DNA of 64,000 nt from Geodermatophilus obscurus. Its GTDB lineage: Bacteria; Actinomycetota; Actinomycetes; Mycobacteriales; Geodermatophilaceae. The DNA lies in the NCBI RefSeq assembly GCF_900143215.1, contig NZ_FRDM01000012.1, positions 1-64,000 of the forward strand, in the 5' to 3' direction. Shown in pieces: positions 1 to 64,000 of this stretch; position 1 is the first letter of the stretch, and every line of letters starts with the position of its first letter. Below the pieces are notes generated by a model. That model saw only the letters and a program-made list of their open reading frames with translations, had not been told where the DNA came from and made no database searches. The translations under genes and the position numbers were made by a program.

Positions 1-1
1 C

Positions 2-376
2 CGGGTGCTGCGCAGCGGGCTCACCGCCCCGCGCCGGGCCCGGTGGCTGCCGGGCGCGCAGCTGGGCTGGACGGCGATGGGGGTGGCGCTGGAGGGGGCG
101 GCCCTCGCCGCCGCGGTGCACGCCGTGGGCGGCTCGGTGCCGCTGCTGGCGACCGCGGCCGTGTACGGCGGGTTGCACCTGCTGTGGTCGGTGCTCCCGG
201 CGACCGGCGCACCCGGCGCCGCTGAGGTCGCCCTCGTCCTGGCACTGACCACGCTGGGGGCGCCGCTGGCCGGCGCCTGCGCCGCCGCGCTCGTGTTCCG
301 GTCGCTGGTGTTCTGGGTGCCGGCGCTGGTCGGCACGCTGCTGTCCGCCCGGTTCGAGCACCGCTTCGGCGCATGA
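2..376 (+). CDS. YbhN/LPG-synthase-TM-like membrane protein, C-terminal part (cut by window start)
   Basis: The reading frame is open to the window edge, so the N-terminus lies outside. The visible ~124 residues hold four hydrophobic segments. A Gly/Pro-rich stretch before the last pair (LPATGAPGAAEVAL) resembles the P-G-G-x-G-x-x-E loop near the end of the lysylphosphatidylglycerol-synthase transmembrane family (PF03706, YbhN/UPF0104), thought to be lipid flippase-like. The stop codon overlaps the next start (ATGA), and that next gene looks like the same family, so this is probably a tandem pair. The family call rests on hydropathy and this loop only. The substrate is unknown. Confidence 0.6.
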   Translation, partial: RVLRSGLTAPRRARWLPGAQLGWTAMGVALEGAALAAAVHAVGGSVPLLATAAVYGGLHLLWSVLPATGAPGAAEVALVLALTTLGAPLAGACAAALVFRSLVFWVPALVGTLLSARFEHRFGA

Positions 377-1455
377 ACGCCGCCGCGCCCCCGGACGACC
401 GGTGGCGCTCCTGCCGCCGGGCCCTCACCGGGCCCGCCGCGCGTACCACCGTGACGGTCGCTGTGGTGGCCGCGGTCTTCGCCGGGGTGTTGCCGCGGAT
501 CGCCGACTACTCCGCGGCCTGGGACCTGGTGCGCGGCCTCACCGCGTTGGAGGTCACCGGTGTCGCCGCGATCGCGCTGGTCAACCTGTTCTCCTACGCC
601 CCGCTGTGGATGGCGGCGATGCCGGGGCTGACCCTCGGCCGCGCGGTGCTGTCCGACCAGGCGTCGACGGCAGTGTCCAACACCGTCCCGGCCGGATTCG
701 CGTTCGGCGTCGGCACCAACGTGGCGATGTACCACTCCTTCGGTTTCTCCGCGGCCGAGATCACCCGTGCCGTGGCGCTCACCGGCGTCTGGAACACGCT
801 GGTCAAGCTCGCCACCCCCGCCGTCGCGCTGGCCGGGGTGGCGCTGGTCGGGGACGTCGACCCCTGGCTGGGCACCGCCGCCCTCGTCGGCAGCGGCGTC
901 CTCCTGCTCGGCGTCGGCACGCTGCTGACCGTCGTCACCCACGGCCGGGCGGCCGCGGTGCTGGCCGCGGCCGCGGAGCAGGCGGCGGACCGGGTCGCCC
1001 GGGTGGCGCGCCGGCGTCCGCCGTCCGGCTGGGGAGCGCGCACCGACCGGTTCCGCACCGACTCCCTGGACCTCCTGCGGCACCGGTGGGGGCACCTCAC
1101 CGCCGCGGTGGTCGGCAGCCACGCGGCGCTGTTCCTCGTGCTGCTGACCTGCCTGCGCGCCGTCGGCGGGCAGGGCGCGGACGTCCCGTGGGTCGTGGTC
1201 CTGGCCGTCTTCCCCCTCACCCGCCTGGTGATCCTCGTACCGATCACCCCGGGCGCCCTGGGGGTCGCCGAGCTCAGCTACGTGGCCGGGCTGACCGCCG
1301 TCGGCGTGGACCCGTCCGCGGCCGCCGGGACGGTGCTGCTGTTCCGCTTCCTCACCTGGTTCCTCCCCATCCCGACCGGCGTCGTCACGTGGCTGCTCTG
1401 GCGGTCCGGCGTCGGGCAGGTCCGCAGCGCCGACCCTGCCGCGGTGCGGTCGTGA
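373..1455 (+). CDS. YbhN/LPG-synthase-TM-like integral membrane protein
   Basis: A protein of 360 aa with about 8 hydrophobic segments. The C-terminal region carries the pattern ITPGALGVAELSYVAGL followed by a hydrophobic LLFRFLTWFLPIPTG stretch, typical of the PF03706 family (lysylphosphatidylglycerol synthase transmembrane region, YbhN-like putative lipid flippases). A cytoplasmic Arg-rich loop sits near residues 210-235. The ATG overlaps the stop of the upstream gene, and the stop overlaps the GTG of the PAP2 gene downstream. All three are therefore probably translated as one operon acting on membrane lipids or polyprenyl phosphates. No catalytic synthase domain is present, so it is not itself an aminoacyl-PG synthase. 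Confidence 0.75.
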   Translation: MNAAAPPDDRWRSCRRALTGPAARTTVTVAVVAAVFAGVLPRIADYSAAWDLVRGLTALEVTGVAAIALVNLFSYAPLWMAAMPGLTLGRAVLSDQASTAVSNTVPAGFAFGVGTNVAMYHSFGFSAAEITRAVALTGVWNTLVKLATPAVALAGVALVGDVDPWLGTAALVGSGVLLLGVGTLLTVVTHGRAAAVLAAAAEQAADRVARVARRRPPSGWGARTDRFRTDSLDLLRHRWGHLTAAVVGSHAALFLVLLTCLRAVGGQGADVPWVVVLAVFPLTRLVILVPITPGALGVAELSYVAGLTAVGVDPSAAAGTVLLFRFLTWFLPIPTGVVTWLLWRSGVGQVRSADPAAVRS

Positions 1456-2153
1456 CCCGCGCACGCCGACCCATCGCCCGGTACCGGCGGCGCCGGGCAG
1501 ACGTCTGGACCCTGCTGGCCGCCACGGCCGTGACGGCGCTGTGCTCCCGGGCGGTGTCCTCCGGGGACGTCGGGCCGGTCGAGGAGGCGGTGTTCGACTG
1601 GGTGAACCGGTGGCCGGACCGGCTGGAGGAGCCGCTGTGGCTGCTCCAGCTGCTCGGGGTCCTGGGGGTGCCGCTGCTGGTCGCGATCCCGGCGCTGGCG
1701 CTGCGCCGCTGGCGGCTGGTCCTCGCGCTGGTCCTGCTGGTGCCGCTCAAGCTGCTGGTGCACGGCGAGGTGGTCAAGGGCCTGGTCCAGCGTCAGCGGC
1801 CCGGGAGCACCCTGTCCGAGGTGGTGCTGCGGGACGTGCCGTCGGCCGGCGTGGCCTACCCCTCGGGGCACGCGGTCATCACCGCGGGCATCGTCGTCCT
1901 GCTCGCCCCCTACGTGCGGCGGCGCTGGCTGGCCGTCCTGGTGGTCCTGGCGCTGCTGAACGCGGTGGCCCGGGTCTACCTGGGGGCACACGCGCCGCTG
2001 GACGTGGTCGGCGGCGCGGCGCTCGGCGTGGCCATCGGCGCCGCGCTGAACCTGCTGGTCGGCGTCCCGGCGTTCCGCCGGCGTGCCGGTCCCTCCTCCG
2101 GCGAGATCGGCGGTCCCGCACCCCCGCGACGGAGATCCGTGCGACACCGGTGA
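1452..2153 (+). CDS. PAP2-superfamily membrane phosphatase
   Basis: A protein of 233 aa starting at the GTG that overlaps the previous stop (GTGA). The open frame extends much further upstream, but that part is antisense-type shadow. All three PAP2 phosphatase signature blocks are present: KGLVQRQRPG (K109 to P117), PSGH (137-140) and ARVYLGAHAPLD with the catalytic His near 180. Five or six hydrophobic segments place it in the cytoplasmic membrane. The family hydrolyses lipid pyrophosphates or phosphatidic-acid-type substrates; undecaprenyl-pyrophosphate or a phospholipid is plausible next to two YbhN-like proteins. The C-terminal ~25 residues are Pro/Arg-rich and outside the domain. Confidence 0.85.
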   Translation: MTRARRPIARYRRRRADVWTLLAATAVTALCSRAVSSGDVGPVEEAVFDWVNRWPDRLEEPLWLLQLLGVLGVPLLVAIPALALRRWRLVLALVLLVPLKLLVHGEVVKGLVQRQRPGSTLSEVVLRDVPSAGVAYPSGHAVITAGIVVLLAPYVRRRWLAVLVVLALLNAVARVYLGAHAPLDVVGGAALGVAIGAALNLLVGVPAFRRRAGPSSGEIGGPAPPRRRSVRHR

Positions 2154-2292
2154 CCTCGCCGGGGATGAGCGGTCAGGTCCGGCGGCGGGCCGCTGCAGCG
2201 GGATCAGCGGCTGGGCGCGGACGACCGGGGTGGCCAGATGGGTGCGCAGCCGCACGGAGCGGTCCGCGGTGAGGTGGTGCCGACCGGCTGGA

Positions 2293-2796
2293 TCAGCCGA
2301 GCACCGACTCCAGCGTGGTGGCCGCGAGCAGCCGAGCCCACCAGGGCCGGCGCGGGAGGGATCCCGTGGCGGCCGGCCGGGTGCGACGCCAGGCACGCCG
2401 GGCGGGGCGGACCGCCATGGCACCGCCCTTCATGCTGACCCAGCCACCGGGACCCATGGTCACGGCAGCCTTGGCCGCGCTGGGGCGGGCGGCCAGCCGG
2501 CGGGCGATCATCACGCCGCCCACCACGAGTTCCGCCGTGGTGATGACCTTGGTGACGTCGACGACGGGGTGCCACCGCACCCGGCCGTTCCGGAGCACGA
2601 AGGCGCCCATCGGACGGCTGCCGGACATCTCCGCGTCGAAGCCGCTCTCCTCCCTGCCGGCCCCGGCGCCGCGGGTCGCGGTGTGGCTCCTGGCCGCCGT
2701 CGCGGTGATCACACTCGTCCCGTCCCGCTCGTACGGCGGGGCGAAGGCGAGGACCTGCCGCTCGTGGCGGTCGGGGGTGGGTCGGGGCACGGCCAT
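2293..2796 (-). CDS. GerW/YtfJ-family-like protein
   Basis: A protein of 167 aa. The start (ATG at 2796) is favoured by a GGAGAT Shine-Dalgarno a few bases upstream; the longer open frame above it has no such site. The core reads as an entry strand (PPYERDGTSVITA), a Gly/Glu-rich turn, then MGAFVLRNGRVRWHPVVDVT. This resembles the GerW (YtfJ) family, where a Gly-rich segment is followed by an x-V-G-Y-V-I-x-x-G-x-V-x-W/F-x-P strand. In non-sporulating actinobacteria these are conserved proteins of unknown role. The last ~50 residues are basic. It converges on the PAP2 gene and diverges from the arrestin-like gene. The family call is by pattern only. Confidence 0.55.
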   Translation of the reverse strand: MAVPRPTPDRHERQVLAFAPPYERDGTSVITATAARSHTATRGAGAGREESGFDAEMSGSRPMGAFVLRNGRVRWHPVVDVTKVITTAELVVGGVMIARRLAARPSAAKAAVTMGPGGWVSMKGGAMAVRPARRAWRRTRPAATGSLPRRPWWARLLAATTLESVLG

Positions 2797-2968
2797 CGGA
2801 TCTCCAGGTGTCAGGCGGTCGGGGCCACGCTGGCACGGGAGCGGCAGGTCCGGTATGGGCCGGAGGTCCCGGCTGCGGACGTCCTTCGACCGGCGCGGCG
2901 GTCCGCGCCGGAGCCCACGATCGGCCGCGGGCCGGAACCGGCCGGCCGTCGGAGGGGGGACGCTCGGT

Positions 2969-3566
2969 ATGCGGACCCGCACGGCCGCGCTGACGGTGGA
3001 CGTGGTGAGAGCAGACGTCGTGGATGCCGGCCGGATGGAGGTCGTCGGGTCACTGACGGCCCGGCGGGACCTCCTCGTCGACGGCGGCGAGGCCGAGCTG
3101 GTCCGCACGCTCGCCCTCACCCGCCGGGAACGGAACTGGAACGGTGCCGGCTCCGCCGTCAGCCGGCCGACGGAATCCGTGCTCGGCCGGGTCGACCTCG
3201 ACGCGGCGGGCGCCATGGCAGCCGGGCAGACCCTGCACCTGCACGCCGTCGTGCCCGCGCCGGGGAGCGGCGAGGCCTCGATCGCCGGCCGGTTGGTCCA
3301 GCAGGACTACGCCGTGCGACTGCGGTGCCGGACCGAGGGACACGTCGCCGAGGCGACGAGGCAGGTCCACGTGCCCCTGGCACCCGAGCCGTCCTCGCTC
3401 GGCGAGTCGCCCGCCGAGGTCCCTGCACGTGCCCGACCGCCTCCCGGCGCCGACCTCCCGGACCCCGGACTTCGCGGTGCGCTGGGTCCTGCGGGCCGTC
3501 CTCGACCGGGCTCTGCGGCGCGACCCGCACGTCACCCTCGAGCTCCTGGCGACGACCGCGGGCTGA
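2969..3566 (+). pseudogene. Arrestin-fold-like (Spo0M-type?) protein with an apparent 1-base frameshift
   Basis: A strong RBS (GGAGGGGGGA) lies 8 bases before ATG 2969. The first ~150 residues alternate beta strands (LTVDVVRADVV, LHLHAVVPAP, GRLVQQDYAVRLRC, RQVHVPL) in a way that fits an arrestin-like or Spo0M-like beta sandwich. Around 3419-3425 the natural continuation jumps to another frame. That frame reads LHVPDRLPAPTSRTPDF and then an amphipathic tail to the stop at 3566, whereas the original frame becomes Arg/Pro-rich nonsense. Removing one C from the CCC at 3421-3423 would give E-V-L-H-V-P-D in one frame. It is either a real frameshift or a homopolymer sequencing error. The fold call is tentative. 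Confidence 0.5.
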
Positions 3567-3681
3567 CCCGCCGCCCGGAGCGATCGACGGACCTCCGTCC
3601 CTCCCGATCGGGACCCACTGCCTCTGTGCCGGGCCGCACCGCAGGCCGAGGCTCCTCGCGTACCCACTCCCAGGAGCTCCC

Positions 3682-4818
3682 ATGGACCACCCCGCCGACG
3701 CCCCGCGTCCGCATGCTCGCCGTGCGGACGCCCGGGCCGTCGCCCTCGAAGCAGCCGTCGACCAGGCGGTGCTCGCCCCCTCGGTGCACAACACCCAGCC
3801 GTGGACCTTCGTCCTGGGCCCGGAACGCGTGGAGGTGCGTGCCGACCGCCGTCGGCAGCTCACCGCCCTCGACCCGCTCGGCCGCGAGCTGACGCTGAGC
3901 GTGGGGGCGGCGCTGTTCAACCTGCGCGTCGCCCTGTCGGCACGCGGGTCGGCCGCGGCGGTGGAGCGCTGCCCGCGGCCCGACGACCCGGACCTGCTGG
4001 CGGTGGTGCACGCCGGCGGGACCGGACCCGACGTCTCCCTCGCCGAGTACGACGCGGTCATCCCCCTCCGGCGGACCAACCGGCGCCCGCTGACCGGCGA
4101 ACCCGTCCCCGACGACCTGCTCGGCGAACTGGTGGCCCTCGCCGCCGCCGAGGACACCGTGCTGGTCCCCGTGCTGCGCGAGGACCACCGCCACCTGGTC
4201 GCCCGGGTGACCCGGCAGGCCGACGAGCTGCAGAACGCCGACCGCGCCTACCGGGCCGAGATCCGCCACTGGACCACCCGGCCGGCGGAGGAGGGCGACG
4301 GCGTGCCGGTGTCCGCGGTCCCACGCATGGACGGCCTGTCCCCTGTCGGGGTGCCTCAGCGGGACTTCGACACGAGGGGCGAGGGGAGGCTGCCCGCGGA
4401 TCCCGGCGACAGCGCCGAGCGCACGCTGGTGCTGCTGGCCACCCGGGCCGACCACCCGCTCGCGTGGCTGCGCTGCGGCGAGGCGCTGCAGCGGGTGCTG
4501 CTCGAGCTGACCCGGCGCGGGTGGGTGGCGAGCCCCGTCACGCAGGCCATCGAGGTCCCGCTCACCCGCACCCAGCTGCGAGCCGCCCTGACCTGGGACG
4601 CGCACCCCCAGGTGCTGCTGAGGATCGGGCACGCCGACGACCTCGTGGCGGCTCCGCGCCGGCCCCGCGGCGACGTCGTCCGCAACAGCAGCCGACCGCC
4701 CGAGCTCCGGCGCACCCGGGCGGTCCCGACCCCGGGGGGCTGGCCGCCGGGACGGCGGGAACCCCGGCCCGCGCAGCGCCCGGTGTCCGACGGCCGCGGA
4801 GGGACGACGTGGGTGTGA
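3682..4818 (+). CDS. Acg-family FMN-binding nitroreductase-like protein
   Basis: A protein of 378 aa starting at ATG 3682 with an AGGAG site 6 bases upstream. The N-terminus carries APSVHNTQPW (residues 32-41), the FMN-site motif shared by the Acg (Rv2032)/nitroreductase group. Two related halves follow (PLRRTNRRPLTGEPVPD; RCGEALQRVLLELTRRGW), as expected for the two-domain Acg type that covers its own active site. In mycobacteria such proteins belong to the hypoxia/DosR regulon and are not efficient nitroreductases; a role in redox or dormancy physiology here is inference. The Pro/Arg-rich C-terminal tail overlaps the start of a universal-stress-protein remnant by 10 bases. DosR regulons commonly contain both gene types. 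Confidence 0.75.
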   Translation: MDHPADAPRPHARRADARAVALEAAVDQAVLAPSVHNTQPWTFVLGPERVEVRADRRRQLTALDPLGRELTLSVGAALFNLRVALSARGSAAAVERCPRPDDPDLLAVVHAGGTGPDVSLAEYDAVIPLRRTNRRPLTGEPVPDDLLGELVALAAAEDTVLVPVLREDHRHLVARVTRQADELQNADRAYRAEIRHWTTRPAEEGDGVPVSAVPRMDGLSPVGVPQRDFDTRGEGRLPADPGDSAERTLVLLATRADHPLAWLRCGEALQRVLLELTRRGWVASPVTQAIEVPLTRTQLRAALTWDAHPQVLLRIGHADDLVAAPRRPRGDVVRNSSRPPELRRTRAVPTPGGWPPGRREPRPAQRPVSDGRGGTTWV

Positions 4819-5030
4819 CGTCCCGCTCCCGGCCCGTGGTGGCGGGCGTCGACGGGTGCCCGGCGTCGACGGCCGTCCTGGACCGTCCGGTCCTCGTCGT
4901 CCCGAACGCCGGGAGCCGTGCCGCCGACCCGAGCGCCGCGCGCCGCTCCGCCGTGGCGCTGAGCTGGTCCACCGACCACGACGCCCCGGGACACCGCGCC
5001 GCCCCGCGCCGTCAGGGGCGCGGGCGATGA
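4809..5030 (+). pseudogene. Universal stress protein remnant with large internal deletion
   Basis: A short GTG-initiated frame of 73 codons. Residues 9-18 (RPVVAGVDGC) match the first beta strand and nucleotide-binding start of UspA-type proteins. About a dozen residues later the frame reads DRPVLVVPNA, which matches the last strand of the same domain (C-P-V-L-V-V). The ~100 residues normally between them are missing, as though the gene collapsed by an internal deletion. The tail has no family resemblance. The stop overlaps the flavodoxin start (ATGA), so the stub may still be translated and couple the two genes. The call rests on two short motifs, hence the moderate confidence. Confidence 0.4.
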
Positions 5031-5569
5031 CCCGGGCGCGGCCGCGGGTGCTCGTGACGGCGGCGAGCAGGCACGGGTCCACCCACGGGATCGCCGAGGC
5101 GCTGGCCCGCCGGCTGCGGGAGACCGCCGGGGACCGGGGGCTCACCGCGGCGGCCCTGCACGCGGAGAACCGTCCGGACCCGGCCGCGTTCGACGCCGTC
5201 GTCCTCGGCAGTGCCGTCTACCACGGCAGCTGGCTGGAGCCGGCCCGGGACCTCGCCCACCGGCACGCCGCCGTGCTGAGGGCCCGGCCGCTGTGGCTGT
5301 TCTCCAGCGGTCCCATCGGCGAGCCGCCCTATCCTCCGGACGAGCCGTACGACGCCGCCACCCTGACCAGGCTGCTCGTCCCGCGTGGGCACCAGGTGTT
5401 CCCGGGGCGGCTCGAGCCGACGCTGCTGACCGCCCCCGAACGGGCCGTGGTGACCGCGATGCGCGCACCGGTGGGGGACTTCCGCGACTGGGACGCCGTC
5501 CGGAGCTGGGCGGCGGAGATCGCGACGGCGCTGACCAGTGCGGTCCTCCCGACGGAGGGGACGACGTGA
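5027..5569 (+). CDS. Flavodoxin-domain protein (HemG/Flavodoxin_5-like)
   Basis: A protein of 180 aa. The N-terminus VLVTAASRHGSTHGIAEAL is the FMN phosphate-binding loop of flavodoxins in the T/S-x-x-G-S-T form, followed by DAVVLGSAVYHGSWLEPA and LWLFSSGPIG, which supply the isoalloxazine-contacting loops. The layout is that of the Flavodoxin_5 family, whose best-known member is menaquinone-dependent protoporphyrinogen oxidase HemG; many actinobacterial copies are of unknown substrate. The ATG overlaps the preceding stop by four bases. The gene lies in the same run as the Acg nitroreductase, so an FMN-dependent redox or stress role is plausible, but no specific reaction can be read from the sequence. 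Confidence 0.75.
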   Translation: MTRARPRVLVTAASRHGSTHGIAEALARRLRETAGDRGLTAAALHAENRPDPAAFDAVVLGSAVYHGSWLEPARDLAHRHAAVLRARPLWLFSSGPIGEPPYPPDEPYDAATLTRLLVPRGHQVFPGRLEPTLLTAPERAVVTAMRAPVGDFRDWDAVRSWAAEIATALTSAVLPTEGTT

Positions 5570-5594
5570 TGACGCCACACCTCCCCCGCCGACG

Positions 5595-5787
5595 GAACCC
5601 CTCGGCCGGTGCGTGCACGGTCACGCCCGGGGTGGTGTCCTCCGCGGGTCCGGGCACCAGCTCGTCACCCGGCAGGGTGGCCGCCACCTCGTCGGCAGTG
5701 GCCCCAGTTCCGCCCAACCTGGTGGATCGCCCGCAGGCCCACCGCCCCGGCACCCGCAGCCAGCAGCGCGCGCAGCACCGGGCTCAC
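5595..5787 (-). pseudogene. N-terminal remnant of an SRPBCC-type protein (frameshifted and truncated)
   Basis: Starts at GTG 5787, overlapping the upstream stop (GTGA). The first frame encodes a hydrophobic segment (LRALLAAGAGAVGL) and ends in GRNWGH. After a one-base loss in a GGGG run near 5703-5706 the next frame continues ATADEVAATLPGDELVPGPA and then TTPGVTVHAPAEG. The A-T-x-E-E-V-A-x-x-L-P-G-D-E-L-V-P run followed by T-x-x-V-T-V-x-A-P is, from memory, the typical opening of actinobacterial SRPBCC proteins. About 65 residues in, similarity stops and no lipid-binding domain follows. Both a frameshift and a 3' truncation are therefore present, and it cannot encode a working product. Confidence 0.6.
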
Positions 5788-6605
5788 CGGCCCGGAGGGA
5801 CGTCGAGGACGAGGTCGACCAGGTCCATCTCCGCGTAGGTGTACTCGCCGTCGGGCAGGTGCCAGACAGCCGCCCCACCGGTCATCCGGGGGCGTCCGTC
5901 GACGACCGTCCAGCCCCGCACCGGGGTGCTCCAGGGTGCCCGCACCGGCCCACCCGGGAGATCGGCCCAGCGGTCGTCGGTGCGGAAGTCCCGGGGCCGG
6001 CCCTCGCCGTCGAGCAGGACCTCCGCGCTCACGGTGCGCCCGGCGTCGGTGACCGACACCCGGAAGCCGTCGCCGCCGGCCGGCTCCCACCGGGTCCGGG
6101 CGTCGAGCAGCATGGCCGGGGCCAGCAGCACCGCGTCGTTGAGCCAGGTCACCAGCTCGCCGGCGTCGAACTCCGGGCCGGAGCCGTCGGCGACGGTGAC
6201 CAGACCCACGACCTTGCCGAGCATGCGTCCGGAGCCGGCGCGGTAGGTGTCCCAGCCCCACATCGGCACGACCCGGGCGACCAGCAGCCGCATCCGGAAC
6301 AGGCGGGCGACCTCGACGGCGGAGTTGTACTGCCAGGCGTCGCAGGGCATCCACGGCTGGTCGGGGCGGCGGCGGAAGCGGCCGGTGACGTGCGCCCGCA
6401 GCGACCACGTCCGCGGCCGGCCGAGGACCCCCATCGCCCGCAGATAGCGCGCGACCACGGGCGGCAGACCGGCGAGGTCGGCCTCGGTCACCGGTGCCGT
6501 GGACACCGGCCGGGTGGGCAGCCCCGCCGCGGACACGCCCCGCAGGAACGCTCGGGGCGGTCGGGCACCACCGGCGGCGGTCTGTTCAGGCGTGGACGTG
6601 CGCAT
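5784..6605 (-). CDS. DUF6544-like conserved hypothetical protein
   Basis: A protein of 273 aa starting at ATG 6605 with a clean GGAGGT five bases upstream, inside the 3' end of the preceding membrane-protein gene (20-base overlap). Visible patterns include LPPVVARYLRAMGV, a WPWMPC-like DQPWMPCDAWQYN stretch, RMLGKVVGLVTVADGSGPE and LNDAVLLAPAMLLD. These match, from memory, the DUF6544 group of beta-rich proteins of unknown function. No catalytic motif or signal peptide is evident. Two hydrophobic stretches near residues 105-120 and 175-190 are too short to be sure of membrane insertion. It is translationally coupled to the genes on both sides. Confidence 0.6.
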   Translation of the reverse strand: MRTSTPEQTAAGGARPPRAFLRGVSAAGLPTRPVSTAPVTEADLAGLPPVVARYLRAMGVLGRPRTWSLRAHVTGRFRRRPDQPWMPCDAWQYNSAVEVARLFRMRLLVARVVPMWGWDTYRAGSGRMLGKVVGLVTVADGSGPEFDAGELVTWLNDAVLLAPAMLLDARTRWEPAGGDGFRVSVTDAGRTVSAEVLLDGEGRPRDFRTDDRWADLPGGPVRAPWSTPVRGWTVVDGRPRMTGGAAVWHLPDGEYTYAEMDLVDLVLDVPPGR

Positions 6606-7491
6606 CGGGGACCTCCGGGGCGGTCGTGGGGACGGCGCGCAGCAGGCGGACGAGCAGCCGGGTGCCGATGGCTCCCAGGACGCCGAAGCCCGCGATCGGA
6701 CCGATCACCTGGGCGGGCGTGAAGGTGATGCCGGCGGCCACCTGCAGCGCGGTACCCAGGCAGATCGTCGGCAGCATCAGCACGACGGTGACCAGCAGCG
6801 GGGCGGCCAGCAGGTAGCCGAGCGGCTCCCGACGGCGGACCAGCAGGCCGGCCAGCGCCGCGGCCGGGGTGATGACCCCGAGGTCCAGGGAGTAGGTGAC
6901 CGTCGTCGTGTAGACGTCGAGCAGCTCCGGGGCCCGGCCCTGCAGCAGGGCGGTGACCAGGGGCTGCAGCCACACGACCGCGGTTCCGGCGGCCGAGGCG
7001 AGCAGGAACCGCGACAGGGCAGAATGGGGCAGCCGGGCGTCGGCGGCAGCCGCGGCCAGCGCCGCCCGGTCGGTGGCGGTGAACGCGGCGACGAACCCGA
7101 ACAGGCAGGCCGACAGCAGGGTGACGTAGGCCAGGTAGAGCGGGTTGTACGCGACGCCCAGGGCGTAGTCGGCGTAGACGTACAGCAGGTAGCCCAGCGA
7201 GCCGGTCAGCAGCAGCGCCCCGCGCGGCGAACCCTGGCGGTGCTGCAGCCAGGCCCGCACCACCAGCGGGATGCCGAAAGCGAGCACGACCGCGTCGACG
7301 GCGGTGTTGTTGGCGGCGGTGAACACCGTGTCGAAGCGGTACAGCCCGTCCCCGGCGAGCTGCGCCACCTGTCCGCGAGGGGTGAGCACCGGAACCGGGT
7401 CACCCGACGCCCGCCACAGCAGGCCGACCGCCGCGACGCCCGCCCCGACCGCGGCCACCAGGCCGGGCAGGCGGCGCAGTGCTCTCCCCAC
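6586..7491 (-). CDS. Polytopic membrane protein, unknown function (copy 1 of a paralogous pair)
   Basis: A protein of 301 aa with GTG start at 7491 and a GAGGAGG site upstream. About 8 hydrophobic segments. It shares its layout and specific stretches with the product of 13405-14379: compare GSLGYLLYVYADYALG here with AGMLAYAVYTYAYHVFG there, and the shared opening of a basic start followed by G-x-x-A-x-G-L-x-W-R. No transport or enzymatic motif was recognised. It is the first gene of a three-gene minus-strand run with the DUF6544-like gene and an SRPBCC remnant; the order suggests a conserved small operon of unknown function. Confidence 0.65.
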   Translation of the reverse strand: MGRALRRLPGLVAAVGAGVAAVGLLWRASGDPVPVLTPRGQVAQLAGDGLYRFDTVFTAANNTAVDAVVLAFGIPLVVRAWLQHRQGSPRGALLLTGSLGYLLYVYADYALGVAYNPLYLAYVTLLSACLFGFVAAFTATDRAALAAAAADARLPHSALSRFLLASAAGTAVVWLQPLVTALLQGRAPELLDVYTTTVTYSLDLGVITPAAALAGLLVRRREPLGYLLAAPLLVTVVLMLPTICLGTALQVAAGITFTPAQVIGPIAGFGVLGAIGTRLLVRLLRAVPTTAPEVPDAHVHA

Positions 7492-7654
7492 GTCGTCCTC
7501 CTCGCTGTCGCGCCCGCGGTGGGCGGCACCGGATCGGTGCAGGCCACCGGCAACCCGTCGGCGCGCAGCGGCAGGCCGACGCTAGGTCGTCTGGACGACC
7601 GCGGGGACCGCCGGAGGACCAGGACTGTCGGGACGAAGGACCCCGCCGGCTCGC

Positions 7655-8055
7655 TCAGCGGGGCAGCACCGGAACGCCGGGTCGGGGCAGCACGACGACC
7701 TGGCGCAGCTTGCCGCTGCGCGCCTCGACGGCCGGTTCGTCGGGGGTCCGTTCGACCATGACGTCCCGTGCGCCGTGCAGGGCGAGGTGCTCGTGCAGGT
7801 CGCGCAGCACCTGCGCCCGCACCGCGTCGGGGTCCGCCGCCGGCGCGACGTCGAGGCGGACGCGCAGCGTGGCCGCGTCGGTCTGCACCAGCTGGCAGCG
7901 CCGGACCCCGGGGACCTCCTCGACGACCGTGACCAGCGCCAGGGCGGCACCCGCACCGTCGCGCCCCCCGGGGTCAGCGTCAGGACGTCGTCGGTGCGGC
8001 CCTCGACGCGCAGCGCGGGCAGCGGTGGACCGTGGGTCGGCTCGGCGCTCGTCCA
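7655..8055 (-). pseudogene. C-terminal remnant of a PaaK-like adenylate-forming ligase (frameshifted)
   Basis: Only the final ~130 residues of an adenylate-forming enzyme are left. The first frame reads LRVEGRTDDVLTLTPGG, the hinge and start of the small C-terminal domain, where R-x-D-D is diagnostic. After a one-base slip near 7955 the next frame continues ALALVTVVEEVPGVRR, then a beta-alpha-beta stretch, and ends SGKLRQVVVLP, where the Lys would be the adenylation lysine. The large N-terminal domain is absent; the sequence upstream of ~8055 is the copper promoter. The intact paaK at 44662-46008 has the same elements ([20 protein letters not shown]). The deletion probably occurred when the copper genes came to lie next to it. 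Confidence 0.6.
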
Positions 8056-8084
8056 GGACGAGCCTCCGACCGCAGCTGGTGAAG

Positions 8085-8101
8085 ATACCCCCAGGGGGTA
8101 T
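8085..8101. promoter_or_regulatory. CsoR-type copper operator
   Basis: A perfect 17-bp palindrome, ATACCCCC-A-GGGGGTAT, 48 bp before the ATPase start. Actinobacterial CsoR Cu(I)-sensing repressors bind A/T-flanked CCCC...GGGG palindromes of this kind upstream of copA and csoR. It overlaps a locally AT-richer stretch (GGTATATGC) that could be the -10 region, so repressor binding would block transcription directly. No csoR gene is visible in the window, so the regulator must be elsewhere. Confidence 0.75.
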
Positions 8102-8148
8102 ATGCTCCAGGTCGACCGTGATGACCGGACACCCGTGAGGAGCAGGTC

Positions 8149-10584
8149 ATGCCGATGCAGCAGAGAACGGTCGTGCTCGAGGTCGCCGGCGTGCACTGGG
8201 CCACGGAGAAGGCGGTCGCCGAGAAGGTGCTGGGGCGGCTCCCGGGCGTACTGGACGTCGAGGCCAACCCCGTGAGCCAGACCGCCACGGTCATCTACGA
8301 CCCGACACGGACCTCGGTGTCCGACCTGTCCACGTGGGTCCGCGAGTGCGGCTACCACTGCGCCGGGCAGTCGGTGCCCCAGCACGTGTGCGACCCCGCC
8401 ACGGAGCCGCACGGCCACGGCGGCCACCGGCCGGCCATGGACGCGGGGGAGGCTCGCCACGGGCGAGCCGGACATGGCGGCCACGAGGCGGGACACGGCA
8501 GTCACACCGGGATGACCCCCCAGGACGCGATGGGCCACGGCGGTCACCACGCCGGCATGTCGATGGACGACATGGCCAGGGACATGCGCAACCGGTTCCT
8601 GGTCGCCGCGGTCCTGTCGGTGCCGATCCTGCTGTGGTCGCCGATCGGCCGGGAGGTGCTCGGCTTCACCACTCAGGCGCCGTTCGGCCTGCGGGACGAC
8701 GTCTTCTCGCTGGTGCTGTCGCTGCCGGTGATCTTCTGGTCGGCCTGGATCTTCTTCGACGGCGCCTGGCGGGCGCTGCGCGCGAGGACGCTGGACATGA
8801 TGGTGCTGGTCGCCGTCGCGGTCGGCGCGGGCTGGAGCTACAGCCTGGTGATCACGCTGAGCGGCGGTGGCGAGGTGTTCTACGAGGCCGCCACGGTGCT
8901 GACCGCGTTCGTGCTGCTCGGGCACTGGTTCGAGATGCGTGCCCGCGGTGGTGCCAACGACGCCATCCGCACGCTGCTGGAGCTGGCGCCGCCGCGCGCG
9001 GTGGTGCTGCGCGACGGCCGGCCGGTCGAGGTGCCCACCGCCGAGGTGGTCGTCGGGGACCTGCTGCTGGTCCGGCCGGGCGCGAAGGTCCCCGTCGACG
9101 GTGTCGTCGGGGACGGCGACTCCGAGGTCGACGAGTCGATGGTGACCGGGGAGAGCCTGCCGGTGCACAAGGCGCCCGGCGACGAGGTCATCGGCGCCTC
9201 GGTGAACACCACCGGCGCGCTGCGGGTGCGAGCGACGAAGGTCGGCTCCGACACCGCTCTGGCGCAGATCGTGCAGATGGTGCAGCAGGCGCAGAACTCG
9301 AAGGCGCCCGGCCAGCGGCTGGCCGACCGGGCCGCGTTCTGGCTCGTCCTCGTCGCGCTGATCGGCGGCGGTCTGACCCTGGCGGTGTGGTTGCTGGCCG
9401 GGGCGACGTTCGCGATGGCCATGCTGTTCGCGATCACCGTCGTGGTCATCACCTGCCCGGACGCGCTGGGCCTGGCCACCCCGACGGCGATCATGGTCGG
9501 CACCGGGCTGGGCGCGCGGCGCGGCGTGTTGTTCAAGAACGCCACCGCGCTGGAGACCGCCGCGCGGATCGACACCGTGGTGATGGACAAGACCGGAACC
9601 CTGACCAAGGGCGAGCCGGAGGTCACCGACGTCGTCGTCGACGGGATGGCCGCCGACGACGTCCTGGCGCTGGCCGCGGCCGTGGAGCGGGAGTCCGAGC
9701 ACCCGCTGGCCGCCGCCGTCACCCGGCACGCCGACGACCTCGGTGTGCCGGCGCTGACCGCCACCGGTTTCCGCAACGTCCCCGGCCACGGGGCGGCCGC
9801 CCAGGTCGCCGGGCGCCGGGTGCTCGTCGGCAACGCCACGCTGATGGCCGACGAGAAAGTCGACCTCGACACGCTCGGCGCCCGCCGGGACGAGCTGGCC
9901 GGCAGCGGTCGCACCGCCGTCCTGGTCGCCGTCGACGGCCGCGCCGCCGGGGTGATCGCGCTGGCCGACGCCCCGCGGGAGACCTCGGCCGCCGCCGTGC
10001 GGGCGCTGCACGAGGCCGGTGTGGAGGTGGTCATGCTCAGCGGCGACAACGAGGCCACCGCCCGCCGGATCGCCGGTCAGCTCGGTATCGACACCGTGAT
10101 CGCCGAGGTCCCGCCCGGCGACAAGGCCGCGAAGATCACCGAACTGCAGCGGGCGGGCAAGCGGGTGGCGATGGTCGGCGACGGGGTCAACGACGCCCCC
10201 GCGCTGGCCCGAGCCGACCTGGGCATCGCGATCGGCGCCGGCACCGACGTCGCGATCGAGACCGCCGACGTCGTCCTGATGCGCTCGGACCCGTTGGACG
10301 TGCCGACCGCGTTGGCCATCGGCCGCGGCACGCTGCGCAAGATGCGGCAGAACCTGGGCTGGGCGATCGGGTACAACGCCATCGCGCTGCCGATCGCGGC
10401 CGGCGTGTTCGAGCCGGCGTTCGGCCTGGTGCTGCGGCCGGAGATCGCCGCCCTGTCGATGTCGGGTTCGAGCTTCCTGGTCGCGGTCAACGCGCTGCTG
10501 CTCAAGCGGCTGCGGCTGCCCGCCCCGGAGGCGCCCGCGGCGACCACCGCCCCGACGACCGCGCCGGAGCCGGTGACCCGCTGA
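8149..10584 (+). CDS. Heavy-metal (copper) P1B-type ATPase with CPD motif
   Basis: A protein of 811 aa preceded by GAGGAGCAGGTC. Residues 1-70 form a ferredoxin-like metal-binding domain that lacks the usual CxxC, with GVHWATEK where GMTCxxC is expected, although CGYHC occurs at its end. Residues ~88-145 are His/Met/Gly-rich ([15 protein letters not shown]). Then come the P1B core elements: TGES, DKTGT with phospho-acceptor D480, an HP motif (SEHPLAAA) and [11 protein letters not shown]. The membrane metal site reads C436-P437-D438, not CPC or CPH. It should export copper or a similar ion from the cytoplasm. The operator upstream and the DUF6153 and DUF305 genes downstream support copper. Metal specificity cannot be assigned from CPD alone. 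Confidence 0.9.
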
Positions 10585-10651
10585 ACCCGGCACCGAGCCT
10601 CCTCGGCAGCCCGCCGGAAAGGGCTCGTAGCCTCGCAGAAAGGGGTGTGGC

Positions 10652-11113
10652 ATGGCAGGGCGAGGCTGGACGGCGGGGCTGCTCCTGTTCGCGGTCCTCT
10701 TCATGCACGGGCTGCAGTGCGGCTCGGCCGCCGATGGCGCCGCCCACTCGGGGGCCGCTCCCGTGGTGTCGGTCGCGGTAGCCGCTCCGGTCGTCGGCGA
10801 CGCTCACCGCGCGGACGCCGCGGCCGACCACGCCGGTCCCGAGGCCGCCGTTCCGCATGCCGCCGACCACGCCACGGCCGGTGCCGTGCTGGGCGGTGAC
10901 CACGGCGACGCGCCGCGCCATGGGGCCGGCCATCTGTGGGCGGTCTGCCTGGCGGTGCTCGCCGCCGGCCTCGCCCTCCTGCTCGGGCTCCTCGGTTCCC
11001 GGCTGGTGCCGAGGGCGTCGGCCGCGCTGAACCGCGCTCTCACCCACGCCGCCGGGTCGCTGCCGATGCCACGACCACCAGACCTGCACGCGCTCTGTCT
11101 CCTGCGGACGTAG
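10652..11113 (+). CDS. DUF6153-like small membrane protein
   Basis: A protein of 153 aa with ATG at 10652 after an AGAAAGGGG site. It has an N-terminal hydrophobic segment (AGLLLFAVLFMHGL), a central His/Ala-rich region, one strong transmembrane segment (LWAVCLAVLAAGLALLLGLL) and the ending PPDLHALCLLRT. The final P-P-D-L-x-x-L-C-x-L-R-T signature is typical, from memory, of DUF6153 proteins that accompany copper genes in actinobacteria. The many His residues would suit periplasmic metal binding. It is 67 bp after the ATPase and 82 bp before the DUF305 gene on the same strand, so all three are probably co-transcribed from the copper-responsive promoter. Confidence 0.65.
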   Translation: MAGRGWTAGLLLFAVLFMHGLQCGSAADGAAHSGAAPVVSVAVAAPVVGDAHRADAAADHAGPEAAVPHAADHATAGAVLGGDHGDAPRHGAGHLWAVCLAVLAAGLALLLGLLGSRLVPRASAALNRALTHAAGSLPMPRPPDLHALCLLRT

Positions 11114-11195
11114 GCCGAGCCGCCCGACCGCCCCGACTTCGGCCGGCGGTCGCCCGCACGCCCTCGTAACGACCTTCGATCAGGAGAGACCCACC

Positions 11196-11825
11196 ATGAA
11201 GTGCACCACCGCACGCCTCGCCGGCGCCCTCGTCGTCAGCAGCCTGGTGCTCGCCGGCTGCGCCGACGACAGCTCCGACGCCGTCGGCCACGGCTCGATG
11301 ATGAGCGGCAGCACGTCGGCCAGCCCCTCCGTCGGCCTCGAAGCCGACCACAACGCTGCCGACGTCGAGTTCGCCAGCGGCGTGATCCCCCACCACATGC
11401 AGGCCATCGCCATGTCCCGGCTGGCCACCGACCGGGCCGTCGACCTGCGGGTGGAGGACCTGGCCGCCCGCATCGAGGCCGCGCAGACGCCGGAGATCGA
11501 GACACTGTCCAGCTGGCTGGAGCAGTGGGGCGCCGAGCCCGACATGGGCGGCATGGACCACGGCGGCATGGGCGCCTCCGCCGGCATGGGCGGGATGATG
11601 TCCGAGCAGGACATGCACGACCTCATGGCCGCCTCCGGTGTCGCGTTCGACCGGCTGTTCCTGCAGCAGATGACCGTCCACCACCAGGGGGCGGTGACGA
11701 TGGCCGAGACCGAGATCGCCGACGGGCAGAACGCCGATGCCATCGCGTTGGCCGAGTCGATCCGCGACAGCCAGACCGCCGAGATCGCGGAGATGCAGCA
11801 ACTGCTGACCGAGCTCGGCGGCTGA
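11196..11825 (+). CDS. DUF305-family lipoprotein
   Basis: A protein of 209 aa with a lipoprotein signal peptide (LVVSSLVLAGC, Cys24-25 region). It carries the two hallmark DUF305 blocks: HNAADVEFASGVIPHHMQAI and FLQQMTVHHQGAVTMAETE, each a helix with an HH pair in ferritin-like-fold style. A Met/Gly/His-rich insert (GGMDHGGMGASAGMGGMM) separates the halves. DUF305 proteins are exported and frequently encoded beside copper ATPases, and the Met/His clusters suit Cu(I) binding. An AGGAGA site precedes the ATG. A hairpin terminator begins 7 bases after the stop, so this is the last gene of the copper unit. Confidence 0.85.
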   Translation: MKCTTARLAGALVVSSLVLAGCADDSSDAVGHGSMMSGSTSASPSVGLEADHNAADVEFASGVIPHHMQAIAMSRLATDRAVDLRVEDLAARIEAAQTPEIETLSSWLEQWGAEPDMGGMDHGGMGASAGMGGMMSEQDMHDLMAASGVAFDRLFLQQMTVHHQGAVTMAETEIADGQNADAIALAESIRDSQTAEIAEMQQLLTELGG

Positions 11826-11831
11826 CCGGAC

Positions 11832-11872
11832 GCTGCGGCGGGGCGGGTCTGCCGGCCGCGCCTCGCCGCAGC
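11832..11872 (+). terminator. Intrinsic hairpin after the copper operon
   Basis: GCTGCGGCG-g-GGCG pairs with CGCC-t-CGCCGCAGC around a 13-base loop, immediately downstream of the DUF305 stop. There is no T-tract, as is common in high-GC actinobacteria. Being symmetric, it may also serve the convergent SHOCT gene. Confidence 0.6.
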
Positions 11873-12014
11873 GCGGCGGGCAACCGGACGACGCGGGTCC
11901 GACATTCTGGGCTCGACCTCTGCACGGCCCGGGCCCGCGCCCCGGTCCCGCGGACCGCCCTCGGTGTCCGGTGCGCCGGTCGTGCGGGTCAGGCGTGAGC
12001 ACCCAGCCCCGCGG

Positions 12015-12320
12015 TCACCAGCCGCCGGGACCCGTGCCGGCACTCCTCAGCGTGCCCAGCCGCCTGCGGTACTCGTCCTCGTCGATCTCGCCACGTGCGA
12101 ACCGGTCGGCGAGCAGTTGCTCGGCCGAGTCCTGCCCGGCTGAGCGCGCGGGCCGCGGAGGGCCACCCCCGGGCCGCCGGACGGCGCGGACCACTGACCA
12201 GGCGATGAGCGCGATGAGCGCGAGGAAGAGCAGGGAGGTCAGCGTGGTGGCTGCCCAGCCCCAACCGCCCATGTGGTCCCAGTCGTACCAGCCCATCATG
12301 CGGACCCACTCCTCGGTCAC
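12015..12320 (-). CDS. SHOCT-domain small membrane protein
   Basis: A protein of 101 aa. The N-terminus is Trp/Met/Gly-rich (MMGWYDWDHMGGWGW) before one transmembrane helix (LTSLLFLALIALIAWSVV). A Pro-rich linker leads to a C-terminal SHOCT domain (LLADRFARGEIDEDEYRRRL), a short oligomerisation module found at protein ends. Met/Trp-rich SHOCT proteins of this size are common near copper genes in actinobacteria, and it converges on the DUF305 gene. The role is unknown. The call is confident for the domain, not for function. Confidence 0.8.
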   Translation of the reverse strand: MTEEWVRMMGWYDWDHMGGWGWAATTLTSLLFLALIALIAWSVVRAVRRPGGGPPRPARSAGQDSAEQLLADRFARGEIDEDEYRRRLGTLRSAGTGPGGW

Positions 12321-12458
12321 CCGCGCTCCGGGCCGTTCCCGGAGTCCCGGCGCGACCTATGCTCGGCCATCGGTCTGCCACGGCACATCGACCAGAGGTC
12401 CTCACCAACGGCGACCTACGTCCTCGGCGTCCCACCCACGGAGGGGTTCTTCCCTGAG

Positions 12459-13021
12459 GTGCGCTACAGCGCTCCCAGGAGCTACCGGCGCCCTCCGGCG
12501 GTCTACCTGCACATGCAGTGGCTCGCCCACGCGCTCGCTCGGCTGGGCTGGAGTCCCCGTGACGTCGTCGTCCTGGAGGTACCCGGCCGCCGAGCCGGCT
12601 TCATCCGCCGGACGAGCCTGCTGACCACCCACCACGACGGTGAGCGCTACCTGGTCGCCCTGGCCGGGGAGTCGGAGTGGGTGCGCAACGCCCGGGCCGC
12701 GGGCGGGCACGTCGTCCTCGGCCGCCGCGACCGGCGCGCCGCCACGCTCGTCGAGCTCCCACCGCCTTGCGCCCGCCCGTCCTGCGCGCATAACTGCTGC
12801 ACGCGCACGCCCGGCGCGTCCAGGTGGCGCGTCACTACTTCGGGGTCGGCGCCGAGCCGAGCGACGAGGAGCTGCTGGCGGTTGCCGACCGGTACCCGGT
12901 CCTCCGGATCGTCATGCAGGCACCTGCCGGCGACAGCGGACACGAAGGGCCGGAGGTCCTGCGGAGCTGCGACCCTCGGACCGGCATGCGTCGGCCGGGT
13001 TCCGACTCGAGTGACGGCTGA
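12459..13021 (+). pseudogene. Deazaflavin (F420)-dependent nitroreductase-like gene, frameshift plus nonsense
   Basis: From GTG 12459 (GGAGGGG upstream) the frame encodes a DDN/DUF385-type core: LEVPGRRAGFIRRTSLLT, GERYLVALAGESEWVRN, ARAAGGHVVLGRR. Near 12755-12770 the coding sense shifts to a second frame reading LRPPVLRA-stop-LLHAHARRVQVARHYFG and then LLAVADRYPVLRIV to a stop at 13021. In that frame the stop is TAA at 12791-12793, exactly where the family would have Tyr in R-A-Y-L; one base (TAC to TAA) explains it. Two independent lesions make sequencing error unlikely. In life it would have been an F420H2-dependent reductase of unknown substrate. Confidence 0.65.
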
Positions 13022-13404
13022 CCGACAGGTGCAGGGGGGCTCCGTGACACCCGACCTGCCGTTCATGCTCCGCGAGGTGGCACGCCTACCCCGGGGAGCC
13101 GGCGGTGCTCTCCACTGTCGGGGTGCTGTCCTCGGCCGCGTCCGACCCGGTCGCCGTCGGCCTCCCGGCTGGACGTCGGTGCGGATCCGCGAGGACAGCG
13201 AGCGGGTGCCTGGAGTTCGAGCTGACGACCGCCGCACTCCCGGTCGACGCGGGCGCGAGCCGACCGCGCTGCTCTCGAGCACGCCGCGCCCTCACGAGGT
13301 CCTCGAGGAGGTCCGCCGGCACCTGCCCCGGCCCACGCCCGTGTCGCTTGGTCGACCTGCATGCTGCAGGGCCGGCCGCGCTGCCGTCCTGGACCGGCCC
13401 GTCG
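13022..13404. other. No intact gene; possible decayed coding sequence
   Basis: About 380 bases without a convincing gene. A GTG at 13044 after GGGGGGCTCC opens a short frame. Fragments in different frames look protein-like (AVLSTVGVLSSAAS; LSSTPRPHEVLEEVRRHLP), but no family could be assigned. It is more likely the residue of a lost gene than a functional one. Confidence 0.35.
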
Positions 13405-14379
13405 TCAGACCGCCGGGGCCGGGAACGCCTGAGGGCGCATCCCGGCCAGGAGCGCGGCCGCCGCCCCGACGATCGCGGCGGCGATCGGCGGCTCCTGCGG
13501 GTCGAAGGCGGTGGCCCCCGGGATCCCGGCCGCCGCCTGGGAGCGCAACGCGATCAGGTAGTTCGCCTGGATCACCGCGCTCGACGTCAGCAGCACGGTG
13601 CCCAGCACGTGTCCCCACGGGTGGCGGCGCCACAGCAGCACCGCCGCGGTGGCCCAGGCGGGTACGAGCGTCGTCAGGTCCATGGCGTAACCGAGATGGC
13701 CGACGGGGGGCGGCTGCAGCAGGAGCCCCTCCTCGGGCGGAGCGCCGGTGACCGCGTACCGCAGGGACTGGTACGTCCACATCGCCCCGAGCGACCCGGC
13801 GAGGAGCGCCAGGACCGCGGCGACCGCGCGGACCGGCGTCCGCTCCCGGAACCGTTGGGCCACCGACCGGGCGTCCAGGCCGGTCAGCAACACGCCCAGT
13901 GCCACCGCCGCCAGGACGAACACCGCCACGTGCGCGAGGAACAGTGCGTCCATCGCCGCGCCGAAGACGTGGTAGGCGTAGGTGTAGACGGCGTAGGCCA
14001 GCATCCCGGCCCAGACGAGCTCGGCACGGGGCGAACCGCGCCTCGCGCGGGCGAGGGCTCCGACGAACACCGGGGTGGCCAGCGTCAGCGTCCCCAGGTC
14101 GTAGGCACGGAACGTGGCTGCGTTGGCCGGCGCGTCCTGGTACAGCCCACGCCACACCAGGCCCACCGCCGAGGCTCCTGCGAGCAGGCCTGCGACGACG
14201 GTCGACAGCCGCCAGGCGACGCGCCGTGCACCGGTCAGGGGTGCTTCGCCCAGGATCTCTCCGGACCGTCCCGCCGCAGAGGCGGACAGCGGCTCCTCCG
14301 GACGGACCGCCGTCCGACCACGGAGCCGCCGGACGGCCCCCGTCACCCGCGCCGCCGCCACGTGCAGCGCTCGCCTCAC
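13405..14379 (-). CDS. Polytopic membrane protein, unknown function (copy 2 of a paralogous pair)
   Basis: About 324 aa if it starts at GTG 14379; the start is uncertain because the open frame runs further up and no strong RBS is visible. It has eight hydrophobic segments and about 40 extra N-terminal residues, compared with the paralogue at 6586-7491. Shared features are GLLAGASAVGLVWRG near the start and a central RGSPRAELVWAGMLAYAVYT block, matching RQGSPRGALLLTGSLGYLLY in the other copy. No enzyme or transporter motif is seen. The two copies bracket the copper island at a distance of about 6 kb, on the same strand. Confidence 0.6.
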   Translation of the reverse strand: MRRALHVAAARVTGAVRRLRGRTAVRPEEPLSASAAGRSGEILGEAPLTGARRVAWRLSTVVAGLLAGASAVGLVWRGLYQDAPANAATFRAYDLGTLTLATPVFVGALARARRGSPRAELVWAGMLAYAVYTYAYHVFGAAMDALFLAHVAVFVLAAVALGVLLTGLDARSVAQRFRERTPVRAVAAVLALLAGSLGAMWTYQSLRYAVTGAPPEEGLLLQPPPVGHLGYAMDLTTLVPAWATAAVLLWRRHPWGHVLGTVLLTSSAVIQANYLIALRSQAAAGIPGATAFDPQEPPIAAAIVGAAAALLAGMRPQAFPAPAV

Positions 14380-14580
14380 CCGCGGCGGCCCGTCGCCGGC
14401 CGCCGCCCGAAGCCGCCGGACCAGACCTCGGCGCGGACACGCCGCCGCGGCGGTCACCCAGGCATCCCGGTTGTCATCGCCACGACGCCCTCCATCCGTC
14501 CGCTGGGACCCGCGGGACACCCGGTCGCGCTCCGGTCCGCTCGATCCCGGTACGTCCGCGTCGGCGTCGCGGACCGCGTC

Positions 14581-14777
14581 CAGCGAAGCGACCCGCTGAC
14601 TCCTCGCAGTAGGGGCGGACGTCCTCCCAGCCCGGGACGTCGGCTCCCGACACGGTCCGCAGCCGGGAGAGCCGGGCGACGTCCGGGCCGCCGGGGTCGT
14701 GGACGCACCGGCGGCGGCGGAGACGGCCACCACGGTCGCGCCCGACTCGACGAACCGCCGCGCGGCAGCCTGACGTC
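14581..14777 (-). pseudogene. Possible short-chain dehydrogenase fragment
   Basis: On the minus strand one frame reads GQAAARRFVESGATVVAVSA, the alpha-A/beta-2 segment seen after the glycine motif of SDR enzymes. A neighbouring frame then reads ADVPGWEDVRPYCEESAGRF, like the segment before the N-N-A-G motif. Neither the TGxxxGIG start nor the YxxxK active site is present, and a frame change is needed between the pieces. The remaining bases from 14778 to 14976 contain nothing recognisable. Low confidence; it could be coincidental high-GC reading. Confidence 0.3.
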
Positions 14778-14976
14778 CTCCGTTCTGGCCTCCTGGCCTC
14801 CGTTCCGCTCCCTCGTGACCGCGATCGGAGTCTGCGGCGGACGGGTGATCGGCGAGGAGCCCGGGCGGGCGGACGGTCGTCGCCCCGGCGCCGGGACTCC
14901 TTCCTGGTGCTCGCGTGCGAGGCCCCTGGGCGCAGGAGGCCGACGGGTCGAGCAGGTGCCGACCTAGCCTGAGGGC

Positions 14977-16380
14977 GTGTCCGCCCGTCTCAGGTCCCGT
15001 CGCTCGACGTACGCGCGCCTCCCGGAGCGGGCCTGGCGGGCCATCGCGGGGAACGCCCCGCCGACCGCGCCGATCGGCCTGCGCGCCCAGCCCAGCCGGA
15101 TGGACGACCTCACCGCGCACGCCGCGCTGGGCCTGGCCCTGCGGATCGGGGCGTCGATGCTGGCCGTCGGCGCCTCCGCGGCCGACGTGACCGCGACGAT
15201 GCTGCGGGTGGCCGCCGGCTACGGGCTGGCCAACTGCCAGGTCGACGTCACCTTCACGTCGATCACGGTCAGCTGGGACCGGGAGGACGCGGTGCCCCTC
15301 ACCGCCATGCGCACCGTGCGCACGAGCAGGCTGGACTACACCCGTCTGCAGGGGATCACCGACCTGGCACACGCGGTCGGTACCGGGAGCCTCGGCGTCG
15401 AGGAGGCACACCACCGACTCGACCGCATCGTGTCGGCACCGCCCACCTACCGCCGGACCGTGCAGGCGCTGGGCTGGGCCGGCGTGGCCGGTTCCGTCGG
15501 GTTCCTCCTCGGCGGCGGGTGGCTGGAGGCCCTCATCGCGGCGCTGACCACCGCCCTGATCGAGCAGGTGATGCGCGTGCTCAACCGGCGCAGCCTGCCG
15601 CTGTTCTTCCAGCAGGCCGCCGGGGCCGCGCTCGCCACGGGGGTCGCCGTCCTGCTGCTCGCCTGGGACGTCGACGTCCGCAGCTCCCTGGTCGTCGCGG
15701 CCGGCATCGTCGTGCTCCTCGCCGGGCTGTCCCTGGTCGGCGCCGCCGAGGACGCGATCAGCGGCTTCCCGGTGACCGCCGCGGCCCGGGCCTTCGAGGT
15801 GGTGACGCTGACCGCCGGCATCGTCGTGGGCATCGCCGCCGTCCTGGACGTCGCGCAGCGGGCCGGGATCCCGCTGGACGTCGTCGACACCTCACCGAGC
15901 GCCGTGCCGTTCGCCGTCGGGCTGGTCTCGTCGGCCGGGATCGCCGGGTCCTGGTCCCTGGCCTGCCACGCCCGGCCGCGCGCCGTCGTCCTCGCCGCGG
16001 GGGCCGGGGGGCTGGCGTGGACGACGTCCTGGGCGGCCGGGGACCTGGGGACCGGTCCCGCGGTGGCCAGCGGGGTCGCGGCCGTCGTCCTCGGGTTCGG
16101 CGGGGAGGTGCTGACCGACCGGCTCCGGATCCCCCCGCTGCTCGTCGCCGTCTGCGGCATCGTCCCGCTGCTGCCCGGCCTGGCGATCTACCAGGGCCTG
16201 TTCGCGATCGTCGTGGACGCCGACATCCAGGGCGGGCTCGCCGCGCTCGTCGGGGCCGCGGCGGTCGGGCTCGGCCTCGCCGCCGGCGTCACGCTGGGCG
16301 AGTACCTCGGCCGACCGGTCGCTGCGCGGCGGGACCGCTACGACGAGCGCGTCCGCCGCCGCGCCATGACCGCCGAGTGA
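14977..16380 (+). CDS. ThrE-type threonine/serine exporter family protein
   Basis: A protein of 467 aa with GTG start. Residues ~35-160 form the soluble ThrE domain (ALGLALRIGASMLAVGASAA, then YGLANCQVDVTFTSI). After it come about ten hydrophobic segments including VGAAEDAISGFPVTAAARAF and VAVCGIVPLLPGLAIYQGL, both characteristic of the PF06738/PF12821 ThrE family. Here the two halves are fused in one protein, as in Corynebacterium ThrE. The product is expected in the cytoplasmic membrane, exporting small amino acids by proton antiport; the exact substrate cannot be read. It converges on the amino-acid permease gene with a shared terminator. Confidence 0.85.
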   Translation: MSARLRSRRSTYARLPERAWRAIAGNAPPTAPIGLRAQPSRMDDLTAHAALGLALRIGASMLAVGASAADVTATMLRVAAGYGLANCQVDVTFTSITVSWDREDAVPLTAMRTVRTSRLDYTRLQGITDLAHAVGTGSLGVEEAHHRLDRIVSAPPTYRRTVQALGWAGVAGSVGFLLGGGWLEALIAALTTALIEQVMRVLNRRSLPLFFQQAAGAALATGVAVLLLAWDVDVRSSLVVAAGIVVLLAGLSLVGAAEDAISGFPVTAAARAFEVVTLTAGIVVGIAAVLDVAQRAGIPLDVVDTSPSAVPFAVGLVSSAGIAGSWSLACHARPRAVVLAAGAGGLAWTTSWAAGDLGTGPAVASGVAAVVLGFGGEVLTDRLRIPPLLVAVCGIVPLLPGLAIYQGLFAIVVDADIQGGLAALVGAAAVGLGLAAGVTLGEYLGRPVAARRDRYDERVRRRAMTAE

Positions 16381-16398
16381 GCCGCCCGCGAGCGCGGT

Positions 16399-16430
16399 CG
16401 CCCCGGACGCCGCCACCGGCGGCCGGGGCG
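16399..16430. terminator. Bidirectional hairpin between convergent genes
   Basis: CGCCCCGG pairs with CCGGGGCG, and inside it CGCC pairs with GGCG around a short loop. It lies in the 57-base gap between the stops of the ThrE-like gene and the permease gene, so it can end transcription from both sides. Confidence 0.6.
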
Positions 16431-16437
16431 GCTCCGG

Positions 16438-17961
16438 TCACGGCGCCTCGTTGGGGTAGCCCTCCTCGTCCATCCGCCGGATGACGCGGGGGTCGAGCCG
16501 CCCCTCCCCCACAGCGGCGTCGACCTCGACGTCGACGACGGCGCCGTGCTCGTGCATCCACCGGTCGGCGCGGTTCTCCGCCGCGACCCCCTGCTCGGTC
16601 AGGTGGGCCTCCCCGATGGCCTTGCGCCGGACGGCGTAGACGACGAGCACCAGTGCCCAGGCCAGCAGGCTGAGCAGCAGCTGCGATCGGGTGCTGTCCC
16701 GGACGAACATCAGCACCAGGATCGCCACGATCGCGGCCGCCGTGAGCAGGGTCAGGACCGGGTAGAACCACATCTTCACCCGCAGCCGCTCGGGCGGGAT
16801 GGTCGGCCGCATCCGCAGCTGGGAGAGGCTGATCAGCAGGTAGACGAACAGGATGATCGCGCCGGAGGAGTTGAGCAGGAACAGGAACACCGTCTCCGGC
16901 GAGATGTAGGCGGCGATCACGCAGAGGAACCCGACCACGCTGGACGACAGGATCGCCCACGCGGGCACGCCGCGCTTGCTGATCGTCAGCATCCGGCCGG
17001 GTGCCTCGTGCCGGGCGGCGAGCACGAACAGCATGCGGGAGGCCGTGTAGAGGCCGGAGTTCAGGCAGGACAGGACGGCGGTGAGCACGACCGCGTTCAT
17101 GATCTCGGCCGCCGCCGGGATGCCCATCTCCTCCATCGCGGCCACGTAGGGCGAGTCACCGAGCTCCGTGGAGTTCCACGGCAGGATGGTGGCCAGCAGG
17201 AAGATGGAGCCGACGTAGAAGATCAGGATCCGGAAGACGACGGAGTTGGTCGCCCGTGCGATGCCGCGCTCCGGCTCGTCGGACTCCGCGGCGGCGATCG
17301 TGGCGATCTCCGCGCCGACCATCGAGAAGACCACGATGACGATGCCCGAGAAGAGCGTGCCGACGCCGTTGGGGAACAGGCCGCCGTGCTCGGTGAGGTT
17401 CGAGAAGTCGAGGTCACGGCCCGGCCACAGGCCCAGGACGAACAGCGCGCCGAGGGCGATGAACGCCATGATCGCGAGGACCTTGACGCCGGCGAACCAG
17501 TACTCGAACTCCCCGTAGGAGGCCACCGAGAACAGGTTGGTCGCCGTCATGAGCACCATCAGGACGAGCGCCATGAGCCACAGCGGGACGTCGGGCAGCC
17601 AGCGCTGCAGGATCGCCGCCCCGGCCACGGCCTCGAAGCCGACCACGATGACCCAGAAGTACCAGTACAGCCAGCCCACGCTGAAGCCGGCCCAGCCGCC
17701 GAGCGACTGCCGCGCGTAGTCCGCGAACGACCCGGTCGAGGGGTTGGCGACCGCCATCTCCCCGAGCATCCGCATGACCATGACGATCAGCACGCCGGTG
17801 ATGGCGTAGGTCAGGAACGCCGCGGGGCCGACCTCACCGATGATCGCGCCGGAGCCGACGAACAGGCCCGCGCCGATCACCCCGCCGATCGCGATCATCG
17901 TGAGGTGGCGCTGCTTGAGTCCCTTGTGGAGGTCGCCGCTCTCGGCGGGGCCGTGGGCCAT
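16438..17961 (-). CDS. APC-family amino acid permease, GABA-permease-like
   Basis: A protein of 507 aa from ATG 17961 with GAGGGAGCGG six bases before it; an upstream in-frame ATG at 18021 lacks an RBS. It has twelve hydrophobic segments. The signature opening GLKQRHLTMIAIGGVIGAGL and FLTYAITGVLIVMVMRMLGE are those of the AAT subfamily of the APC superfamily (GabP, AnsP, CycA, ProY). NPSTGSFADYARQSLGGWAG follows. The C-terminal ~60 residues are a charged cytoplasmic tail. In context with an aldehyde dehydrogenase, alanine dehydrogenase and omega-aminotransferase on the same strand, import of GABA or a related amine/omega-amino acid is the best guess. Confidence 0.8.
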   Translation of the reverse strand: MAHGPAESGDLHKGLKQRHLTMIAIGGVIGAGLFVGSGAIIGEVGPAAFLTYAITGVLIVMVMRMLGEMAVANPSTGSFADYARQSLGGWAGFSVGWLYWYFWVIVVGFEAVAGAAILQRWLPDVPLWLMALVLMVLMTATNLFSVASYGEFEYWFAGVKVLAIMAFIALGALFVLGLWPGRDLDFSNLTEHGGLFPNGVGTLFSGIVIVVFSMVGAEIATIAAAESDEPERGIARATNSVVFRILIFYVGSIFLLATILPWNSTELGDSPYVAAMEEMGIPAAAEIMNAVVLTAVLSCLNSGLYTASRMLFVLAARHEAPGRMLTISKRGVPAWAILSSSVVGFLCVIAAYISPETVFLFLLNSSGAIILFVYLLISLSQLRMRPTIPPERLRVKMWFYPVLTLLTAAAIVAILVLMFVRDSTRSQLLLSLLAWALVLVVYAVRRKAIGEAHLTEQGVAAENRADRWMHEHGAVVDVEVDAAVGEGRLDPRVIRRMDEEGYPNEAP

Positions 17962-18151
17962 GTCCGCTCCCTCGTGGGAGTACGAGTGGGTGGGGATCAG
18001 GCGTGAGTGCGCAAGAAGCATGGGGGCCCCCTGGGGGCCGCGCCACTACAACGACTCCGCTCGGTGACGCCGCGTGCGCGGGAACCGCCCGGCGCGCGGG
18101 CGGCCGCCGGAGACCGCCGGCGCCCCTGCCCCGATCAGCCGTCGGCGGGCC

Positions 18152-18424
18152 TCAGGCCGTCCAGGACGTCGTCTCGTCGAGCGCCACGAGGGCAGCGGCC
18201 TGGGCCTCGGTGAGGTCGCCGGAGCGGGTCCACTCGGAGCGCAGGTGCCTCCGTGCGGCCTGCGGGGAGCCCAGGTGGGAGCTGTCCGGGGACCAGGAGT
18301 CCAGGAGCACCAGGCTGCGCACCAGGCGCCGGGTCCAGGTCCACGCCGATGCCGGCCCACCTCGGCCGTGCTGCGTGCCGAGGCTGCGGATGCCGGGCTC
18401 GAGGTGGTCGGGTTCGCGGGACAT
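18152..18424 (-). CDS. Small hypothetical protein
   Basis: A protein of 90 aa between the permease and the aldehyde dehydrogenase, with AGAAGAGC upstream of ATG 18424. The second half looks like a real soluble helix-rich sequence (ARRHLRSEWTRSGDLTEAQA then ALVALDETTSW). The first half has a run of Trp and charged residues. No family recognised. It is in the same orientation as its neighbours and could be part of the catabolic unit, but overlapping frames of similar length exist, so its reality is not certain. Confidence 0.45.
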   Translation of the reverse strand: MSREPDHLEPGIRSLGTQHGRGGPASAWTWTRRLVRSLVLLDSWSPDSSHLGSPQAARRHLRSEWTRSGDLTEAQAAALVALDETTSWTA

Positions 18425-18571
18425 CGGTGCTCTTCTGCGTTCCTGTTCGGTGGGGCGGGGCGGCGGAGACGAACCAGCGTCTCGACACCTGACACCACCA
18501 TACGACCGTGCCGGGGGTCCGGGTCGCCCGTCGCGGCGTGACCGTCCGCACGCCGCCGTCCTCGCGCCCGG

Positions 18572-20101
18572 TCAGGGTCCCGTGCGGGGCGCGGGGGTGG
18601 CTCCGGAGCCGAGGCGCACGTTGATCTGCTTGGTCTGGGTGAAGCCGGCGATCATGCCCTCGAGGGAGACCTCGCGGCCGATGCCGCTCTGCTTGTAGCC
18701 GCCGTAGGACTGACCGACGACCTGTCCCCCGCCCTGGTTGACCTGCACCCAGCCGGCTTCGAGCCGGTGCGCGGTGGTGATCGCCTGGTCGATGTCCTGG
18801 CTCCAGACGTACGCCGCCAGTCCGTAGGCGGTGTCGTTGGCCATGCGGACGACGTCGTCGACGTCGGTCCAGGCGATGGCGACGACCACGGGCCCGAAGA
18901 TCTCCTCGCGGGCGAGGCGGAAGCTGTTGTCTCCGCCGGAGAACAGCGTGGGCACGTGGAAGTACCCCTCGGTGAGCGGCCCGCTGGTCGGTGGCAACCC
19001 GCCCACCTCCGCGTGCAGCGCGGGGTTGGCCAGCCCGTCCTGCAGGTACTCGGTGATGGAGTCGAACTGGGTCTCGTTGATGACCGAACCGATGTCGCTG
19101 CTCTCGTCCAGCGGATCACCGACCTTCATCGCGCCCAGACGCTCCGCCAACCGGGCGAGGACTTCGTCGTGGACGTCGCGGTGCAGGTACAGCCGCGAAC
19201 CGGCGGTGCAGCTCTGGCCCTGCCGGCTGATCCGCGAGGACAGCACCAGCCCCTCGATGAGCTCGTCGGTCACCGCACCGGGGAACACGATGGAGGGGTT
19301 CTTGCCGCCCAGCTCCAGGGACAGGTGGGCCAGCCGCTCCCCCGCCTTGCCGGCGATGCCCCGGCCGACCTCGGTGGAGCCGGTGAAGGAGATCTTGTCG
19401 ACTCCGGGGTGCTCGACCAGGGCGTTGCCCGCTGCCCGGCCGGTACCGGTGACCACGTTGAGGACGCCGGGCGGCAGGAACTCCTCGCAGATCTCGGCCA
19501 GCAGCAGGATGGTCAGCGGAGCGTCCTCCGCGGCCTTGAGCACGATGGTGTTCCCCGCGGCCAGCGCGGCCGGGACCTTGAAGCCGGCGATCATCAGCGG
19601 GGAGTTCCAGGGCAGGATCGCGCCGACGACCCCGAGCGGCTCCTGCCGGGTGTACTGCAGCTGCGAGGCCCCGGCCGGCAGCGTCGTCCCCTTCACCTCT
19701 CCCGCCACGCCGCCGAAGTAGCGGAACAGATCGGCCAGCAACGCCGCCTCGGGCCGTGCCTGGGTCCGCAGCGCGTTCCCGGTGTCGGCGGCGGTGAGCC
19801 GGGCGAGCTCCTCGGCGCGACCCTCGAGCGCGTCCGCGATCCGCAGCAGCACTCGCTGGCGTTCCTTGAAGTGCTGGTCGCGCCAGGCGGGGAACGCCTT
19901 CCGGGCGGCGCTCACGGCCCGGTCGACGTCCGGAGCGTTGCCGCGCGGGACGCGGGCCAGGACCTGGCCACGGCGGCCCGGGCTGGTGATCTCCCGCCAC
20001 TCGCCGTCGGCGGCCTCGACCCAGTCCCCGCCGATGAGCATCAACCGGGTCGGCGGGGACGACTCGCCGGCGGGCGGGCTCAGGACGCTCTGCTCGGACA
20101 T
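18572..20101 (-). CDS. NAD(P)-dependent aldehyde dehydrogenase
   Basis: A protein of 509 aa, the usual ALDH-superfamily length. Catalytic elements are clear: LELGGKNPSIVF holding the general-base Glu, RQGQSCTAGSRLYL holding the nucleophile Cys, the PWNSPLMIAGFKVP oxyanion/N-site segment, and EEIFGPVVVAIAW. It should oxidise an aldehyde to the acid with NAD(P)+. Its position with an omega-aminotransferase suggests a semialdehyde such as succinic or malonic semialdehyde, or an aminoaldehyde, as substrate; this is contextual only. The ATG at 20101 follows AGGCACAGGAGAAGGCG, a good RBS. Confidence 0.85.
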   Translation of the reverse strand: MSEQSVLSPPAGESSPPTRLMLIGGDWVEAADGEWREITSPGRRGQVLARVPRGNAPDVDRAVSAARKAFPAWRDQHFKERQRVLLRIADALEGRAEELARLTAADTGNALRTQARPEAALLADLFRYFGGVAGEVKGTTLPAGASQLQYTRQEPLGVVGAILPWNSPLMIAGFKVPAALAAGNTIVLKAAEDAPLTILLLAEICEEFLPPGVLNVVTGTGRAAGNALVEHPGVDKISFTGSTEVGRGIAGKAGERLAHLSLELGGKNPSIVFPGAVTDELIEGLVLSSRISRQGQSCTAGSRLYLHRDVHDEVLARLAERLGAMKVGDPLDESSDIGSVINETQFDSITEYLQDGLANPALHAEVGGLPPTSGPLTEGYFHVPTLFSGGDNSFRLAREEIFGPVVVAIAWTDVDDVVRMANDTAYGLAAYVWSQDIDQAITTAHRLEAGWVQVNQGGGQVVGQSYGGYKQSGIGREVSLEGMIAGFTQTKQINVRLGSGATPAPRTGP

Positions 20102-20472
20102 CGCCTTCTCCTGTGCCTAGGTGGGTGAGGGACCGGCCGAGCCGGGCCGCTCGATGTGCGGTGCGTCGAGTCGTCCGCACGTACCCCGGTCAACGACCGT
20201 AGGATGTCTCCGGCGTCGGTGTCCCTCATCCGCCGCGGTGCTCCGGGCCCGAGCAGCGAGACCTGCGAGCGAGTGCCGGAGGCGGCCCCGCACGGCTGGG
20301 CCACCGTCCGACCCCGCACGGCGAGCATGCTCTCCCCGACGGCCCAGTCGCCTCTTCGGAGTGGTCCTGGTCATGGCGTCGAGCGGCCCGGCGGCGGCCA
20401 CACCGGACGACGCGAGTTCGTGGCCGCCCCGTGGCCCGTGGCCCGAGCGCCCTCGGCTGGGCAGCCCCTGGT
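20102..20472. other. Intergenic region, no gene seen
   Basis: About 370 bases between the aldehyde dehydrogenase start and the NDH-2 stop. Several open frames cross it on both strands, but none has an RBS plus a protein-like composition. It probably holds the aldehyde dehydrogenase promoter; no operator-like palindrome was noticed. Confidence 0.5.
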
Positions 20473-21879
20473 TCACCTGGCGTCGCCGGCCTCCCGAGGG
20501 GCTCCAGGGATGGCCTCTTCAGCATCGGGGGCGGCCGTGGGCGCGATCCGCCGGGGCAGGATCGTCGGCGGGCGGGCCTCGGCCACCTCCTGGCGCGCCG
20601 TCTCGAACGCGATGATCCGGTTCCCTCGGTTCTTGGACAGCCACAGTGCGCGGGCCCAGGTGTAGAGGGTGCCGAGCCGGTTGCCCCAGTCCGCCAGGTA
20701 CAGCACGTGGATGAAGATCCACATGACGTAGGCCAGGAAGCCGGTCACCTTCACCCCGAAGGCGTCGGCGACGGCGGACCGGTAGCCGATCGTCGCCATG
20801 GTGCCCTTGTCGAAGTACTTGAAGGGCGGCGTCTGCCGGCCGGCGAGCCGGTCCTTGATGACCTTGCCGACGTACTTCCCCTCCTGGATGGCCGGCTGGG
20901 CCACCCCGGGCAGCTTGTCGAGCGAGGCCATGTCGCCGAGGGCGAAGACCTCGGGATGGCCCGGCACCGTGCAGTCGGGACCCACCGGGATCCGGCCGGC
21001 GCGGTCGGCCTCGACGCCGGCTTTCTCGGCCAGCATCCGGGCCAGCGGGGATGCCTGGACGCCTGCGGCCCAGATGCGGGTGCCCGCCCGGATCGTCTCC
21101 AGCCCGTCCGGTCCCTTGACCGTGATCGACTGGTGGTCCATCTCGACGGCCAGGGTGTTCAGCCGTACCTCGATCCCCATTTGTTCCAGGCGCTTCTTGG
21201 TGTACGCCTGCAGCTTGGGCGCGAAGGGCGGCAGGACGGCGCCGGCTCCCTCGAGCAGGATGATCCGGGCCTGGCGCGTGTCCGCGGAGCGGTAGTCCCG
21301 GGGCAGCACCGTGTGCGCCAGTTCGGCGATCTGCCCGGCGAGCTCGACGCCCGTCGGGCCGGCCCCGACCACCACGAACGTCAGCCACTCCGCCCGCTCG
21401 GCGGGATCGGTGGCGATCTCCGCCATCTCGAACTTGGCCAGGATCCCGTCGCGCAGGTACCGGGCGTCCTCGACGGTCTTCATGCCGGGGGCGAACTCGG
21501 CCAGCTGGTCCTTGCCGAAGTAGGAGTGGGTCGCTCCGGCGGCGACCACGAGGGTGTCGTAGGGCAGCTCGAGCAGCCGCCCGTCTGGTGCGCGGGCACC
21601 GACCACCCGCCGGTCCAGGTCGAGGTCCTGCACGTCCGCGAGCAGCACGCGGGCGTTCCGCTGGCGCTTGGTGATGCTGCGCAGCGCCGGAGCGATCAGC
21701 CCGGGGGGCAGGATGCCGGTCGCCACCTGGTACAGCAACGGCTGGAAGAGGTGGTGGTTGGCTCGGTCCACCAGCGTCACGTCGACGTCGGCACGGTCGA
21801 GGGCCCGGGTGACGTTGAGCCCCCCGAACCCGCCCCCCACGACGATGACCCGGTGCCTCCCGGTCTCGCTCACACCCAT
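20473..21879 (-). CDS. Type II NADH dehydrogenase (NDH-2-like)
   Basis: A protein of 468 aa. It has an N-terminal FAD-binding motif HRVIVVGGGFGGLN (residues 9-22), a second dinucleotide fold FVVVGAGPTGVELAGQIAEL for NADH, the family block HPEVFALGDMASL that contacts FAD, and AQPAIQEGKYVGKVI. Near the C-terminus a hydrophobic amphipathic part (VKVTGFLAYVMWIFIHVLYL) would dock the enzyme on the membrane. It transfers electrons from NADH to (mena)quinone without proton pumping. Sitting between alanine dehydrogenase and aldehyde dehydrogenase, two NADH-producing enzymes, it could reoxidise their NADH. A duplicated start M-G-V-S is possible, but the ORF start is kept. Confidence 0.85.
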   Translation of the reverse strand: MGVSETGRHRVIVVGGGFGGLNVTRALDRADVDVTLVDRANHHLFQPLLYQVATGILPPGLIAPALRSITKRQRNARVLLADVQDLDLDRRVVGARAPDGRLLELPYDTLVVAAGATHSYFGKDQLAEFAPGMKTVEDARYLRDGILAKFEMAEIATDPAERAEWLTFVVVGAGPTGVELAGQIAELAHTVLPRDYRSADTRQARIILLEGAGAVLPPFAPKLQAYTKKRLEQMGIEVRLNTLAVEMDHQSITVKGPDGLETIRAGTRIWAAGVQASPLARMLAEKAGVEADRAGRIPVGPDCTVPGHPEVFALGDMASLDKLPGVAQPAIQEGKYVGKVIKDRLAGRQTPPFKYFDKGTMATIGYRSAVADAFGVKVTGFLAYVMWIFIHVLYLADWGNRLGTLYTWARALWLSKNRGNRIIAFETARQEVAEARPPTILPRRIAPTAAPDAEEAIPGAPREAGDAR

Positions 21880-22343
21880 GCTTCGCCCCCTCGTGCCAGG
21901 CCACGGGGCTGTCGGAATCCGCCTCGCCCAGCAGCTCTCGTGTGCACGGTGGTGTCTCTCGCGACGGATCGTCTCCCGCCAGCGGCAGGCCTACCGGAAT
22001 TCCAGGGCCGCCGCCAGTGGACCGGTACGCACCCGGTGAGCGCAGTCGGGTGTCGTCCGTACGCCCTCCCCGCGCCTCACCCACCTCGGGACGGCACAGC
22101 CGCGCCCCGCGGCACCCCTGGGCAGTGGGACGGGACTGCGGTCGGACGAGGCCACCGTACGAGCGGGGTCCCGGCTCAGGAGGACGGCCGACCTGTGCCG
22201 CGCGGCCCGCGGCTGCGTGCCTTCGGGACGAGGGTGGTCCCGGTCGCCCGGACGACGACGGGCTCCTCCAGCACCAGCCAGATCTTCATGGGGTCCGCCT
22301 CTGCCCTCGTCCACGCCCGTGCTCACTCTGCCCGATCGACGTC
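21880..22343. other. Intergenic region, mostly empty
   Basis: Some 460 bases between NDH-2 and alanine dehydrogenase. The only item worth naming is the 37-codon frame at 22176-22289, listed separately. Otherwise no gene, repeat or clear terminator is seen. Confidence 0.45.
22176..22289 (-). CDS. Possible 37-aa small ORF
   Basis: ATG 22289 opens MKIWLVLEEPVVVRATG, a start that uses less GC-rich codons (ATG AAG ATC TGG) than random frames here. It then becomes Arg/Gly-rich before a TGA at 22176. An AGAGGCGGA stretch lies about 8 bases upstream. It could be a small peptide or the stub of a longer lost gene. No family recognised. Confidence 0.25.
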   Translation of the reverse strand: MKIWLVLEEPVVVRATGTTLVPKARSRGPRGTGRPSS

Positions 22344-23474
22344 TCACCGAGCCGCGAGGAGCTCGCCGGCGTCGGTGAAGGGGAGCTCGTGGGCCTCGGC
22401 CACCGGCTGGTTGACGAGGCTCCCGTCGAGAGTGCTCAGGCCGAGGCGCAGGGCCGGGTCGGCCCGCGCCGCGCCGGTCACCCCGTGCCGTGCGACCCGG
22501 ACGAGGTACGGCAGCGTGGCCGACGTCAGGGCCAGGGTCGAGGTCCGAGCGACCGCCCCGGGGATGTTGGCCACGCAGTAGTGGACGACCCCCTCCTCGA
22601 CGTAGGTCGGCTCGGAGTGGGTGGTCGGCCGGCTGGTCTCGAAGCAGCCGCCCTGGTCGATCGCGATGTCGACCACCACGCTGCCCGGCCGCATCGCAGC
22701 GACCATCTCCCGGCTGACCAGCTTGGGTGCCTGGGCGCCGGGCACGAGGACAGCGCCGATCACCACGTCGGCCTCGGCGACGTAGGTCGCCGTCCGGGCC
22801 CGGTTGGGCGTCACCAGGTCCAGCCGTCCGCCGAAGATGTCGGACAGGTAGGCCAGCCGGCTCGGGTTGGTGTCGAGGACCCGGACGATGGCCCGCATCC
22901 CCAGCGCGATCTTCGCCGACTCGGTGCCCGCCACCCCGCCGCCGATGACGAGGACCTTCGCCGCGGGGGTGCCGGGGACGCCGCCGAGCAGGATCCCGGC
23001 TCCACCGGCCGGGTTCTCCAGGTGGTGTGCGGCGGCCTGCACGGCCATCCGGCCGGCGACCTCGCTCATGGGGGTGAGCAGGGGGAGCTTGCCGTCGGCG
23101 GTCTGCACCGTCTCGTAGGCGATGGAGTCGATCCGCCGCTCCAGGAGGAACTCGGTCAGGCCGCGGTCGGCGGCCAGGTGCAGGAAGGTGAACAGCTGCT
23201 GGCCCTCGCGGAAGCGGTGGTACTCCGCGGGCACGGGCTCCTTGACCTTGACGATCAGGTCGGCTGCGTCGAACACCTCGTCGGCGGTCGGTACCACCTC
23301 GGCACCGGCGGCGGCGTACTCGTCGTCGGCGAACCGGGACCCGACGCCGGCGCCGGCCTGCACGACGACCTGGTGACCGCCGTGCACCAGCTCCACGACG
23401 CCGTCGGGGGTGAGCGCCACCCGCTTCTCGTTGTCCTTGATCTCGCTGGGTACTCCGACGACGAGCGTGCTCAC
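22344..23474 (-). CDS. ald: Alanine dehydrogenase
   Basis: A protein of 376 aa (Ald is ~370 aa) from GTG 23474 with GGAGGAGATC upstream. Hallmarks: VGVPSEIKDNEKRVALTPDG at the N-terminus, with the substrate-contacting Arg and Lys; LHLAADRGLTEFLL; LLTPMSEVAGRMAVQAAAHH; the NAD fold VLVIGGGVAGTESAKIALGM; and VVVDIAIDQGGCFETSRPTT. It reversibly deaminates L-alanine to pyruvate and ammonia with NAD+. It lies 113 bases downstream of a pyruvate-type aminotransferase on the same strand, which makes sense: alanine formed by transamination is recycled to pyruvate. Confidence 0.95.
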   Translation of the reverse strand: MSTLVVGVPSEIKDNEKRVALTPDGVVELVHGGHQVVVQAGAGVGSRFADDEYAAAGAEVVPTADEVFDAADLIVKVKEPVPAEYHRFREGQQLFTFLHLAADRGLTEFLLERRIDSIAYETVQTADGKLPLLTPMSEVAGRMAVQAAAHHLENPAGGAGILLGGVPGTPAAKVLVIGGGVAGTESAKIALGMRAIVRVLDTNPSRLAYLSDIFGGRLDLVTPNRARTATYVAEADVVIGAVLVPGAQAPKLVSREMVAAMRPGSVVVDIAIDQGGCFETSRPTTHSEPTYVEEGVVHYCVANIPGAVARTSTLALTSATLPYLVRVARHGVTGAARADPALRLGLSTLDGSLVNQPVAEAHELPFTDAGELLAAR

Positions 23475-23587
23475 GGCGGATCTCCTCCGGTCGGGACCCG
23501 GTGCGGTCGCACCGGCGCGGTTGTCGTGGGTCGTTCGGGGACGGGTGGCCCCGAGCCTGCGAGGCGTGGGGAGGACGGGGTCCTTGC

Positions 23588-24982
23588 TCAGACGAGGCTC
23601 TGGGCCTCGGTCAGCGTGTGCCGCAGGATCTGCTCGATCTCGTCGAACTCCGGCTGACCGCAGATCAACGGCGGAGCGACCTGGACGACGACGTCGCCAC
23701 GGTCGTCCGGGCGGCAGTACAGGCCGTTGTCGAACAGCGCGCCGGGCAGGAAGCCGCGGACCAGCCGCTCCCGCTCGGCGGCGTCGAAGGTCTCCCGGGT
23801 GACCTTGTCCTTGACCAGCTCGACGGCCCAGAAGTAGCCGTCGCCACGGACGTCGCCGACGATGGGCAGGTCCAGCAGCTTGCGCAGGGTGGCACCCAGC
23901 GCGGCCTCGTTGTCCAGCACGCGCTGGTTGAGCCCCTCGCTCTCCATGAGGTCCAGGTTGGCCAGCGAGACGGCTGCCGCCACCGGGTGGCCGCCGAAGG
24001 TGTAGCCGTGCGGGAACGCGACCCCCGGGCGCAGGAACGGCTCGACGACCTTCTCCGACGCGATCATCGCGCCGATCGGGCCGTAGCCGGAGCTCATGCC
24101 CTTGGCGCAGGTGATCAGGTCGGGGGTGTAGCCGAACTTCTCGCAGGCGAAGGTCGCGCCGTGCCGGCCGAAGGCGCAGATGACCTCGTCGGACACGAGC
24201 AGCACGTCGTGCCGGTCGCAGATCTCGCGCACCCGGTCGAAGTAGCCCGGGGGCGGCACGAGGCAGCCGCCGGAGTTCTGCACCGGCTCGAGGAACACCG
24301 CGGCCACGGTGTCGGCGCCCTCGAAGAGGATCGCCTCCTCGATCCGGTCGGCGGCCCAGCGGCCGAAGGCCTTCGGGTCGTCCGTGAACTCCGGGTGGCG
24401 GTAGAGGTTCGTGTTGGGCACCCGGAAGCCGCCCGGGGCGAGCGGCTCGAAGTCCTTCTTCATGGCGGGCAGCCCGGTGATGGCCAGGGCGCCGTGCGGG
24501 GTGCCGTGGTAGGCCACCGCACGGCTGATCACCTTGTGCTTCTGCGGCTTGCCGATCAGCTTGAAGTACTGCTTCGCGGCCTTCCACGCCGACTCCACCG
24601 CCTCTCCCCCGCCGGTGGTGAAGAAGACGCGGTTCAGGTCGCCGGGCGCGAGGTCGGCCACCCGCTCGGCCAGCTCGGCCTGCACCGGGGTGGTGTAGCC
24701 CCACACCGGGAAGTAGGCCAGCTCGGCAGCCTGCTTCCCGGCCGCCTCGGCCAGCTCTCGGCGGCCGTGCCCGACCTGGACGACGAAGAGCCCCGACAGG
24801 CCGTCGAGGATCTTCCGGCCTCGGTTGTCCCAGATGTAGGCACCCTCCCCGCGGGTGACGACCGGGATCGGCGTCTCCGGATGGCGGCCCTGGCGGGCGA
24901 AGTGCATCCAGAGGTGGTCCGCGGCGCGGGCCGCCGTCGCGTCCGGCACGCCGGCCGGAGGCTGCTCGATCGAGGTGGTCAT
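23588..24982 (-). CDS. Class III (omega) aminotransferase, probably pyruvate-dependent
   Basis: A protein of 464 aa from ATG 24982 with GAGGAGCC upstream. Class III PLP-enzyme features in order: FTTGGGEAVESAWKAAKQYF (phosphate-binding start), SRAVAYHGTPHGALAITG, LVSDEVICAFGRHG with the PLP-contacting Asp, and ITCAKGMSSGYGPIGA with the Schiff-base Lys. It transfers an amino group from an omega-amino acid or diamine to a keto acid. The alanine dehydrogenase next to it argues for pyruvate as acceptor. Candidate donors are GABA, beta-alanine, putrescine or taurine; these cannot be separated from sequence alone. It is probably the first gene of the catabolic unit. Confidence 0.85.
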   Translation of the reverse strand: MTTSIEQPPAGVPDATAARAADHLWMHFARQGRHPETPIPVVTRGEGAYIWDNRGRKILDGLSGLFVVQVGHGRRELAEAAGKQAAELAYFPVWGYTTPVQAELAERVADLAPGDLNRVFFTTGGGEAVESAWKAAKQYFKLIGKPQKHKVISRAVAYHGTPHGALAITGLPAMKKDFEPLAPGGFRVPNTNLYRHPEFTDDPKAFGRWAADRIEEAILFEGADTVAAVFLEPVQNSGGCLVPPPGYFDRVREICDRHDVLLVSDEVICAFGRHGATFACEKFGYTPDLITCAKGMSSGYGPIGAMIASEKVVEPFLRPGVAFPHGYTFGGHPVAAAVSLANLDLMESEGLNQRVLDNEAALGATLRKLLDLPIVGDVRGDGYFWAVELVKDKVTRETFDAAERERLVRGFLPGALFDNGLYCRPDDRGDVVVQVAPPLICGQPEFDEIEQILRHTLTEAQSLV

Positions 24983-25440
24983 CCCAGGCTCCTCGTGACG
25001 TCGGGTGGGAGGCGTCGGACGGCTCTCGGAGAGCTCGCGCGGTCACGCCGGGTGTGACCGCGTCGTCCCTCTCCGCGAAGGACGGTCGTCCTGAGCCCAC
25101 GTGATCGGTGCTCGCCCCGAGGTGGTGCAGGGTGCGCGCCGGACCTGCCCCCTGCGGTCGCTCCGATGGCCGTCGGCATGACTGGAGTCTGCGGGCAACG
25201 GGGCCCACAGTCACCGGACAATTCGCGTCGCCCTGCCCCGACGGCCGCACGACCAGTTGCGCGGGCGGGAGCGCGGCCCGCCCTGTGCTGGCCGGGATGG
25301 ACCTCTCCAGGCCTGTCTGCCGCTGCGCGCGGGTACCGGCCGGCCGTCACTCCGTGCGGACCGCGACCCCGAACAACCACGCCGGCTGCTGTGCCAGGTG
25401 CTCACTGCCTGCGGCCGGCCACGGGGCGACAGCGGTCCGA
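24983..25440. other. Intergenic region upstream of the aminotransferase
   Basis: About 460 bases separating two minus-strand units: the aminotransferase promoter and the 3' side of the anti-sigma gene. Open frames cross it, but none is protein-like. No operator palindrome or terminator stands out, and no transcriptional regulator is encoded next to this catabolic cluster. Confidence 0.45.
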
Positions 25441-26109
25441 TCACGTCGGGAACTCCGCGCGCAGCACCTCCTCACCCTCCTGGTCGATGACGACGAAGGC
25501 AGCGGCGCGGTCGCGCAGGACCGCGGCATTGAGGTTGCACCGCACCTCGCCGTCGGTGCCCACGAAAGCTCCCGCATCGAAGGCCGTTCCGTCCTGACCC
25601 AGCACCGTGACGTCGTAGCGTTCCCCCGGCTGCAGGCCGCTGGCGGTGAGTTTCACCTCGACTCCCCAGGTGTGGGCGACGAGGCCGGCGCTGGCCCGTA
25701 CCGCGCCGGCCTCCACGACGTCGACCGTCTCGAGCGGAACGGCGGGCTCGGGCTCCGAACGGGTCAGCTCGACGCCGGCGACGACGATGACCGCAGCCGC
25801 CGCCGCGGACAGCGCCGAGAGGGCCATCGTCCGCACGGTGCTCCGGGACCGCTGCCGGTGTTCCTCGGATCGGATGCGGGCCTCGATCCGGTCGGCGAGG
25901 TCGACGGGAGGTGTCGCGGGCGCCCGCAGCGGCCGGGGCGCACCGGACAGCGCGGCGGCGGCCGGGAGGATCTCGGCCAGCTCGGCCCGGCAGCCAGGAC
26001 AGCCGGTGAGGTGGGCGCGGACCTCGTCGGCCTCCTGGTCGGAGAGGTGGCCCAGCACGTAGGACCCCAGCGACTCGCGCAGCACCCGGTGTGCGGACGG
26101 GTCGGTCAC
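25441..26109 (-). CDS. Membrane anti-sigma factor (zinc-finger/RskA type)
   Basis: A protein of 222 aa with GTG start. The N-terminal anti-sigma domain has H33-x3-C37-x2-C40 in VRAHLTGCPGCRAELAEI, the zinc-binding ZAS pattern. One transmembrane helix follows at ~98-118 (LSALSAAAAAVIVVAGVEL). An extracytoplasmic beta-rich domain of ~100 residues (SGLQPGERYDVTVLGQDG) resembles the RskA C-terminal domain. It should sequester the ECF sigma factor encoded 61 bases upstream until an envelope signal triggers its loss. The gene order sigma then anti-sigma is the standard arrangement. Confidence 0.85.
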   Translation of the reverse strand: MTDPSAHRVLRESLGSYVLGHLSDQEADEVRAHLTGCPGCRAELAEILPAAAALSGAPRPLRAPATPPVDLADRIEARIRSEEHRQRSRSTVRTMALSALSAAAAAVIVVAGVELTRSEPEPAVPLETVDVVEAGAVRASAGLVAHTWGVEVKLTASGLQPGERYDVTVLGQDGTAFDAGAFVGTDGEVRCNLNAAVLRDRAAAFVVIDQEGEEVLRAEFPT

Positions 26110-26170
26110 GACCGCTCCTCGATGCCGCTCGTCCGCGACGCTCGCGGTGGCGTCGCACCGACCTGTGCAC

Positions 26171-26731
26171 TCACGACGTCACCTCCATCTCGTCCATGAC
26201 CACCCGTAAGGCCTTGAGTCCGTAGAACACCCGGCTGCGCAGCGTGCTGACCGGGATGCCGACCTCGGCGTAGGGCCGGTCGACCAGATAGGTCTCGACC
26301 AGCGCCTGCCGGTGGTCCTCGCCCAGACGGCGCAGCGCTTCTTCCACGATCCATCCCCTGAGCAGTCGTTCACTGGCATCCGGAGTGACCTCGGCGAGGT
26401 GGTCGGAGTCGGTCACGTCCACGACCTGCCGGTGCCAGGGCCGCACCGCGGCGGCCCGGAAGTGGTCGATGACGACGTTGCGGGCGATGGAGAACAACCA
26501 CGTCCGCAACGTCGACAAGGACGGGTCGTAGCGCTCGCTGCCTCGCCAGGCCCGCAGGAAGGTCTCCTGGACGACGTCCTCGGCCGCTCCCCGGTCGTCC
26601 AGGGAGCGCAACGCGAAACGGTAGAGCTCCGCGCCGTGCGCGGTGTAGGCCTCCCGCAGGCCCTCGCCCCGCGACAGCACGGGCCCCGCGGCCTCGCGGC
26701 GATGCGGCAGGAACCGCAGCGGACCGGCCAT
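26171..26731 (-). CDS. ECF sigma factor with shortened region 4.2
   Basis: A protein of 186 aa. Region 2 is complete: AAEDVVQETFLRAWRGSERY and LRTWLFSIARNVVIDHFRA, which bind core RNA polymerase and the -10 element. Region 4 reads LGEDHRQALVETYLVDRPYA, then EVGIPVSTLRSRVFYGLKAL. In related factors the helix-turn-helix reads Y-x-E-V-A-x-x-L-G-I-P; here four residues between E-V and G-I-P are absent, so the first HTH helix is shortened. This could alter -35 recognition. The start is taken at ATG 26731 although no strong RBS is visible; a GTG about 18 codons in (VLSRGEGLREAY) is an alternative. Likely regulated post-translationally by the downstream anti-sigma factor. Confidence 0.8.
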   Translation of the reverse strand: MAGPLRFLPHRREAAGPVLSRGEGLREAYTAHGAELYRFALRSLDDRGAAEDVVQETFLRAWRGSERYDPSLSTLRTWLFSIARNVVIDHFRAAAVRPWHRQVVDVTDSDHLAEVTPDASERLLRGWIVEEALRRLGEDHRQALVETYLVDRPYAEVGIPVSTLRSRVFYGLKALRVVMDEMEVTS

Positions 26732-27002
26732 GGGAGGTCAGCCGCCGACCGGCAGATCGGCCGTGCCAGTGCGACGTGCGCACACGGTGGCCTCCTCTGC
26801 TCGATTCCCCTCCGGGGCGGCTGGGGGGTGGTGAGCCGCCGATCCGGTGTCGACGGTGGATACGGGTGCCTGTCGCCCGGCGTTGAACCGGCGCCGGAGA
26901 AAACCTCTCGCGGTCGTCAACGGACCGCACCTCGGCTCCGTACACACCGGTGACTCGCACAGCCGGGTCCGGCCGATCGGCCGACACCAGAAGGAGCGCG
27001 CC

Positions 27003-27683
27003 ATGCGACTGGCCATTCGGACCGGAGCAATCGCCACCCTGAGCATCGCCGCCATGGGCCTGGGCACCCCGCTCGCCTTCGCCCACGGTGACGAGGGTGG
27101 CAGCGCCGGCGGCGGGGGCGGCTACGGCGCCTCCGACGACCGGAGCGACGGCCGCGGCGATGTCCGCGCCGCCTCCTACATCAACCCCGACACCGGGGCG
27201 GCCACCGAGAACCCCGACGTCAAGCGCAACTCCTCCTGCGCCGACCCCGATCAGCGCGACAAGCAGCGGCTCAGCGATGCCGGCACCGTCAACCGCAACG
27301 TGCACAACGACGCGTGCTTCCTCGACGACGAGGGCAAGAAGGTGAACGGGCCCGCCTCCTTCCAGAGCTCCGGCGTCGGCTCCATCAGCGCCTGCCCCGA
27401 CCCCGACGGTGCAGGACCCGAGTACGCCAGGCTCAGCGACACCGACCGTGACGGCCGCAACGACCTGTGCTTCCAGTCCAGCTACCAGACGACCGGCGCG
27501 GCCGGCGACTTCGAGTTCCACGCCCGGCTGAACAACACCGCCACGCCCGGCACGCAGTACGTCGTCTGGTGCGCCGACGCCGACGCCGACGGCTGCCGGG
27601 ACGAGCGGGTGAAGGACGACATCACGATCACGTGGACCGACGACCCGGGCGACAGCATGCGCGGGAACAGTCACGCCCGCTGA
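27003..27683 (+). CDS. Secreted Cys- and Asp-rich protein of unknown function
   Basis: A protein of 226 aa with GAAGGAG six bases before ATG 27003. A classical signal peptide (MRLAIRTGAIATLSIAAMGL, cleavage after AFA near residue 27) is followed by a Gly/Ser/Asp-rich stretch. The mature part has six Cys residues in SSCADPD, NDACFLDD, ISACPDPD, NDLCFQS and WCADADADGCRD, so up to three disulfides. The Asp-rich repeats (DTDRDGRNDLC, DADADGCRDE) look like calcium-binding loops. The ending TITWTDDPGDS suggests a beta-sandwich. It is divergent from the ECF sigma operon, 271 bp away, and is a natural candidate target of that sigma factor. No family recognised. Confidence 0.7.
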   Translation: MRLAIRTGAIATLSIAAMGLGTPLAFAHGDEGGSAGGGGGYGASDDRSDGRGDVRAASYINPDTGAATENPDVKRNSSCADPDQRDKQRLSDAGTVNRNVHNDACFLDDEGKKVNGPASFQSSGVGSISACPDPDGAGPEYARLSDTDRDGRNDLCFQSSYQTTGAAGDFEFHARLNNTATPGTQYVVWCADADADGCRDERVKDDITITWTDDPGDSMRGNSHAR

Positions 27684-27723
27684 CACACCTCGGGGCGGAC
27701 GGTCCGACCGCCGCCCCGACAAC

Positions 27724-27762
27724 GAGGGGAGCCCCGGGGCCACGGGGCCCGGGGCTCCCCTC
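27724..27762 (+). terminator. Strong intrinsic terminator hairpin
   Basis: A perfect 15-bp stem, GAGGGGAGCCCCGGG with CCCGGGGCTCCCCTC, around a short loop, 41 bases after the stop of the secreted-protein gene. It is among the longest perfect stems in the window and is well placed to end that transcript. The ~395 bases from 27763 to 28157 hold no gene; a 10-bp direct repeat CGGTCGTCGT occurs 2.3 times at 28034-28056. Confidence 0.8.
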
Positions 27763-28157
27763 GCGGGTCCGCGCACGGCTACCAGCCGTGAACCCAGGCG
27801 GCATCCCCTCGCCCGCCCGACCAGCTGAGCCCTCACTCCTCGGAGCAGGATCGCCCAGCGGCGAGCGCGACGCTCCGCTCACCAGGACGGTCCCGGCTGA
27901 GCACCGACCAGCGGTCCTGTCGTCTGCGTGCACGGGGGCACGGGCATCGATCCGGCGCCGGCGCTGCGGGCCCGGTCCGTGGAGGACGAGCCGTGAACGT
28001 GCAGGTCGACAGTTCTCCGTCGCCGGACGTCATCGGTCGTCGTCGGTCGTCGTCGGCTGTCGAGGGCGGCTCGTTGGTCGTAGGTTGGTCGCGTCGTCGC
28101 GGACGGGCCATCGCCAGGTCCGCGCCACGGGCTCGACACGAGTCGAGGAGGGAACGG

Positions 28158-28505
28158 ATGGCGACCGACCGGCCTGACCCGGGCGAGTTCCTCGAGCTGG
28201 CGCAGCGGATGCTGCGCGAGCTGTTCGGCGATCCCCGGCGCGCGGACGAGCCGTGGGCGGAGGCGACACGTCGCCCGGGCGAGCACACCGAGGTCTTGCG
28301 GGGCACCCGCGAGCCCAGCGCCGAGGAACAGCGGGAGAACCTCACGTTCGCGCTCGCCACGCGTGCCGTCGAGGCGCTCGAGGATCTGGCGCTCAACGTC
28401 GCGGCGATCCGTCAGCGCCTGGAACGCACGGAGCCGCAGGCTCCAGGAGCGCGGCCCGAGGGAGAGGGACGAGGCCCGGACGGAGCTGACGCCGCCGGGC
28501 AGTGA
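28158..28505 (+). CDS. Small hypothetical protein
   Basis: A protein of 115 aa starting at ATG 28158 with an excellent GAGGAGGGAAC RBS; the open frame above it is Arg/Ser-rich and not protein-like. The sequence is acidic and helix-prone (GEFLELAQRMLRELFGDPRR; TRAVEALEDLALNVAAIRQR), suggesting a small coiled-coil or helical-bundle protein. The tail is Gly/Pro/Glu-rich. No family recognised and no operon partner: the nearest downstream gene is 960 bp away. Confidence 0.6.
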   Translation: MATDRPDPGEFLELAQRMLRELFGDPRRADEPWAEATRRPGEHTEVLRGTREPSAEEQRENLTFALATRAVEALEDLALNVAAIRQRLERTEPQAPGARPEGEGRGPDGADAAGQ

Positions 28506-29403
28506 CCCGACCTCGATCCCGTCCCGCCTGCAGCAGGCGGCTGGTCAGCCGATACCCGGCCGCTCCACGCCGATCGTGCTGCCGCGCCGTCCGGTCCTCA
28601 CCGCGGTGTCCTCCGGACCGCCCTGGACCGCAGCGTCGCCGGTGACGGCGGTGTCGGGGTCCGGTGCGTGGAGGGACGCGACACGTCGGGCCATCACGCC
28701 GGCACCCCAGCTCCGGGCGAGGAGCGCCGTCCACCTGCCGGTGGAGCGCGGCGCTCTCCCGGCGGAGCGGCTCGCGGGACCGCCGATGGCGCTCCTCCCT
28801 CAGACATCGGCCGATGGGCTCACGGTGGTTCGCACACGTCCGTCCGCCAGGCCGGATGCGATGCGGAACGGTGATGGACCCGCCGGAGGCCCCCGGTGCT
28901 CACGATGGGAGTCACCGGACGTCGTCGCGACCACGGGGCTCGACGCTCTCGCGGCTGTGACCGGACGGTGGGGCGCGACCCGAGGATGGCACCGGGCACC
29001 GGCAGACCAGTGACGCGAGCGAACACCTCACCGGCCGGTTGACAGGCCAACAGCAGGGTGAGGACCGGCAACACGGTGCGACCTCCCGAGGCCGCGCACG
29101 CGAGGGCTGCGCAGACCACGAGACGGAAACGGCGGCGCCCCGCTCGCTGGTGTGGATGCCGCGCCGTGCGTGGACCTCCCGTCGACGGTCCGTGGAGCTG
29201 TCGAGGCCGGCCGTGTGTGGACCGGAGGTGCCCCTCCGGGGCGCGGTCGCCCCAACGGCCACCGCAGCGGGTTGCCGGCGGCGTCGTCCTCCGCCGACCC
29301 GACGAGCTGCCCGGGCCGGCCGAGCAGGTCGAGGTCCGGCTGCGCCATGCGCGCCCGCGTCCGGTGCCGTCACCCCCTTGTGCCGCCCCCCACGGCGCCG
29401 TAC
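28506..29403. other. Long stretch without a recognisable gene
   Basis: About 900 bases, the largest gap in the window. Frames on both strands are Arg/Pro/Ser-rich and lack RBS plus protein-like composition. One minus-strand frame (29119 down) begins with a hydrophobic lipobox-like run (LPVLTLLLACQP) but then becomes Arg-rich. I see no RNA gene, transposase fragment or CRISPR array. It could be a decayed locus or hold an unrecognised small RNA. Confidence 0.45.
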
Positions 29404-29445
29404 CGTTTAACCGTTAAGCGAATAGTTCGTCCGTTTATCGGACGA
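29404..29445. promoter_or_regulatory. Twin palindromes, operator/promoter of the homogentisate operon
   Basis: CGTTTAAC-C-GTTAAGCG (29404-29420, one mismatch) and TCGTCCG-TTTAT-CGGACGA (29427-29445, perfect) stand centre to centre 24 bp apart in an unusually AT-rich island just before the MBL-fold gene. The spacing of about two helical turns fits a dimer-of-dimers regulator. The IclR gene at the end of the operon is the obvious candidate to bind here. Confidence 0.55.
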
Positions 29446-29466
29446 CAGTCGTCGGGAGACCCGTCC

Positions 29467-30429
29467 ATGGCAGCCAAGCCCTTCGCCTCCTCCGCCGATC
29501 TCGGCGTCAAGGAGCAGACCCTCGAGGTGCTCGCCGACGGCGTGTACGCCCTGACCGCGGAGGGCGACCCGAACCTGGGCGCCGTCGAGGGCGAGGACTT
29601 CCTCGTCTGCTTCGAGGCGCTGGCCACCCCGGTCGCCGCCCGCCGCTGGCTGGCCAAGCTGCGCGAGCACACCGACAAGCCGGTCCGCTACCTCGTGCTC
29701 AGCCACTACCACGCCGTCCGGGTGCTGGGCGCCAGCGCCTTCGACGCCGAGATCATCGTCAGCTCCGAGCAGACCAGGCACCTGATCGCCGAGCGCGGCC
29801 AGCAGGACTGGGAGAGCGAGTACGGCCGGATGCCGCGGCTGTTCGAGGAACCCGAGTCCATCCCCGGCCTGACCTGGCCCACGATGACCTTCCGCGACAA
29901 GCTGACCATCGAGCTCGGCGGCGACCGCGGCGAACTGGTCCTGGAGTTCCTCGGCCGCGGCCACACCGAGGGCGACATCGTCGCCTGGCTCCCCAAGCAC
30001 GAGATCCTCTTCGCCGGCGACCTGGTGGAGTCCCAGGCCGCGCTCTACACCGGCGACGCGTTCCACTTCGACTGGGCCGCCGGCACCCTCGACCGGGTCA
30101 AGGCCCTCGGCGCGCAGCAGCTCATCGGCGGCCGCGGGAGGATCGCCCGCGGCCGCGACGAGGTCGACGCCGCCATCGAGCAGACCCGCGACTTCCTGCT
30201 CACCATGCAGCGCACCGTCGGCGACGTGCACCGCGCCGGCGGCACGCTGAAGCAGGCCTTCGAGGCCACCCACGCCGCGCTGGCCCCGAAGTACGGGCGC
30301 TGGCCGATCTTCGAGCACTGCCTGCCCTTCGACGTCTCCCGGCTGTGGGACGAGTTCTCCGGCACCGAGCGCCCCACCATCTGGACCGCCGAGCGCGACC
30401 GCGCCGTGTGGGACCAGCTGCAGGGCTGA
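29467..30429 (+). CDS. MBL-fold metallo-hydrolase-like protein
   Basis: A protein of 320 aa with GGGAGAC before ATG 29467. The metallo-beta-lactamase layout is recognisable: LVLSHYHAVRVLGAS at the first metal motif, LGRGHTEGDIVAWLP with the next His, and ILFAGDLVESQAALYTGD with the bridging Asp. However, the HxHxDH motif reads H-Y-H-A-V-R, so the Asp and third His are missing, which should remove or change one metal site. A long C-terminal helical region follows. It is the first gene of the homogentisate operon, 19 bases before the monooxygenase. A hydrolytic or isomerising step in aromatic catabolism is conceivable, but no reaction can be assigned. Confidence 0.75.
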   Translation: MAAKPFASSADLGVKEQTLEVLADGVYALTAEGDPNLGAVEGEDFLVCFEALATPVAARRWLAKLREHTDKPVRYLVLSHYHAVRVLGASAFDAEIIVSSEQTRHLIAERGQQDWESEYGRMPRLFEEPESIPGLTWPTMTFRDKLTIELGGDRGELVLEFLGRGHTEGDIVAWLPKHEILFAGDLVESQAALYTGDAFHFDWAAGTLDRVKALGAQQLIGGRGRIARGRDEVDAAIEQTRDFLLTMQRTVGDVHRAGGTLKQAFEATHAALAPKYGRWPIFEHCLPFDVSRLWDEFSGTERPTIWTAERDRAVWDQLQG

Positions 30430-30448
30430 CCCGACAGGAGCCCCTCCG

Positions 30449-32233
30449 ATGACCACTCCCCTGCCCGGGCCGCCGGTGCTCGTCCTGGGCGCCGGCCCGG
30501 TCGGCCAGACCGCCGCCCTGCTGCTGGCCCGCTGGGGCTTGCCGGTCGTCGTCCTCGACGCGCGGCCCGCGCGCGACCCCATCGGCAGCAAGGCCATCTG
30601 CCAGCAGCGCGACGTCCTCGACGTCTGGGACTCCGTCGGCGTCGGTGCCGAGGTCGCCCGCCGCGGCGTCACCTGGACCACCGCGCGCACCTTCCACCGC
30701 GACGCCGAGCTGTTCAGCTTCACCTTCGCCGACCGCGGCCGCTCCCCCTTCCCGCCGTTCGTCAACGTCTCGCAGTGCGAGACCGAGGCGCTGCTCGACG
30801 CGCGGATCGCCGCCTCGCCGCTGGTCGACGTGCGCTGGGGGCACCGGGTCACCGGGATCGACCAGGACGACTCCGCGGCCGGGGACGGTGGCGTCACCGT
30901 CACCTGCGAGACCCCGGGCGGCGAGGTGCGGGTGCGCGGCTCGCACGCCGTGGCCTGCCCCGGCCCCCGCAGCGACGCGCTCCGGTCGATGCTCGGGCTC
31001 GCCTTCCCCGGCGAGTCGTTCGAGGACTCCTTCCTCATCTGCGACATCCGCACGGACCTGCCCGGCTGGGAGACCGAGCGGCGCTTCTACTTCGACCCGG
31101 AGTGGAACCCCGGCCGGCAGGTGCTCATCCACCCCTGCCCGGACTCGACCTTCCGCATCGACTGGCAGGTGCCGCCGGACTTCGACCTCGCCACCGAGGA
31201 GGCCGCAGGCTCGCTGGACCGGCGGATCCGCCAGGTGATCGGCGACCGCCCCTACGAGATCGTGTGGAAGTCGGTCTACCGCTTCCACTCCCGGCTGGTG
31301 GACCGGATGCGGGTCGGGAAGGTCCTGGTCGCCGGCGACGCGGCGCACCTGGTCAGCCCGTTCGGCGCCCGCGGCCTGAACTCCGGCGTCCTGGACGCCG
31401 AGAACGCCGCCTGGAAGATCGCCTTCGTCCGCCGTGGCTGGGCACCCGAGGAGCTGCTGGAGAGCTACCACGCCGAACGGCACGCCGCGGCGCAGGAGAA
31501 CATCGACGTCACCACCGCGACCATGCGCTTCCTCGTGCCGCGCAGCGAGGAGGAGGCGCGCCACCGGCTCGACGTCCTCGAGCGGGCGGCCGGCGACCCC
31601 GCCGCCCGGGCCCAGGTCGACTCCGGCCGGCTGGCCGAGCCGTTCTGGTACGTCGACTCACCGCTGACCACTCCTGACCCGGCGCGCCCGTTCCCGGGCC
31701 GCCCGGCGCGCGGCGACGTCCCGGTGCCCGCCCCCGGCGTGCTGGTGCCGGACTGCCCGGTGACCGTGCCTGGTCGGCCCGACGTCGTCCGGCTGCGCCA
31801 GCTCGCCCGCGAGGGCGTCACCGTCCTCGTCGGCGACGATGCCGTCCTGCCGGCCCTCCCGGACCTCCCCGACGGCCTCCCTGCAGCGGCCCGCCACGAG
31901 CTCGCGAGTGGCGGGGGGCAGGGAGGTCCTTCTCGGCCGGTGAACGTGCACCGGATGGGCGACCTGGACCCCAGCGGCCTGCTCCACGAGGCCCTGGGCG
32001 CCCGTTCCGACGAGGTCTGGGTGCTGCGTCCCGACGCGCACATCGCCGCCGTGCTCACCGATCCCGCCGGGGTCGCCCCCGCGGTGGCCCGGCTGCTCGC
32101 CCTCGAAGGACCCCCGTGCCCCCCACCGCTCGTAGGAGGACCCCGTCCTCCTCACCGCTCGCAAGCTCGCGGCGAGCCTCTGGACGGGGCCGGAGCCCCT
32201 GCACGGGGGCCGGTCTCGGTGTCCACGATCTGA
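30449..32233 (+). CDS. FAD-dependent aromatic monooxygenase carrying two palindromic inserts
   Basis: A protein of 594 aa of the PHBH/MhpA class of flavin monooxygenases. FAD motifs: VLVLGAGPVGQTAALLLARW at residues ~10-29, and KVLVAGDAAHLVSPFGARGL with the GD motif; the DG-type motif is less clear. It should hydroxylate a phenolic acid using NAD(P)H and O2. Since HmgA follows, a hydroxyphenylacetate giving homogentisate is the likely substrate. Two features look foreign: a segment LPAAARHELASGGGQG near residues 477-492, and a Pro/Arg-rich tail of ~35 residues. Both coincide with copies of the same 49-bp palindromic repeat, suggesting that the element entered the gene without destroying it. 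Confidence 0.8.
   Translation: MTTPLPGPPVLVLGAGPVGQTAALLLARWGLPVVVLDARPARDPIGSKAICQQRDVLDVWDSVGVGAEVARRGVTWTTARTFHRDAELFSFTFADRGRSPFPPFVNVSQCETEALLDARIAASPLVDVRWGHRVTGIDQDDSAAGDGGVTVTCETPGGEVRVRGSHAVACPGPRSDALRSMLGLAFPGESFEDSFLICDIRTDLPGWETERRFYFDPEWNPGRQVLIHPCPDSTFRIDWQVPPDFDLATEEAAGSLDRRIRQVIGDRPYEIVWKSVYRFHSRLVDRMRVGKVLVAGDAAHLVSPFGARGLNSGVLDAENAAWKIAFVRRGWAPEELLESYHAERHAAAQENIDVTTATMRFLVPRSEEEARHRLDVLERAAGDPAARAQVDSGRLAEPFWYVDSPLTTPDPARPFPGRPARGDVPVPAPGVLVPDCPVTVPGRPDVVRLRQLAREGVTVLVGDDAVLPALPDLPDGLPAAARHELASGGGQGGPSRPVNVHRMGDLDPSGLLHEALGARSDEVWVLRPDAHIAAVLTDPAGVAPAVARLLALEGPPCPPPLVGGPRPPHRSQARGEPLDGAGAPARGPVSVSTI
31877..31925 (-). repeat. Palindromic element, copy C (inside the monooxygenase gene)
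   Basis: A 49-bp element whose arms CTCCCTGC and GCAGGGAG are perfectly complementary. Read on the minus strand it aligns without gaps to the element at 32141-32189, sharing the core TCGC(A/G)AGCTCG(C/T)GGCG. It is nested in a larger palindrome, GGACCTCCC at 31861 with GGGAGGTCC at 31921. It adds an Ala/Gly-rich segment to the encoded monooxygenase. Confidence 0.65.
32141..32189 (+). repeat. Palindromic element, copy A (3' end of the monooxygenase gene)
   Basis: A 49-bp element with arms CCCCGTCC and GGACGGGG and inner core ACCGCTCGCAAGCTCGCGGC followed by GAGCC. It supplies most of the codons of the unusual C-terminal tail of the monooxygenase. It has the same orientation as the copy between paaB and paaC. 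Confidence 0.7.
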
Positions 32234-32249
32234 AGGAGAGGGATCCCTG

Positions 32250-33455
32250 ATGGCGTTCTACCGACAGGTGGGCGAGGTCCCACCCAAGCGGCACACCCAG
32301 TTCCGCCGGCCCGACGGCGGCCTGTACTACGAGGAGCTGGTCGGCGAGGAGGGGTTCTCGTCGGACTCCGCGCTGCTGTACCACCGCGGCGTCCCGTCGG
32401 CGATCGTCGATGCCCGCCCGTGGGAGCTGCCCGACCAGACCCTCACGCCGAACGCACCGCTGGTCCCCCGGCACCTGAAGCTGCACGACCTCTTCCCCGG
32501 TGAGGAGCACAAGGCCACTGACGCGGTGACCGGCCGGCGCCTGGTGCTGGGCAACGGCGACGTGCGCATCTCCTACGCCGTCTCGTCACTGCCGAGCCCC
32601 TACTACCGCAACGCCACCGGCGACGAGTGCGTCTACGTCGAGCGGGGCTCGGCCGCGGTGGAGACCGTCTTCGGCGCGCTCGAGGTCGGGCAGGGCGACT
32701 ACGTGATCATCCCGCGCACCACCACCCACCGGTGGGTGCCGACCGGCAGTGAGCCGCTGCGCACGTACGCGATCGAGGCCAACAGCCACATCGCCCCGCC
32801 CAAGCGCTACCTGTCGAGGTACGGGCAGTTCCTCGAGCACGCCCCGTACTGCGAGCGCGACCTGCGCGGGCCGGCCGAGCCGCTGCTCGCCGAGGGCACC
32901 GACGTCGAGGTCTACGTCAAGCACCGCGGCAGCGGCCCGGGCGGGCTGGCCGGCACCGTGCACGTGCTCCCCGAGCACCCGTTCGACGTCGTCGGCTGGG
33001 ACGGGCACCTCTACCCGTACGCGTTCAACATCGCCGACTACGAGCCGATCACCGGACGGGTGCACCAGCCCCCGCCGGTGCACCAGGTGTTCGAGGGCGC
33101 CAACTTCGTGATCTGCAACTTCGTGCCGCGGAAGGTCGACTACCACCCGCTCGCGGTGCCGGTCCCCTACTACCACTCCAACGTCGACAGCGACGAGATC
33201 ATGTTCTACGTCGACGGCGACTACGAGGCCCGCAAGGGCTCCGGCATCGGCAAGGGCTCGATCTCCGTGCACCCCGGCGGGCACAGCCACGGCCCGCAGC
33301 CCGGCGCGGTGGAGCGCTCGCTGGGCGCGGAGTACTTCGACGAGCTCGCCGTCATGGTCGACACGTTCCGCCCGCTGGACCTCGGCGAGGCCGGCACCGC
33401 CGTCGACGACGGGAAGTACGCCTGGACCTGGTCCGGCCGGGGTCCCTCGGCATGA
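32250..33455 (+). CDS. hmgA: Homogentisate 1,2-dioxygenase
   Basis: A protein of 401 aa with GGAGAGGGATCCC before ATG 32250. Cupin-type iron dioxygenase. The metal ligands are visible in PYYHSNVDSDEIMFYVDG (H309 and E316) and in HPGGHSHGPQPG, where a further His follows ~30 residues later. Other family blocks: GDYVIIPRTTTHRWVPTG, VVGWDGHLYPYAFNI and HQVFEGANFVICNFVPR. It opens the ring of homogentisate with O2 to give maleylacetoacetate. The length is a little shorter than the proteobacterial/human enzyme (~430-445 aa), as is usual for actinobacterial forms. It is 16 bases after the monooxygenase and overlaps the next gene by ATGA. Confidence 0.93.
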   Translation: MAFYRQVGEVPPKRHTQFRRPDGGLYYEELVGEEGFSSDSALLYHRGVPSAIVDARPWELPDQTLTPNAPLVPRHLKLHDLFPGEEHKATDAVTGRRLVLGNGDVRISYAVSSLPSPYYRNATGDECVYVERGSAAVETVFGALEVGQGDYVIIPRTTTHRWVPTGSEPLRTYAIEANSHIAPPKRYLSRYGQFLEHAPYCERDLRGPAEPLLAEGTDVEVYVKHRGSGPGGLAGTVHVLPEHPFDVVGWDGHLYPYAFNIADYEPITGRVHQPPPVHQVFEGANFVICNFVPRKVDYHPLAVPVPYYHSNVDSDEIMFYVDGDYEARKGSGIGKGSISVHPGGHSHGPQPGAVERSLGAEYFDELAVMVDTFRPLDLGEAGTAVDDGKYAWTWSGRGPSA

Positions 33456-34330
33456 CGACCTCGTCCGCTCCCAGCACCGGCGCGCACGCCGCGCCGGTGC
33501 TGGTCACCGGCCTGTTCGACGACGCCGCCCTGTTCCCGCCCGGGAACGCGCCGATGGCCGCCGCCGTCCCCGCGCACCGCCGGCTGCGGGCACGGCTCGG
33601 CGATCTCGTCGGGCCGTTCGTCGTGCCGGCGGCCCGGCTCGGCGAGCTCGCCGAGCACCTGGGGGACGGCGAGCCGCTCGGTGTCTCGCTCATCGCGGCA
33701 GCCGGCGACCTGCCGGCCGCCGCGGCCCGGGTCACCGCCTGCCCGGGGCTGACCCTGGCCGCCGTCGAGGTCCCGGTCGCCACCGACGCCGCGGCGGCCC
33801 GCGAGGCGGTCCGGGTCCTCGACGACGTCCTGCCCGCCGACGTGCCGGCGGCGGTCGAGGTGCCGCGCACGGCCGCCCGGGACGGGGTCCTCGACGTCCT
33901 GGCCGGCACCCGGTACCGCGCCAAGCTGCGCACCGGCGGGGTGCGCGCCGCACTGTTCCCGAGCCCGGTCGAGCTGGCCGACACCCTGCACGCCTGCCTC
34001 ACGCGCGGCATCGCGGTCAAGTGCACCGCCGGCCTGCACTCCGCGGTCCGGCACACCGATCCGGGAACCGGCTTCGAGCACCACGGTTTCCTCAACGTGC
34101 TGCTCGCGGCCTCGGCGCTGGTTTCCGGTGCCCCGCCGGCGGTCGCCGCGCAGTGGCTGGCCGGGACCGACCCGGGCACCGTGGCTTCCGCCGTGCGCGC
34201 CTGGCCGGTCGACCGCGCCGCCCGGGCCCGCGCCGCCTTCACCTCCTTCGGTACCTGCAGCGTGCTCGAGCCGGTCGACGACCTCGTCACCCTCGGCCTG
34301 CTGCCCTCCCCGGAACGGAGCCCCGCGTGA
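33452..34330 (+). CDS. Conserved hypothetical protein between hmgA and fahA
   Basis: A protein of 292 aa overlapping hmgA (ATGA) and fahA (GTGA), so strictly co-translated. Notable blocks: GLFDDAALFPPGNAPM near the N-terminus; RAKLRTGGVRAALFPSP; and RGIAVKCTAGLHSAVRHTDP followed by GFEHHGFLNVLLAAS. The regular alternation of short strands and helices, with conserved K/R at strand ends, is reminiscent of a TIM barrel with a phosphate or carboxylate site (KLRTGG, KCTAGLH). No known family assigned. No maleylacetoacetate isomerase is seen in the operon, so this product could fill that step or act on a side product; this is inference from position only. Confidence 0.7.
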   Translation: MTTSSAPSTGAHAAPVLVTGLFDDAALFPPGNAPMAAAVPAHRRLRARLGDLVGPFVVPAARLGELAEHLGDGEPLGVSLIAAAGDLPAAAARVTACPGLTLAAVEVPVATDAAAAREAVRVLDDVLPADVPAAVEVPRTAARDGVLDVLAGTRYRAKLRTGGVRAALFPSPVELADTLHACLTRGIAVKCTAGLHSAVRHTDPGTGFEHHGFLNVLLAASALVSGAPPAVAAQWLAGTDPGTVASAVRAWPVDRAARARAAFTSFGTCSVLEPVDDLVTLGLLPSPERSPA

Positions 34331-35529
34331 CCTCCACCTGGCTGGACCTCCCCGCCGGCACCGGCTTCGGGCCGGACAACCTGCCCTACGGCGTCTTCTC
34401 GACCGAGCTCGACGGCCCCCGGCGGGTCGGCGTCGCCATCGGTGGGCACGTCCTCGACGTCTCGCGGCTGGACGTCCCGGCGGCCGACGCGCTGGCCACC
34501 GGCTCGCTCAACGCGCTGATGTCGCGTGGGCGGAGGACGTGGGACGCCCTGCGCGCCCGGCTGCAGGAGCTGCTCGCCGACCCGGCGCACCGCGGTGCCG
34601 TCGAGCCGCACCTGCTGCCGAGCGAGGCCGTGACGCTGCACCTGCCGGTCGAGGTCGCCGACTACGTCGACTTCTACAGCTCCCAGCACCACGCCGAGAA
34701 CCTCGGCCGCATGTTCCGCCCCGACTCCGAGCCGCTGACCCCGAACTGGAAGCACCTGCCGATCGGCTACCACGGTCGTGCCGGCACGGTGGCCGTCTCC
34801 GGCACCCCGGTCGTGCGGCCGAACGGGCAGCGGAAGGCGCCGACGGACGACGCGCCCACGTTCGGTCCGTCGCAGCGGCTGGACATCGAGGCCGAGGTCG
34901 GCTTCGTCGTCGGCACGCCGTCCCGGCTCGGCACCCCGGTCCCCGTGACCGACTTCGCCGACCACGTCTTCGGCGTGTGCCTGGTCAACGACTGGTCCGC
35001 CCGGGACATCCAGTCCTGGGAGTACGTGCCGCTGGGCCCCTTCCTCGGCAAGTCCTTCCTCACCTCGATCTCGCCGTGGGTGGTCCCCCTGGCCGCGCTG
35101 GAGGCCGCCCGGGTCGCACCGGAGCGCGACGTGCCGCTGCTGCCCTACCTCGACGACACCGGCCAGCCGTGGGGACTCGACCTCGCCCTCGAGGTGCGAC
35201 TCAACGGTGACCTGGTCAGCTGCCCGCCGTTCGGCCTCATGTACTGGACGCCGGCCCAGCAGCTGGCGCACATGACCGTCAACGGCGCCAGCCTGCGCAC
35301 CGGCGACCTGTTCGCCTCCGGCACCGTCTCCGGCCCGGGCGAGGAGCAGCGCGGCTCGTTCATCGAGCTCTCCTGGGGCGGCAGGGAGCCGCTGACGCTG
35401 TCCGACGGGTCGACGCGCACGTTCCTCGAGGACGGCGACGAGGTCACCCTCACCGCGACCGCGCCCGGCCCGGACGGCGGCCGGATCGCCCTCGGCGAGG
35501 TGACCGGGCGGGTGCAGCCGGCGCCGTGA
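34327..35529 (+). CDS. fahA: Fumarylacetoacetase
   Basis: A protein of 400 aa from the GTG overlapping the previous stop. The FAH domains are clear: an N-terminal SH3-like part (FGPDNLPYGVFSTELDGPRR), then YVDFYSSQHHAENLGRMFRP with the catalytic His, LPIGYHGRAGTVAVSGTPV, RLDIEAEVGFVVGTPS with metal-binding Glu residues, and VFGVCLVNDWSARDIQSWEY supplying Asp and Arg of the active site. GKSFLTSISPWVVPLAAL completes the signature. It hydrolyses fumarylacetoacetate to fumarate and acetoacetate, the last step of the homogentisate pathway. It accepts the fumaryl isomer only, so an isomerase is needed upstream. Confidence 0.93.
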   Translation: MTSTWLDLPAGTGFGPDNLPYGVFSTELDGPRRVGVAIGGHVLDVSRLDVPAADALATGSLNALMSRGRRTWDALRARLQELLADPAHRGAVEPHLLPSEAVTLHLPVEVADYVDFYSSQHHAENLGRMFRPDSEPLTPNWKHLPIGYHGRAGTVAVSGTPVVRPNGQRKAPTDDAPTFGPSQRLDIEAEVGFVVGTPSRLGTPVPVTDFADHVFGVCLVNDWSARDIQSWEYVPLGPFLGKSFLTSISPWVVPLAALEAARVAPERDVPLLPYLDDTGQPWGLDLALEVRLNGDLVSCPPFGLMYWTPAQQLAHMTVNGASLRTGDLFASGTVSGPGEEQRGSFIELSWGGREPLTLSDGSTRTFLEDGDEVTLTATAPGPDGGRIALGEVTGRVQPAP

Positions 35530-35604
35530 GGCGCCGGTGGCGGACGGGTCCGGGGACCGGCCGACCATAGTGTGGACGCGGACCGGCACGGGGAGGGGAC
35601 GGCG

Positions 35605-36297
35605 ATGGCGGCGGACGACGGCACGAGCGCACCGCAGTCCCAGACGCTGGATCGCGGCATCCGGATCCTCGAGCACCTGGCCGCCGTCGGCACGCCGCAG
35701 CCGATCGCCGAGATCGGCCAGGCCGTGGGCCTTCACCGCTCGATCACCTACCGTCTGCTGCGCACGCTCGAGGACCACCAGCTCGTCGAGCGGGACCCGG
35801 CCGGGCACTTCCGCCTGGGTCTGGGCATGGTCGGCCTGGCCCGCGGGGTCCGGACCGACCTGCAGTCAGCGGCACTGCCCCGGCTCAACGCGCTGGTCGC
35901 GCAGCTGGGGGTGACGGCCTTCCTGGTGGTCCGGGCCGGCGACGAGGCGGTGACGGTGAGCAGCGTCGAGCCGCACGACTCCCCGGCGCACGTCGTCTAC
36001 CGGCCGGGCATCCGCCACCCGGTGGGCCAGGGAGCACCCGGCCTCGCGCTCCTCATGCCCGAGGCCGCCACGCCGGAGGACCGGGAGGCCCTCCGGGAGG
36101 CCCGTCGGCTGGGGTGGGTGACCTCGCACGGCGAGGTCATCCCCGGCATGCGATCGGTCGCCGCGCCGGTGCTGGGTCCCGACGGGGGTGCGCGCGCGGC
36201 GCTGGCCGTGGTCTTCGTCGACGACGCCGCGGACCTGACCCGGATCGGCCGCGCAGTGGCCACCGCCGCGCGAGAGGTCGCCACCGCCCTCCGGTGA
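35605..36297 (+). CDS. IclR-family transcriptional regulator
   Basis: A protein of 230 aa from ATG 35605 with GGGAGGGGACGGCG upstream. An N-terminal winged helix (LDRGIRILEHLAAVGTPQPI, HRSITYRLLRTLEDHQLVER) is followed by the IclR effector-binding domain with VGQGAPGLALLMPE and GEVIPGMRSVAAPVLGPDG. It lies 75 bp after fahA on the same strand and probably controls the homogentisate operon in response to an aromatic acid. The paired palindromes at 29404-29445 are the best candidate operator. Activator or repressor mode cannot be told. Confidence 0.88.
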   Translation: MAADDGTSAPQSQTLDRGIRILEHLAAVGTPQPIAEIGQAVGLHRSITYRLLRTLEDHQLVERDPAGHFRLGLGMVGLARGVRTDLQSAALPRLNALVAQLGVTAFLVVRAGDEAVTVSSVEPHDSPAHVVYRPGIRHPVGQGAPGLALLMPEAATPEDREALREARRLGWVTSHGEVIPGMRSVAAPVLGPDGGARAALAVVFVDDAADLTRIGRAVATAAREVATALR

Positions 36298-36403
36298 CGG
36301 AGGGCGTCGCGCACTCCACCGCAGCGTCGGCGATCCGCCGGACCGGGGCACCGACTCGGCTGCGGAGCTCGGAGCCGGCCGCACACGGCTCCCCGGCGTC
36401 CCG

Positions 36404-38116
36404 CTACGGCTTCCTGCCCGCCGCCAGGGAGGCGGTCATGAAGTCGGCGACGACCTTCTGGGAGATGGCCACGTCCAGGACGAACACGCCCGTCTCGTGG
36501 GTGGCGAGCCAGCCGGCGAGGACCTCGAGGTCGGCCAGGGTGCGGGCCTTGGCCCCGGCGGCGCCCATGGCGCGGCCCAGAGCAGCGAAGTCGACCTCGT
36601 CGATGAGCATCGCCGCGGGGTCGAGCCCCTGGGAGGCGTACTGGTGCAGCTCGGCGCCGTAGGCGGAGTCGTTCAGCACCACCACCACCCCGCGGGTCGT
36701 GACGCGCAGGAAGGTCTCGAGATCGGCCAGGCCCATGAGTCCCCCGCCGTCGCCGGTGACGAACACGGTGGTGCGCTCGGGCCGGGCGGCCGAGACGCCG
36801 GCGGCGGAGCCGAAGCCCAGCCCGATGGCCTGGAAGGCGGTGCCGACCAGCACCATGGCCTGTGGATCGGGCACCGACAGGTACATCGGGGCCCAGCCGA
36901 TGAAGTGCCCCCCGTCCATGACCACCGACCGCTGCGCCGGGAGGATGTGCTCCAGGGCGGCGACCACCGCCCGGGGGTTGAGTCGCCCGTCGGCACCGAA
37001 CTCGGCGGGGTCCTCCACCGGAGCCCCCGACCGGAACGCGTCGGTGGCGACCTCGGGCACGGCCGCCCGCCAGCCGTGCCGCTCGTCGGCTTCCGGGATG
37101 CGGCTGGCGAGGGCCTGCAGCGCCGGGGCGAGGTCGGCCCGCAGGTAGTCGGTGACCTGCGAGTGCTCGGCCTCCGGTTCGTTGTCCAGGCGGATGACCC
37201 GGGTGCCCGGCCCGAAGAGGGTGCCGTAGCGGGACTGGAACGCGTTCAGCGACGCCCCGGCCACCAGCACCAGATCGGCGGTGCGGGCCAGCTCGAGGCG
37301 CTGGGTGCGGGTGAAGCCCCCGGCGATGCCGAGATCCCACGGGGAGTCCACGGCGTTGACGGCCATCACCGAGGTCATGAACAGCGCTCCGAGCCGGTCG
37401 CCGAGCTCGCGCAGGGGGGCGGCGGCGTCGGCCAGGACCACTCCGCGGCCGGCCAGCAGCAGCGGCCGCTCCGCGGCGCGCAGCAGGCCGGCGATCCGGT
37501 CGAGCTCCTCGGCGGGGGCCGTCCACGTGGGCTTGGCCGGCAGGGGATCCAGCTCCACCGGATCGGTCAGGGGGGCGGTGGCGTGGTCGTACGGGATCGC
37601 CAGGACCACCGGCTGCACGGTCTGCACGGCCAGGTCGAAGGCCCGGTGGGCGATCGCCGCCGCGGTCGCCGGGGTCGCCACCAGGGTGGTGACCCCCACC
37701 GCCCGGGCGGCGGCGACCTGGTCGATGTCGAAGGCCCGCCGTCCCGTGCTGGGCGCATCCCCCGTGACCAGCACGAGCGGGATCCGGGCCAGGCGGGCCT
37801 CGGCCAGGGCCGTGCAGGTGTTGGTGAACCCGGCCCCATAGGTCGTGGTGGCCGCCGCGGTGCGCCCGGTCGCCCGGTGCCAGGCATCGGCCATCGCCAC
37901 GGTGGCGGCCTCGTGCCGGGCGCTGGTGAACGGGAAGCCACGGGAGGTGAGGTGGCTGATCAGATGGGCGTTGCCGTTCCCCATCAAGCCGAACAGGTGC
38001 TCCGTGCGCATCGCGATCACCTCGGCCACCGCGGTGGAGACCGTGGCGGGTGCGGGTGCGGGAGCGCGACCCGGAGCCGAGGGCTCGGCGGTTCCGTTGC
38101 TGGCTCTCGTCGTCAC
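36404..38116 (-). CDS. Thiamine-diphosphate-dependent enzyme (acetolactate-synthase/decarboxylase superfamily)
   Basis: A protein of 570 aa with GTG start. Three ThDP domains: an N-terminal PYR domain with the catalytic Glu in SARHEAATVAMADAWHRATG and the GAGFTNTCTALAEAR signature; a central Rossmann-like domain (RPLLLAGRGVVLADAAAPLR); and a C-terminal PP domain with VFVTGDGGGLMGLADLETFL then VVVLNDSAYG, the GDG-(x)n-N-(D/N) cofactor motif. Candidate reactions are decarboxylation or carboligation of an alpha-keto acid. Its place between the homogentisate operon and the phenylacetate regulon would suit a phenylpyruvate or benzoylformate-type decarboxylase feeding phenylacetate, but substrate residues cannot be assigned. 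It converges on iclR. Confidence 0.8.
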   Translation of the reverse strand: MTTRASNGTAEPSAPGRAPAPAPATVSTAVAEVIAMRTEHLFGLMGNGNAHLISHLTSRGFPFTSARHEAATVAMADAWHRATGRTAAATTTYGAGFTNTCTALAEARLARIPLVLVTGDAPSTGRRAFDIDQVAAARAVGVTTLVATPATAAAIAHRAFDLAVQTVQPVVLAIPYDHATAPLTDPVELDPLPAKPTWTAPAEELDRIAGLLRAAERPLLLAGRGVVLADAAAPLRELGDRLGALFMTSVMAVNAVDSPWDLGIAGGFTRTQRLELARTADLVLVAGASLNAFQSRYGTLFGPGTRVIRLDNEPEAEHSQVTDYLRADLAPALQALASRIPEADERHGWRAAVPEVATDAFRSGAPVEDPAEFGADGRLNPRAVVAALEHILPAQRSVVMDGGHFIGWAPMYLSVPDPQAMVLVGTAFQAIGLGFGSAAGVSAARPERTTVFVTGDGGGLMGLADLETFLRVTTRGVVVVLNDSAYGAELHQYASQGLDPAAMLIDEVDFAALGRAMGAAGAKARTLADLEVLAGWLATHETGVFVLDVAISQKVVADFMTASLAAGRKP

Positions 38117-38251
38117 GGACGGCGGTCCTCTCGGTGTGGGAAGGGTGGGAGGCGGGGACGGCCCAGCGACCTCGTCGTCCCGAGCGATCGTCCGGCACCG
38201 CTCCCGGGAGGACGTTCCCGGAGGCGCCCGCCGAACCGGATGACGACCGGC

Positions 38252-38542
38252 TCAGGCACTCCCCACCTGCTCCGAGGAGCCCTCCTGGCCGGGGCCGGAG
38301 CGGGGACCGACCACCGTGGCGTGTCGCCGGGCCAGCGCGACGTAGGTCTCGGCGTCGGTGCGGACGTGGTCGAGCTCGGCGGCGGCGAGCCCGCGCCGGA
38401 CCTTCCCGGGCACCCCGGCGACCAGGCTCCCCGGGGGGATCACCGCGTTCTCCGGGACGACGTCGCCGATGACGAAGGCGCCCGGTGCGACCCAGGCGTC
38501 CGCGGCGGTCTTCGGGGTGAGGTCACCCAGGTCGATCTGCAT
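38252..38542 (-). pseudogene. Gamma-carbonic-anhydrase/PaaY-like gene with large in-frame internal deletion
   Basis: A frame of 96 codons. The N-terminus DLTPKTAADAWVAPGAFVIG is the start of a left-handed beta-helix protein (gamma-class carbonic anhydrase/PaaY group). It runs directly into VVPENAVIPPGSLVAGVPGK and LARRHA, the C-terminal end of the same family. About 90-100 residues between G-D-V and V-P-E-N-A-V are missing, including all the hexapeptide repeats and the three zinc His ligands. The join keeps the frame, so a short protein may still be made, but it cannot bind metal. The location next to paa genes fits a former paaY-like gene, whose product in other bacteria is a thioesterase. 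Confidence 0.6.
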
Positions 38543-38905
38543 CGCTCCTCCTCAGTGCCTCGACGGGGGTGCTGCACGGGCATCGCGGTGTGCGCACTGC
38601 GTCCGCGGTGCGCCTGGCGGCGATCCTCGTCGCGTCGGCCACGGCCCCTCTGGTCATCATGCGCGTCGGGGCGGCACACCTGGTCCACCTGGGCGTCGTC
38701 GTCCACGACCACCGCCGTCCGGGCTCACGCAGGACGGATGGGCTTCTCGGCCGCCCCCGGCCGCCCCCGGTCGCCCGCGGCGGCAGCGTGCCGGAGGCCC
38801 CGTGGCGTGCACCACTCGCCGGTCGACGACGAGGCGCCGAGCTCCCACAGCGCGATCGACGGACCGTTGTGTCCCCGGGCACACCCGAGTACGGTCTCAC
38901 CACCG
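38543..38905. other. Intergenic region, no gene seen
   Basis: About 360 bases between the beta-helix remnant and the MFS operator. Overlapping open frames exist on both strands, but none is protein-like or has an RBS. It serves as the divergent promoter region. Confidence 0.45.
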
Positions 38906-38923
38906 ACTGACCCTTCGGTCAGT
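38906..38923. promoter_or_regulatory. PaaR-type TetR operator, site 1 (MFS transporter)
   Basis: Perfect palindrome ACTGACC-CTTC-GGTCAGT, followed by AATTA, 38 bp before the MFS start. It has the same GACC-N4-GGTC-A-G core as the two sites near paaK and paaA, implying a common repressor. Confidence 0.65.
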
Positions 38924-38961
38924 AATTAGACGCCCCCACACCCATCGACGGCGGAACTCCC

Positions 38962-40350
38962 ATGTCTATCCCCACGCACGCCCCTTCCCGCGCGCGCCAT
39001 CAGATGACCTCCGAGAAGCGCAAGGTCCTCGCGGGCACCCTGGCCGGCACCACCATCGAGTGGTACGACTTCTTCATCTACGCCCAGGCCGCGAGCCTGG
39101 TCCTGGCCCCGCTCTTCCTCGCCCCGATGAGCGAGGAGTCCCCCGGGCTGGCCACGGTGCTCTCGCTGGCCACCATCGGCATCAGCTTCCTGTTCCGCCC
39201 CCTGGGGGCCATCGTGGCCGGGCGCTTCGGCGACCGGCTCGGCCGCAAGCGGATGCTGGTCTTCACGCTGCTGCTGATGGGCACGGCCACCGCACTCATC
39301 GGCCTGCTGCCGACGTACGAGCAGATCGGCCTGGCCGCACCGGCCATGCTGATCCTGTTGCGGGTCGTGCAGGGCTTCTCCGCAGGCGGTGAGTGGGGCG
39401 GCGCGGCGCTGATGTCGGTGGAGCACGCCCCGGTGGAGCGGCGCGGCCTGTTCGGCGCCTACCCGCAGATCGGTGTGCCGATCGGCATGATCCTGGCGAC
39501 GGGCGTGCTGTGGTTCCTGTCCACGGTGACCACACCCGAGCAGTTCCAGTCCTGGGGCTGGCGCATCCCCTTCCTGCTCTCCGTGGTGCTGATCGTCATC
39601 GGCTACCTGATCCGCCGCGCCGTGGAGGAGAGCCCGGTCTTCAAGGAGATGCGGCTGCGGAAGAAGGAGTCCTCCGCGCCGCTGCGCGACCTGTTCCGGC
39701 GCAACACCAAGCAGGTCGTGCTGAGCGCACTGATCTTCATCGCCAACAACGCGGCCGGGTACCTGCTGATCGCCTTCTTCATCGCCTACGCCAGCACCAC
39801 CCTCGGTCTGCCGCGGCCCTCCGTCCTGCTGGCGACGACCCTGGCCTCCTTCGGCTGGCTCATCTTCACGATGTACGGCGGCGCCCTGTCGGACCGGATC
39901 GGCCGGGTGCGCACGTTCCAGATCGGCTACGCCCTGGTCTTCGTCTGGATGATCCCGATGTTCCTGCTCATCGACACGGGGAACATCTGGCTCTACGGGG
40001 TGGCACTGTTCCTGCTGACCGTGGGGCTCGGGCTCTCGTACGGCCCGATGTCGGCGATGTACGCGGAGATGTTCCCCGTGGCGGTCCGCTACTCCGGCGT
40101 CTCGATCGGCTACGCCCTGGGCGCGATCCTCGGTGGCGCCTTCGCACCGATGATCGCCGAGCTGCTCCTGCAGTCCACCGGGTGGTCGGGATCGGTCGGC
40201 GTCTACATCATGGTGCTCTGCGTCATCTCCTTCGCCGCGGTGACCGCCGCCGGGGAGACCCGTGGGAGGAACCTGCGGGTGGCCGAGGCCCACGAGGAGT
40301 ACCTGCGCGAGCACCCCGACGCGGCCGGAGCGCTCGACGTCCGACCCTGA
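38962..40350 (+). CDS. MFS transporter, metabolite:H+ symporter (MHS/ShiA-like)
   Basis: A protein of 462 aa with twelve hydrophobic segments. Signature blocks: GTTIEWYDFFIYAQAASLVL at the first helix, FGDRLGRKRMLVFTLLLMG (the MFS loop 2-3 motif), LLRVVQGFSAGGEWGGAALM, and ALSDRIGRVRTF in the second half. These are those of the MHS family (ShiA, KgtP, ProP, and aromatic-acid carriers). It should import an organic acid with protons. The PaaR-like palindrome at its promoter and its place beside the paa genes suggest phenylacetate or a related aromatic acid; this is contextual. Confidence 0.85.
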   Translation: MSIPTHAPSRARHQMTSEKRKVLAGTLAGTTIEWYDFFIYAQAASLVLAPLFLAPMSEESPGLATVLSLATIGISFLFRPLGAIVAGRFGDRLGRKRMLVFTLLLMGTATALIGLLPTYEQIGLAAPAMLILLRVVQGFSAGGEWGGAALMSVEHAPVERRGLFGAYPQIGVPIGMILATGVLWFLSTVTTPEQFQSWGWRIPFLLSVVLIVIGYLIRRAVEESPVFKEMRLRKKESSAPLRDLFRRNTKQVVLSALIFIANNAAGYLLIAFFIAYASTTLGLPRPSVLLATTLASFGWLIFTMYGGALSDRIGRVRTFQIGYALVFVWMIPMFLLIDTGNIWLYGVALFLLTVGLGLSYGPMSAMYAEMFPVAVRYSGVSIGYALGAILGGAFAPMIAELLLQSTGWSGSVGVYIMVLCVISFAAVTAAGETRGRNLRVAEAHEEYLREHPDAAGALDVRP

Positions 40351-40553
40351 CGCGTCACCCGCCACACCCGGGCCACGGGTCGCGGTCGCCTCGCGCCACG
40401 GCGGCGTGGCCCACGGCGGTCGGCCGCCACGGCGGTCGGATGCGATCGGCCAGGGTGTTGTGATGCTCGTGGAGGAGGAGTGAGCGACGCGAGCTCACCG
40501 GTGGACGAAGCAGCGCCGCCAGTGCGGCCGACGAGCGCCAGCGAGGAGAGCAC

Positions 40554-41411
40554 ATGAACACCGACGTACCGGCCCGGGTGGGCGTCATCGGAGGCGGCCG
40601 CATGGGCGCCGGCATCGCCCAGGCCTTCCTGGCGGCAGGAGCCCGGGTCGCGGTCGTGGAGGCCGGCGGAGAGGCCGCCGCGGCCGCCCGCGGGCGCGTC
40701 GCCGATGGCCTGGAGGAAGCCGCCCGGCGCGGGAAGCTCGACGGCGACGTCGCCACCGTCCTGGACCGGCTGACCGTGGTCGACTCCCCGGCCGCCCTGG
40801 ACCGGGAGACCGGCCTGGTCATCGAAGCCGTCCCCGAGCGGGCCGACCTGAAGGCAGAGGTGCTGCGGGCCGCCGAGGCAGCCGTCGCTCCCGACGCCGT
40901 GCTGGCCACCAACACCAGCTCCCTGTCCGTCACCGAGCTGGCCGCGGCGCTGGCGCACCCGGCGAAGTTCCTCGGCCTGCACTTCTTCAACCCGGTGCCG
41001 GCGTCGAAGCTCGTGGAGGTGGTGGTCGCGCCGGAGACGGCCGCCGAGCTGGTCGGGATCGCCGGCGGCTGGGTGCGCGCCCTGGGCAAGACCGACGTCG
41101 TGGTGCAGGACTCCCCCGGCTTCGCCTCCTCACGGCTCGGCGTGCTGCTGGGGCTGGAGGCGATCCGCATGCTCGAGGAGGGGGTCGCGGACGCCGAGGC
41201 CATCGACACGGCCATGGAGCTGGGCTACCGCCACCCGATGGGCCCGCTGCGCTCCACCGACCTCGTCGGCCTCGACGTCCGGCTGGCGATCGCCGAGTAC
41301 CTGCACCGGACCCTCGGCGAGCGGTTCGCCCCGCCCCAACTGCTCCGCGACAAGGTCGCCGCGGGTGAGCTGGGCCGCAAGACCGGTCGCGGGTTCCACA
41401 CCTACCCCTGA
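40554..41411 (+). CDS. paaH: 3-hydroxyacyl-CoA dehydrogenase (PaaH-like)
   Basis: A protein of 285 aa with GAGGAGAGCAC before ATG 40554. NAD-binding motif RVGVIGGGRMGAGIAQAFLA at residues 8-27. Catalytic elements: LATNTSSLSVTELAAAL, FLGLHFFNPVPASKLVEVVV with the active-site His, QDSPGFASSRLGVLLGLEAI, and LGYRHPMGPLRSTDLVGLDV. It oxidises 3-hydroxyacyl-CoA with NAD+. In the phenylacetate pathway PaaH acts on 3-hydroxyadipyl-CoA; in isolation the same sequence could be a 3-hydroxybutyryl-CoA dehydrogenase, so the paa role is inferred from the neighbours. It is the same strand as, and 203 bp after, the MFS gene. Confidence 0.8.
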   Translation: MNTDVPARVGVIGGGRMGAGIAQAFLAAGARVAVVEAGGEAAAAARGRVADGLEEAARRGKLDGDVATVLDRLTVVDSPAALDRETGLVIEAVPERADLKAEVLRAAEAAVAPDAVLATNTSSLSVTELAAALAHPAKFLGLHFFNPVPASKLVEVVVAPETAAELVGIAGGWVRALGKTDVVVQDSPGFASSRLGVLLGLEAIRMLEEGVADAEAIDTAMELGYRHPMGPLRSTDLVGLDVRLAIAEYLHRTLGERFAPPQLLRDKVAAGELGRKTGRGFHTYP

Positions 41412-41718
41412 TCGCGCGCCGGCCGCGCTGCGCACCGACCCGTCCCTGCTGCCGAGAGCGGTCGACGGCATGCTGCGCGGGTGGACCCCGGTCATGGTCG
41501 TCCGCCGCACCACGACCCGCGAGTCGAGCTCGGGTCGCCGGCGCTGCCGCGGCCGACCGTCGAGCGGGGGGTCGAGCGGCCGCCGGTCCGCTGGACGGCG
41601 TCCTGAGCCGAGACCTGCAGGGCGGCCCCGATGGTGTCCTCGTCCGGCTCCTCCGGCGGTGAGTGCAGCTGCACGCACCGCCGGAGGATCGGCGACGGTG
41701 GCCCAGGCGGCCGGCGGG
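41412..41718. other. Gap between convergent genes, no gene seen
   Basis: About 300 bases between the stops of paaH and paaZ. Short frames such as EEPDEDTIGAALQVS on the minus strand look faintly protein-like, but no family or start could be assigned. No clear terminator hairpin was picked out. Confidence 0.4.
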
Positions 41719-43770
41719 TCAGCCCGCCGCCGGCGGCCAGGTCTTGGCCACCATCGTCAGGACGTCGTAGGTCGCCACCGGCTTGCCCTCGCCGTTGACG
41801 ACCACGGCGTCCCAGCGGACCTCGCCGTGGTCGGCGCCGCCGCGCGGGCTGATCTGCTTGGCGGTGAGCGTGACGGTCAACTCCTCCCCCGGCTTGACCG
41901 GGGTGAGGAAGCGCAGGTTGTCCACGCCGTAGTTGGCCAGCACCGGCCCCGGAGCCGGGTCGACGAACAGGCCGGCCGCCCAGGAGACGATCAGGTAGCC
42001 GTGCGCCACCCGGCCGCCGAAGAGCGGGTTCGCCGCGGCGGCCTCCTCGTCCATGTGGGCGTAGAAGGTGTCGCCGGTGAACGAGGCGAAGTGCTCGATG
42101 TCCTCCAGCGTGATCGCCCGCGGGCCGGCGGTGATCGAGTCGCCGATGCGCAGCTCGGCCAGCGACTTGCGGAACGGGTGCACGCCGTCGTCCGTGCGCT
42201 CCGCCCCGGCGATCCAGCGGCCGCCGATCGCGGTGAGCTGGTCGGGCGAGGCCTGGACGGCGGTGCGCTGCATGTGGTGCAGCACGCCGCGGATGCCGCC
42301 GAGCTCCTCGCCACCGCCCGCGCGACCCGGCCCGCCGTGCACGAGCACCGGCAGCGGCGAGCCGTGCCCGGTGTTCTCCTTCGCGTCGTCCCGGTCGAGC
42401 ACCAGGATCCGGCCGTGCGCGTGCGCCGCGCCGAGCACGAACTCCCGGGCGAACTCCCGGTCGTGGGTCACCACCGAGCCGACCAGGCTGCCCTGACCGC
42501 GGGCGGCGAGTTCCACGGCCTGCGCCACGCCGTCGTAGGGCATGACCGTGCTGACCGGGCCGAACGCCTCGACGTCGTGCGGCTCGGCGGCGGCCAGGTC
42601 GTCGCAGCGCAGCAGCATCGGCGGGAGGAACGCGCCGCGGTCGCGGTCGGCACCCACCACCTCGAAGTGCTCGGGGTCCCCGGCCACCAGCTCGGCGACG
42701 CCGCGCAGCGCCTTGAGCGAGCGCAGCACCTCCTCGCGCTGGCCCCGGCTGGCCAGGGCACCCATCCGGACGCCCTCGGCACCCGGCGCCCCGACGACGA
42801 CGTTCGCCAGCCGGTCCCGGGTCGCCTCGATGACGTCGTCCATCAGGCTGCGCGGGACGAACGCGCGGCGGATGGCGGTGCACTTCTGGCCGGCCTTGAC
42901 CGTCATCTCGGTGACCAGCTGCTTGACGAAGAGGTCGAACTCGGGGGTGTCCGGGGTGGCGTCCGGGCCGAGCACCGAGCAGTTGAGCGAGTCCGCCTCG
43001 GCGTTGAACCGGACGGAGTTGGCGACCACCGCGGGGGAGCTGCGCAGCTTGCGCGCCGTGGTGGCCGAGCCGGTGAAGAACACCAGGTCCTGACCGGCCA
43101 GGCCGTCGAGGAGACCGGTGGCACTGCCGGCCAGCAGCTGGAGCGAGCCCTCGGGCAGCAGGCCGGACTCGATGACCTCCCGGACGACGGCCTCGGTGAG
43201 GTAGGCGGTCTGGCTGGCCGGCTTCACGATCGTCGGGACGCCGGCGAGGAAAGCCGGTGCGAGCTTCTCCAGGAAGCCCCACACGGGGAAGTTGAAGGCG
43301 TTGATCTGCACGGCCACCCCACGCAGGGGCGTGTAGAGGTGCTGGCCGACGAAGGTGCCGCCCCTGCCGAGCGGCTCGACGGCGCCGTCGAGGACGACGG
43401 TGTCGTCGGGCAGCTCGCGGCGGCCCTTGCTGGCGTAGGAGAGCAGCGTGCCGAAGCCGCCGTCGATGTCCACCGCGCTGTCGCGGTCGGTGGCGCCGGT
43501 GCGGCGGGAGAGCGCGTAGAACGCGTCCTTGCCGGCCATCAGCTTCAGGCCCAGCTGCTTGAGCAGGCCGGCGCGCTGGTGGAAGGTCAGCTCCCGCAGC
43601 GCCGGTCCGCCGACGGTGCGGGCGTGGTCGAGCATCGCGGGGACGTCGAGGCCGGTGCTGCTGATCCGGGTGACGGGCTCCCCGGTCACGGCGTCGGCGA
43701 TCGGCGTGCCGTCGTCCGGCGCGGTGTACCAGCGGCCGGCGACGTAGCTCTGGAGCAGGGGTGCGGTCAT
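41719..43770 (-). CDS. paaZ: Bifunctional oxepin-CoA hydrolase/aldehyde dehydrogenase
   Basis: A protein of 683 aa, the usual PaaZ length. The start is ATG 43770, chosen for its GAGGAGTACC; an in-frame ATG 9 codons earlier has none. The N-terminal ~520 residues form an aldehyde dehydrogenase: FNFPVWGFLEKLAPAFLAG, VVFFTGSAT-like LVFFTGSATTARKLR, VRFNAEADSLNCSVLGPD and KAGQKCTAIRRAFVPRS with the nucleophile Cys. The C-terminal ~150 residues are an (R)-hydratase MaoC-like hot-dog domain with FTGDTFYAHMDEEAAAANPL and FGGRVAHGYLI. It opens the oxepin-CoA ring and oxidises the resulting semialdehyde. Last gene of the unit paaK-tetR-paaZ. Confidence 0.93.
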   Translation of the reverse strand: MTAPLLQSYVAGRWYTAPDDGTPIADAVTGEPVTRISSTGLDVPAMLDHARTVGGPALRELTFHQRAGLLKQLGLKLMAGKDAFYALSRRTGATDRDSAVDIDGGFGTLLSYASKGRRELPDDTVVLDGAVEPLGRGGTFVGQHLYTPLRGVAVQINAFNFPVWGFLEKLAPAFLAGVPTIVKPASQTAYLTEAVVREVIESGLLPEGSLQLLAGSATGLLDGLAGQDLVFFTGSATTARKLRSSPAVVANSVRFNAEADSLNCSVLGPDATPDTPEFDLFVKQLVTEMTVKAGQKCTAIRRAFVPRSLMDDVIEATRDRLANVVVGAPGAEGVRMGALASRGQREEVLRSLKALRGVAELVAGDPEHFEVVGADRDRGAFLPPMLLRCDDLAAAEPHDVEAFGPVSTVMPYDGVAQAVELAARGQGSLVGSVVTHDREFAREFVLGAAHAHGRILVLDRDDAKENTGHGSPLPVLVHGGPGRAGGGEELGGIRGVLHHMQRTAVQASPDQLTAIGGRWIAGAERTDDGVHPFRKSLAELRIGDSITAGPRAITLEDIEHFASFTGDTFYAHMDEEAAAANPLFGGRVAHGYLIVSWAAGLFVDPAPGPVLANYGVDNLRFLTPVKPGEELTVTLTAKQISPRGGADHGEVRWDAVVVNGEGKPVATYDVLTMVAKTWPPAAG

Positions 43771-43813
43771 CGGGGTACTCCTCGGGTGCTCCTCCACGGA
43801 GGAACGGATCGGG

Positions 43814-44443
43814 TCAGGGCGGTGAGGACGAGGCGGACCCGGCGTGCAGGCCCTGGAAGGTCGTGGCGACGAGCGCGTCGGCGAGGTCGTCGGCGGACAG
43901 GCCGCCGTCGGGGCGGTACCACTCGGTCAGCGAGTTGACGGTGCCGAACAGCAGGCGGCTGATGACGGCAGGGTCGACATCGGGGCGGACGTCTCCCTCC
44001 TCCTCCGCGGCGCGGACCAGATCGGTGACGACGCGGTCGAATCGACGACGTCGCTGGAGGGCCGCCTGCTCGACCGGGGAGTTGCCGCGCACCCGCAGCA
44101 GCAGGGTCACGAACGGCAGCTCGGCAGCGAGCACGCGCACCGAGCCGCGGACGACGTGCTCGAGGCGGTCGATGGCCGGCCCGCTGGTGGCGCCGGGCTC
44201 TTCGGTGACGGCGAACAGCGCGTCCAGCGCCCGGTCGAGGGCCAGCCGGAGGAGCTCGACCTTGCTGGGCACGTGGTGGTAGATCGCCGATTTGGTGACG
44301 CCGAGCCGCGCGGCCAGCTCCTCCATGCTCGTCGCGTCGTAACCGCGCTCGTTGAAGACCGCGACCGCGACGTCGAGCAGCGAGTCCAGCGAGTGACCCG
44401 GACGCCCCCGCCGGGTCCGGGCCGGGTCGGCCGTGGACGTCAC
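43814..44443 (-). CDS. paaR: TetR-family regulator, probable phenylacetate repressor PaaR
   Basis: About 209 aa from GTG 44443 (VTSTADPARTRRGRPGHSLD). An upstream in-frame ATG at 44527 lies inside the 80-bp tandem repeats and is unlikely to be genuine. The DNA-binding domain reads LDVAVAVFNERGYDATSMEE and RLGVTKSAIYHHVPSKVELL, a textbook TetR helix-turn-helix. The ligand domain resembles the PaaR/TetR_C_33 type (VRVLAAELPFVTLLLRVRGN). Encoded between paaK and paaZ, it is the best candidate to bind the three GACC-N4-GGTC palindromes. In other actinobacteria PaaR is released by phenylacetyl-CoA. Confidence 0.82.
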   Translation of the reverse strand: MTSTADPARTRRGRPGHSLDSLLDVAVAVFNERGYDATSMEELAARLGVTKSAIYHHVPSKVELLRLALDRALDALFAVTEEPGATSGPAIDRLEHVVRGSVRVLAAELPFVTLLLRVRGNSPVEQAALQRRRRFDRVVTDLVRAAEEEGDVRPDVDPAVISRLLFGTVNSLTEWYRPDGGLSADDLADALVATTFQGLHAGSASSSPP

Positions 44444-44460
44444 GCGCGGTGCCCCGTCTC

Positions 44461-44683
44461 GCGGGGCGCTCTGCTGCTCGGCTCGTTCCTCACTGCGATG
44501 CTCACGCCCCTGTCCGCTCGCGGTCACACCGGCTCGTTCCCACGGGGCGCTCCGCTCCTCGTTCGTTCCTCACTGCGATGCTCACGCCCCTGTCCGCTCG
44601 CGATCACACCGGCTCGCTCCCGCCGGGCGCTCCGCTCCTCGTTCGTTCCTCACTGCGATGCTCACGCCCCTGTCCGCTCGCGG
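44461..44683. repeat. 80-bp tandem repeat, 2.8 copies
   Basis: Units begin at 44461, 44541 and 44621 with an exact 80-bp period. Invariant parts include CTCACTGCGATGCTCACGCC and CCTGTCCGCTCGCG; the joining segment TCACACCGGCTCG varies by a few bases. The array fills the gap between paaK and tetR and overlaps the last 7 codons of paaK. On the minus strand it reads GAGCATCGCAGTGAGGAAC, a motif that recurs in altered form inside paaB. Confidence 0.85.
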
Positions 44684-46008
44684 AGGTCGTAGAGCCGCTT
44701 GAGCTTGCCCATCGACCTGGCCAGGGTCTCCGGGTCCACGACGAGCACCTCGATGCTGGTGCCGACGGTGTCCTTCACCGCCTTGGTGACCTCGGCGGCG
44801 GCGATGGACCGGCGCTCGGCCGGGCAGTCGGGACGGGCCTCGATCCGTGCGGTGAGGTGGTCCATCCGGCCGCGGGTGGTCAGCTCCAGGGCGAAGTGCG
44901 GTGAGAGACCCGGGGTCCGGAGCACGATCTCCTCGATCTGGGTCGGGAACAGGTTGACCCCGCGCAGGATGATCATGTCGTCGGTGCGGCCGGTGATCTT
45001 CTCCATGCGCCGCATGCCGGGCCGGGCGGTCCCGGGCAGCAGACGGGTCAGATCCCGGGTGCGGTACCGGATGACCGGCATGGCCTCCTTGGTGAGCGAG
45101 GTGAACACCAGCTCGCCCTGCTCCCCGTCCGGCAGGACCTCGCCGGTCAGCGGGTCGATGACCTCCGGGTAGAAGTGGTCCTCCCAGACGTGCAGGCCGT
45201 CCTTGGTCTCGACGCACTCCTGCGCGACGCCGGGGCCCATGACCTCGGACAGGCCGTAGATGTCGACCGCGTGGATGCCCGCGCGTTCCTCCGTCTCCCG
45301 GCGCATCTGCTCGGTCCACGGCTCGGCGCCGAAGATGCCGATCTCCAGTGAGCTGTCCCTGGGGTCGAGCCCCTGCTTCTCGAACTCGTCGATGACGGTG
45401 AGCATGTAGGAGGGCGTCACCATGATCACCCTCGGCTCGAAGTCGGTGATCAGCTGGACCTGGCGAGGAGTCATGCCGCCGGAGACCGGGATGACGGTGC
45501 AGCCGAGCTTCTCGGCGCCGTAGTGGGCACCCAGGCCGCCGGTGAACAGGCCGTAGCCGTAGGCGTTGTGCAGCTTGTCGCCGGGCCGCCCGCCGGCCGC
45601 GCGGATGGAGCGGGCCATGACGGTGGCCCAGGTGTCGAGGTCGCGCTCGGTGTAGCCGACGACGGTGGGCCGGCCGGTGGTGCCGGAGGAGGCGTGCACC
45701 CGGCGCACCTGGTCCTGCGGGACGGCGAACATGCCGAACGGGTAGTTGTCCCGCAGATCGGCCTTGCTGGTGGTGGGGAACCTCGCCAGGTCGGCGAGCT
45801 CCCGGCAGTCCTCGGGGTGCACACCGGCCGCGTCGAAGGCCGCCCGGTAGTGCGGCACGTTCTCGTAGGCGTGCCGCAGCGTCCACCGCAGCCGCTCCAG
45901 CTGCAGCGCGCGCAACTCCTCCGCGGACAGCCGTTCCGCCGGGTCGAGGAGAGCCGGGTCGGGAGGAGCTCCCAAGCGCCGGGTGGGCTCGCTGGTCACA
46001 GCCGTCAT
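44662..46008 (-). CDS. paaK: Phenylacetate-CoA ligase
   Basis: A protein of 448 aa with GGAGGCC before ATG 46008. Adenylate-forming motifs: [19 protein letters not shown] (P-loop, SSGTTG at 107-112), [20 protein letters not shown] typical of Paa[29 protein letters not shown] and [20 protein letters not shown], and the C-terminal lysine region [14 protein letters not shown]. It activates phenylacetate to phenylacetyl-CoA with ATP. The last residues E-R-T-G-A and the stop fall within the 80-bp repeat array, so the extreme C-terminus may have been reshaped by it. It is divergent from paaA with TetR-type operators between them. Confidence 0.94.
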
Positions 46009-46068
46009 GGCGGAGGCCTCCGTGGTCCTGAGCGTCGTCGCCGGACGGTCGGCGGATGCGCGCTCCAG

Positions 46069-46091
46069 TTACCGACCGGATGGTCAGGTAA
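46069..46091. promoter_or_regulatory. PaaR-type operator, site 2 (paaK side)
   Basis: TTACCGACC-GGAT-GGTCAGGTAA, an imperfect palindrome with the GACC-N4-GGTC core, 61 bp before the paaK start. It probably represses the minus-strand unit paaK-tetR-paaZ. Confidence 0.6.
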
Positions 46092-46177
46092 TCATCTCCC
46101 TCAGGACACGGCTGTCAAGCCCCCGCAGGAACTCCTTGCGGCGGGCTTGTGCGGTGGCACGGCGTCGTGCACACTGA

Positions 46178-46199
46178 TTACCGACCGTCCGGTCAGTAA
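46178..46199. promoter_or_regulatory. PaaR-type operator, site 3 (paaA side)
   Basis: TTACCGACCG-TC-CGGTCAGTAA, 22 bp with a single mismatch between arms, 32 bp before paaA. It shares the T-T-A-C-y-GACC half-site with sites 1 and 2. Confidence 0.7.
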
Positions 46200-46230
46200 A
46201 TGGCTCCAGTCGCACCCCGAGGGGAACGAG

Positions 46231-47205
46231 ATGTCGGCACCCACCCTGGAACGGCCCGCTCCGGACGAGGCAGCGCTGCAGGAGCAGTTCGACGCCACGA
46301 TCGCCGCCGACCACCGCATCGAGCCGCGGGACTGGATGCCGGAGGGCTACCGCAAGACGCTGATCCGGCAGGTCGCCCAGCACGCGCACTCGGAGATCAT
46401 CGGGATGCAGCCGGAGGGCGACTGGCTGCTGGCCGCACCGAGCCTGCGCCGCAAGTCGGTCCTGCTGGCCAAGGTCCAGGACGAGGCCGGCCACGGCCTG
46501 TACCTCTACTCCGCGGCCGAGACGCTCGGCGCCGACCGGGCGGACCTGACCGACAAGCTCATCGAGGGCAAGCAGAAGTACAGCTCGATCTTCAACTACC
46601 CCACGCTCAGCTACGCCGACGTCGGCGTCATCGGCTGGCTGGTCGACGGTGCGGCGATCTGCAACCAGGTGCCGCTGTGCCGGTCCTCCTACGGGCCCTA
46701 CGCGCGGGCGATGATCCGCGTCTGCAAGGAGGAGTCGTTCCACCAGCGGCAGGGCTACGAGTTGCTGATGACGATGATGCGCGGCACCCCCGAGCAGCGG
46801 GCGATGGTGCAGGACGCCGTCGAACGCTGGTGGTGGCCGACGCTGATGATGTTCGGCCCCCCCGACGAGCACAGCCCCAACACCGCGCAGTCGATGGCCT
46901 GGGGCATCAAACGGCACACCAACGACGAGCTGCGTCAGAAGTTCGTCGACATGTCCGTCCCGCAGGCCGAGGTCCTCGGCGTCACGCTCCCCGACCCGGA
47001 GCTCGAGTTCGACCCCGAGACCGGCCACTACCGGTTCGGTCAGCTCGACTGGGAGGAGTTCAAGCGGGTCGTCGGCGGCCAGGGCCCGATGAACGAGATC
47101 CGCCTCGCTCGCCGCCGCGCGGCCCGCGACGACAACGCCTGGGTCACCGAGGCCGCCACCGCCTACGCGGAGAAGCACGCCGAGCACGAGGGAGCCGTCG
47201 CGTGA
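46231..47205 (+). CDS. paaA: 1,2-phenylacetyl-CoA epoxidase, catalytic subunit A
   Basis: A protein of 324 aa from ATG 46231 with GAGGGGAACGAG upstream; the long open frame above it is shadow. PaaA marks: [15 protein letters not shown], the di-iron site [20 protein letters not shown] with E-x-x-[21 protein letters not shown] with the second ligand set, and [16 protein letters not shown]. The enzyme adds one oxygen atom to the ring of phenylacetyl-CoA as part of the PaaABCDE multicomponent oxygenase. GTGA overlap with paaB indicates co-translation. Confidence 0.95.
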
Positions 47206-47657
47206 GCACCTCCGACGCGAGGACGACGCCCGAGCGAGCATCGCAGGGAGCAGCAGCGACCGAGGAGCGGAACGAGGGCGGAGTCGAGCCGTTGGGCACC
47301 GTCACCGCCGAGGGCGGGCACGGCGCCATCCCGACCGGCCCCGAGGTGCCGGTGGAGCCCCGCCGCCCGGCCGTGAAGCGCGACTGGCCGCTGTACGAGG
47401 TGTTCGTCCGCGGCAAGCGCGGGCTCAACCACGTGCACGTCGGCTCGCTGCACGCCCCCGACGACGAGATGGCCATCGACGCCGCCCGGGATCTGTACAC
47501 CCGGCGCAACGAGGGCGTGAGCATCTGGGTGGTCAGGGCCGCCGACATCACCGCCTCCAGCCCCGACGAGAAGGACCCGCTGTTCGCTCCCAGCGGCGAC
47601 AAGGTCTACCGGCACCCCACGTTCTACGAGATCCCCGAGGACGTCCCCCACATGTAG
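47202..47657 (+). CDS. paaB: 1,2-phenylacetyl-CoA epoxidase subunit B with long N-terminal extension
   Basis: A protein of 151 aa from GTG 47202, which overlaps paaA by four bases. The conserved PaaB domain is only the last ~95 residues: [40 protein letters not shown] and [16 protein letters not shown]. Usual PaaB proteins are ~95-105 aa, so about 50 extra residues precede the domain. They are Ala/Glu/Gly-rich and low in complexity. Part of this extension (47236-47273) resembles the dispersed repeat found next to paaK, suggesting that repeat insertion lengthened the protein. PaaB is a structural bridge between catalytic units. An internal start near 47370 is possible but breaks the paaA coupling. 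Confidence 0.88.
47236..47273 (-). repeat. Degenerate copy of the paaK-side repeat inside paaB
   Basis: The plus-strand sequence GAGCATCGCAGGGAGCAGC, continuing ACCGAGGAGCGGAAC, closely matches the reverse strand of the 80-bp repeat units, GAGCATCGCAGTGAGGAAC then GAACGAGGAGCGGAGC. It lies within codons for the non-conserved N-terminal part of PaaB. Confidence 0.5.
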
Positions 47658-47661
47658 CGGA

Positions 47662-47711
47662 CCTGCCTCCTCCCCGCCGCTCGGTCCTCGCGGCGAGCCC
47701 CTGGAGGCAGG
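47662..47711 (+). repeat. Palindromic element, copy B (between paaB and paaC)
   Basis: A 50-bp element: arms CCTGCCTCC and GGAGGCAGG (9 bp, perfect) and inner CCGCTCG...CTCGCGGCGAGCC core, matching the copies in the monooxygenase gene. It begins 4 bases after the paaB stop and fills part of the 122-bp gap, the only large gap in the paaABCDE operon. As RNA it would fold into a stable hairpin that might modulate mRNA stability. Confidence 0.7.
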
Positions 47712-47779
47712 CCATCTCCAGTGGGGCCCTGAGAGGAGGGCCGCCGCTGGGCAAGCATCCAACGAGAGGTTCCGCTGGC

Positions 47780-48691
47780 ATGGCACACGAGGAAACGGTC
47801 TACGAGGCGCTGTCCAACGCCCACGACGACGAGGGGCACTGGGCTTTCGGCACCGGCTTCGACGAACCCCTGGCCGGCGTCGACACCACCGTCCCCGACG
47901 GCATCGACCCCGCCGACCTCGGCGCCTACTGCCTGATGCTCGGCGACGACGCCCTCGTGCTCGCGCAGCGGCTGACGCAGTGGATCACCAACGCGCCGGA
48001 GCTCGAGGAGGAGGTCGCGATCGGCAACATCGGCCTCGACCTGCTCGGTCAGGCCCGGCTGCTGCTCGCCCGCGCCGGCTCCGTCGGCGTGCTCGGCCGC
48101 TCCCGCGAACTGGCCACCGACTCGATCCCCGACGAGGACGCGCTCGCCTACTTCCGCGACGCCGACGAGTTCCGCAACACCGCGCTCGTCGAGGCGCCGA
48201 ACGGTGACTTCGCCCGGACGATGATCCGGCTGCTCGTGGCTGCCTCCGTCCGCCTCGCGGTCTTCGTCCGCCTGCGCGACTCCCGCGATCCGGTGCTCGC
48301 CGCCATCGCCGCCAAGGGCGTCAAGGAGCTCACGTACCACCGCGACCACGCCGCCCGCTGGGTGCTGCGCCTCGGCGACGGCACCGAGGAGTCGCACCGC
48401 CGCGCCCAGGACGGCGTCGACGCGGTCTGGCCGCTGCTGGGCGACCTCTTCACGGCGACCGACGTCGAGACCCGGCTGACCGCGGCCGGCGTGGCCGTCG
48501 ACCCGGCCGACGTCCGCGCCGAGGTGCGCGAGGTGCTCAGCCAGGTGCTCGAGCGGGCGACCCTGCGGATGCCCGACTGGCCCGCCGACGCGCCGCCCCG
48601 GGGTCGTCTCGGGGAGCACGGGCCGGAGTTGGCCGAGCTGCTCGACACCCTGCAGGGGCTGGCCCGGCAGCACCCGGCGGCGACCTGGTGA
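47780..48691 (+). CDS. paaC: 1,2-phenylacetyl-CoA epoxidase subunit C
   Basis: A protein of 303 aa, slightly longer than typical (~250-280 aa). PaaC-type ferritin-like helical protein: AYCLMLGDDALVLAQRLTQW, IGNIGLDLLGQARLLLARAG, AYFRDADEFRNTALVEAPNG, GDFARTMIRLLVAASVRL and VKELTYHRDHAARWVLRLGD. It is structural: it lacks a full di-iron centre and pairs with PaaA. GAGAGG lies before ATG 47780. The stop overlaps paaD (GTGA). Confidence 0.93.
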   Translation: MAHEETVYEALSNAHDDEGHWAFGTGFDEPLAGVDTTVPDGIDPADLGAYCLMLGDDALVLAQRLTQWITNAPELEEEVAIGNIGLDLLGQARLLLARAGSVGVLGRSRELATDSIPDEDALAYFRDADEFRNTALVEAPNGDFARTMIRLLVAASVRLAVFVRLRDSRDPVLAAIAAKGVKELTYHRDHAARWVLRLGDGTEESHRRAQDGVDAVWPLLGDLFTATDVETRLTAAGVAVDPADVRAEVREVLSQVLERATLRMPDWPADAPPRGRLGEHGPELAELLDTLQGLARQHPAATW

Positions 48692-49212
48692 CCGCCGTGA
48701 CGCTGCAGCCTGCCGCTGCGACCGATCCCCGGGCCGTCGCCGAGACGGTCACCGACCCCGAACTGCCGATGCTGACCCTCGCCGACCTCGGTGTCCTGCG
48801 CGACGTCCGCACGGAGGACGACGGCACCGTCGTCGTCGACATCACGCCCACCTACTCCGGCTGCCCGGCGATGGGCGTGATGCGCGCCGACCTGCTGCAC
48901 GCGCTGCACACGGCCGGCTTCCACGACGTCGACGTGCGCACGGTGCTCTCCCCTGCCTGGACCAGCGACTGGATCAGCGAGGAGGGCCGCCGCAAGCTCG
49001 CCGCCGGCGGCATCGCCCCGCCGGGGACGGCACCGGTCCACTCCCCTGGCCCCGTTCCGCTGCAGCTCGGGCCCACCCGCCGCACCGCCGTCTGCCCGCA
49101 GTGCGGTTCGCCGGACACCGCGGAGCAGAGCGAGTTCAGTGCGACCGCCTGCAAGGCCCTGCGCCGCTGCCGCAGCTGTGGCGAGCCGTTCGAGCACTTC
49201 AAGGAGATCTGA
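48688..49212 (+). CDS. paaD: Phenylacetate degradation protein PaaD (MIP18/SufT-like plus zinc ribbon)
   Basis: A protein of 174 aa. The N-terminal DUF59/MIP18 domain reads VTDPELPMLTLADLGVLRDV and DITPTYSGCPAMGVMRADLL with the conserved Cys. The C-terminus holds a four-Cys zinc ribbon, VCPQCGSPDTAEQSEF and RRCRSCGEPFEHFKEI. PaaD is thought to help assemble the iron or Fe-S centres of the epoxidase system. It overlaps paaC (GTGA) and shares a base with paaE (TGATG). Confidence 0.93.
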   Translation: MTAVTLQPAAATDPRAVAETVTDPELPMLTLADLGVLRDVRTEDDGTVVVDITPTYSGCPAMGVMRADLLHALHTAGFHDVDVRTVLSPAWTSDWISEEGRRKLAAGGIAPPGTAPVHSPGPVPLQLGPTRRTAVCPQCGSPDTAEQSEFSATACKALRRCRSCGEPFEHFKEI

Positions 49213-50306
49213 TGACCGCCCCTGCCGAGGCCCCCGCCCGCCCCCGGAGGCGGCCGCAGTTCCACCCGCTGACGGTGGCCCGGGTCGAGCGGCTGACCGA
49301 CGACGCGGTCGCGGTCACCTTCGACGTCCCCGAGGAGCTGGCCGAGGACTACCGCTTCAAGCCCGGCCAGGCGCTCACGTTGCGCCGGGTCGACGGGGAC
49401 CGGGACGAGCGCCGCTCGTACTCCATCTGCGCGCCGGTGGGAGCCGCGCCACGGGTCGGCGTCCGCGAGGTCCCGGGCGGCTTCTTCTCCTCCTACCTCG
49501 TGCACGAGGTGGAGCCCGGCGATTCGATCGAGGTGCTGCCGCCGTCGGGCACGTTCACCGCCGACCTGTCGACGCCGGCCGACCACGTCTTCGTCGTCGC
49601 GGGATCGGGCATCACCCCGGCGCTGTCGCTGGCCGCCAGCGTGCTCCGGGACGGGCAGTCGACCGTGACCGTCTTCTACGGCAACCGCCGCACCAACACG
49701 GTGATGTTCGCCGACGAGCTCGCCGACCTGAAGGACGCCTACGGCACCCGGCTACAGCTGGTGCACGTGCTCTCCCGCGAGCCGCGCGACGCCGAGCTGA
49801 CCAGCGGCCGGCTCGACGGCGCCCGCCTGCGCGCCCTGGTGGAGAACCTGGTCGAGGCCGAGCGCGTCGACCACTGGTGGCTGTGCGGTCCGCACGGCAT
49901 GGTCGGCGACGCGCGGGACCTCCTGACCGAGCTGGGTGTGCCGTCCGAGAAGGTGCACCAGGAGCTGTTCTACGTCGACGACGTCCCGCCGCAGCCGGTC
50001 CGCGGCGACGACCAGACCGTCACCGGCCCCAGCAGCCAGGTCACCGTGGTCCTCGACGGCCGCTCGACCACGCTGGCCCTCCCCAAGGACGAGACCGTGC
50101 TGGACTCCGCCCAGCGGGTGCGCTCGGATCTGCCGTTCGCCTGCAAGGGCGGGGTGTGCGGCACCTGCCGCGCGCGGGTCACCGACGGGGAGGTGGAGAT
50201 GCGGCGCAACTACGCCCTCGAGGCCAAGGAGGTCGAGGCCGGCTACGTGCTCACCTGCCAGACGGTGCCCCTCTCCGACGCCGTCACCGTCGACTTCGAC
50301 GCCTGA
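49212..50306 (+). CDS. paaE: 1,2-phenylacetyl-CoA epoxidase reductase subunit E
   Basis: A protein of 364 aa. It has a ferredoxin-NADP reductase-type FAD domain (FKPGQALTLRRVDGDRDERR followed by SYSICAP), an NAD(P)H domain (VFVVAGSGITPALSLAASVL; WWLCGPHGMVGDARDLL) and a C-terminal plant-type [2Fe-2S] ferredoxin domain with CKGGVCGTCRARVTDGEVEM and LTCQTVP, giving the C-x4-C-x2-C-xn-C cluster. It passes electrons from NADPH to the PaaAC oxygenase. The start ATG 49212 shares its A with the paaD stop. Confidence 0.94.
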   Translation: MTAPAEAPARPRRRPQFHPLTVARVERLTDDAVAVTFDVPEELAEDYRFKPGQALTLRRVDGDRDERRSYSICAPVGAAPRVGVREVPGGFFSSYLVHEVEPGDSIEVLPPSGTFTADLSTPADHVFVVAGSGITPALSLAASVLRDGQSTVTVFYGNRRTNTVMFADELADLKDAYGTRLQLVHVLSREPRDAELTSGRLDGARLRALVENLVEAERVDHWWLCGPHGMVGDARDLLTELGVPSEKVHQELFYVDDVPPQPVRGDDQTVTGPSSQVTVVLDGRSTTLALPKDETVLDSAQRVRSDLPFACKGGVCGTCRARVTDGEVEMRRNYALEAKEVEAGYVLTCQTVPLSDAVTVDFDA

Positions 50307-50311
50307 CCCCG

Positions 50312-51082
50312 ATGAGCGCCCGGGTCCTGCAGGTCGAGCGTCGGCGCGGCGTCGCCACGCTGACGCTCGACTCCCCCGCCAACCGCAACGCGCTCTCGCG
50401 GGCGATGCGCGGCCAGCTGCGCTCGGCCCTGACCGAGGCGATCGCCGACGACGACGTGCGGGTCGTCGTCCTCGACCACACCGGCCGGGTGTTCTGCTCG
50501 GGGATGGACCTGGCCGAGGCCGCCGGCGGTGCGGCCGAGGACCAGGGCGTCAACGAGTTCCCGGCACTGCTGGAGATGGTCTGGGACTCGCCCAAACCGG
50601 TGGTGGGCGTCGTCCGCGGCCCCGCGCGTGCCGGCGGCGTCGGGCTGCTGGCCGCCTGCGACGTGGTGGTCGCCGCCGAGGCGGCCACCTTCGCCTTCAC
50701 CGAGGTCCGGATCGGGATCGCCCCGGCGGTCATCTCCGCCGTCGTCCTCCCGCGCATGGTGCCGAACGTGGCCCACCGGCTGATGCTCACCGGTGAGGTG
50801 TTCGAGGCCCCGCTGGCCCTGGCCGGCGGGCTGGTGGACCTCGTCGTCCCCGCCGAGGACGTCGACGCCGGCGTCGCCGCGCAGGTCGAGGCCCTCGGCA
50901 GGGGTGCACCGCTGGCCCTGGCCGAGACCAAGCGGCTGCTCCGCGCAGCGCGGACCGGGTCGCTGGCCGAGCAGTTCCCGGCCCTCCTGGCCCTGTCCGC
51001 GCGCTTGTTCGCCAGTGAGGAGGGCCAGGAGGGCATCGCCGCCTTCCGCGAGAAGCGGCCCGCCCGCTGGGTGCCCGCATGA
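50312..51082 (+). CDS. Enoyl-CoA hydratase/isomerase family protein
   Basis: A protein of 256 aa from ATG 50312, five bases after paaE. Crotonase-fold features: LTLDSPANRNALSRAMRGQL, GRVFCSGMDLAEAAGG (oxyanion-hole segment), VVGVVRGPARAGGVGLLAAC (second oxyanion loop) and FAFTEVRIGIAPAVISAVVL carrying one acidic catalytic residue. The position of the second hydratase Glu (before L-T-G in AHRLMLTG) appears to be basic, which suggests an isomerase or other crotonase activity rather than standard hydration. In the phenylacetate pathway PaaF and PaaG are crotonases; this could be either or a third type. It overlaps the next gene by ATGA. Confidence 0.82.
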   Translation: MSARVLQVERRRGVATLTLDSPANRNALSRAMRGQLRSALTEAIADDDVRVVVLDHTGRVFCSGMDLAEAAGGAAEDQGVNEFPALLEMVWDSPKPVVGVVRGPARAGGVGLLAACDVVVAAEAATFAFTEVRIGIAPAVISAVVLPRMVPNVAHRLMLTGEVFEAPLALAGGLVDLVVPAEDVDAGVAAQVEALGRGAPLALAETKRLLRAARTGSLAEQFPALLALSARLFASEEGQEGIAAFREKRPARWVPA

Positions 51083-51522
51083 GGCCCGTCCCCGTCGGCG
51101 AGTCGGCCGACCTCGACGTGGTGGTGACGCCGGAGATGACCGTCCGCTTCGACGAGCTCGGCCCCGTCCACCCGGTGTACGCGACCTACTCGATGGCCAA
51201 GCACTTCGAGGAGGCCGGGCGGAAGCTGCTGCTCCGGTACCTCGAACCGGGCGAGGCCGGCATCGGGCGCTCGGTCTCGGTCGAGCACCTGGCGCCGGCC
51301 TGGGTCGGGGACGGCATCCGGGTGACGGCCCGGTGCGCTGAGATGGGCGGCAACCGGCTGGCCTGCGAGTGCGCCGCCGTCGACGCCGAGGGTCGGGTGC
51401 TCGGCCGGGGGACGACGGTCCAGGTGGTCATGAGCGAGGAGGCTCTCCAGGCGCGCCTAGACGAGCAGACGCAGAACCGGCAGCGGACCGGTTCCGGGCA
51501 CGTGCTGCCGGACGCGTGCTGA
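51079..51522 (+). CDS. Hot-dog thioesterase (FlK/PaaI-like)
   Basis: A protein of 147 aa. The central helix and strand pattern VHPVYATYSMAKHFEEAGRK followed by LEPGEAGIGRSVSVEHLAPA and GNRLACECAAVDAEGRVLGR, with GTTVQVV, is that of hot-dog thioesterases related to fluoroacetyl-CoA thioesterase FlK. In a paa operon such an enzyme likely plays the PaaI role, hydrolysing stalled or toxic ring-1,2-epoxide or hydroxylated CoA thioesters. That job is inferred from position. It has ATGA overlap with the crotonase gene and a hairpin right after the stop, so it is probably the last gene of the paaA operon. Confidence 0.78.
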   Translation: MRPVPVGESADLDVVVTPEMTVRFDELGPVHPVYATYSMAKHFEEAGRKLLLRYLEPGEAGIGRSVSVEHLAPAWVGDGIRVTARCAEMGGNRLACECAAVDAEGRVLGRGTTVQVVMSEEALQARLDEQTQNRQRTGSGHVLPDAC

Positions 51523-51543
51523 CGCCAGGCGCCCGCCCTGGCG
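51523..51543 (+). terminator. Hairpin ending the paa operon
   Basis: CGCCAGG pairs with CCTGGCG around the 7-base loop CGCCCGC, directly after the thioesterase stop. The remaining bases up to 51763 hold no recognisable gene. Confidence 0.5.
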
Positions 51544-51763
51544 CAGGGGCGAGCGCTTCGCGATCCGGTCAGTCGGCTCCTTCCGGGCCGTCGGCTGGTG
51601 GGCTCGGCTGAGCACGTGGTGACCCGACCGGTCCTTGATCGCGCGGCTCGCCGCGCACGAGTCGTGGCCAGTACTGCCGACCCCAGTGCGCGGACGACGC
51701 CGGTCGGCGACGTGGGGGGCCCGGGTGTCGTGGTCGCCGGGGCGCGGCCGGTGCCCGCCGGAG

Positions 51764-52553
51764 TCAGAGCCCGACGGTCTGGCCACCGTCGACGACGAGG
51801 GCGTGTCCGACGGCGAAGCCGCCGAGCTCCGAGCACAGCCACAGCACCGCGGAGGCGATCTCCTCGGGTCGGCCCATCCGGCCGATCGGCTCCTGGCTGA
51901 TCATCGCGTCGCGGCCGGCGTCGGTGCCGCCGGAGACCCGGCTGATCATGTCGGTGTCGACGATGCCGGGACAGATGGCGTTGAATGGCGTTGATCCGGA
52001 TGCCGGCGTCGACGTACTCCACGGCCGCGGACTTGGTCATGCCGATCACGCCCCACTTGGCGGCGGCATACCCCGCCTGTCCGGCGATTCCGATGACCCC
52101 GGCGCCGGAGGAGGTGTTGACGATGGCGCCGCCGGCGGCCTGCATCAGCGGGATCTCGTGCTTCATGCACAGGAACACCCCGGTGAGGTCCACGTCGACG
52201 ATCCGGTGCCACTCCTCGGTGGCCAGCTCGGCGAGCGGGGTGCGGGACTGCTCGACGCCGGCGTTGTTGAACGCCAGGTCCAGCCGCCCGAAGGTCTCGA
52301 CCGTCCGGTCCAGCGCGGCTCGGACGTCGTCCTCGCGGGTGACGTCGCAGGTCAGCGCCAGCGCGCGGCCGCCGTCGGTCTCGATCAGCCGGGCGGTCTC
52401 GCGGACGCCGTCCTCGGGGACGCCGGCGACGGCGACGGCGGCGCCCTCCGCGGCGAAGGCCAGGGCGGTCGCCCGGCCGATGCCGATGCCGCTGCCGGCG
52501 CCGGTGACGAAGGCGACCTGCCCGGCGAAGCGGGCGCTCTCCGGGGCCGTCAC
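51764..52553 (-). pseudogene. Short-chain dehydrogenase/reductase broken by a 10-bp tandem duplication
   Basis: GTG 52553 overlaps the ADH stop (GTGA). The frame encodes a full SDR N-terminus: QVAFVTGAGSGIGIGRATAL, LAFNNAGVEQSRTPLAEL, INTSSG-like AIVNTSSGAGVIGIAGQAGY and [17 protein letters not shown] with the catalytic Ser, Tyr and Lys. At R-I-N-A-I an exact repeat of TCAACGCCAT (plus-strand 51975-51984 and 51985-51994) adds 10 bases and shifts the frame. Deleting one copy restores [14 protein letters not shown] and joins the downstream frame ending [11 protein letters not shown] at 51764. A second duplication (GATGCC twice, 52479-52490) adds G-I to the TGxxxGIG motif. Product: about 200 correct residues, then nonsense. 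Confidence 0.75.
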
Positions 52554-53590
52554 CGAAGGGTGGCGGTTTCGATGACGAACCGGTAGCGGACGTCGGAGGC
52601 CAGCACGCGCTCGTAGGCCTCGTTGACCGCGTCGGCGGCGATGACCTCGACCTCGGCGCCGATGCCGTGCTCGGCGCAGAAGTCGAGCATCTCCTGGGTC
52701 TCGGCGATGCCGCCGATCATCGACCCGGCGTAGCTGCGGCGGCCGCCGATGAGGGAGAAGACGTTGAGGCTCAGCGGCTCGGCGGGGGCGCCGACGTTGA
52801 CCAGCGCGCCGCCCACGGCCAGCAGCGACAGGTACGCGTCGACGTCGATCGGTGCGCTGACGGTGTTGACGACCAGGTCGAACCGGCCGGCCAGCTCGGT
52901 GAACGTGTCCGGGTCGCTGGTGGCGAAGTAGGAGTCGGCGCCCAGCCGCAGGCCGTCCTCCTGCTTCTTCAGCGACTGCGACAGCACCGTCACCTCGGCG
53001 CCCATCGCGTGCGCGAGCTTGACGCCCATGTGGCCCAGACCGCCGAGGCCGACGACGGCGACCTTCGTGCCGGGACCAGCGCCCCAGTGGCGCAGCGGGC
53101 TGTAGGTCGTGATGCCGGCGCACAGCAGCGGGGCCGCGGCCGCCGAGTCGATGCCGTCGGGCACCCGGAGCACGAAGCCGGCATCGACCACCACGTGGGT
53201 GGAGTACCCGCCCTGGGTGGTGGTGCCGTCGCGGTCCGTGGCGGCGTAGGTGCCGACCATGCCGTTCAGGCAGTACTGCTCGTCGCCGTTGCGGCAGTTG
53301 GCGCAGCGGCCGCAGGAGTTGACCATGCAGCCGACGCCGACCCGGTCGCCGACCCGGTGGGTGGTGACCTCGTCGCCCACCTCCGCGACCGTGCCGACGA
53401 TCTCGTGGCCGGGCACGACCGGGAACGGCTGCGGGCCCCAGTCGCCGTTGACGGTGTGGATGTCGGAGTGGCAGATGCCGGCGTGCGTGATCTCGATGAG
53501 GACGTCGTCCGGGCCGACGTCCCGGCGCTCGATGGTGGTGGGGGCCAGGGGCCGGCCGGCGGCCGGGGCGGCGTAGGCGTTGACGCGCAT
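52550..53590 (-). CDS. Zinc-dependent alcohol dehydrogenase (AdhC/YahK-like)
   Basis: A protein of 346 aa of the medium-chain dehydrogenase superfamily. Catalytic zinc: [20 protein letters not shown] and [20 protein letters not shown] (GHE). Structural zinc Cys in [21 protein letters not shown](P) fold: [20 protein letters not shown]. The layout and [20 protein letters not shown] suggest the cinnamyl-alcohol-dehydrogenase/YahK group of NADP-dependent aldehyde reductases with broad specificity. The next gene downstream is the damaged SDR (4-base overlap). Confidence 0.88.
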
Positions 53591-53639
53591 GGGTGCTCCT
53601 CGTTCGGTGGGTGGGTGGCTGGGTGAGAGGGGAAGGGTG

Positions 53640-53842
53640 TCAGCCGACGGCCGGGGCGGCCGCGTACTCCTCGTCGGTGACCGGGGTCAGCCAGTGCACG
53701 ACGGCGTGGTCGGCGTCGGCCTCGTCGATGGCCACGTGGACCATGAGCCGGTTCGGCGCCGCGCCGTGCCAGTGCTCCTTGCCGGCCTCGACAGCCTGCG
53801 GTCGCCGGGCCGGATGACCTCGACCGGTCCGTCCCGCCGGTG
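53640..53842 (-). pseudogene. C-terminal remnant of a small cupin protein
   Basis: Just after the stop of the upstream ADH gene the minus strand reads DGPVEVIRPGDR in one frame. After a one-base slip at ~53800-53808 it continues EAGKEHWHGAAPNRLMVHVA and ends [16 protein letters not shown]. This is the last beta strands of a cupin of the type V-I-x-P-G-D-x-x-x-x-P-P-G-x-K-H-W-H-G-A-x-P, often seen beside dehydrogenases and carboxymuconolactone-decarboxylase-like genes. The first ~80 residues, including the first cupin motif, are gone. Confidence 0.55.
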
Positions 53843-53844
53843 GG

Positions 53845-54867
53845 TCAGGGGCGCAGCAGCGCCTTGATGGCACGGCGCTCGTCCATGGCCCGGTAGCCCT
53901 CGGCGGCCTGCTCCAGCGGCAGCTCGAGGTCGAAGACCCTCCCGGGGTCGATGGCCCGGGTGCAGACCAGGTCGATCAGCTCGGGCAGGAACCGGCGCAC
54001 CGGGGCGGGGCCGCCGTGCAGGTGCACGCCGGAGAAGAAGAGCTCCTCGCCGGGCAGGGACACGTCGTGGCTGACGCCGACGTAGCCGACGTGCCCGCCG
54101 GCGCGGGTGGCGCGGATGGCCTGCAGCATCGACTCCTGGGTGCCAACGGCCTCGATCACCGAGTGCGCGCCCAGGCCGTTCGTCAGTGCCTCCACCTCCG
54201 CGACGCCTTCGTCGCCGCGGCTGGGAACGATGTCGGTGGCGCCGAACTCCCGCGCCAGCCGCTGGCGGTCCTCGTGCCGGCTGAAGGCGATGACCCGGTC
54301 GGCACCCAGCTGGCTGGCGGCCAGGACGCCGAGCAGGCCGACGGCGCCGTCGCCGACGACGGCGACGGTCTTGCCCGGCCCGGCCTCGGCCGCGACGGCG
54401 GCGAACCAGCCGGTGCCCAGTACGTCGGAGGCGGCCAGCAGGCCGGGGACCAGGTCGTCGTCCGGCATGCCGGGGGTGGCGACGAGCGTGCCGTCGGCCA
54501 GCGGGATGCGGGCGTACTCCGCCTGCGCGCCGGTGGGGGCGCCGGGCTGCCGGTTGACGCAGTGCGTCTGGTAGCCGGCCCGGCAGATGGCGCAGGTGTT
54601 GTCGGAGGCGAAGAACGAGCCGACGACGAACTGGCCGGGCTGCACCGTCCGGACGTCGCTGCCGACCTCCTCGACGACGCCGACGTACTCGTGCCCCATC
54701 GGGGACGGCCCGTTCACGGCCTCGATGCCGCGGTAGGGCCACAGGTCCGAGCCGCACACGCAGGCGGCGGCCAGCTGGATGACCGCGTCGGTGGGCTGCT
54801 CGATCCGCGGGTCGGGGCGGTCCTCGACGCGGACGTCCCCGGGGGCGTGCAGGACGGCTCCTCGCAC
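53845..54867 (-). CDS. Zinc-type alcohol dehydrogenase-like protein
   Basis: A protein of 340 aa of the MDR superfamily. MRGAVLHAPGDVRVEDRPDP start; catalytic zinc in LAAACVCGSDLWPYRG and SPMGHEYVGVVEEVGSDV (GHE); structural Cys cluster CAICRAGYQTHCVNR, less complete than in classical ADHs. NAD fold KTVAVVGDGAVGLLGVLAAS. It is divergent from an XRE-family regulator with a 143-bp spacer, which probably controls it. Many genomes carry this pair; the substrate is unknown. Confidence 0.85.
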   Translation of the reverse strand: MRGAVLHAPGDVRVEDRPDPRIEQPTDAVIQLAAACVCGSDLWPYRGIEAVNGPSPMGHEYVGVVEEVGSDVRTVQPGQFVVGSFFASDNTCAICRAGYQTHCVNRQPGAPTGAQAEYARIPLADGTLVATPGMPDDDLVPGLLAASDVLGTGWFAAVAAEAGPGKTVAVVGDGAVGLLGVLAASQLGADRVIAFSRHEDRQRLAREFGATDIVPSRGDEGVAEVEALTNGLGAHSVIEAVGTQESMLQAIRATRAGGHVGYVGVSHDVSLPGEELFFSGVHLHGGPAPVRRFLPELIDLVCTRAIDPGRVFDLELPLEQAAEGYRAMDERRAIKALLRP

Positions 54868-55010
54868 GGCGGTGCTCCTTCTCTCTGCTGCTGCAGCGGG
54901 TGGGTGTGGACTCCACGGAACCTCGTCCTGCGCCCGCGCGGGGGGTCGGGTTTGTGGGGGGTAGAACCTCGCCCCCCCCTCGACCAGCGGTGCGCCGTAC
55001 CGTCGATCCG

Positions 55011-55895
55011 GTGGACAACCGAGCCGAGATCCGGGACTTCCTCGCCGGCCGGCGCGCCCGGATCACCCCCGAGCAGGCCGGCCTGCTGCCCGGCGGTGGC
55101 CGGCGTCGGGTGCCCGGGCTGCGCCGCGAGGAGGTCGCCGTCCTGGCCGGGGTGAGCACCGACTGGTACACCCGGTTGGAGAAGGGCCACATCGCCGGCG
55201 TCTCCGCGGACGTCCTGGAGGCGGTCGCCCGGGCGCTGGAGCTGGACGAGGCCGAGCGGGCGCACCTGTTCGACCTCGCCCGGGCCGCCAAGCCGACCCG
55301 TTCACCCCAGCGGCGCAGCAGGGCCGGGGTGCAACCACGGGTGCAGTGGATGCTGGACTCGATGACCTCGTCGGCGGCGTTCGTGGCCAACGGCCGCATG
55401 GACATCCTCGCCGCCAACCCGCTGGCCCGGGCCCTGTACTCACCGGTGTTCGACGACCCGCGCCGGCCGGCCAACATCGCCCGCTTCCAGTTCCTCGACC
55501 CGCGGGCCCGGGAGTACCACACGGACTGGGGCGCCGCGGCCAACGTCACCGTCGCGCTGCTGCGCACCGAGGCCGGCCGCGACCCGCACGACAGGGGTCT
55601 GCGCGAGCTCATCGGCGAGCTGTCCACCGTCAGCGAGGAGTTCCGCACCCGCTGGGCCGCGCACGACGTGCGCATCCACCACGCCGGGGCCAAGCAGTTC
55701 CGCCACCCCGCGGTCGGCACCCTCGAGCTGGTCTACCACACCCTCGACCTGCCCACGCAGGACCACGGGAAGCTCGCCCTGACCATCTACACCGCCGAAC
55801 CCGAGTCCCCCTCCGAGGACACGCTCAAGCTCCTCGCCAGCTGGGGGGCGACCTCCGGACGGCGCCAGCCCGGAGCCACGGCCGACCGCGTCTGA
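55011..55895 (+). CDS. XRE-family regulator with MmyB-like ligand-binding domain
   Basis: A protein of 294 aa from GTG 55011 (V-D-N-R-A-E-I-R-D-F-L). The N-terminal helix-turn-helix is of the actinobacterial type: RVPGLRREEVAVLAGVSTDW followed by YTRLEKGHIAGVSADVLEAV. The C-terminal MmyB-like PAS-type domain reads VANGRMDILAANPLARALYS, RTEAGRDPHDRGLRELIGEL, FRTRWAAHDVRIHHAGAKQF and GTLELVYHTLDLPTQD. It is known to bind fatty-acid-like ligands in related proteins. The divergent ADH gene is the likely target; a G-run/C-run pair flanks TAGAACCTC in the shared promoter (54953-54978). Confidence 0.85.
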   Translation: MDNRAEIRDFLAGRRARITPEQAGLLPGGGRRRVPGLRREEVAVLAGVSTDWYTRLEKGHIAGVSADVLEAVARALELDEAERAHLFDLARAAKPTRSPQRRSRAGVQPRVQWMLDSMTSSAAFVANGRMDILAANPLARALYSPVFDDPRRPANIARFQFLDPRAREYHTDWGAAANVTVALLRTEAGRDPHDRGLRELIGELSTVSEEFRTRWAAHDVRIHHAGAKQFRHPAVGTLELVYHTLDLPTQDHGKLALTIYTAEPESPSEDTLKLLASWGATSGRRQPGATADRV

Positions 55896-56351
55896 CCACC
55901 GAACCGCCGTCGCGGGGGATCTCGGCCTCGGACACCCGGGCGGCAGCCGCCGGCATCGAGTCCGGTCAGCTGCCGGCGACGCTCGCCGTGGGTGCGGCAG
56001 GCGGGCCCGGGCGGCCCGCGAGCCGACGGACGGCCGAGTCGGAGCGCGCCTGCGCCTCGGGTGGGTCCTGGACCCACGCTGCCCAGGTCCGGCAGGAGCC
56101 GGTCCCCCACGGTGCCGGGACCGGACCTGGCCGCCGCCACCTCACGGCGTGCACAGTTCCCGTGGAGTTCCTGCCTGACCGAGGGCTCGCTGTGGGAGGT
56201 GCCGTGCCGTCGTCGTCCTCGCCCCGACCTCCCGGGCCCGCGCCGATCGGCGGCTTCCGTCCGGGCACCGGGACCGTCCTGCCCGCCGGTCGCCCGCGCA
56301 GCGGCGCGCCCCGGGAGGTGGGGCCGACGAGGTGGCCACCCGGGAACCGCC
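55896..56351. other. Intergenic region, no gene seen
   Basis: About 455 bases. Frames on both strands are Arg/Pro/Gly-rich without protein character; no terminator or operator was singled out. It contains the promoter for the membrane protein that follows. Confidence 0.45.
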
Positions 56352-57074
56352 GTGCGTGACGATCCCCTGCGAGAGGACCCCTGGCCGACCTCCGGTCCGG
56401 ACGGCGGCACACCTGGGCCGTCCGGCTGGCTGTGGCGAGCACACCGTCTGACGGTCGGCGTGCTCGACACCCTCTACGTGGCGGTGGCGCTGCTCGGTGC
56501 CCTGGGCGCCGGCTTCCTCGTCACGCTCGTCATGGTCCCCATCGGCGGACTGCTGGGCGCGGTGGTCGCCCGAGGAGTCCACCGGGCGCTGCACCCCGGC
56601 CAGGACGCGCCGTTCTCGCTCCACCTGCCCGTCGCCGTCAGGACCGCGCTGTTCAGCCCCTTCGTCGTCGGCATGGACTCCCTGGGTGAGGACAGCGTGC
56701 CCGTCCTCATCGTGCTGACCCTCCTGTGCACGGTGGCGAGTGCCGGGTGGACCCACGCGCTGGGAAACGAGGTCGCCGGTTCACGGCCTCAGGCGCCGTC
56801 GCAGCTGTCGGATATCGAGCTCGCCTCCGTACGGAACCTGCTGGAGGCGCTGTCCGTCGAAGACCTGCTGCACGAGTGGCGCTGGAGCAGACGACGGCTG
56901 TGCACCGATCCCCACCGGGCCGTCCAGCTCCGCGACCTGCTCCTCGAGGAACTCGAGCAGCGGGACCCGGCGGGTTTCCGGGCGTGGTTGCGCGACGGAC
57001 TCGAGCAGGACCCCGGACAGCACATCCGTGGCGACGATGCCGCCGGCGGGGCGGCGGCGGGCCGGCCCCGCTGA
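56352..57074 (+). CDS. Membrane protein with cytosolic C-terminal domain, unknown function (paralogue 1)
   Basis: About 240 aa from GTG 56352 (V-R-D-D-P-L). Three or four hydrophobic segments lie between residues ~35 and 135 (VAVALLGALGAGFLVTLVMV; TALFSPFVVGMDSLG). The C-terminal soluble domain reads LSVEDLLHEWRWSRRRL then LRDLLLEELEQRDPAGFRAW. The same domain is in the product at 58823-59542 (LTLDDLVDEWRRSDELL; GVLLDELERRDPRGFGDWVL), so the two are paralogues 1.7 kb apart. The D-L-x-x-E-W-R-x-S...L-L-x-E-L-E-x-R-D-P-x-G-F signature could not be assigned to a family. Confidence 0.65.
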   Translation: MRDDPLREDPWPTSGPDGGTPGPSGWLWRAHRLTVGVLDTLYVAVALLGALGAGFLVTLVMVPIGGLLGAVVARGVHRALHPGQDAPFSLHLPVAVRTALFSPFVVGMDSLGEDSVPVLIVLTLLCTVASAGWTHALGNEVAGSRPQAPSQLSDIELASVRNLLEALSVEDLLHEWRWSRRRLCTDPHRAVQLRDLLLEELEQRDPAGFRAWLRDGLEQDPGQHIRGDDAAGGAAAGRPR

Positions 57075-57514
57075 CCAGGCCGCTGGACTTCCGCACCGCG
57101 AGCACGCGCGGGCCAGGCCGGCCTGCTCGGGCGGATCAGGTGAGCCCCCCGGCCCGGTCCACCCCGACGACGAGGCGCTCGGCCTGCTCTGCGGCGGCGA
57201 CACCGATGGGACCGGCGAGGCGTGCACCGGGAACCGGCACCGAGGACGACGTCACCGAGCGGAGGGCGGTGGGCGCGCTCCTCCGGACCGGGGACCAGCA
57301 CGCCCTCGGGCTGGGAGTCCGCGTGCGCCGCGGGCTCTCCCCGAGTGGCCGCGCCGGACGGCCGCGGCGTCCAGGGGCAGCACGCGGTCCGACGTGCTCG
57401 GGCGGCAGGACGAGGGTGAGCTCGCGGCCGGGATCCGCGCGGGTGTCTGCGTCGGTCCGCTCGGGGCGGGCCACCGCCCGGCGACGAGCGGTGAGCCCGA
57501 CCGCACGCCGGGCG
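57075..57514. other. Gap without a confident gene
   Basis: About 440 bases between convergent genes. A minus-strand frame ends with AEQAERLVVGVDRAGGLT, which looks faintly protein-like, but neither a start nor a family is evident. Possibly residual coding sequence. Confidence 0.35.
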
Positions 57515-57694
57515 TCATGAGCGGCCGACGTGCCCGGCGGAGCCGGTACGGGAGGACACCGCCCGCCAGACGACGAGGCCCAGCAGGGCCGAGCCGAGCA
57601 CCATCAGGACGACGACCCAGAGCGCGAGCTCCAGCAGCGTTCCGAGGAACCCGCCGGCGAGGGCGAGCAGCAGGACGAGCACGATCCACAACAC
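57515..57694 (-). CDS. Small hydrophobic two-helix membrane protein
   Basis: A protein of 59 aa from GTG 57694 with GGAGGT 5 bases upstream, which decides the start over longer frames. Two hydrophobic helices (VLWIVLVLLLALAGGFLGTL; ALWVVVLMVLGSALLGLVVW) are followed by a short Ser/Gly/Arg tail. Such short 'hydrophobic proteins' are common and uncharacterised in actinobacteria, often near stress genes. Confidence 0.65.
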   Translation of the reverse strand: MLWIVLVLLLALAGGFLGTLLELALWVVVLMVLGSALLGLVVWRAVSSRTGSAGHVGRS

Positions 57695-58223
57695 GGGGAC
57701 CTCCACGGGAGAGACGGACACCGAGCGTCTGCCTCGTGCCGGTGGTCCCACACGGGGCGTCCCCGGCACGGACGGCGCGTCGGGAGTTGCCGGACCCGGG
57801 CACCGGCACCCCCCGCGTCGACGTCGCCGACCGCCCCGACCACGCGGGCACCCGGCGCGGCAGCCCGCTCGCCTGTCGCCACGCGTCACCGACCACGGTG
57901 CCCGTGTCCGGGCCCCGCGGACGGCCGGGCCACAAGGCTGCTCGCGGTCGGCAACCTCACGGAGCACTTCTTCGCCGACCGGGGGCCTGACCTGTTCCCG
58001 CGGGCCGCCGCAGCCTCGGGGTCGGCGAGTGCGGACGGGCACCGAGGAGGGAGGCCGAGACCTGATGGTCGCCAAATCCACCGACCCAGGGTCGACCTCC
58101 GACGGCAGGAAGCACGGCTCCGTCCGGGGGCACCGCGCCCGCCCCAGGGTGCGGCGTGCGCGTCCTACTCCACCGCCGACCTGGCACGGCTCCTGACGCC
58201 TCCGACCGGAAGACGGGCATGAC
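57695..58223. other. Intergenic region, no gene seen
   Basis: About 530 bases between divergent small-protein and HPF-like genes. Several open frames cross but are Arg/Pro-rich. It is expected to contain promoters for both sides; no clear operator found. Confidence 0.45.
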
Positions 58224-58823
58224 ATGACCAGTCACCGACACGACGCACCCCCCATCGACGAGCGTCCGTCCGTCGGCGGGCGCCGCCGGGCCGGGTCGAC
58301 ACCGGGGGCACGCCGCTCGCGCCAGTGGGCGACCCTGGACGGGAGCACGGTCACCGGGTCCCCGGCCCGCCGGCCGGACGACGTCCCCGGTGAGGGCGGC
58401 ACGGCCACGGTCGCGGCCTGCCTCCGGCTGGCTGCGGGGCTCGGCCGGGAGGAGCACCCGCTGCTGGTGAGACGGCTGGCGCGACTGGACGCCCAGCTGG
58501 CCCGGTACCGAGCCGACCAGGTCGACATGGAACTGTCGGTCAAGGACCGCGGGACGCGGAGCCAACGGCTGACCCTCGAGTGCTGGGTCGCCGGTCGTCC
58601 GCGTCTGGTCGCCAGCTCGGCGGGCCACGACCTGGACACGGCCGTGAGCCGCGTGCAGGAGGGCATGCGGCGCCAGCTCGACGACGCCGCCACCCGACGC
58701 GAACCCCGGAACAACCGCCTGCTGCGGCGTTCCGCCCGGACCACCCCCGGGGCACCGATGCCACACCCGGACGGGCTCACCTTCGACGTCCCGCCGGCGA
58801 CCCCGTCTCCGGGGGTCCGCTGA
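58224..58823 (+). CDS. HPF/sigma-54-modulation-like domain protein
   Basis: A protein of 199 aa. The first ~55 residues are disordered and Arg/Pro-rich. The middle (LVRRLARLDAQLARYRADQV, DMELSVKDRGTRSQRLTLEC, RPRLVASSAGHDLDTAVSRV then QEGMRRQLDDAATRRE) has the beta-alpha-beta-beta-beta-alpha layout of ribosome hibernation factor HPF/RaiA, including the D-L-x-x-A-x-x-x-x-x-x-x-x-R-Q end. The C-terminus is again disordered and lacks the long-HPF dimerisation domain. It may act as a ribosome-associated stress protein. The TGATG overlap with the next membrane-protein gene implies coupled translation. Similarity is by pattern only. Confidence 0.5.
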   Translation: MTSHRHDAPPIDERPSVGGRRRAGSTPGARRSRQWATLDGSTVTGSPARRPDDVPGEGGTATVAACLRLAAGLGREEHPLLVRRLARLDAQLARYRADQVDMELSVKDRGTRSQRLTLECWVAGRPRLVASSAGHDLDTAVSRVQEGMRRQLDDAATRREPRNNRLLRRSARTTPGAPMPHPDGLTFDVPPATPSPGVR

Positions 58824-59542
58824 TGCCCGATCGGACGAGGCCGGCGGACCACGGGCCGAGCACGCTGGAGGAATCCCTGGTCCGAGTGGGCAGGCGGGCC
58901 CTCGGCATCCTCTACGGGGGCGTGGCCCTGCTCGGCCTTCTGCACCTGGACCTGAGGACCACGCTGCTGGTCGTGCCGTTCTTCGGCATCCTCGCCGCGG
59001 GTCTGCGTTGGTCGATCCACGAGGCGCTGCACGCCGAGTCCACCCCGTCGATCCAGCTCCTCTCCCCGGCCGCGACCGCGGGTGCGCTCTTCGCGCCGTT
59101 CGCGATGGGCATCCAAGAGCTCGGCGACCGTGGCGCGTACCTGTTGATCGTGCTGATCGGCCTGCTCACGATCCTCGGCTTCCACTGGCTCTACCGGCTC
59201 GAGGTGCCGGTTCGACCGGCCGCCGTCGGCGACCGGTCCTCCGCACCACCTCCCCGACCGACGGAGGCGGCCCATCCCCCACCCCACGAGCTGCTGCCGG
59301 CGCTGACCCTCGACGACCTGGTCGACGAGTGGCGCCGCAGCGACGAGCTGCTCCACGGGACGTCTCCCACCGACCGGCGTGCGGCCGTCGAGTGGCGAGG
59401 TGTCCTCCTCGACGAGCTCGAACGCCGTGACCCGCGCGGTTTCGGCGACTGGGTGCTGGGCGGCATGGCGCGGGGACCTGAGCACCACATCCGTGCCCGC
59501 TCGGACGGCGCCGCCACCGGACCCGACGACCCGGCTCGGTGA
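58823..59542 (+). CDS. Membrane protein with cytosolic C-terminal domain, unknown function (paralogue 2)
   Basis: A protein of 239 aa from ATG 58823, overlapping the HPF-like stop (TGATG). Hydrophobic segments at ~30-60, 85-105 and 110-130 (ILYGGVALLGLLHLDLRTTL; LLIVLIGLLTILGFHWLYRL) and a soluble C-terminal domain like that of the protein at 56352-57074. The shared ending (EHHIRA here, QHIRGD there) strengthens the paralogy. No function known. Co-translation with an HPF-like protein hints at a stationary-phase or stress setting. Confidence 0.65.
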   Translation: MPDRTRPADHGPSTLEESLVRVGRRALGILYGGVALLGLLHLDLRTTLLVVPFFGILAAGLRWSIHEALHAESTPSIQLLSPAATAGALFAPFAMGIQELGDRGAYLLIVLIGLLTILGFHWLYRLEVPVRPAAVGDRSSAPPPRPTEAAHPPPHELLPALTLDDLVDEWRRSDELLHGTSPTDRRAAVEWRGVLLDELERRDPRGFGDWVLGGMARGPEHHIRARSDGAATGPDDPAR

Positions 59543-59743
59543 CGTCCGGCGACGAGCGGCCGACGGCACGCGCGCGACACGCGTCAGCGCGCCCGTCCGC
59601 GGGTACCCGCCGCGGGATTGCAGGTGGAGTGCCCAACGGCGGCAGCCAGTCGCCGCCGATGCCGGCGGGGGGAGGACGGCGACGGTGATGGTGGCGTGCC
59701 GAGCGGTGGCCCTCGCCGCTCCTCCCGGCGCGCCGGGACAGCC

Positions 59744-62599
59744 GTGATCCCGCTCGTGGCCCTGGTGGCCATGGCGGTGCTGGCTCTGGCTGCCCCGCTC
59801 CTGCACCGCCGGCTGGGGCGCGACACCGGCTACCTGCTGGCCGCCGGGTTCGCGGGGGTAGGCGGGCTGCTGGCGACCGGAGCGCCGGCCGTGCTCGACG
59901 GCGGAGCGGTGACCGCCTCGTGGACCTGGCTGCCGTCCCTGCAGGTGTCGTTCGCCCTCCGGCTCGACGGACTGGCGGGGCTGTTCTGCCTCATCGTGTT
60001 GGGCGTCGGCGTGCTGGTCATGGCCTACTCCGCGCGCTACATGGGCGACAGCAACCGGAACGGCGTCGTCTACGGGCTCCTGACCCTGTTCGCCGGCGCG
60101 ATGCTGGGCCTGGTGCTCGCCGCCGACGTCGTGCTGCTCTACGTGTTCTGGGAGATGACCACGGTCTGCTCCTTCGCCCTCATCGGAACGGCCGGGCAGG
60201 TAGCCGTGAAGCCCGGTCGCCGGGCGCTGCTGATCACCGCCGCCGGGGGCCTCGCCCTGCTGCTCGCGGTCATCATGCTGTCGGTGGTCGTCGGCACCAC
60301 CGACCTGGCCATCATCCTCGCCGAGCGGGAGCAGGTGCTCGCCTCGCCGCTGGCCTGGCCCATCGGCGCGCTGATCGCCACCGCGGCGTTCAGCAAGTCC
60401 GCGCAGTTGCCACTGCACTTCTGGCTGCCCGGCGCCATGGTCGCCATGACCCCGGTGAGCGCCTATCTGCACGCGGCGACGATGGTCAAGGCCGGCATCT
60501 ACCTGCTCATGCGCACGACCCCGCTGTTCGCCGACCAACCGGCCTGGTCGGCGCTGCTGATCACCGTCGGACTGATCACGGCCGTGGCGGGCGCGTTCAT
60601 GGCCCTGCGGGAGCACGACCTCAAGGCGATCCTGGCCCAGTCGACGGTCAGCCAGCTGGGCCTGCTGATCGCCGTGATCGGCGTCGGCACGCCGGTGGCG
60701 CTGGCCGCGGCCATGCTGCACACCTTCGCTCACGCCCTGTTCAAGGCGACGCTGTTCATGCTGGTCGGGATCATCGACAAGGAGACCGGCAGCCGCGACA
60801 TCCGCGAGCTCTCCGGGCTGCGCCGGGTCATGCCGATCACGGCCACGGTCACCGGCCTCGCCGCGCTGTCCATGGCCGGCGTGCCGCCGATGCTGGGCTT
60901 CGTCAGCAAGGAGTACCTGTTCCAGGGGCTGCTGCAGGCGGACTTCGCGCCGTGGGCCGGGCCGGTCGCAGGCGCCCTGGGTGTCACGGCCTCGGCGCTG
61001 ACCTTCGCCTACGGCATGCGGATCTTCTACGGCGCCTTCGGCGGGCCGACCCGGCAACCGGACCTCTACGAGCCGTCGCCGGCCTTCCTCGCGCCCGCAG
61101 CGCTGCCGGCTCTCGTCGGCCTGGCGCTGGGCCCCGGCATCGACCTGCTCAACCCGATGGTGACCCGTGCTGCCGCCGACGTGGTCTACGTCGGAGCGGT
61201 GCCCGAGTTCTCGTTCTGGCACGGCCTGAGTCCCGAGGTGGTCATGTCGGCGATCACCATCGCCGTCGGCAGCCTCCTGTTCCTGCGGCGGGACCCGGTC
61301 GACCGGGCCCTGCAGCGCCTGCGGCTGCCCGACGGCGCGGCCCTCTTCGACCGGACGCACGACGCGACGCTCGCGCTCGGTTCCGCCGTCGGGCGGCCGG
61401 ACCGGACGGGCATCCTGGCCGCCCACCTCGCTCGTCCGGTGGCCGCGCTCGTCGTGCTCGGCGTGGTGGGGCTCGCCACCGTCGGCGAACTGCCGCCTCG
61501 GTCCTCGACGGACCAGCCGCTGGACTGGCCGGTGCTTGCGCTGCTCGGGCTGACCGTCGCCGCCACCGTCCGCACCCGCTCCGCGCTGGCCGCGCTGGGG
61601 CTGGTGGGCAGCGTCGGCCTCGTGGTGGCGGCCTGGTTCCTGCTGGCCGGCGCGGTGGACGTCGCTCTGACGTTGCTGCTGGTGGAGGTGCTGACCGCAG
61701 TGGTCGCCGTCCTGGTCCTGCGGCGCCTGCCGCTGGGCCTGGGTGGTGCCGGCCGGCCCCGAGTCACCCTGGCCGCAGGGCTGGGCGTCGCGGCCGGGTT
61801 CGCAGCCGCGCTCGCCACCTTCGCTCTCACCGGACGCCGCGGGCTGTCGGAGGCCGGTGCCTGGTTCCTGGAGTCCGCCGAGGCGGAGACCGGAGGCACC
61901 AACGTGGTCAACACGATCCTGGTCGACTTCCGCGGCATGGACACCCTCGGCGAGGCGATCGTCCTCGGAGCGGCGGCCGTCGGGCTGCTGGTCCTGCTCC
62001 GTCGGGACGACGACCCCCGAGCGGAGGACGAGCGGGCGGCCGCGCGGCTGCGGCGCGGACAGACCGATGGCGGGCTCGTGCTGCAGGTGAGCAGCCGGGT
62101 GCTGATCCCCGGCATGGCCCTGCTGTCGGCCTACCTGCTGTGGCGCGGCCACGACGAGCCCGGGGGCGGTTTCATCGCCGCGTTGGTCGGTGGGATCGCC
62201 GTGGGGCTGTACCAGGTCGCCCACGGGTTCCCCGGGCTGCCCCGCCTGCTGCGCCCCGAGCTGCTGGTCGGCGCCGGGCTGGTCGTGGCGCTCGGCACCG
62301 GCCTGGGCGCCGCCGCGGTCGGGGACCCCTTCCTCACCCCGTTCGACATCCCGGTACTGGGGGCAGCGGGCATCGGTTCGGCCCTGGTGTTCGACCTCGG
62401 CGTCTACCTGCTGGTGCTGGGTCTGCTCGCGGCGGCCTTCGACCGGCTGAGCACCGGGACGCCCGGAGCCGGCCCGGCCCGGCCCGTATCGGCCCCGGAG
62501 GAACCGACGGCCGGCGAGCCGACCCCGGAACCGGCCGGCTCCCGGCCCCGGGGTGCCGGCTCCGTCGTGGGGACGCCGGGCGGAGGGGATGCGCGGTGA
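59744..62599 (+). CDS. mrpA: Na+/H+ antiporter subunit A with fused MnhB-like domain
   Basis: A protein of 951 aa from GTG 59744 (V-I-P-L-V-A-L-V), where the signal-like hydrophobic start begins; the frame above it is Arg-rich. Complex-I-like proton channel motifs: VLLYVFWEMTTVCSFALIG with the key Glu, FSKSAQLPLHFWLPGAMVAM and TMVKAGIYLLMRTTPLF with conserved Lys, and LREHDLKAILAQSTVSQLG. The C-terminal quarter carries an MbhE/DUF4040-type stretch and then VSSRVLIPGMALLSAYLLWR and GHDEPGGGFIAALVGGIAVG, the MnhB domain. Subunits A and B are therefore fused. Mrp complexes exchange Na+ for H+ in pH and salt homeostasis. Confidence 0.92.
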   Translation: MIPLVALVAMAVLALAAPLLHRRLGRDTGYLLAAGFAGVGGLLATGAPAVLDGGAVTASWTWLPSLQVSFALRLDGLAGLFCLIVLGVGVLVMAYSARYMGDSNRNGVVYGLLTLFAGAMLGLVLAADVVLLYVFWEMTTVCSFALIGTAGQVAVKPGRRALLITAAGGLALLLAVIMLSVVVGTTDLAIILAEREQVLASPLAWPIGALIATAAFSKSAQLPLHFWLPGAMVAMTPVSAYLHAATMVKAGIYLLMRTTPLFADQPAWSALLITVGLITAVAGAFMALREHDLKAILAQSTVSQLGLLIAVIGVGTPVALAAAMLHTFAHALFKATLFMLVGIIDKETGSRDIRELSGLRRVMPITATVTGLAALSMAGVPPMLGFVSKEYLFQGLLQADFAPWAGPVAGALGVTASALTFAYGMRIFYGAFGGPTRQPDLYEPSPAFLAPAALPALVGLALGPGIDLLNPMVTRAAADVVYVGAVPEFSFWHGLSPEVVMSAITIAVGSLLFLRRDPVDRALQRLRLPDGAALFDRTHDATLALGSAVGRPDRTGILAAHLARPVAALVVLGVVGLATVGELPPRSSTDQPLDWPVLALLGLTVAATVRTRSALAALGLVGSVGLVVAAWFLLAGAVDVALTLLLVEVLTAVVAVLVLRRLPLGLGGAGRPRVTLAAGLGVAAGFAAALATFALTGRRGLSEAGAWFLESAEAETGGTNVVNTILVDFRGMDTLGEAIVLGAAAVGLLVLLRRDDDPRAEDERAAARLRRGQTDGGLVLQVSSRVLIPGMALLSAYLLWRGHDEPGGGFIAALVGGIAVGLYQVAHGFPGLPRLLRPELLVGAGLVVALGTGLGAAAVGDPFLTPFDIPVLGAAGIGSALVFDLGVYLLVLGLLAAAFDRLSTGTPGAGPARPVSAPEEPTAGEPTPEPAGSRPRGAGSVVGTPGGGDAR

Positions 62600-62937
62600 C
62601 CGCCGCGGTCGCCGTCGGCGTCCTCGTGGCCGGAGGCGTCTACCTCGTGCTGCAGCGCAACCTGGTCCGGGTGGTCCTCGGCTTCGTCCTGCTCGGTCAC
62701 GCGGTGAACGTCCTGGTGCTGGCGGCCGGGGGGATGGACCGGCGCGGCCTGCCGCTGATCGGTCAGGGCGACCCGGCCACGGCTGCGGACCCGCTGCCGC
62801 AGGCGTTCGTCCTCACCGCCATCGTGATCACCTTCGGCATCACGGTCTACCTGCTCGCGCTCGCCCGCGCCGGGGGCGCCGACACCGAGCGGGACGCCGT
62901 CGAGCCGGGGGACGACGGCGTCGGAGGTGGCCGGTGA
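62596..62937 (+). CDS. mrpC: Na+/H+ antiporter subunit C
   Basis: A protein of 113 aa with GTG start overlapping mrpA (GTGA). It is NuoK-like with three transmembrane helices: VGVLVAGGVYLVLQRNLVRV, VLGFVLLGHAVNVLVLAAGG and LPQAFVLTAIVITFGITVYL. The Q-A-x-x-L-T-A-I-V-I motif is diagnostic of MrpC/MnhC. Overlap with mrpD (GTGA) continues the operon. Confidence 0.93.
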   Translation: MTAAVAVGVLVAGGVYLVLQRNLVRVVLGFVLLGHAVNVLVLAAGGMDRRGLPLIGQGDPATAADPLPQAFVLTAIVITFGITVYLLALARAGGADTERDAVEPGDDGVGGGR

Positions 62938-64000
62938 GCGACATCCTGCTCGTCCTGCCCGTCGTCGCCCCGCTGACGGCGGCCGGCCTGCTGATCCTGC
63001 TCCGGCGCGGCAGGCCGGAGAGCTCCCCGACGCCGGCCCGCGGGGTCGGCTGGGGCGTCAGTGCCGGCGTCCTCGTCGTGGCGTGCGTCCTGCTGACCGG
63101 CGCGCTCGACGGCTCCCGCCCGGTCCTGCGGCTCGGGGGCTGGCCGGCGGGGATCGCCATCACGCTGGTCGCCGACGTCTTCAGCGCGCTGATGCTGGTG
63201 GTCACCGCGCTGCTGGTCCTGGCGAGCCTGGCCTTCGCCGCGGCCACCGGCGAGGACGACGACCGGTTCTTCGTGCCGCTGGCGCTGATCCTGTCCTCGG
63301 GCGTCTACGGCGCGCTGCTGACGGCCGACCTGTTCAACCTCTTCGTGTTCGTCGAGGTGATGCTGCTCCCCAGCTACGTGCTGCTGACCGCGGCCGGCGG
63401 CGGGCGGCGGCTGGCCGCCGGTCGCCTGTACGTCACGGTCAACCTGCTGGCCTCCACCGTCTTCCTCGCCGGGGTGGGGCTGCTCTACGGGACCGCCGGG
63501 ACGGTGAACCTCGGCGAGCTCGCCGCAGTCGCCACCGCGTCGGCTCCGGCGGCTGTCGCGAGTGCGGTGATCATGCTGGCCATGGCCGTCAAGGCCGCCG
63601 TCGTGCCACTGCACAGCTGGCTGCCCACCACGTACTCCGCCACCGGCCCGGCGGTGACCGTGCTCTTCTCCGGCCTGCTCACCAAGGTCGGCGTCTACGC
63701 CCTGATCCGGATCTACGCCGTCCTCTTCGACGGCGACCGGCGGTACCTGTGGCTGCTCATGACCGCCGCGCTGCTCACCATGGTCGTCGGTGTGCTCGGT
63801 GCCGTCGGGGAGCGGGCGATGCGCCCGGTGCTGACGTTCCACATGGTCAGTCAGATCGGCTACATGCTGCTCGGGCTGGCCCTGTTCACCGGCGCCGGGC
63901 TGGCCGCGGCCGTCTTCTTCCTCGTCCAGTACGTGCTGGTCAAGGCGGCGCTGCTGATGGTCGCCGGGGCGGTGGAGGTGGGCTACGGCACCGGGGATCT
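62934..64000 (+). CDS. mrpD: Na+/H+ antiporter subunit D (cut by window end)
   Basis: GTG 62934 overlaps mrpC; the frame stays open to 64000, giving 355 codons of a protein usually ~500 aa long. NuoN-like channel motifs: LTADLFNLFVFVEVMLLPSY with the key Glu, MLAMAVKAAVVPLHSWLPTT with conserved Lys, VLFSGLLTKVGVYALIRIYA and VLTFHMVSQIGYMLLGLALF. It forms a second proton-conducting subunit of the Mrp complex. The genes for mrpE, F and G should follow outside the window. Confidence 0.92.
   Translation, partial: MSDILLVLPVVAPLTAAGLLILLRRGRPESSPTPARGVGWGVSAGVLVVACVLLTGALDGSRPVLRLGGWPAGIAITLVADVFSALMLVVTALLVLASLAFAAATGEDDDRFFVPLALILSSGVYGALLTADLFNLFVFVEVMLLPSYVLLTAAGGGRRLAAGRLYVTVNLLASTVFLAGVGLLYGTAGTVNLGELAAVATASAPAAVASAVIMLAMAVKAAVVPLHSWLPTTYSATGPAVTVLFSGLLTKVGVYALIRIYAVLFDGDRRYLWLLMTAALLTMVVGVLGAVGERAMRPVLTFHMVSQIGYMLLGLALFTGAGLAAAVFFLVQYVLVKAALLMVAGAVEVGYGTGD

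What the first reader, a model, noticed from the sequence alone, without database searches (positions are those of the whole stretch)
31877..32189. Palindromic 49-bp elements inserted in frame inside a monooxygenase gene
Copy C (31877-31925, minus orientation) and copy A (32141-32189, plus) are the same length and align without gaps, with a shared core around TCGC(A/G)AGCTCG(C/T)GGCG. Their outer arms differ (CTCCCTGC/GCAGGGAG against CCCCGTCC/GGACGGGG), yet each pair is perfectly self-complementary, so the palindrome is kept while sequence changes. Both sit in the last fifth of the monooxygenase frame, adding an Ala/Gly-rich segment and a Pro/Arg-rich tail. A selfish palindrome that tolerates insertion into coding sequence is known from Rickettsia (RPE); an actinobacterial counterpart would be notable.
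Basis: partly seen in the sequence, partly recalled or inferred. Interest (0 to 1): 0.8.

Follow-up and report, generated by a model that had tools for sequence, protein, structure and literature searches.

The report
Mobile DNA hairpins docked behind stop codons
A short DNA hairpin, repeated hundreds of times in a soil bacterium of the Geodermatophilus group, mostly sits right behind the stop codon of a gene at a nearly fixed distance, and the two copies inside this gene are exceptions to that habit.

Summary
The two palindromes are real. They belong to an abundant, apparently undescribed repeat family of Geodermatophilaceae: a hairpin of mostly 54-56 nt, GG(A)CC, variable arm, inner stem, TCGCNNGCTC loop, and back to GGCC. 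Both stems covary. A strict core occurs 120 times in this genome (backward control 0) and in 98 of 112 family genomes; I estimate 350-550 copies here.

In an 864-kb sample 92 of 95 full copies are intergenic. Of 77 clusters, 49 have GGACC within 12 nt after a stop on the same strand, 32 of these exactly 4 nt on. Of 81 sites occupied in one species and empty in a relative (26 distinct loci), 57 follow a stop, and in 49 the empty relative has a stop at the same place. So copies arrive behind stops that were already there. They also nest in each other's loops; copy A is nested. Copy C, antisense and in frame, is an exception found in 2 of 37 informative orthologues.

REP transposase (0 of 108 genomes), integron integrase (0 of 8), reverse transcriptase and IS110 do not explain the spread. 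What moves it, and why stops are chosen, remain unknown.

The parts
30449..32233 (+). FAD-dependent monooxygenase frame (PRK08132-like) that holds both copies
31874..31929 (-). copy C, full hairpin, antisense and in frame in the gene; among the 37 informative orthologues only L034 and L038 have it
32138..32191 (+). copy A, full hairpin; preceded by an element-type TAG at 32133-32135 that is out of frame, so the frame reads through
   Evidence: frame counted by hand from the start at 30449
32105..32132 (+). 5' half of an older element (GAAGGACCCCCGTGCCCCCCACCGCTCG) interrupted by copy A
32196..32211 (+). 3' half of the same older element (CCCCTGCACGGGGGCC)
   Evidence: read from the sequence
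47659..47713 (+). third full copy of the window, at the TAG that ends a called gene
23549..23588 (-). partial copy (5' part)

Best explanation
The two palindromes are members of a non-autonomous, mobile DNA hairpin family of Geodermatophilaceae. New copies are mostly placed directly behind pre-existing stop codons, nearly always with the same end facing the stop, or into the loop of an older copy. Shown: dispersed high copy number, gain or loss between related species, docking behind stops at one dominant spacing, nesting, covarying stems. Inferred: an enzyme acting in trans, not identified here, recognises one folded strand (perhaps the one antisense to the upstream gene) and inserts the element. 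Copies inside genes such as copy C, or copies at a gene end whose stop was lost such as copy A, are off-target events kept because they stay in frame in a tolerant linker or tail of the protein.
For: High copy. Intergenic 92 of 95; 3 copies in 38 kb of divergent gaps against 32 in 20 kb of convergent gaps. RRGGACC begins 0-10 nt after 57 of 778 stops, 39 of them at one single offset; the 60 positions before the stop hold 25 in all. Same offset in six relatives: 69 among 587 stops, 39 at that offset (partly orthologous copies). 49 of 77 clusters at a stop, 32 at exactly 4 nt. Not merely a TGA motif: GG[AC]CC lies exactly 4 nt after 54 of 700 TGA stops, against 15 places among 1767 non-stop TGA, one of the 15 a real element by eye; TAG stops are used as often as TGA (8 of 75, 49 of 700). 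Pre-existing stops: 49 of the 57 docked among 81 variable sites; these are 26 loci, of which 23 have a docked site and 22 one whose empty relative has the stop. Orientation: 37 of 85 hits have the 5' end near a same-strand stop, 4 the 3' end near an opposite-strand stop. Fresh nesting: G050 against three relatives with the intact outer element (case 71). Covariation: 11 of 19 pairs changed on both sides, score 0.313 against 0.079 shuffled. Bulged A in 134 of 140. Strand: A-C against G-T mismatches 80 to 13, or 33 to 12 without one conserved pair.
Against: No mobilising enzyme found; only four candidate families were tested. No target duplication was noticed, and the cleanest events replace about 11-12 bp of target, which is odd for transposition; one event (case 47) shows no loss but extra bases on the right. 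Selection for a function at the gene end could by itself enrich this position. 28 of 77 clusters lack a GGACC within 12 nt after a called stop: 9 have only GGCCC there, which could also be an inverted copy, and 19 neither. Only 12 of 26 variable loci are docked at every site. Arms alone show no strand bias (G-T 9, A-C 12), and the fold-energy bias between strands (137 of 140) is confounded by base composition. In named loci of the family docking at the exact offset was not seen (0 of 256 stops), though these loci hold 9 elements, all at this gene. Genes were called with a home-made caller.
Confidence: 0.65

Rival explanations
1. Functional 3'-end hairpins (termination or mRNA protection) that spread by occasional copying; their place behind the stop is set by selection, not by the insertion machinery.
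For: 3' location, few copies in divergent gaps, orientation relative to the upstream gene, covarying stems.
Against: One exact offset dominates (39 of 57) where a terminator should tolerate a spread; the 8 TAG stops mostly use other spacings than TGA stops; mismatches favour folding of the strand opposite to the mRNA; no T run seen after the hairpin (by eye); copies present in one species and absent in a close relative sit there too.
Confidence: 0.22
2. MITE of a known IS family of these genomes.
For: Nesting and patchy presence.
Against: IS110 and reverse transcriptase do not track the element (G050 is rich in it and lacks both); no target duplication noticed. Other IS families were not tested.
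Confidence: 0.15
3. Classical REP mobilised by a RAYT (Y1) transposase.
For: Size, copy number, hairpin with a bulge, 3' intergenic habit.
Against: PF01797 in 0 of 108 family genomes, with the control ringing in 5 of 14 reference genomes; no GTAG or CGTC tag at the foot.
Confidence: 0.04
4. Counterpart of the Rickettsia palindromic elements: a selfish palindrome adapted to insertion in coding sequence.
For: Copy C adds an in-frame segment of about 20 residues; L034 and L038 keep the frame with other lengths.
Against: 3 of 95 copies genic.
Confidence: 0.04

Closest known systems
REP elements and RAYT transposases (PMC3733652: start of abstract and two passages; PMC2817692, PMC3116915, PMC1525189: search listing only)
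   Same: Short, high-copy, extragenic hairpins, moved in trans by RAYTs (recalled); REPs are also targets of insertions (PMC1525189, listing)
   Different: No Y1 transposase found in the family, no GTAG/CGTC tag, docking behind stop codons at one main spacing, insertion into own loop
Rickettsia palindromic elements, RPE (PMC10969869, passages)
   Same: Palindromic; copy C is in frame in a gene
   Different: RPEs are described as about 150 bp with many copies in frame in genes; these hairpins are mostly 54-56 nt and nearly all outside genes
Mycobacterial interspersed repetitive units, MIRU (PMC12548453, one passage)
   Same: Short mobile repeats of Actinobacteria placed at translation signals
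   Different: MIRUs are described as inserting at start codons with a coupled ORF; these are palindromes behind stops
Pneumococcal BOX, RUP, SPRITE (PMC10969869, passages)
   Same: Elements insert into one another; SPRITE is terminator-like
   Different: Different hosts; no stop-codon docking mentioned in the passages seen

Membership tests
REP/RAYT | many short extragenic palindromes | tested here: met
REP/RAYT | GTAG or CGTC tag at the hairpin foot | tested here: not met
   foot is mostly NNRR before GGACC
REP/RAYT | RAYT (Y1_Tnp) in the genome | tested here: not met
   own genome 0; 0 of 108 family genomes
RPE | many copies in frame inside genes | tested here: not met
   3 of 95 genic
MITE | target-site duplication | tested here: inconclusive
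   none noticed in the cleanest events, which replace 11-12 bp; no systematic test
MITE | parent IS with matching ends | not tested
   only the presence of IS110 was scanned
MIRU | insertion at start codons with a coupled ORF | tested here: not met
   copies mostly follow stops; an ORF in the element was not looked for
integron attC site | integron integrase in the genome | tested here: not met
   0 of 8 genomes over cut-off
intrinsic terminator | hairpin followed by a T run | tested here: not met
   3' flanks are G+C-rich, read by eye; no terminator scan was run
known Rfam RNA family | covariance-model match | tested here: not met
   0 matches at E<=1 in window 31500-32600

The most novel reading that the evidence does not exclude
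A mobile DNA hairpin whose insertion is aimed at translation stop codons: an unknown machine reads one folded DNA strand and places the copy exactly after the stop, so that it settles at the ends of genes without harming them. This would be a stop-codon-addressed element moved by an enzyme class not yet tied to palindromic repeats.
Probability: 0.35. Interest if true: 0.87.

Novelty: new variant of a known kind. Interest (0 to 1): 0.72.

Why it matters
Small palindromic repeats are common in bacteria, but how they come to lie in harmless places is not well understood (my judgement). Here the place is fixed nearly to the nucleotide relative to stop codons, in several species of one genus, in a family where no REP transposase was found. 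That makes two questions testable: what moves such repeats without a RAYT, and whether insertion can be addressed to stop codons. It also warns annotators that some C-terminal tails and linkers in Geodermatophilaceae proteins are repeat-derived.

Tried and rejected
RAYT, integron integrase, IS110 and reverse transcriptase as mobiliser: not found or not tracking the element. A bare TGA trinucleotide as the target: not supported. The idea that the element brings the stop: fits a minority, e.g. cases 77, 84, 91, 92 and 97, where a TAG or TAA 2 nt before the hairpin faces a sense codon in the empty relative. Sense-mRNA hairpin as the selected form: not favoured by the mismatches. One shared origin of copy C: the gene tree does not group the three carriers; the window gene pairs with G. 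siccatus (support 90/84), which lacks it. Independent insertion, loss and recombination cannot be told apart.

Counts mended on rereading: accepted GGACC or GGCCC and gave 58 of 77 clusters and 65 of 81 sites; GGCCC can also begin an inverted copy, so recounted with GGACC alone (49 of 77, 57 of 81; for the sites a hit on that strand was also required), and merged orthologous sites into 26 loci.

Literature: the listings show no paper that I recognise as being on this repeat; most subscription papers are not held. (MIRU) led to PMC12548453. PMC9686282 (Geodermatophilaceae genomes) was searched for three words only: CRISPR counts, no such repeat. Whole-genome counts (40 candidates scored; 150 scored) are saturated. 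A first script failed on a syntax point.

Full report
What was checked. The sequence at 31877-31925 and 32141-32189 is as described: two gap-free similar palindromes with different but self-complementary outer arms, both inside the frame 30449-32233. That frame is a FAD-dependent monooxygenase (PF01494; NF006002 over residues 9-548 of 594), next to a homogentisate-dioxygenase-like gene and near a fumarylacetoacetase. The closest named orthologues are from Geodermatophilus.

It is a repeat family. blastn of copy A with short flanks finds 44 places in the own genome although only 40 of 336 candidates were scored. The strict core CCRCTCGCNNGCTCGNGG occurs 120 times, the backward control 0. In 864 kb (window plus 800 kb of contigs C48, C37, C36, C51) nhmmer gives 121 matches at E<=1, reversed control 0; a covariance model gives 90 at E<=0.01. 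My sample is enriched: by my count of the list it holds 30 of the 120 core hits in 16% of the genome. Scaling 90 by core hits gives about 360 copies, by length about 545. In the family, 98 of 112 genomes have the core; of the 14 without it, G001, G017 and G029 belong to genera whose other members mostly have it. Forty-five loci from outside the family gave no hit. Stretches of two other genera hold 12 hits in 400 kb, several right behind a stop by eye.

Anatomy. The hairpin is GG(A)CC, a variable outer arm, a C-rich stretch, an 8-bp inner stem, the loop TCGCNNGCTC, and the way back to GGCC. In 140 distinct copies 666 of 840 outer-arm cells pair, against 440 on average and at most 484 with arms exchanged. 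For 28 of the 31 copies of 56 nt, 92.3% of cells pair, 11 of 19 pairs change on both sides and the covariation score is 0.313 against 0.079 shuffled; slid structures reach at most 0.073. The four outermost pairs are fixed because I chose copies by GG-N-CC and GGCC. The bulged A is kept in 134 of 140. Where pairs fail by a single transition, A-C outnumbers G-T in the forward strand (48 to 8 and 32 to 5; without one conserved pair 21 to 7 and 12 to 5), so the opposite strand pairs better. In the arms alone there is no such bias. Some copies carry a 3' tail like GTTCCAGCACGTCACC and tandem 3' halves.

Where it sits. With a home-made gene caller (778 genes in the sample), 92 of 95 full copies are intergenic: 56 between co-directional genes (40 in gene orientation, 16 against it), 32 between convergent and 3 between divergent genes, 1 at an end. 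RRGGACC starts 2 nt after the stop at 39 of 778 stops, and 0-10 nt after it at 57. By clusters, 49 of 77 have GGACC within 12 nt after a same-strand stop, 32 of them at exactly 4 nt; 9 more have only GGCCC there and 19 neither (the looser count was 58). Some of the 19 lie behind a stop with a decayed GGACC, by eye. Facing the other way is rare: 4 of 85 hits have the 3' end near an opposite-strand stop, 37 the 5' end near a same-strand one. Non-stop TGA in the same kind of gap is hardly used (one real element by eye among 15 motif matches, 1767 TGA). Six relatives give the same offset (39 of 69 matches, 587 stops); some of these copies are orthologous to those of the own genome. Against generality: 256 stops in named loci of the family gave 2 matches within 0-10 nt and none at the exact offset, in loci that hold 9 elements, all at this gene.

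Movement. In eight genomes over the region syntenic to C37, density runs from 1.0 to 21 per 100 kb. There are 81 sites occupied in one genome and empty in another. Counted with GGACC and a hit on the same strand, 57 follow a coding-supported stop; in 49 of these the empty genome has a stop at exactly the aligned place, 43 the same codon (the looser count was 65, 55 and 49). The sites are not independent: they merge into 26 loci, of which 23 have a docked site, 22 a docked site whose empty relative has the stop, and 12 are docked at every site; 16 loci show more than one arm type. Nesting is directly seen: in G050 a second element sits in the loop of one that is intact in the own genome, G048 and G056, with 12 bp of loop replaced (case 71).

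The two copies of the finding. Copy A is nested in an older element at the gene's 3' end. Six of the aligned orthologues (L031, L033, L035, L036, L045, L064) also have an element there, and L038 has an element-in-element behind its stop. The TAG of copy A is out of frame, so the protein runs on into repeat-derived residues. Copy C lies antisense in a length-variable linker. Of 38 orthologues aligned (of 80 fetched) one, L054, is cut short; of the other 37, L034 and L038 have the segment and 35 do not. The three carriers do not form a clade.

What moves it. PF01797 has no match in any of 108 family genomes searched. Integron integrase over cut-off: 0 of 8. Reverse transcriptase occurs in 48 of 108 and IS110 in 70 of 108, without tracking the element, e.g. 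G050 has about 149 core hits and neither. Other transposase families were not tested.

Verdict. A real, abundant, apparently undescribed repeat. The striking part is not that it enters genes but that it mostly stays out of them by docking right behind stops. Whether the docking is built into the insertion or made by selection is open; I favour the former because copies that differ between close relatives already sit there.

Noticed in passing
L171 7274-7426 (C36 27274-27426), L173 2046-2229 (C36 62046-62229), and G004 C14 about 315499-315747: Tandem arrays of the 3' half of the element joined by a tail (GTTCCAGCACGTCACC or GCTCCAGCACCTCACC in the first and third), which resemble a minisatellite.
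   Followed up: partly
own C37 106171-106234 with the matching sites in G048 and G056: An element between a TAG stop and the next start codon, which lie 2 nt apart in the empty genomes G040 and G062; the occupied genomes have an extra stretch with a ribosome-binding-site-like AGGAGG before the start (cases 17, 46, 72).
   Followed up: no
L037, L047, L056 at the monooxygenase-hmgA gap: Other, unrelated palindromes sit in the same gap in relatives (e.g. CAGGGGCAGAAATGGCCATTTCTGCCCCT in L037).
   Followed up: no
window 30449-35529: Gene order monooxygenase, homogentisate-dioxygenase-like gene, an unidentified gene, fumarylacetoacetase suggests a homogentisate pathway cluster.
   Followed up: partly
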